A stretch of DNA of 28,021 nt from Polyrhizophydium stewartii (Eukaryota; Chytridiomycota; Chytridiomycetes; Rhizophydiales): NCBI GenBank assembly GCA_027604665.1, contig JADGIZ010000084.1:1-28021 (forward strand), in the 5' to 3' direction. This document shows positions 1 through 28,021 of the stretch, piece by piece. How positions within the stretch are numbered: the first letter of the stretch is position 1; each line of letters starts with the position of its first letter. Both the position numbers and the translations under genes were made by a program. The notes below the pieces were generated by a model. The model did no database searches and was not told the DNA's origin. It was given only the letters and a program-made list of their open reading frames with translations.

Positions 1-60
1 CCACTCGAGCTCACGCCTGCGGTGCCGCGCTTCTCCCCCGCGGCCTCGTATGGACTGCAG

Positions 61-3000
61 CCTGTGCTCAGGCCCTCGGTTCGCCCGATCCCGCGACTCG
101 CCAGTATGGACTCGCCTCGCTGTCCCCGGTCTTTCCAGGCCTCGCCTCTGCCGCCGCCAAGGATGCCGGCGCCCTCGGCCAGATCGTGCAGCGGTGCATC
201 CTTGTTCTCGAGCAGTCGACGCAAAGTTTTGCCATCATGTGGGTCGGCGGGTACCTCAAGAAACTCATCGCGACTCAGCAGTCACAAATTCCGCTGGCAG
301 ATCTCGTCGCCATCAGTGAGCTCGTCCCCGCCCGCCCTCAGCATGTGCACCGTCGCTGACTTGCCGCAAACAGACAACACCGTCATCCGGCGCATCTCGC
401 AGCCGTCTTTCTCGGGTGGAAGAGCCTCGCTCAACGTCCTCTGCAGTATCTCGGCCGCCGTCACCGTCCTTGGCTGGGGCCGCTCGGAGGAGGTTTTCGC
501 AAATGCACTCTTGCCGGTGTGTTGGATTCGCGACAGGGGGTCCGAGAAACCACGCAAGCGGACTCGCGGGCAGCTGACGCTGTTTGCGCAGTCCGACGGA
601 ACAAGCTACCCTCAGAACGCGTGGGTGCTACTGCTGCAAGCCGTCGTTCAGGAGATGAGCCAGGAAAAGTCGATTCTCAAGGGCTTCCCAAAACACCGCA
701 AGACAGGTGAGAGTGCCCTGTCCCTGACCGCATACTGCCTCTCGCTCTGACGCCTGTTCCGGCTGTAAACAGCGGTCAGCTTCCGGGATAGTCACCTGCT
801 CTCTATCTTTCGCGGAGGATCCCAGATGTTCCGAGACTCGGCCGCATCCGGTGAGGCATGCCCCGAACCGGAGGCTTACGTCGGTCGCTTCCGCCGACGC
901 CGCTGACTTGTCTGCGGATTCCCATAGGCACACTCGCTCAGCAGCCCTCATTCGCGCGCAACCTGCTCTTGCTGCTTATCGAGTGTCTGTCTTTTGACTT
1001 CATTGGCATCAACCCGGACGAGTCTTCCGACGACCAAGGCTCGGTGCACGTGAGAGCCTTGTTCTTACGCCGCCCTGCTGCAGATGCAAATGCAGCCGTG
1101 CTCACTCTCATGAACCGATTCGCAGATTCCAACAAATTGGAAAGAGGACATCCAAGACCAGATGTTTCTGAGCGTCCTGTGCAACTCGCTGATCAGCGTC
1201 CCGGACTGCCAGCCCGAGGTGACGCGGCTTGGCACTGATTCCGTAGTTCTTTCATGCAGTCCGGCTGACATTTGTTCATGGCTCGCACATGGCTCCGTAT
1301 TGGAATATCCTGCAGATCCTCGACACACTAGCGTCAATCTTTTGCACGAGGCGGTCTTTGTTCTCCGACTCGGAGCGCGAGCAGTTTACGGCCACCAACC
1401 TGCAAGTCCTGCGCGACATCCTCAACTTCTTTGACAGCCTTTCAGAGGACGGCCAACATAGTAAGCTTGTGGCTGCCGGCGTGGTCGCGTTTCCGCCAAG
1501 GCTTTCTGTGCTTACCATCGCAACGCCATGCGCACCCCAGGGCTTTACCGTCTCATCTCGCGCTTCCTATCAGTGTATTCGTCCGACGCGCTCAAGAGCG
1601 CAAACGGCGAGGAGTTCGTGCGGCTGTTTATGGCTCGCTCAGTATCCTCCATGTGCGCCACATAATATGCTGGCTGTTTTGTTCGCATACAGCTTTGATA
1701 CTAACTCGGCATCTTTGTGTAGCCCGGCTTGGCACGACGCCCAGATAATCCATATTGTGCAGGCATGGAATCGGCTCGTCGACTCGTCTGGTAGCGCGGC
1801 ATCCGATCTCGGCACAAAATATGGACCCTATGTTGTAGCGGTTGCCCAAGCTCTTATTCGGTTCGATGGGAGTGCGCTGGGTGTGGACTCGAGTCAACTG
1901 TCGCGTATTGGATGAGTCCTTTGGTTTGTTGACCAACCTTTGATCTCGCAGAGTTTGGCCGCGATTCCGAGGAGCTTCTCAGCCAAGTCCTCGACTCATG
2001 CGCGAACGTCATTCGCTTTGACTACGCCAACGTGGCAGACATGCTGAGCGAGCGCTTCAAGTCCTCGGCCAATGCATTCATCTCGGGAAGCCCTGGCCCA
2101 GAGCGCAGTGATTCAGCCGCACTTTCGTGCTCGTGGCCCACGCTTCTGATTGCCGCCGTCATTGGCGCACGGTAAGTTGGATTGTTCGCTTCCTGCGCCC
2201 CGACCGCTGTGCGAAGAAGCCGAATGTTAACTATCCGCATCTAGCGCCCCCTACCAGGTGAACTGCGTTTAAAATGACTCACGCCGAAGCTGATGGCGGC
2301 TCTACTCGGCATGTTGTGCTGATTGCCGACTGCACCGCCGAGCAGAGCACCGAAGAGCAAGACCAGATCGACGCTCGACTTGCAGCTCTCCTGTTTGAGG
2401 CGCGCAGATCGCGCTTGTGCTGGTGCATTTCATGCCAAGCTGACCATGGCAATCGCCGTACGATCCCAGCTATCAAGCATGGATCTGATTAATACAGCCA
2501 ATCGGGTAAGTGCGATTTTGCGACGTTCCATGCCGACCAGCACAGTAGTGGCTGGAGCTCTAGTCCCCATACTGACATGTGTTGGTGCAGGGCACGCTTT
2601 TTCGCGACGAGCTCGAGCTTAGCTTGATTTACTTTGCGCTTCAGTTCAAGCGCAGTTATCTCTGTATGTTGCAGACTCGAGCGTTTCGAGTGCCTCCACG
2701 TGTCTGCTGCTGACAAAGCACGACATACAAGGCGACACGGGCTCTCGCCGCGCGGCTCTATTTGAGACCGTCGCGCAGTACTGCAGCATCAGCAGCCAGG
2801 ATCAGGCGACGATCTCCATCTTTGACAAGCTGTGAGTCTCGGAAGCACGCGACCTTGGGCTGGGCAGCAGTCCAATCCCTGACCTTGCTTTCTCTACCAT
2901 GCTGGAAGTCTGGTCAATCTTCGCTTTGCGACATCGTCGCTCGTGCTCGAGAAGACAATGGAAGCCTTCACGGACTTCACAAGCGGGTGCGTGCGTGATC

Positions 3001-5157
3001 GCGATATCACATAGAGTACTGCGGAGCTTCACGTGCGATATTCAATGCTCATGGATCGCTATATTGGTTCGTTCTGCAATCCAGATCTGTCACGTCCAAG
3101 ATGCTCAAGAAGAGCCAGGTCATCATATTTCTTGTGCAGAACCATTCATCCGAACACTTTTCGCGGATAACGGACCAGAAGTTGCTTCAGCAGGTGTGCA
3201 CGGCGCATTCTCTCTTTGACCGTTGATTCGCACCAGCGATTTAAAGAGATTGCTGATCTGCGAGTCACCTTTCTCGTGCTGCAGTTCTTTGCAGGCATCA
3301 CCAAGCTGCTGATCCTCGAAAGCGACGAGTCGTTTGACAAGGAGCTCTACATTTTCCTGGCGCCGCTTCAGACCAACATCGAGCAGTACAAAGGCATGAG
3401 TGACTCGGAGCTGCTCGAGCCAGTAGTCCGCGCCGAAATATGCAAGCTTTTTCGGAAACTGAGGCAGGCACCAGTTGAGAGGCTGTGGGTGCGCCGCCTT
3501 GCTGGCTGACGCGCAAACGCTTCTCAGGGCCATCATGAGCGTCTTTGTCGCCAAAAAGCACTTCCAGCCGTTCTTTGAGTGGATATATCCTTTTCATTTG
3601 ACATGCTTGCATGCTCCGTGCCTTTGCCGCCTCTGCTGCGTTCCATGACCTCTGTGCACTATGCCGAATCTGCTGCTGTTTCAGCGCTTTGCGGTCCTCG
3701 CGCACAGCCTGGACGACAATGTTGCTGCCTTGCGCTTTTTCCACGAATTTGTCTGGAACAAGTCAGGCCGCCTCAACTTTGACGTCAACTCTGCGTCCGG
3801 GTAAGAACAGCGCTGCTTGGGTCGATTGTCATCGACGCTGCTCCCAGGATCGATTTGCTGACTCGCGCCGCCAGAGTTGTCATTTTTCGCGAGGTCAGCC
3901 AGGTTGCCAACGAGATAGGTGCGGCTCCAGTATCGCAGACATCAGGCACCTGCTTCAGCCCCGTCGGCTGACCGGTGCTTTCGCACCCTATATCAGGACT
4001 GGCCCTTATCAAGTCTGATCTCGCGTCAATCCCAGAGTCTCAGTACTGGCCCAAGGTGTTCAAGCGCATCTCCATCATCCTGTGCGCCATACGCTCTCTG
4101 ATATTGTGCCCGCATGCAACTGGCCCTGGCTCACACCACAAGCATAGCAACCTGCTCAAGAACATCCTCGGCGGGCGCTATGTGTGCTTTGGCGTCTTTG
4201 CGCTCTACAACGACCCTGTCCTTGCAAACACGCTTTCGGTTATGTTTGGCCTCTCGCGTTTCATCGAGGCCCGGTATCTGCTGGCGAGTCGGGTGCTCTT
4301 GTGCCCGGCATATACGGCCGCATTGGCTGACACGCTTTGTTCTTCAAACCACAAAGGAGTTTGACAAACTCGGGGCGGTCAGTGGCGGACGCAGTGCCGC
4401 AGCAACGTGCTCTCATCCGGACCGGATAAGTGCTGATTGAGGGCTGGCCACCTTGCAGGCGTTCCTTGGCGTCTGGGCAGTATTTACGGGCGAGCAGCTG
4501 ATGCTCGTTGAGGACCTTGACATCGAAACCTTTTCGCACGTGCTCGAGTGCTGCAACGTTGCTCTGCATTCGTCAGATATCCTTTTTCCTTGCGCTGCGA
4601 TGTTTGTGCTTGTCTCGCCGGCTGCGCGCCGTGCTCCGCTGCCCAAAGGCTGCGATACTTGACCTCTCTGCACACTCGCTCGTGTCCTCGCAGGCGTGCA
4701 CCATCATCGACAACATCTTCACGCACGTGTGCCAGCGTCACATTCGCGGCAAGGCACCTGACGTTATCTTTGCGCGCGTGCAGCAGACGGCGCACCACTG
4801 CCGCGCGCTGCTTGCGACGCTCTTTGACAAGCTGGTCAACGAGGATCCGCCGAATCAGTGGTCCATGACCCGCCCGCTGCTTCCGCTTGTGCTCCTGTTC
4901 TCGGACTTTTTCCAGAGCTACGTCGAGCAGCTGATTGCGGAGCAGCGGTCGCAGAACCAAGAAGCTTTTGGCAACGTGAGCGTGACTCGCGCAGTGCGAG
5001 CGACAGCGCAGTGTGCTGACTGGCGCGTCGGCAGGCGATCTTGTCTGTGATGGAGGGCGTGACGCTGTCGCTCGAAACGCGCAATCGCGATCGCTTTACG
5101 ACCAACGTCTCGCATGTGCGCCGCCGCATTCTGCTCGAGGCGAGCTCGCCGTCGTAG
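61..5157 (+). CDS. XPO7: Exportin-7 (RanBP16-type karyopherin-beta), 5' partial, 26 exons
   Basis: Nuclear export receptor that works with Ran-GTP. Conserved blocks run in family order: FDFIGINPDESSDD (about 990-1035), RRSLFSDSERE (1350), HSSEHFSRITDQ (3150), FFEWI (3570), GGRYVCFGVF (4170), NQWSMTRPLL (4850) and the C-terminal ETRNRDRFTTNVSHVRRR. The hand-built exons are 61-315, 374-516, 592-706, 773-850, 928-1049, 1126-1218, 1316-1460, 1541-1652, 1723-1904, 1952-2171, 2245-2257, 2346-2416, 2478-2505, 2591-2663, 2732-2831, 2909-2986, 3085-3193, 3237-3463, 3528-3584, 3660-3800, 3875-3918, 3997-4292, 4357-4377, 4459-4576, 4674-4975 and 5035-5157. All phases close. About 1,088 residues are visible, near the family length, and roughly the first 15 lie left of the window; position 59-60 looks like an acceptor. 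The least certain joints are 2417-2477 and 3464-3527. Two introns look U12-type (AT-AC). Identity is very likely; exact edges are inference. Confidence 0.9.
2245..2257 (+). other. 13-nt microexon in exportin-7
   Basis: The bases CGCCCCCTACCAG lie between an acceptor at 2243-2244 (preceded by GTTAACT) and a donor at 2258. They supply APYQ between VIGAR and STEEQDQID and fix the phase (2 in, 0 out). Animal XPO7 has a comparable GGR...EEQD segment here. Without this exon the flanking exons do not join in frame. Confidence 0.7.
3585..3659 (+). other. Candidate U12-type AT-AC intron 1 in exportin-7
   Basis: The intron begins ATATCCTTTT, the minor-spliceosome 5' consensus. It has TTCCATGAC at 3641-3649 (8 of 9 to the TTCCTTGAC branch consensus) and ends GCAC, with the branch A 11 nt before the last intron base. 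Removing 75 nt joins FFEWI to MPNLLLFQR in frame and restores the conserved block that ends GRLNFDV. The only nearby GT donor (3618) paired with the next AG (3694-3695) gives the wrong frame. Caveat: the join lacks a four-residue YPxY element found in relatives, and the donor could partly encode IYPF. Confidence 0.65.
4577..4673 (+). other. Candidate U12-type AT-AC intron 2 in exportin-7
   Basis: The intron begins ATATCCTTTTT, has ATACTTGAC at 4655-4663 (7 of 9 to the U12 branch consensus, branch A 11 nt before the end) and ends GCAC. Removing 97 nt joins ALHSSD to SLVSSQACTIID in phase, with the same residue spacing between the two aspartates as in animal XPO7. A GT-AG alternative (donor near 4606, acceptor near 4694) is in frame but adds three residues. 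Confidence 0.7.
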
Positions 5158-5226
5158 GCGCCGGCGCCAATGAATCCGCTTTGAGCATCGCGCAGTCGCC
5201 GTTTTTTCTTTGCCGGCGACACGGCG

Positions 5227-6391
5227 ATGGACGAGGACCGCGAGGCGTCGAGGCTCTGGCGCGTGTACAAAACCGTCCACGAGATGGTCAGCCATCGCGG
5301 CTACATGGTGTCCAAGGCCGAGCTGGAATTGTCCTTGGATGAGTTCCGGCAGCAGTACACAAAGAACGGCTTCATCGAGTGCGTCGGCCCCCTGCGCAGC
5401 CGCCGTCGCCGCCGCCTCTGCCGCCGCTGCCGTCAGCGTGTCTGACGCACGAGCCGGTCCAACCCTGCCTCGCCTGCCTGCGTGCGCCTCGCCTGCGGTG
5501 CGCCAACACCGTGTCGTCCGCACCCGCGAACGGGCGTGCAATCGCGCACATGCGTCGCTGCGCCGGCTGTGCGCGGCTGCAGCCGCCAGAGCCTGACGTT
5601 CCTGGTCCAGCACTCGACCTCGCCCGGCGATCAGCTGCTCGTCTTCTTCACCGACGAGGACTCTGTTGGCATCAAGCCCATCAAGAAGTGAGCCGCGCCG
5701 GCTGCGCAGCCCACCTCTGCGCTGCCGCCGCTCGGTGCTTCCCTGCGCAGCTCTGCGGCCCTGGCCGCACCGCGCCGCGCGGCTCTGCACCCAGGAGTCG
5801 ACCGCTGACGCGGACCAGAATCTGCGAGCGAATGATCATGCAGAACATCCTCAAGGGCATTCTCATATACAAAAAGTCGCTCACGCCGTCCGCAAACAAG
5901 GTACGCCTCGCTGCTTGATGCGGATGCGCGGTACGCTGTTCTCGTGGCTTCTGGCTAACTGGATACTCGATTTCTCGACCAGGTCGTGCAGGAAATGTCC
6001 AACAAGTACCAGCTCGAACTCTTCCAGGAGTCGGAGCTGCTAGTCAACATCACGCAGCACATGCTCGTGCCCGTGCATGAGGTGCTCACTCCAGAAGAGA
6101 AAAAGACGCTTCTCGCAAGATAGTGCGTCTGCCGGCCTCGGGTCGTCCAGAGCGTTGGCCTGTTGCTGATTGCTCGCTGCCTGCTCGCTGCCTGCTCGCT
6201 GGCTGATTGCTTGCCGACTTGCGCGCCTTCTTTTCACTCGCCGCAGCCGTCTCAAGGAGACCCAGCTGCCTCGGATCCAGCCGTCTGACCCGGTCGCCCG
6301 CTACTTTGGCTTGAAGCGCGGCCAGGTTGTCAAGATCATCCGTCCGAGCGAAACGGCTGGAAAATACGTCACGTACCGCCTGTGCTTCTGA
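5227..6391 (+). CDS. RPB5: DNA-directed RNA polymerases I, II and III subunit RPABC1
   Basis: Shared subunit of the three nuclear RNA polymerases, forming part of the lower jaw. Five exons: 5227-5378, 5583-5687, 5819-5900, 5983-6122 and 6247-6391, giving 207 residues against about 210 in the family. The N-terminal jaw domain starts [20 protein letters not shown]. The C-terminal assembly domain holds [20 protein letters not shown] and then [19 protein letters not shown], which is nearly invariant in eukaryotes. The ATG is the only one giving the usual N-terminus. It lies 69 bp after the exportin-7 stop, so its promoter must be very short or lie inside that gene. Intron 1 (204 nt) is longer than usual here. 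The last intron contains short TGCTCGCTGCC repeats with no evident function. Confidence 0.95.
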
Positions 6392-6635
6392 AGGGCCGCC
6401 GCCAGCATCCACAGCTTGCATCTGCGCAGTTGCCAATGGCGCCTTTTGTTCACGCCTGAGTTGATTAAACGCAGCGCACTGCGCCATTATCGTGCCCTCA
6501 GCGGGTCGTGTTGCACCACCAAGAGCGTCTCGCTCGGGCGAGGCGGTGGTTCGGGATGCGGGCCGGCTACCGCATGTGCGATCCGCTGCGTCGGTTGAAC
6601 CGGGCTCGAGGGTGCGATCCATCTTTCCCCAAAAG

Positions 6636-7821
6636 ATGCTCGTCGCTCGCTTGTCCCGCGCCGCGGCCAGGCACGCCGGCTCTCGCGGTGTGTCCGCGGT
6701 GTCGGCCGGTGCCGCCGCTGCCCGGCCGCGCGCATGCATGCTCCACGCATCGACAATCAAGCCGCCCATGTTCGAGCCGCACCACCTGCCGCTAGCACTC
6801 GGCGCTGTCGTCGCCGTCGGTGCGCTCGTGGCGACAAATGTCTTCATGCTGTCCGACGTCAAAAAAACCCCAAAGCCCGTGGAGGCATCTCCAACCGCCT
6901 TTCGCGAAGCGCCGGTCGTCAGCGTCGCCCGCGAGTCGGGAGACACTTGCCGCCTCAGGGTGGCCGCCAAAGTCGCCAATGCGATGCCCCCGAACACGGG
7001 CATTTTCCACGTCATTGTCAAGGACGACTCGTGCCAGATCGCCCGCCCATACTCGCCCATCAGCCACTCGGAGAACCACATTGAGCTGCTCGTCAAGCGC
7101 TACGAGCTCGGCACCGTCAGCAGGCACATTCACTCGCTCGCTCCGGGCGACAAAATGCACATTCGCGGGCCGCTGCTCACGCTGCCGTACAAACAAAACC
7201 TTGTTGAGAGAATGGGAATGGTACGTGCATCCCAGCCTTCGCAAGTGACGCACAGCCCTCTGCTGACCAGTCGACCCCCTTGCCCGCCAGATTGCCGGCG
7301 GAACTGGCATCGCGCCCATGCTGCAGCTCATCAACCGGATCCTCGATGACCCGCTCGACCTCACGCATATCAGCTTGGTCTATGCCAGCCGCACGCCCGA
7401 GGACATTATCGCCAAGGCCGACCTGGATCGCCTCCAGCAAGCGCACCCGGAACAGCTGAGCATCACGTATCTGGCGGACCGTCCGTCTGCGGCTGCAGTA
7501 CCGCAGGACGTGCACATTGGCCCCATCAGCGCCTCTGTCCTCGCAAAGGCTCTGCCGGCCCCAACTCGCACGGACCCGCAGGCCAGACAGAAGCCAGAGC
7601 GGGCAAAGTTTCCGCTCGCCGTGTTGGTTTGTGGCCCAGAGGGGTGAGTACTTGGAGCGAAGCCCAAAGCGCGAATCGTCCTGACGCGGTCACTTTGCCT
7701 GCGCATCTGCAGCATGATCACCGCCGTGGCAGGCCCCAGGATTGCCGAGGACGTTCCAGGGCCGCTTGGGGGCATCCTCAAGGAAATGGGGTACGCGGAC
7801 CAGCAGGTCGTGAAGCTGTGA
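6636..7821 (+). CDS. Mitochondrial FAD/NAD(P)H reductase, cytochrome b5 reductase fold (Cyc2-like?)
   Basis: Three exons (6636-7220, 7291-7643, 7713-7821) encode 348 residues. The N-terminus is rich in Arg and Ala with almost no acids (MLVARLSRAAARHAGSRG), as in a mitochondrial presequence. A hydrophobic stretch follows at about residues 48-70. The FAD-binding motif RPYSPIS is near residue 132, GTVSRHIHSLAPGD follows, then the NAD-binding GGTGIAPM and the CGPEGM motif near the C-terminus. It should pass electrons from NAD(P)H through FAD at a mitochondrial membrane. The segment after the FAD motif (RGPLLTLPYKQN) lacks the usual GPxG pattern of MCR1-type b5 reductases and resembles fungal Cyc2, which helps cytochrome c heme attachment. 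Fold assignment is firm; the choice between Cyc2 and MCR1 is not. Confidence 0.82.
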
Positions 7822-7973
7822 TAGTCTGGGACATGCTGGCGCCTGCAGTCGTGGAGCAGCGCCGGCTGGGCATCACACAAATGTATTGGCATTATGGCGC
7901 CGACGCTGCGAGCGCTGGCGATGGCCTGCGGCGGGGATTCCAGAAGGCGCCGCGATCCAGGATGCGCGGGCAA

Positions 7974-8551
7974 TCACAGGCTCTTGGGCGTCGGGGCCTT
8001 GTAGGGCTCGAAGCGACCGCTCTTCATGACGCGGAGGACTTCCATGTACTGCAGGGCGAGCTCGCGGCAGTTCTGCATGTGGTTGACGCCCTCGCGCACA
8101 TAGCACCAGCGCAGCTTGTCCTTGAGGATGATGATCTCCTGGCCACGCACGAGCTGCTCTTTGAAGAACTCGTCGCGGCTCTTGATCACCGCGGCCCGGT
8201 CTGCTCTCGCAACGGCCGAGTGTCAGTCGCCCGAGTGCGCCATGAAGCCTCCTGGCCGCCGGCGCGCATGGGCGAGCGCAGGGCCCGGCGCTGCACGAGC
8301 GGTGCGCGCGCCTGTCGTGGCAGTGGGCCTGCGTCGTCGGCAGCAGCGTGGGCTCCCCGCACCGACTCACCAAACGGGTTGATGCTGTCGTCAATCTTGG
8401 GGGGCGGCGTGAGCTGCGGTTGCGGGCCACGGGCCGCACGGAAGCGGCCGCGCAGCACGTGGTCAGCGCTCGACAAGAGAGGCACCGCGGCGTCTGCACG
8501 CCGACGCGCGGCAGCGGCAGCCGCATGCCCGCCGTCGCTGGCTACCTGCAT
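7974..8551 (-). CDS. Complex I PDSW subunit (NDUFB10 / 12 kDa-type)
   Basis: Small accessory subunit of mitochondrial NADH:ubiquinone oxidoreductase, on the intermembrane-space side of the membrane arm. The last exon (8200-7974) encodes the PDSW-like segment RGQEIIILKDKLRWCYVREG, followed by a second cysteine in the CX11C arrangement seen in animal NDUFB10. A middle exon (8413-8371) gives LTPPPKIDDSINPF. The first exon, ATG CAG at 8551-8546 followed by GTAGCC, is inferred; its intron has GCTGAC before the acceptor. Joined, the protein is 91 residues. The start is the weak point: an ATG further upstream with the first intron retained would give a longer alanine-rich N-terminus. Convergent with the reductase gene, 152 bp between stops. 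Confidence 0.75.
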
Positions 8552-8963
8552 GGCCGAATCGCTTGCAGTCGCCGGGCACGGCCCGCTGCTCGACCTCATC
8601 CTCGCTGCGGGCGCGCCCATTGGCTGGAGGCAAGCGACAGGCGTCGCCGAGCCATTGGCCGCTCAAAAATTCGTAAACGGTACTTTTAATAAATTCTAAT
8701 CGCACTGCTGAGAGTGAGGCCGCTGCGCATCCGCCAGATGGCAGCCTCGGCAGCAGGCGTCGGCTCTGCTGTTTCCCTGCCGATATCTCGAGGCGGCAGT
8801 GGCAGCGGAAGCGCTGGGGCGGCGGTGGTCGGCCAAGGCGTGCACGGCTCGATGGCGACCAGGGATCGCAGTGGCGCTCGAGCGGCACGAACGGGGGGTC
8901 ACCGCATCGGGTTGTGGGTGCACTGAGCGTGTGCTGCCCGACGGCGATGGCGCTTTGGGCGGC
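8552..8963. other. 412-bp intergenic stretch
   Basis: No convincing gene on either strand. It holds the upstream side of the PDSW gene and the downstream side of the membrane-protein gene. The one notable feature is an AT-rich island at about 8665-8700 in otherwise GC-rich DNA, reading TTTATTAAAAG on the minus strand about 130 bp before the PDSW start. It could be a TATA-like or transcript-end element. Confidence 0.4.
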
Positions 8964-9879
8964 TCACTTTGGCGTCGAGTCCTGCGGCGTTGGCGGCATC
9001 GCAGGCGGAATCTGTGTCTGTGAGGAGGAGCCTTTCGTGGAGCTGCTGGCAGCATCGGCAGCCATCGCGCCGGCGTCGGGACCAGAGTCGCCTCCGCCTC
9101 CGTTGCTAGGGGCGGGCTGCTGCGCGAGCTCGAGCTCGAGTTCGAGCTGGCGGCGGCGCTCGTCGTCGTGGTCGCGCTTGAGCCGCGAGTACCTGCCGCA
9201 GCAAAAGTCGATGCACAGATCGAGGGCAAGGAAGAAGCCCGAGACGTATGCCAAGACAAAGAGGGTGATTGCCTGGCGCAGAATGACCCACTTGATGATG
9301 TTTCCGCCGTTCTGCGGTGTGGTGAGGCAGGCGGACGACAGGGGATGTGCGTTGCACAGGTTGATTGCCTCGACAAAGGCGGCGACGAGCAGCACCAGCT
9401 TGGCGACGGTGGACGCCAGCGACACGAGCGATACCTGGCGGCGCAGCATCTCCTCCTTGAAGCCGTACGGGTACAGCCGCAGGAACAACGCGCGCGAGCC
9501 GCCGACCAGCACTGCGAGGCCAAACAGCGCCAGGTTGGCGGGCCGGTTGCGGCGCAGGAAGGCCCTGCCTTGAACGAAGCAGAAGCCGCGGTCGAACAGG
9601 TGGGCTGGCCGGCGACGGGCCGTCGGGTGGGGCGTTTGGCAGAGGCGCCGTGCAGGCCGCCAGGGTCAGCCATCAAGGGCGACCGCCGGCAAGCTGGAGG
9701 TGGACGGCGGGCGAGAGCGGCGCACCGACAACGAACAGCACCAGCAGCACCTTGCCGCCGGCCGAGAACTCGCCCAGACCCATCATGACGGCCAAGAACG
9801 AGATGCTCGAGGCAAAGCGGGCCATGTTCAGCAGCATCAGCAGTACGTCGAAGACGAACGAGACTGTGCCGCGGGCCAT
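8964..9879 (-). CDS. Multi-pass membrane protein, possible PEX11-family
   Basis: Two exons (9879-9726, 9604-8964) encode 264 residues. The intron has donor GTGCGC, a GCTGAC branch near 9670 and acceptor CCAG. About five hydrophobic segments are visible: residues 7-32, 40-53, 75-88, 112-128 and 163-185. After the last one the tail is charged (ERRRQLELELELAQQ), then S, G, P and Q-rich. The order of elements (short amphipathic N-terminus, HLFDRGFCFVQGR, then RRNRPANLALFGLAVLVGG) resembles PEX11C-type peroxisome-division proteins, but no diagnostic motif is certain. The ATG at 9879 is the first in frame before the first hydrophobic segment. Coding is supported by the clean frame across the splice and by strong third-position GC. 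The family name is a guess. Confidence 0.6.
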
Positions 9880-10131
9880 TGCGGAGTGGAGTCTCGGGCC
9901 ACGTGGGTGTCTATTGTGCACGGGCCGGGCTGCGGCAAGTTGCGGCAAGAAGGCGGTGGGGCACAAAAGGCCGAGCGACACAGCCTGTGGCGCGGCAGAG
10001 AGTGGGACGCCGAGCAGAGGCAGCAGAGCGTCGCATGCACGGTTCATTACGCAGGCGGCGGGTGATTGGCTCGGGGCAAGCCAGCAGACTGTGCCGGCTG
10101 CGGTGGCGGGCCGCCATGGGTGGCTCGCGTG

Positions 10132-12244
10132 CTATTGCGGCTTGTCGTCCGCGGGCGCCCAGAACCTGCTGTGCATCTCTGTCGAGGCGCTCGCAAACAG
10201 GAACTCGGCGAGCCACGCCTTTGCCTTTGCTGGATCAGAGGGCACGCTGCGCAATCGGTCAGCTCGGCAGGCTTTTGCAAAAGGCTGCTCAGAACGACAG
10301 TCGCCTCACCTGCCCAGGAAGCGCGGCTTCCACTGCGAGCCATCGGCCTCAAAGAAGCGCGGCACCCACTCGACGCCGCGGGCCTCGCGATCCTTGACAA
10401 TCAGGCGCTGGTTGTCCTCAATCCTTGTCTTCTCGACGGTGGCTAGATCCAGGTCGCGCGCAATGACTGCCCGCGCCACATTGTCCCAGAGCCTGCAGCG
10501 GGTGAGAGTCGGATTGATGATGACACAGGACGACAGTGAAGAGGAGCAAAGCGTTACCAGCGTGCGGTCATGAGACAACGCACGACGGCATCTGCACCAA
10601 TCGGCTCGTACCTGCGCGACTCAAACTCCTCCTGCTCTGAAACATCATGAACAATCTTGGTCAGGCAGACTGCAGACGCTGCGTCAAAGAGAAGCTGCTT
10701 GTCACTCGTCTTTGACGGCTGCAGCCACATTTGGTCGGACCAGCTCCCGAGAATCTTATATATAACCTCGCCAGTGCTGTCGTTCTTAATCTTTCCAGAA
10801 ATAGCGTTGTTTTCGGACGACACGAAATAGCCCTGTTGCGATCGTCATGTCGAGACACCATCCGCGCAGAGATATTAGCATCATTGTACGTTGCCGGCAC
10901 GCGCTGCTCTTCAAGTCTCTGGGCAATATGCGACGATGCTGTGCCAGCCAACCAACCTTGGTTTTGAACTCGATGCAGCAGACGAGATCGGTCTTTGGGC
11001 AGCGGATCGTTGCCGTGTCCCCAAGCTCAATGTACATGGTGCCAAAGAGAATGCCACGGGCGTACATGTTGGGCGGAGTGATGTGGTAGGTTTCGCCGTC
11101 CAGCGACGTAAACGTGACCGTTGAGCCACCCTCCATCATGGTTGCGGCCGAGTTTCCGAGGAAGCGAGCCCGCGGCCGCAGCTCGCCCGTGATGACGACG
11201 CCGTTTTCCGGACTTGCGTAAAAGTAGGCGGACACAGGCGGATGATGGAGCACCTGTTCGCACACGTAGAAGGACTGGGTGCCGTTGTCCAGATCCCATC
11301 TGCAGCGGAAGATCTCGCCGAGCACGGGATTGAATGGCTTTTTGACGCCCTGGACGGTGAACGGAGGCGGATCGGGAGCAGGGTCAGGCGTGCGTCGGGG
11401 AGGCTGACGACGACGCGGGCTCGGACCTTTGGGCGGATATGCCATCCGGACAGAAAGTACCTGACGACATCGACGAAGCGCTCGACGGGGTCGCTTTTGA
11501 GCGGCGTGCTGTGTGCGGCAGCGGCGAGGGCAGCGGACGGCCGGACGGGACGCCGGTCGAGGCGGGTGGCGCAAGCGGCAAGCCCAAGGCACCGGCGGAA
11601 CAGCAAACATCAGCGCGCGGCGGTGACGGGGCTGGGGAGAGGCCTGCTGCTGCAGGCCGTCGGCAGCTCGCGAGGCCCCAAGGGTATGCGTAATAAAGTG
11701 GGGGCTCCGCCCCCCTTCAACACACACAGGCCGTCGGCAGCTCCCAGCCGGCCGCGCGCAGGTGCGAGGTCGGCGGCGGCGGCAGCGGCGGCGACGGCGG
11801 CCGTCTGGCCAGCGCGTCGAGCGATGCAGGGTGGAGGAGAGCAACCCTGGGCGGCGCCGGGACTCGCTGGTGTCGCCAATCGCTGCCTCGTGCCGCCGAC
11901 CCAGCGGCCCCGCCGCGGGACCCTGGGCCGAGCCGCCCAGGCAGCGGGGCGGGCACTTGCCTCAACAGCAGGTCCTGGTGCGCAAGAAAGTCGGTTATCC
12001 GCTCGCACATGCTGCGCGGCTCGAGCACAAAGGTCGGCAGCGTGACCCGGTGGAGGTCCATGCCCTTGCGCAGCTGGGCGATGATTCCCATGAGGATGTT
12101 GCGCGGCTCGTCGTCCAGCACTTCCGTCTCGCAGTCCGCGGCGGCGGCGGCGACCGCCGCGCCAGGCGCTCCGGCTGCGTTGGCCACGACCGACGGCTCG
12201 GCCATGGCGCTTCCGTGCATCGACGAGCTCCTGGACGTTCGCAT
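10132..12244 (-). CDS. Short oxysterol-binding protein-related lipid transfer protein
   Basis: Moves sterols or phospholipids between membranes. Six exons (12244-11961, 11508-11427, 11349-10957, 10832-10612, 10492-10310, 10246-10132) encode 425 residues, essentially one ORD domain with no PH or ankyrin region, as in Osh4/Kes1. Hallmarks in order: TLPTFVLEPRSM, DPVERFVDVVRYFLSGWH, KKPFNPVLGE (lipid-tunnel and PI4P lysine region), EQVLHHPPVSA (signature; Leu replaces the usual Ser before HH), GYFVSSENNAISG and GVEWVPRFFEADG near the end. Intron 1 (452 nt) is unusually long and best explained with a GC donor (AG/GCAAGT). Intron 2 has donor GTCCGA. The start is the first in-frame ATG, and the first roughly 55 residues are low-complexity Ala/Ser. 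It lies 144 bp after the TBL1 stop on the same strand. Confidence 0.88.
11653..11743. repeat. 17-bp direct repeats flanking a 57-bp hairpin-bearing insert
   Basis: CAGGCCGTCGGCAGCTC occurs exactly at 11653-11669 and again at 11727-11743. The 57 bp between contain GGGGGC-TCC-GCCCCC (11700-11714), a perfect 6-bp stem. The whole lies inside the oversized first intron of the oxysterol-binding gene. The layout fits an insertion with target-site duplication or a small tandem duplication; no terminal inverted repeats or coding capacity are seen. Confidence 0.6.
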
Positions 12245-12388
12245 GCAGCTGACGCCGGAGTTGGCGCGAAGTTCCTTCTGCGGCCTCCCCGCTCGTGCCA
12301 CCGGCGGCACCTCGCCCCCCCCCCCGGCTCGATCCCGGCCAGGCCAACTCGTTTATGACTGCCCCGCCCTCTGCGCGCTGCATGCCGT

Positions 12389-15119
12389 TTAGTCTCGCAG
12401 CCCAGTCATCAGCACCACAACCTGCGCGGCGCTGGTCAGCCCCGTGGCCCATCGCACATGGCGTGTCCAGCAACGGCAGCACAGATCGGCTTGCCTTGCT
12501 GTCTGAGTAGCAGGCGGCAACGCGGTCGCCCGTGCTGTTCCAGCCAACCTCAAATACGCCGCCGTCGCCGTGGTACGTCTTGAGCAGCGAGCCGTCCCGC
12601 ATCGACCAGATCTTGACGTGCTGGTCGAACGACCCGCTTGCCAGATATCGCGCGTTTGGGCTGAACGATACAGAGTACACGGCCTCGGTGTGCCCCTCAA
12701 GAACAAAGAGGCACGTGCCTGTTTGCACGTTCCAAATGCGCACTCGGCCATCAAATGAGGCCCTGGAGCAGCGTCAGCCGCCTGCACGCACGCGGGCTCT
12801 GGGCGTCGCCCTCTGCAAGCAGCTGCGCGCGTCGCGGGGCTTACGTTGCAAGCAAGAGTCTGTTGTCCGCCGTGGAGGGACTCCATCGCATTGTGTAGAT
12901 CTCTTTCTCGTGCCCAGAAAACTCCCACACCATCTCGTCCTGGTCGGGGCTCCAAATCTTGGCCGTGCGGTCATCCGAGCACGACGCGAGGTATGTGCCA
13001 GAGGGGTCCCACTTGATGGCGTTGACCTCGTGCTGCCCTCGCGGGCAGGCGGGAAAAGCCGTCGCAGCCGTGTATCAGCCTAAAGAAGGCGCGAATAGGG
13101 TGTGTTCGTGTGCTTGCGAGCACTGGGTCTTACCTCATGGCCCGAGTACTGTCGCAGAGGCTCGAGCGAGCCCAGCTGGCAAACATAGATTTGCTTATCA
13201 GTCGAGCAGGTCGCAAAGGTCGAGTCGTCGCGCCAATCAACGTCGAGAGTCGGAGCTGAACGCAGGCAGAGCACGCTCGGTCAGAAAAGATGGCAAACAT
13301 CAAAAGACCTCGGGATCGGCAGCCAGCAGCCTCGTCGCACCCGAGTGGAATTGGAACTGCTGACGTGCCTCGCCCGTCTTTGCGTCCCAAACTATCGCGG
13401 TTTTGTCGACGCTTCCGCTCAGGATAAGCTCGCCGTTTTTGCTCCATTTGAGCGAAAAGATTGGGCCTTGATGCTTGCGCATGATGAACTTGATCTCGCC
13501 TGTCGACGCATCAGGGACACAGCCCGTCAGCATCGCAGCCCCATCGGTGAAGAGACCCATGCCCAGGCGGCGTCACCATCTTTGCGCCAGACGCGTGCCA
13601 GGCCGTCGTATGAGCCTGTCGCGAGACACGTCCCCTCGGGCTGCGCGGATTAAGAGACGGGCGTCGGCCCAAGCGCGGTGTCAGCAGCCACATGAGAATC
13701 GCGGGCTCCGGCAGCAAGGCGTGCGCATACATTCCAGTCAAGCGTTGTGACGTCCTTGCTCTCGCCGTTTCGTGTGCTGTGTGACAGTAGGATGGGGGCG
13801 GGAGTGCTGTCGCCCGATGCTGGGTCGCTCACGTCCCAAATGCGCGCGGTGCCGTCTCCCGAGCTGCGCGCAGCGAATCGGTGTCCGTTGTGAGCTTGCA
13901 TATTTCGTGCACGTCCTTAACCATGCGGTAGGCCTACCCTGTCGCCAGCAGCAGCTCTCTTGGGTTCCACGAGCACACAAAAACCTGAGCGAGCCCATTA
14001 TCGAGCCGCCCCGTTGCACGAGGAGCGTCAGCGAGTCCGCAGGCAGGGGCGGCACGCCGCGACGCAAAGCTGACCTCGGAAGTGTGACCAGTCAAGACGC
14101 GGATCTCGGAGGGCGAAAACTGTCGTGCAACCGCACCAGTCGGCGCATCAACGTCCATTTCGGCATCTGGAGGTGCGCCGTCGTCGTGATTGGCATAGTC
14201 GACCTTCCGTCCTGCTCCCGCATCGAGCAGGCATGTCAGCTGGCTATAGAGGCGGGAAAAAGAACGGCGATGGGGCGAACCGCACCTGCAGACTCGACAA
14301 GCTCGTCTGTGGGAATGGACTCTTTCCGCGAGCGCTTATCGTTGCGCTTGGACGAGCCCTTTCGATCGTCGCGTCGGTCTCTGCGTGGCTGCTCGTCCCG
14401 CTTCACGGGCCGCTTTCCTGGCCGCTCGTCAAACTCCTCCTCATACTCGACGGGAACAATCTGACACTCGTGGGGGCCTAGCAACGTGAACGGAGCCACG
14501 CAGCGCTTCTCGGCACCGTTCTGTCGGGAGGCAGGTGTGATTGGAGCGGGTCAAGGCCGACGGGTCGCACGAGAGTGAAGGCGCGTGCGCACGCAGGCGG
14601 GCAGGCGCACATGCACGCGCCGAGAGCCGGCACGCAGTCACACGACGGGCAGCGACGCAAGCGCGCGGGCGTGGTGCGCGGGTGCGGTCGGGGCGGAGCG
14701 TGGCTCGAGTGAGCTTTGGGCGTGATCTTGTCGGTTGAGGCGGGCGGGCTGAAGCGGGCGCTGAGGCGGCGCCGCTACCAGCGGGCTGGCAGGCAGCCAC
14801 AGACGCACCTGTTGGATGTGCGTCTCGACCTCGAGGTACTGCAGGCCCTTTTGGAGCAGGCTGATGAGGGCGCCTGGCCGAACGGCGCTGCCCTTGACCT
14901 CGACCCTGTGGATGGCTGTCTCATGCTGGAATGCAAAGGTCGAGTGCGAGAACCCTGTGTGGCGAGGTGCCGCGGGGACGTGCGCGCGCGCGCAGTCAGC
15001 GCCATGGAGGCTCGCTTATACGCACGGGCGGATGCGCGCGTGGGCTGGCGAGCCGGCGCACCAGACTCGAGCAGGTAGCGGTAAACGAGGTAATTGACCT
15101 CGTCCGAGGTGATGCTCAT
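12389..15119 (-). CDS. TBL1: TBL1-type LisH/WD40 corepressor subunit
   Basis: Chromatin corepressor scaffold of the TBL1/TBLR1 (animal SMRT/N-CoR) and Sif2 (yeast Set3C) family, bridging histone deacetylases to transcription. Twelve exons: 15119-15062, 14954-14809, 14520-14286, 14211-14075, 13984-13938, 13863-13731, 13640-13577, 13499-13341, 13255-13134, 13032-12845, 12762-12495 and 12421-12389; 529 residues. The N-terminal LisH motif starts [20 protein letters not shown]. Next come the LisH-to-F-box-like helices ([15 protein letters not shown]) and [16 protein letters not shown]-rich linker of about 55 residues precedes eight WD blades, with [43 protein letters not shown] and [11 protein letters not shown] visible. 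The last intron appears to use a GC donor (AAG/GCAAGC); a GT donor 12 nt on would add four residues. The C-terminus is [10 protein letters not shown]. Confidence 0.93.
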
Positions 15120-15390
15120 GCTCCCGACCGCGGCAAACCCCTTTTCGCGGCTCGCCAAATGCCCACGGCGGCCGCGCCCTCAGGAACACGCCGGCCGCGA
15201 CTGCGCTGGGTGCGAGCCCGGCCCGCATGCCCGCCAGCGCTGGTGCTGGCGCGCAGCCGCAACGGTGCTGGGCCTCCCCGACTCAGTAGTGACCGTGTCG
15301 GCCCATCCTGCGGTGCGACGAGCGTCAGCGGCGGCTTCGGGCCATGCGGCGCTCCAAACGCTCGCTGGCGGCATTTTGGATTCTTTGACC
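15120..15390. promoter_or_regulatory. Divergent intergenic promoter of TBL1 and CYC8
   Basis: 271 bp separate the two start codons, and the genes point away from each other, so this span must hold both core promoters or they share one. It is GC-rich, and I see no TATA box or named factor site. Confidence 0.45.
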
Positions 15391-17856
15391 ATGTCGTCCA
15401 AGCTCGACGGGCTTGTCGCCGAGCTCCATGGCCTCAACGAGCGCACTTGGCTGCAGCTCGGTGCGTGCGCGCACCGCCACATGCGCCTGCAAGTCGCTTC
15501 CACCTCTGCGTGGCTGCGCGCCTGCGCCTGCATGTGCGGCGGGAGCCGTCACCCGTGCTGGCCCAGACGCACAGCTGCCTGCGATCGCGGGTGATGACCA
15601 GGGCTGCCGCGCACGCTCCTGGCGCAGTCGCTGGGAGTCGGCGGCGCCCCGCACATCCGCGCTGACCACATGCGTCTCTGCCTCTCTCGCCGCTACTTGG
15701 CTCCGCTCGCCCCCACCGTCGCGCAGGCCAGCTCGCAGAGACCATGAAGGAGCCCGAGCGGGCGGTGCTCTCTTACGAGTCGGCGCTGCGCTTCAACCCG
15801 TACTCGGAGCAAACGCTCACTCTGATTGCGGCGCTGTGCCGCTCGCTGGAGCAGTACGGCAAGGCGGCAGAGTACTTTCAGCGCATTCTCAAGATCAACG
15901 ACGCCAACGGCGAGATTTGGGGCGCGCTGGGCCACTGCTACCTGATGCTGGACGACCTGCAGAAGGCGTACAGCGCATACCAGAATGCGCTTTACCACCT
16001 GCCCGATCCGAAAGAGCCCAAGCTGTGGTACGGCATCGGCATCCTCTACGACCGCTACGGGTCGTATGAGCTCGCAGAGGAGGCGTTCTCGGCGGTCATC
16101 CGCATGGACCCCACGTTTGAAAAGGCAAACGAGATTTACTTTCGGCTTGGCATCATCTACAAGCAGGAGCGCAAGTTTGATATCGCGCTGGACGTGCGTC
16201 TTGCTTTGCAGCCTGCGCCAAGCGTGTGCCAAGAAGCGTGCTTACATGCGCTTGCACCCGCTCACCCTCCAGTGCTTCAAGTACATTCTCAAGTGCCCGC
16301 CAAGTCCTCTGACAGAGATCGACATCTGGTTCCAAATCGGCCATCTGCACGAGCAGCAGAAGGAGGTGCAGCGGCGCTCTCTGCGCTCGCAACGTGCATA
16401 TGGGTGCGATGGGCTGACAGAGCCTTTGTGACGCTTGGTGCCACTGCCAGTACGTTCTTGCTCGCGAGGCCTATGAAAAGGTGCTCAGCGAGAACCCCAA
16501 GCATGCCAAGGTCCTTCAGCAGCTTGGCTGGCTCTTCCACCAGTCGAATACGCCTTTTTGCAACCAAGACCATGCCATCTCATGCCTGCGCCAGTCGATC
16601 GACTCGGGTAAGGACGTAGACCAGCCGCGGGCGACTTGTGCTGCCGTGAGGGGACCAGCATCTGAACTTGCTGCACTGCAGACGCTTCGGATGCGCAAAC
16701 TTGGTACCTGCTTGGCCGCTGCTACATGGCCCAGCAAAAGTACAGCGAAGCATATGAGGCGTACCAGCAGGCTGTGTATCGCGACGGCCGCAACCCCACC
16801 TTCTGGTGCTCCATCGGTGTGCTCTATTACCAGATCAACCAGTATCCCGACGCACTTGATGCATACAGCCGTGCGATCCGTCTGAATCCGTACATTAGCG
16901 AAGTCTGGTGCGTGTGCTGCTGCATCAGTGTCTCGCAGGGACAGCGCTAATTCGGATGCGCGCCGTGGATGTTTGGCTGCAGGTACGACCTGGGCACGCT
17001 GTACGAGTCGTGCAACAACCAGATTGCCGACGCCCTCGACGCCTACTCGCGAGCTCTCGAGCTTGATCCCAACAATGTCCAGATCAAGCAGCGCCTGCAG
17101 CTGCTCCGCAGCGCGCAGGCGACCGGCGCCACGGTCCAGGCGCTACAGCCGCAGCAGCCGACGCCGACGGCTCACGACCGCTATCCGATCGTCAGTGGCA
17201 TCCAGACGGGACCGTCGCCGCAGTACCTGAACTCCCAGCCGCCGCCGATGCCCGGCAGGGACCCAGACGGCTACCACGCCAACGGAAGCCACGGCCATCT
17301 GACCCCCTCGCAGCAGCAGCACTCTCTGCCGCCGCCGCCCATGCAGCTGCCCTCGCAGCAGCAGGCTCAGCAAGCCCAGCAACAGCAGCAGCAGCAGCAG
17401 CAACAGCAAGCCCAGCAGCAGCATCAGCAGCAGGGCCAGCATCTGCCGCGGCAGCCGGGTCTGCCTGGTCGCAAACCAGGAGAAGGCCACCGCTCGTCGG
17501 GCTCCATGGGCGGCTCGGCGGACATGCACCAGATGATGCACCAGGGCGAAGTGCATGACCAGCACTCGTCGCAGCATCCGCACCATCCCCAGCATCAGAT
17601 GCACCCGTCGCAGCACCCGTCTCAGCGTCCTGGACACCCGCTGCATCCACAGCACCCGCAGCACCCGCAGCACCCGCAGCACCCGCAGCATCCGCAGCAC
17701 CCGCAGCATCCGCAACATGCCCAGCACCCACAACATGCTCAACACCCGCAGCACCCGCAGCACCCGCAGCACCCGCAGCACCCGCAGCAGCCCCAGCAGC
17801 ATCACGGACGCATGCCGATGGACATGCGCAGCGGGCCGCCGCCGCCACAGCAGTGA
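15391..17856 (+). CDS. CYC8: Cyc8/Ssn6 general transcriptional corepressor, TPR protein
   Basis: Adapter subunit of the Tup1-Cyc8 corepressor, linking Tup1 to DNA-bound repressors. Six exons (15391-15460, 15727-16193, 16273-16365, 16451-16607, 16682-16907, 16983-17856) encode 628 residues. The N-terminus is short (MSSKLDGLVAELHGLNERTW). About ten TPR repeats fill residues 15-385, with near-invariant family blocks: LGHCYLMLDDLQKAYSAYQ, LWYGIGILYDRYGSYELAEE, KANEIYFRLGIIYK, HAKVLQQLGWL, FWCSIGVLYYQINQYPDALD and AIRLNPYISEVWYDLGTLYE. The tail after about residue 390 is P- and Q-rich, with a polyQ run (17356-17440) and a long HPQ repeat (17642-17800). The ATG at 15391 gives the usual short lead before TPR1. 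Intron 1 is 266 nt; the rest are 74-85 nt. Confidence 0.95.
17356..17440 (+). repeat. Polyglutamine tract in CYC8
   Basis: Mixed CAG and CAA codons interrupted by GCC/GCT alanine and a few histidines encode a Q/A-rich run. The codon mixing shows selection on protein sequence rather than a pure CAG slippage tract. Confidence 0.85.
17642..17800 (+). repeat. (His-Pro-Gln)n coding repeat in CYC8
   Basis: A 9-bp unit CACCCGCAG, with CAT, CCA and CAA variants, is repeated about 17 times in frame, encoding HPQ with two HAQ interruptions. The near-identical units at both ends and degenerate ones in the middle (17700-17745) suggest recent expansion by slippage or unequal exchange. Confidence 0.85.
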
Positions 17857-18043
17857 AGGCCTGCGTTGGAGCGACTCGGGCACAATGAATCGCAGCGCAA
17901 GTGCTCGATAAGCGTTTCTTGTTGTGCAGCGAGTGTGGTGTGTGACGGGGGAACGGCGAGTGAAGGGGCATGAAGCAGACGCAAGGCCGCCTGCTTCGAG
18001 AGGGAGGCGCAGCCGCGGCGCGGCGTCAAGCACCCAATCGTCC

Positions 18044-18992
18044 TCAGTCTTCCCTGACGACGCCGACCTGCGCTGGCCGCAGGACACGGTCGTGGATCTT
18101 GTAGCCGACCTTGGTGACCTGGAAGACGGTGCCCGGCTCCTTGCCGGGCATGGGCGCCTGGAACAGCGCCTGGTGGAGGTTGTGGTCAAACTTTTCGTTG
18201 ATGGGGTTGTATGCCTCGACGCCAAACTGCTTGAACGTCTTGAGCAGCTCCGCGCGGGTCATGGACACGCCCGTGTACAGGTTCTTGAGGTGCGCGTTGG
18301 ACGACGCCCCGGCGCGCTCGGCCTCGGGCACGGCGTCGAGGGCCATGGCGAGGATGTCGGCCGTGTTGAGCAGCTCCTTGGCAAACTTTTGGATCGCAAA
18401 CGTCTGCTTGTCCTCAATCTCCTTCCTGGTGCGCTGGCGCAGGTTCTCGGCGTCGGCGAGGGCGCGGCGGTACAGGCCCTGCGGGGGGAGCAGCAGCGTG
18501 AGCATGGCTGGCACCACGGGAGGCACAGGCGGGCCGATCCGGTGCGGCTGCCCGCAAGCAGGCGCTGCGATCGGCAACGGAGGGGGCACCTGGCTGACGC
18601 CGAGTGACGCTCGAAGAAAAGCTCGGAAGAGCTCGCTCGGCCTGGGGGAGCGGCGATCGCACGCCTGCGGCTCGCAAAAGGCACTTGGCACGCACCTGCA
18701 GATGCGAGATCTGCTTGTCCTTTTCCTCGAGCGTCTTCTTGAGGGCCTTGGCCGCATCCGCGGCGCCAGCGCCGGCGCCGGCGTCCGCAGCCTTGGCGTC
18801 GGCCTTGGTGTTATTGGCCTCCTCGCCGCCCGCGGCGGGCTTGGCCGCGTCAGAGGCGCCGTCCTGCTTGGCGTCGGCCGAGTACCAGCGCATGCTGGGT
18901 GCGGCCGCGCATGCGCGCGCGCGCAGCAGCGCGGCAGCGGGTGCCGGGGCGGCGCGGCGAGCAACTGTGCTGGCGAGCGAGCGGGCGATCAT
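18044..18992 (-). CDS. MGE1: Mitochondrial GrpE, nucleotide exchange factor of Hsp70
   Basis: Releases ADP from matrix Hsp70 (Ssc1) during protein import and folding. Two exons (18992-18696, 18478-18044) encode 243 residues. The start MIARSLASTVARRAAPAPAA is a typical matrix presequence, ending around RWYSADAK. An Ala/Lys/Glu low-complexity stretch leads to the coiled coil (KKTLEEKDKQISHLQ) and then the GrpE core: GLYRRALADAENLRQRTRKE, FAKELLNTADILAMAL, NPINEKFDHNLHQALF and the C-terminal signature GYKIHDRVLRPAQVGVV. The intron (217 nt) falls exactly between the coiled coil and the core. Length matches fungal Mge1. Convergent with CYC8, 187 bp between stops. Confidence 0.94.
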
Positions 18993-19364
18993 GATCACGG
19001 GTTTGCGGGAGAGATCTCTGTGTCGGCGTTTGGACGGCGTGACGGCGCATTCAGCCAGCAAGAGCATCGCCGTGTGCCGGGCCGCTCTGGAGGGGATGGC
19101 GGCCGCTACGAGTGCGATCGGCCGCAGCTCGTGCGCTGCCACGGCGGTCCGATGGCTGCAGATCCAACATTGCATGGCTTACTCGCAGGATTCCGCCGAT
19201 TCTCGCGGTAAGATTGCCAGCGGCACGCACTCTGGCCCCATGTGCAGCGCTGAGGTGGGGTGGGTCGACGGGCGCTGCATGCGTGCCACCGCGGATCTGT
19301 TTTGGTGCACCGAGCCTGCTCGATGCCATGGGCATGCGCGGGCATGTCTTCAAGTTGCCCCGAC
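18993..19364. promoter_or_regulatory. Divergent intergenic region of MGE1 and mitochondrial PheRS
   Basis: 372 bp between two genes for mitochondrial matrix proteins reading outward. Upstream ATGs in other frames are present before the PheRS start (for example at 19323, 19329 and 19334). I see no clear heat-shock element or TATA box. Confidence 0.4.
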
Positions 19365-20770
19365 ATGCGTTCACTGTCTCTGGCGCGCTCAGCCGCATCG
19401 GCGACAGCGGCGGCACTGCGGCCCGGGGCGGCAGCCGCCGCCGTGCGCAGCGGGGTGCGCAGCCTCTCCGCTGCCGCTGCGCTGCGCCAGGCGTCGCTTC
19501 CCCGCGACAGTCCGACAGGTGTGACCCTCGTCGCCCGAGCCGCGGGCAGACCGCAGCGCTGCTGATCACGGCCGTCGCAGTCCGCGTCATGGGCAAGGAC
19601 TATGCGACCGACTCGTGGACCAACGTCGGCCCCTCTGTGCTCGAGAAGCTGGAGCGGCGGCTGCACCTGCAGGCGAACCACCCGCTCGCTATCCTCAAGG
19701 CCAAGATCGAGCACCACATGAACGAGGCCGAGCCCGGCGTGTACCGCAGCCTCGACTCGCTCAACCCGGTCGTGTCGCCCAAGCTCAACTTTGACGACCT
19801 GCTGTTCGAGGCGGACCACCCGGGCCGCAGGCCGACCGACACTTACTATGTCAACGCCGACAACCTGCTGCGCACGCACACGTCGGCGCATCAGTCGACG
19901 GTGCTGCGCGACCGCAGCTCGCGCGGGTATCTGCTCACGGCCGACGTGTACCGGCGCGACGAGGTCGACCAGACGCACTACCCGGTCTTCCACCAGATGG
20001 AGGGCATCCGCACGTTTGACCGCTCGCAGTTTGCCGGCCAGCACATGACCGAGGCCGAGGCGCTTGCCGCCATGGGCGTCAAGGACGGCGCCAAGAACCC
20101 GATCCAGCGCCAGCACACGCCCGCGGAGGCGGCCGCGGTGGCGCTGCATCTCAAGAGCACGCTCGAGAACGTCATCAAGAACGTGTTCGCCAGCGAAAAG
20201 GGCCTGCAGTGGCGCTGGAACGAGGAATACTTTCCGTTCACAAGCCCCAGCTGGGAGCTGGAGGTGCTCTACAACGGCAAGTGGCTCGAGCTTTTTGGTA
20301 GCGGCGTGGTGCGGCAAGAGATCATGGACAACACGGGCAACTCGGACCGCATCGGATGGGCGTTTGGCCTTGGGCTCGAGCGAATCGCGATGCGCATGTT
20401 CAACATCCCGGACATCCGGCTGTTCTGGTCGACGGACGAGCGCTTCACCTCGCAGTTCCGCGCGGGGTCGATCTCGTCGTTCGTGCCGTTTTCAAAGTAC
20501 CCGCCGTGCTACAAGGACATTTCGTTCTGGACGCCGCCCACATTCCACGACAACGACTTTTCCGAGGTCGTGCGCGAGATCGCGGGCGACATTGCCGAGG
20601 AGGCCAAGCTGATTGACGAGTTCACGCACCCAAAGACAGGCCGCGCGAGCCGGTGCTACCGCATCAACTACCGCGCCATGGATCGCACGCTGACCAACGC
20701 CGAGGTCGACGAGGTCCAGGAGCGGTTGCGCCAGGCCGTCGTCGAGCGCTGCGGCGTCGAGCTGCGCTGA
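19365..20770 (+). CDS. MSF1: Phenylalanine-tRNA ligase, mitochondrial
   Basis: Charges mitochondrial tRNA-Phe; a monomeric class II synthetase. Two exons (19365-19518, 19581-20770) encode 447 residues, close to human FARS2 (451). The ATG at 19365 opens a presequence rich in Arg, Ser and Ala (MRSLSLARSAASATAAALRP). A 62-nt intron joins DSPT to VRVMGKDYATDSWTNV. The catalytic domain shows ADHPGRRPTDTYY, RTHTSAHQS, VYRRDEVDQTHYPVFHQMEG and the motif 3 region GLGLERIAMRMFNIPDIR. The anticodon-binding FDX-ACB domain starts at about KYPPCYKDISFW and runs to the C-terminus. An alternative reading through the intron from an upstream ATG is possible but yields no presequence-like N-terminus. Confidence 0.94.
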
Positions 20771-20802
20771 GTCCACTAAACATTACACACCCCAGCTGGC
20801 CC

Positions 20803-21979
20803 ATGTCTCGTGTCCCTGGCGCCGGCCGGTGCGGCAGTGCACTGCGGCAGTGTGCTTCGGTGCTGCTGCCGGCCTGGGCGGCAGGGTCCGGGGATCTGTG
20901 GGACATGTCCCCCCACGTCTCTGGCAGAAAGCTCCACTTTCCGCTGCTTCAGGACGCAATGGCAATGCAGACACAGTTTGGCCCCAGCGTCCGGCGGCGG
21001 GTCGCAGCGCACGCCAACCGCTTTCGGGAATCGCCGCACACTGCGCCGCCGGCTCTCGCCTGCGTCGTGCGGCTCTTTGAGCGGCCGGCCGCCGACGGCG
21101 CCATCGGGCGGGTCCCGGCGGCGCTCGCGCGGCCGGCATCGTCGTCGACCTCGAGACGGCGCACAAAGCCGGCGCAGGCGGCCACGTCTGCCGCGGCTGC
21201 ACCGGCGCTGCACGCACTGCCAGCAGCCGCGGCGTCCAGGGCGGCCGAGGCAGCACGAGTGAGCCCGCCGCGGGCACCCGCTCGCAGTCCGGCTGGCCAG
21301 GCGGTGCGCGACCGCGGCGTCCGGACGGCCAAGAGCAGCGTCCGAAAGTCGGCGGGCCGCCATGCGCGGGCCGCAAAGGCCGTCGGCACCAGCAAGCATC
21401 CGCCGGCAGCGGCAGCGGCAGCAGCTCCGAACGGCCAGGAGCGGCCGAGCATCGTGCCGCTGATGCCACTCGAGCTGCCCAAGCCGCCGCCCGCCGCTGA
21501 AACGATCGGTCGCCCGGTGATTTTTGGGAGGCCCGAGGCGCCGGCCGCCACCACGCCGGACCCCAAGGCTGCCGCACAGCGCGGGCTCGCAGCCGCTCGG
21601 TCGCCGCTGCACTCGCCGCTTATAGCAGTCTCTCCACCGTGGAAGTCGCCGATCCACGCATCCAAGGCGAGTTTGGGGCTGCATCGACGGCTCGAGCTTG
21701 TTGATGGATCGCTGACACGGGCCGACATCGCAGATTGCGGCGCTGACGCAGATCACGGCGTTGGGAGCAACAGCAGCAGCAGCAACAGAGGCAGCAGCAG
21801 CAGCCGTCGAAGCTCCAGAGATACCCACGCTTGCGCCAGAAGCGGCTTCTGCCGCGGTGCAAGGCGCCGACTCGAGTCTCGGCATCGGCGTGGACATGGA
21901 CATGGACATGGACGTGGATGCGATGCTCGAGCAGATTGCCGACTTTGTCGAGCGGGACGTGTCGCTTGTGCCGATATGA
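20803..21979 (+). CDS. Unrecognised Ala/Pro/Arg-rich protein
   Basis: Function unknown. An open frame with strong third-position GC runs from an ATG at 20803, only 32 bp after the PheRS stop; ATGs at 20959 and 20965 are alternatives. It ends at 21979 after a frame change implying one intron near 21624-21757. The acceptor is at about 21756-21757 after GCTGACACGG; the donor could be GTCTCT (21628) or GTTGAT (21701). The first half has FGPSVRRRVAAHANRFRESP and VVRLFERPA. The middle is basic with AKSSVRKSAGRHARAAKAV. Short proline-rich PLMPLELPKPPP follows. The C-terminus is acidic: GIGVDMDMDMDVDAMLEQ, then an amphipathic IADFVERDVSLV. This looks like a mostly disordered nuclear or cytoskeletal regulator, but no family is recognised. 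Confidence 0.45.
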
Positions 21980-22111
21980 ACACGCATGCATACACCCGGC
22001 TGCATCGGGATCAAGGGTGCTGGAGCGACGCAACCGCTGGCCGACCAAAGTTGAGTTTAATTCCGGGAGGGGAGGGAAGGCGGCACCGAGATGCCGCGAT
22101 GTCGGGGAGGC

Positions 22112-22901
22112 CTATGGCGTGGCATACAATGATGTGTACATGGAGACGAGCGAGTTGTATCCGCGCAGGTCCCCGGCGCGCAGCAGGTTCGCCGCATCGC
22201 AGTTGAGCGGGCTGTCGGGCTCGGGGCTCTGGGCGACCGGGAGTGGGCAGGTCAGCAAGCACACCAACACCGGGGAGGTGGGGCTGGGCCGAGCGGGACC
22301 CACCGTGAGAAGCACGGCGACGGCCAGGCACGCCGACTGCAGCGTCCACGCGGGGCTCCAGGCCGACTTGAGCAGGTCGAGGCAGATCTCGCCCGTCTGT
22401 GGGGCCGAGCCGGGGCGGACCGGGCGAGCGAGCGAGCCGAGCGAGCGGGAGAAGCCATGGGCCGGGGGACGTCAGCCTTCATAACTTGCGGAGCAATTCC
22501 GGCCGAGACGGGGCGATCCTCGGCCGGGATGACAGCGGCGGAGGCCGCCTGCGCCGCGGCCGCCTGCTGGGGCTCACCTTGAGGTGGACGTTGGGGTGGC
22601 AGACCTTGGTGACGAAGCGCATGGCGGGCGGGGCGATGGGGTAGTCGCGCGGCACCTCGATGGCCAGCTCGAAGCGGCCGCCCGCATACGGCGAGCCGCT
22701 GGCGCCGGCAATGACCGCGCGCCAGTGGAACAGGTCCTCCTCGCCGGCCGGCTCGAGATGCACCAGCGGCTGTGCGGGCGCCTGGCTCTTTCCGGCCGCA
22801 TCTGGGCCGCTGTCTGCGCCGCCGCTGCCGCCGCCGGGCTGGCTCGCGGCCGCACGCCTCGCCTCGCCGAGCTCCTTCAACAGCCGCCGCGCCGCTGACA
22901 T
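22112..22901 (-). CDS. PEX4: Peroxisomal ubiquitin-conjugating enzyme E2 (peroxin-4)
   Basis: Monoubiquitinates the PEX5 import receptor on its cysteine for recycling from the peroxisome membrane. Three exons (22901-22578, 22396-22304, 22228-22112) encode 177 residues. The UBC fold is clear: EVPRDYPIAPPAMRFVTKV, CHPNVHLK, then TGEICLDLLKSAWSPAWTLQ carrying the active-site Cys in ICLDLL. PEPDSPLNCDAANLLRAGD, typical of PEX4, follows. Residues 20-45 are a Ser/Gly/Ala insert absent from many relatives. No membrane segment or PTS1 is present, as expected for an enzyme held by PEX22. Intron 1 is 181 nt; intron 2 is 75 nt with TGCTGACC before the acceptor. The start codon faces that of PRP38 across 92 bp. 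Confidence 0.9.
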
Positions 22902-22993
22902 TTGCTGCCGTCAAGCCGCCAATTTCGGCTTTTGCCGGCTCTGCATCCAAGTTAGCCGACCGACAGGCCCAGCGAGCGCGCGAGGGGGCGGGC
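22902..22993. promoter_or_regulatory. 92-bp divergent promoter of PEX4 and PRP38
   Basis: Both start codons face outward across only 92 bp, so transcription initiation for both genes is confined here or overlaps the other gene's 5' end. No TATA box is visible. Confidence 0.45.
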
Positions 22994-24417
22994 ATGGGCG
23001 ACTACGAGCGGCGCGCGGTGCACGGCACCAACCCGCAGCTGCTGATCGAAAAGATCCTGCGCGAGCGCATCTACGAGAGCGTCTACTGGAAGGAGCGGCT
23101 GTTTGCGTCCTCGGCCGAGACGCTCGTGGACCGCGCCGTCGAGCTCACGTCCATCGGCGGCCAGTTTGGCAACCAGCGGCCGACCGAGTTTGTGTGCCTG
23201 GCGCTCAAGCTGCTGCAGCTGCAGCCCGAGGACGAGATAATCGACCTGTTCCTCAACGACGGCGACTTCAAGTACCTCACCGCCCTCGCGGCGTTTTATG
23301 TGCGCCTGACGGCCAAGGATGTGGACGTTTACCGCCGCCTCGAGCCGCTGCTGCTCGACAAGCGCAAGCTGCGGCGGCGCACGCCCGGTGCGGACCGGCG
23401 CTGTTTTCCAGACCGTGTGGACTGCGCGAACGCACGCTGACTCTGCCTTCCCCCTATGCCCACCGCGCAGCCGGCTCCTTTGAGCTCACGTTCATGGACC
23501 AGTTTGTCGACGAGCTGCTCACGGCCGATCGTGCTTGCGACACGATCCTGCCGCGGCTCGCCAGGCGCAGCGTGCTCGAGGACCGCGGCGACCTCGAGCC
23601 GCGCGTGAGCCCCATAGAGGACGAGCTGGACGAGCTCGAGGGCAGCGAGGAGGGCGAAGTCGGCGACGCCGACGACGCCGGCAGCGGCACAGGCACCGGC
23701 AACGTCGGCAGCGGTGCAGCCAAGGCGTCGTCGTGCGGCGGCACCGAGCGAGTGAGCCGAAGCCGCGACGACCGGGGCGAGAGCGACCGCAGCCCCGGCC
23801 GGAGCCAACGCGCGCGGGACCGCAGCCGCAGCCGGAGCCGCTCCCGCGAGCGCGGGTCGCGCGACAGAGGCCACCGGGACGATGTCCGAGACCGGGATCG
23901 CTATCGCGACAGCGGCCGTCGCGACCGCCGCGAGCGCGACGACAGCCCAGACCGCCGCCGCCGCCGCGACGACGACGACGATCGCCGGGATCGGGACCGC
24001 CACCGCGATGGCGACCGCCGCCGCGACGGCGATCGTGGCCGCGATGGCGACCGAGACCGCGAGCACGGCCGCCATGGCGACCGCAGCCGCGACAGATACC
24101 CCCGCGACCGGCGGGACCGCTCGCGCTCGCGGTCGCGCCCGCGGTCCGAGACGCCCTCGCCACCGCGCAGCGGCCCGGCGTCCGGCGCGGCCGACGACAC
24201 TGCATCCAAGAAGCGCGGCGCATGGTCCCGCAAAAAGGTCGACTCGCTGTTCAAGAAGCCCGCGGGCGGATCCAAGTCTGACCGGCGCGGCGAGCATGCA
24301 GACTCGTCGGGCTCGGGCGGCGGCGGCGGCGCGGGTGGTGGCGCGGGCGACTCGCTGTCGGTCGAGGAGACCAACCGCATCCGCGCATCGCTCGGTCTCG
24401 CGCCGCTCAAGATGTGA
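22994..24417 (+). CDS. PRP38: Pre-mRNA-splicing factor Prp38 with RS-like tail
   Basis: Component of the U4/U6.U5 tri-snRNP, needed for spliceosome activation. Two exons (22994-23387, 23471-24417) encode 446 residues. The Prp38 domain starts at HGTNPQLLIEKILRERIYES and contains ELTSIGGQFGNQRPTEFVCL, LNDGDFKYLTALAAFYVRLT, then FELTFMDQFVDELLTADRAC and DTILPRLARRSVLED. An acidic stretch (EDELDELEGSEEGE) follows. Residues about 255-390 form a dense R/D/S region (DRDR, RDGDR, SRSRSR) like the RS tails of animal PRPF38 proteins; the yeast protein is much shorter. The C-terminus ETNRIRASLGLAPLKM matches the conserved end motif found in tri-snRNP and SR-related proteins. The intron carries GCTGACTC before its acceptor. 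Confidence 0.93.
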
Positions 24418-25015
24418 TGATGGATGATGGGTGATGTTGGGACGGGCCGGGCGTGCGGACCGGACCGGACCGGACCGGCGCGAGGACAGAGCACTGGGCC
24501 CGCGACCTGGGTGTGGCGGGCAGAAGGTGGGCCTGGGCGGTAGGGCTGCGGCTGTGGAGGACCAAGGGAGCGGGTCCGTCTGCCGATCGGGATCGGAGAT
24601 ACGATCGCCACGTGCGTGCGAGCGTGCCGATATCGCGAGTAAAGCGAGGCCCACGCGGGCAGGACCATGTGCCGAGATTGTGGAGAGCGAGCGGGGGGTT
24701 GCGCCATCGGGCGAGGGACATCTGGTCTGCAGGCAGAGGCGACATATCCGAAGCATTCGGCTGGTCCAAAAAAAAGAAACTTTCTTGTCGTTCTGGTTTG
24801 GAGTAGGGATCACTAAAAGGATGGAAGAGAGAAGAAGAAGAAATGGGCGCGGTCTGAGTGCCGGGCATCGGGCCAAGAGAGGCTGCCGGGCAACGGCGGA
24901 GGCATCTTGATCGTTTTGGGAGGGGTTTTTTGTGTACGGGGGGGTGTATGGCGACAAGAAGCGATAGATCGGTGAATGAAAGCATGACTACACGAACGAA
25001 TGACAGTGCTGCGGC
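24418..25015. other. 598-bp intergenic stretch between convergent genes
   Basis: Spacer between the PRP38 and GATA-factor stop codons. It contains a CGGAC tandem repeat, a short A-rich run (24768-24779), GGAAGAGAGAAGAAGAAGAA purine runs (24822-24842) and T/G-rich tracts near 24915-24945. I see no gene or RNA. Confidence 0.5.
24456..24478. repeat. (CGGAC)4 microsatellite
   Basis: Four perfect copies of the 5-bp unit CGGAC plus a partial fifth, just 39 bp after the PRP38 stop. Confidence 0.85.
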
Positions 25016-27990
25016 TCAAAGAAGCATGCCGCTGCCAAACTCGCTCTCAACCTGCTCGTGGCTGGTTGAAAAGAGATCGACAAGAGTACTGGGATCCTGC
25101 TGCTGCTGTTGCTGCTGTTGGCCAGTGCCCATGATACCATGCTGCATCATGGCGGGATGGCCGCCATGGAGGAACTGCGGCGCGACCGTGTGGGACAAGG
25201 CCGCGACCGCCGACAGGCCGGCGCCTGGTCCGGCAGGCCACAGCATGCTGTCAGGCGAGAAACGGAACCGCTTGAGAGCGCGCGGGTCGTTGGGGTCGAG
25301 CACGCCAACCGACTCGTGCGACTGGGCAAGCGACTCGGAGCTTGAGCTGTGCCTCAGCGAGGACGTTGCGGACGACGCCGACGCCGACGAGGGCCGCGAC
25401 GGGGCCGCTGTCGACGGCGCGCTGGCCGTCATCTCGGAGCGCTGGCGCTTCTTGGACGAGTCCGACTTGAGCGTCAGCGGGCGGTGCGCCTTGTGGATCT
25501 TGTAGTAGAGGCCGCATGCGTTGCAGAGCGTGTGGTTCTCATCGTCGCGGCGCCAGAGCGGCGTGGTCGTGACGGCGCAGTTGTAGCACTCGATCAGCAT
25601 GTCCTCCGCCTCCTTCTTGATGTTGCCGTTGCGGATGTTCTTGGGCCGGTTGACGTTGTGCAGCTTGAGATACAGGCCGCATGCGTTGCAGAGCAGCTCG
25701 TCGTTGGCCGACCGGCGCCAGAGGGGCGTCGATGTGACTCCGCAGTTGCGGCACGTGGGCTTTGCCGGGGTGCCGTCGGGGTTGAGCGCCGCGAGCTCGT
25801 CCTGCCGCGGGGCGGTGGCCGGCCTGTGGACGTCCGACGATGGCGACGGGCCGCGCGAGTCCGAAGCCGCCGACGCCGCCGCATCCGAGGCCTGGAGACA
25901 GTGCGACATGGGCGGGCAATGCAAGTGCACGCAGGCAGAGCAAAGAGAGCCAGAGATATCAGCAAATGGCAAGGGATACCCGCATGAGCAGGGCTGCGAG
26001 CGCCTACCGAGGCATTGTGCGATGCAGGTGTAGCAGAGGCCTGCTTCCGCTGTTGTTGCTGCTGCTGCTGCTGGCCGTGGCCGGCCAACGTCTTTGTGGC
26101 CGACTTTTTGCTGGGGCGGCTTGCCGACGGTGTGCGCTGCATCTTGGCGGCCGACTTGTGGGAGGCCTGAGCCGCAGAACCGGCCGCCGAGAGCGGCATA
26201 GCAGCGGCCGTCGTCGGGGTCGCGGCGGCGGCGGCGGCGGCCATGGCCGAGGCGGATGCAGCCGAGACCGACAGGCTGCGCGACATGGCGAGATCGTCCG
26301 AGGCCAAGGCTTGGTGGGTCAGGGACGAGCTGCGGTGGTTGATGTCAATGTGGTCCACCATCTTGTGCGCGAGCGACTGGTGGTCGTGCTGGTGATGGGG
26401 GCGGAGGCCTTGATGAGCAGCGTGCTGCGGCTGCTGCTGGCTGTGCTGGGCAACGAAGCCGTTTGGCTCGCCGGCGGCGACTGGAGCGGCGGCGGCCATG
26501 GCTGCCGACGGCGCATCGAACCGCAGCTGGCGGTCGTGAGACTCGCGGTCGTGCTGCGGGATGTAGCCGAGTGAGGAGCGCGGGGGCTGCTGCTGGCGCT
26601 CAAAGTCAAACGAGTACTCGTGAGCCTTGGGGTCGAGCGGCCTCTGGCGAGCGGGCTCAAAGACAAACTGCGGCGACTGCATCACGGGCGAGACGAGCGG
26701 GCCAAAGGCGTCGGACGTCTGCTGCTGCTGCTGCTGGCTCAGGTCGCGCTGCCGGGACTGGTGGTGCGAGGCCTTTGCCGAGTGAGCCAGCTTTTGCGAG
26801 TCTGGCATCGCGTCGTAGTTGTCATGGCGTTGCGGCGCGGCGCGAATCTGGGGGGAGAGGGAAGATGGCTGGGGCAGGCGCTGCATCCGGGAGGCAGGCG
26901 CCGCGCGATGCTGCTGCTGCTGCTGGTGCTGCTGCTGTTGATGTTGCTGTTGGTGCTGCGAGAAGCCGTCGGCGAGGTAAGCCGGCTGGTGCTGGTGCTG
27001 GTACTGCTGCTGCTGAGGCGGCTGGAAGATGGACGACTGGAACTGAGGCGGCAGCTGGCGCGTCTGCTGCTGGGCAAACGACGGGGGAGTCGAGAGCCAA
27101 GATGGATCGACAGGAGCAACCATCTGCGGGAGCGGGGGCTGCGCAGGCATGCCGACAGGCGAGCGCAGCAGCGAAAAGGTCTGGTCGGCGGTGGGAATGG
27201 CGACGCTGTCGCCGACGCCGTTGCTGCTGGCGGCGATGATGTTGTTGCTGTTGTTGTTGGTGCTGGTCGAGGTAGCGACAGCGAAGCCAATGTCGTTTGA
27301 CGGCAGGCTGCCGGTGCTGGCGACCGAGGCGACCGAGTTGCGCGGCGAGGCAAAGGGCAGCTGGGCGGACGAGAGGAAGGCCAGGCTGGAGCCGAGCTGG
27401 GCGAGCACGTTGGAGATGGGCTGGTCGGCCGGGGCAGGGGGCTGCTGCTGTTGCTGCTGCTGCTGTTGCTGTTGTTGTTGTTGCTCGGGCTGGGTTGAAT
27501 GTGGAGGCGCGAGCAGGGCAAAGTCCAAGAGCGACGAGGACATGTTGCCAAAGATGGCGGCGGCAGAGTCCACGGCGCTGGAAGCGGGAGAAGGGGCAAA
27601 GGGGCCGGCCAGGGTCGCGGACGAGGCCTGGTGCTTCTGGTACTGATTTCTCTGATACAGTTGGTATTGCCTCAGCTGGGAGACGACCGATGCGAGAGAT
27701 GCGGCGTCTTGTGCGGCCGAGAGGGCGGCAAAGGGCGAGGGGTCACTCGGGGGCGATGCGGCTTGGTGTGCGGCAAAGGCGTGCAGAGCGGCGGGCGACA
27801 CGGAGATGGGCATGTTCGGGGTGGAGCCCGAAGTGGCGGCGGTCGAGGGCCCAGACGCGGCGGAGCCGGCGGGCGAGGGCGGCACCGGGCGCGGAGGCGA
27901 TGCAAGGGCGTGACTCAGGGGGTGGTGGAGGTGCTTTTGCGAGGGGGGCTGTGCCGCGAGGCAGGGGCCGTCGAGCGGCGAGGCGAGCAT
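25016..27990 (-). CDS. Two-finger GATA transcription factor with Q-rich N-terminus
   Basis: DNA-binding regulator of GATA sites. Two exons (27990-26008, 25891-25016) encode about 952 residues; the 116-nt intron joins HNAS to ASDAAAS in phase. Both fingers are in exon 2: [14 protein letters not shown]...[18 protein letters not shown] and [14 protein letters not shown]...[18 protein letters not shown]. Each is CX2CX17CX2C, with 30 residues between them, then a basic [11 protein letters not shown]. The first 660 residues are low-complexity, rich in Q, S, A, P and H, with several polyQ runs, as in transactivation domains. The linker lacks the Cys-rich block of iron-sensing SRE/Fep1 GATA factors, so a siderophore role is not supported. 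The ATG at 27990 is the first clear one, but the frame stays open to the window edge, so the true N-terminus may lie outside. Confidence 0.88.
27442..27483 (-). repeat. Q14 tract in the GATA factor
   Basis: Fourteen consecutive glutamine codons, mixed CAG and CAA, on the minus strand. Shorter Q and H/Q runs occur at about 26046-26075, 26717-26745, 26905-26960 and 25098-25122. Confidence 0.85.
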
Positions 27991-28021
27991 GGACAGCAGC
28001 GACTGCTGCGCGCATAGCAGC

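Follow-up and report, generated by a model that had tools for sequence, protein, structure and literature searches.

Probable U12-type AT-AC introns in the exportin-7 gene of the chytrid Polyrhizophydium stewartii

The exportin-7 gene and its probable AT-AC introns

Polyrhizophydium stewartii (Chytridiomycota, Rhizophydiales) is described in passages of PMC12204190 as a saprotroph related to Batrachochytrium. The window analysed here, a stretch of 28,021 nucleotides, is contig 84 of the genome that was searched (12.86 Mb in 690 contigs). It carries a PheRS gene, matched best, apart from its own database copy, by Batrachochytrium (73%), and an exportin-7 gene, of which we assembled a model by hand that spans 800 codons, stop included, in an unbroken frame. 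Additional exportin-7 exons lie upstream of 1316 inside the window. An earlier note on this DNA had identified the gene as exportin-7, and this is confirmed by homologues of the family and by a Pfam scan in which the product matches PF25795 TPR_XPO7 at E 1.1e-35. The product is closest in the database to P0121 (98% identity, alignment A1) and P0122, both of them P. stewartii models, followed by the proteins of Homolaphlyctis (68% identity) and then Entophlyctis and Batrachochytrium salamandrivorans. The 19 introns of the model comprise 16 GT-AG introns, one GC-AG intron and two AT-AC introns. The GC-AG intron at 2400-2469 (GCGCGC...CCCAG) is a tentative choice, with other in-frame options weighed by eye. 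The features are as follows.

1316-5157, forward strand: exportin-7, modelled part, 20 exons with 19 introns removed, open frame throughout
3585-3659, forward strand: second predicted U12-type AT-AC intron of exportin-7, 75 nt, phase 2
3585-3595, forward strand: its 5' splice site, ATATCCTTTTC
3637-3640, forward strand: TGCG
3643-3649, forward strand: CCATGAC, putative branch motif with A at 3648
3658-3659, forward strand: AC at the intron end
4577-4673, forward strand: predicted U12-type AT-AC intron, 97 nt, phase 1
4577-4587, forward strand: its 5' splice site, ATATCCTTTTT, which fits U12-type (A/G)TATCCTTT
4651-4655, forward strand: upstream element TGCGA, just before the branch motif
4655-4663, forward strand: ATACTTGAC, containing the branch motif ACTTGAC (4657-4663), putative branch A at 4662
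4672-4673, forward strand: 3' splice site AC, intron end GCAC

The intron at 4577-4673 has the layout ATATCCTTTTT ... ATACTTGAC CTCTCTGCAC, its branch A lying 11 nt ahead of the end, and its ACTTGAC is one step off CCTTGAC and near the U12-type consensus TCCTTRAY. Splicing it out yields LHSSDSLVSSQACTIIDNIF, which aligns without gaps to Homolaphlyctis LHSSNGLVSSQACSTIDNIF, and the gap-free match across the junction reads HSSNGLVSSQACSTIDNIF. When all in-frame GT-AG, GC-AG and AT-AC choices with 5' sites at 4501-4650 and 3' ends up to about 4730 were enumerated (n = 43), the AT-AC intron scored best against Homolaphlyctis at 1916, a score equalled only by the same intron shifted by 2 nt, which gives an identical protein. 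The earlier note had proposed a U12-type AT-AC intron at exactly these coordinates, with a branch A 11 nt before a GCAC end and a gap-free fit to the XPO7 family after splicing, and each of these points holds, the last of them against Homolaphlyctis.

Two GT-AG introns compete for the same stretch. Both public P. stewartii models use one at 4558-4648 (NAAILDLSAHSL), which is in frame and gives a product that matches P0121 and P0122, but it adds two residues, has weak-looking sites (AAC|GTTGCT and CCAAAG|), leaves the ATATCCTTTTT...AC pair unexplained and scores below the AT-AC intron against all seven homologues, for example 1884 versus 1916 for Homolaphlyctis and, more closely, 2005 versus 2007 for B. 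salamandrivorans; we consider it very improbable. Slightly less credible still is a GT-AG intron at 4606-4693, which the earlier note had named as the alternative. At 88 nt it is also in frame, but it removes SLVSSQ where Homolaphlyctis has GLVSSQ, and it scores lower than the AT-AC intron against Homolaphlyctis (1879) and five of the other six homologues, among them B. salamandrivorans (2004). The AT-AC intron outscores both GT-AG models for Physarum, a diatom, Coelomomyces and Fonticula. Only the annotated Entophlyctis protein favours 4606-4693, by 10 (1815 versus 1805), and this protein has HAADILF at the junction, which is the translation of GCA GCA GAT ATC CTT TT. The Entophlyctis annotation therefore probably reads into the same intron, which would account for the advantage of the GT-AG choice and would mean that the intron is conserved there. 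Judged by these signals and alignments, the AT-AC intron at 4577-4673 is very probably real.

The earlier note was right about this intron and its class but too modest in its count, as it overlooked a twin at 3585-3659. Here the layout is ATATCCTTTTC ... CCATGAC CTCTGTGCAC, with CCATGAC again one step off CCTTGAC. The two exportin-7 introns are identical in their first ten bases and, save for one, in their last fourteen, so that ATATCCTTTT and TGACCTCTsTGCAC are common to both. Removal of 3585-3659 joins FFEW-I-MPNLLLFQRF, of which the Homolaphlyctis counterpart is FFEWIMPHMFLFQR, reading FFEWIMPHMF, and with Homolaphlyctis as reference this intron ranks first among 25 in-frame choices (1916). 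Physarum gives it a score of 653, which six of the seven other printed choices exceed, the highest being a GC-AG intron at 679. The Physarum preference seems to reflect ATATATCCT, which can be read as IYP, present in Physarum. A read-through giving WIYP is thus favoured by Physarum but disfavoured by the WIMP of Homolaphlyctis, and it was rejected because the nearer relative was trusted.

Gene finders are often restricted to GT-AG and GC-AG introns. When the proteins P0121, P0122 and P0124-P0127 were compared with our model, P0121 and P0122 were found to splice both AT-AC sites otherwise: P0121 omits a stretch near 3585-3659 and uses GT-AG 4558-4648 at the other site. Three annotated B. salamandrivorans proteins are without sequence around either AT-AC site, as expected if gene finders are blind to such introns.

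Recurrence of the intron class in the genome

The genome has 26 copies of ATATCCTTTTY and 9 of the reversed pattern, and for the shorter RTATCCTTT the counts are 113 and 63 (100 of the 113 listed); 101 distinct sites were classed from the loci listed. CCTTGAC follows at +45 to +180 in 11 of the 24 GC-rich ATATCCTTTTY sites versus 2.2% of random GC-rich windows (binomial 1e-12), and these 11 do not include the exportin-7 introns, which have ACTTGAC and CCATGAC as branch motifs. Two of 24 other GC-rich ATATCCTTT sites have the same motif over this distance, and none of 35 sites with a local GC below 45% does. For GT-AG minor introns the screen covered exact GTATCCTTT sites, and CCTTGAC followed at +45 to +180 in none of the 27 such sites listed (18 of them GC-rich).

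By eye and by frame we accepted 18 introns, consisting of 16 of the 24 GC-rich ATATCCTTTTY sites, with related branch motifs allowed, and two loci (L075 and L088) with ATATCCTTTTG. Because acceptance relied on the 5' site and the branch motif, both are selected for in this set. All 18 are AT-AC introns, as seen with GT sites screened as exact GTATCCTTT. Positions 1-10 are identical throughout, where the search demanded positions 1-9 of every intron and position 10 of 16, so that the T at position 10 (18/18) is partly due to selection; position 11 is C in ten introns, T in six and G in two, again partly by search pattern. More independently of that selection, an AC end, picked by eye among nearby AC dinucleotides, restores an open frame in 17 of the 18, and phases 1, 2 and 0 are represented by 11, 5 and 2 introns. 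Among the 15 loci other than exportin-7 that were scanned, a Pfam domain spans the junction in eight: kinesin, WD40, syntaxin-6 N-terminal, Foie-gras_1 (L021, under its curated cut-off), exportin-5, IBN_N, Exo84 N-terminal and EAP30/Vps36. The net length difference is at most one residue in seven of these and more in kinesin. No Pfam domain was found across the junction in the other seven, namely L006, L011, L018, L019, L026, L075 and L025, in which a domain ends short. On sequence criteria, we recognise at least 17 apparently well-formed AT-AC introns in the genome.

The distance from branch A to intron end is 11-13 nt in 12 of the 18 introns. It is 23-61 nt in L010, L017, L019, L027 and L088, and these five may use other branch points. 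The locus L020 has ATATCCTTTTC and GCGAGACACCTTGAC, with the nearest AC 7 nt from the branch A; no AC end was found there that restores the frame, and the intron possibly uses another 3' end. Eight GC-rich ATATCCTTTTY sites (L003, L004, L005, L007, L009, L012, L015 and L016) showed no convincing intron and were excluded from the 18, and two further matches in AT-rich sequence also lie outside the set. AT-rich contigs (for example those of L002, L034, L053, L064 and L095, with a local GC of 19-45% in segments) stand beside GC-rich contigs in this assembly and are possibly transposon-rich or foreign DNA. LTR expansion in P. stewartii is reported in passages of PMC12204190.

A further element recurs upstream of the branch motif. 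Within the 14 nt before it, 13 of the 18 accepted introns have TGCG and nine have TGCGA, the latter at 1 to 4 nt from the motif, compared with 10.1% and 1.7% of random 14-mers from GC-rich loci. Among ordinary exportin-7 introns, TGCG was found in 1 of 13 and TGCGA in 0 of 13 in the 16 nt before the branch sites, after four further introns had been dropped for having no branch motif by the rule used. The resulting P values, 6e-10 for TGCG and 5e-12 for TGCGA against background and 0.0007 and 0.004 against ordinary introns, are optimistic because the motif was first noticed in these same introns. TGCG(A) may extend the branch signal in a lineage-specific way, and no description of it was found in the passages of the literature searched (mostly non-subscription articles, few preprints).

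Minor-spliceosome components

The earlier note had proposed a search for the minor-spliceosome components, and of those sought U6atac was found, whereas U11, U12, U4atac and the U11-48K zinc finger were without a match. The U6atac gene lies at 18010-18156 on the minus strand of G000:C118 and is a full-length match at 35.5 bits (Rfam cut-off 33; E 2.1e-6). It is the one match in the genome above that cut-off, which none of 14 control genomes passed. The gene has the GAAAGGAGAGA core and six terminal T, and thus resembles Rfam RF00619 in its full length, its GAAAGGAGAGA box and its terminal T run. It differs in the flank, in which GAGGAAAGGA stands in place of the RF00619 consensus UaUGAAAGGA and allows an intron pyrimidine at position 11 to be paired. 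With ATATCCTTTTC this flank can pair over eight contiguous bases at -8.8 kcal/mol versus -7.1 for the Rfam consensus, and with TATCCTTTTC eight bases are pairable versus seven for the consensus flank. Introns with C at position 11 gain clearly from this flank, and those with T only slightly (-7.4 versus -7.1). Pairing is equal for GTATCC, and the lack of GT introns is therefore unexplained by pairing. The U6atac gene (minus strand, 1501-1647 of locus L028) adjoins an apparent MCM helicase gene, named by eye.

No Rfam match to U12 was obtained in the genome at E<=0.001 or E<=10, nor to U11 or U4atac at E<=5. These models are not tuned to chytrids and the assembly is fragmented (690 contigs); the 14 control genomes likewise stayed below the cut-offs, so that the U11, U12 and U4atac searches had no positive control. 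Candidates for U12 were also sought by pattern. ATGAGTAAGG occurs at four places, as often as its reversed control, and all four are without an Rfam match. TATGAGTAAGGA with one mismatch occurs at 19 places versus 15 for the reversed control, and no U12 was seen among the eight that were read (six regions covering seven places, plus one on C34). A site on C156 with TATGAGCAAGGA, the expected compensatory form, gave no U12 match, and Giardia U6 alone appeared there at E 2.8; the site was rejected. On the protein side, zf-U11-48K (PF05253, a 25-position model) had no match in the genome. A U11-35K RRM query returned 17 matches, of which the best two, at C346:6471-6671 and C662:7660-7845 (E ~1e-14), are the only ones to extend to the C terminus of the query; this is the pattern expected if U1-70K and U11-35K both exist, and the two loci are candidates for them.

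AT-AC introns of the U2 type exist but are rare. Excision of the exportin-7 introns by the major (U2) spliceosome, in a genome without any minor spliceosome, would agree with the missing Rfam matches to U11, U12 and U4atac, but a U6atac gene is present, and the long TATCCTTT 5' site and the CCTTGAC-like branch motif are of the minor type and recur together. We regard U2-only removal as highly unlikely, on a par with the GT-AG intron at 4606-4693.

Comparison with known minor introns and interpretation

The P. stewartii introns share the ATATCCTTT 5' site, a CCTTRAC-like branch motif and U6atac with the minor introns of animals, plants and early-diverging fungi, as well as a short branch-to-AC distance in most introns and an avoidance of phase 0. 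They differ from known minor introns in that 18 of 18 are AT-AC (with GT sites screened as exact GTATCCTTT), 18 of 18 have T at position 10 and 16 of 18 C or T at position 11 (both partly by selection), and 13 of 18 have TGCG just ahead of the branch motif. As a family these introns look unusually homogeneous in their recognition signals. The AT-AC share of minor introns is given as about 26% in human and 77% in Blastocystis in passages of PMC10639083, and as 13-26% in four plants in passages of PMC7367187. Other chytrids for which minor introns are reported, Spizellomyces and Neocallimastigomycetes, belong to the same phylum or to its close relatives. In the passages available, Rhizophagus, Basidiobolus, Spizellomyces and Neocallimastigomycetes are the fungi with minor introns according to PMC10639083, which mentions B. 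salamandrivorans in the legend of a figure and finds no convincing support for minor introns in Ascomycota and Basidiomycota, and PMC2846911 reports minor snRNAs in Chytridiomycota. Minor introns as a kind are thus already known in chytrids. The earlier note had held that an AT-AC intron would be notable in such a genome; the intron itself very probably stands, but its presence is less surprising because the host is a chytrid and minor introns or minor snRNAs have been published for others (PMC10639083, PMC2846911). No sequence consensus of chytrid minor introns was seen in the literature passages, and no description of P. stewartii minor introns was found in those searched (mostly non-subscription articles, few preprints).

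Taken together, it is highly likely that P. stewartii has a working minor spliceosome that excises 4577-4673 and its twin 3585-3659 as U12-type AT-AC introns, a reading drawn from genomic sequence. We infer that U11 and then U6atac would pair with ATATCCTTTTY, that the U12 snRNP would pair with CCTTGAC (ACTTGAC and CCATGAC in exportin-7) leaving the branch A bulged, and that the AC about 11 nt beyond the branch would serve as the 3' end. On this reading, a minor spliceosome can be traced in a saprotroph closely related to Batrachochytrium.

A more far-reaching proposal, which we offer tentatively and hold to be less likely than not, is that the lineage retains a minor spliceosome with AT-AC introns exclusively, a U6atac that has changed in step with a lengthened 5' site, and a bipartite branch signal, CTGCG(A) a few bases before CCTTGAC, read by a partner not known from other organisms. 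Such a partner could be an extended, diverged U12 missed by Rfam, or a protein. A possibly all-AT-AC set of minor introns with an extended branch signal would open the recognition of intron ends and branch points to U12 covariation tests. The public gene models of this fungus are indicated to mis-splice such introns, by which the predicted exportin-7 is altered at two places.
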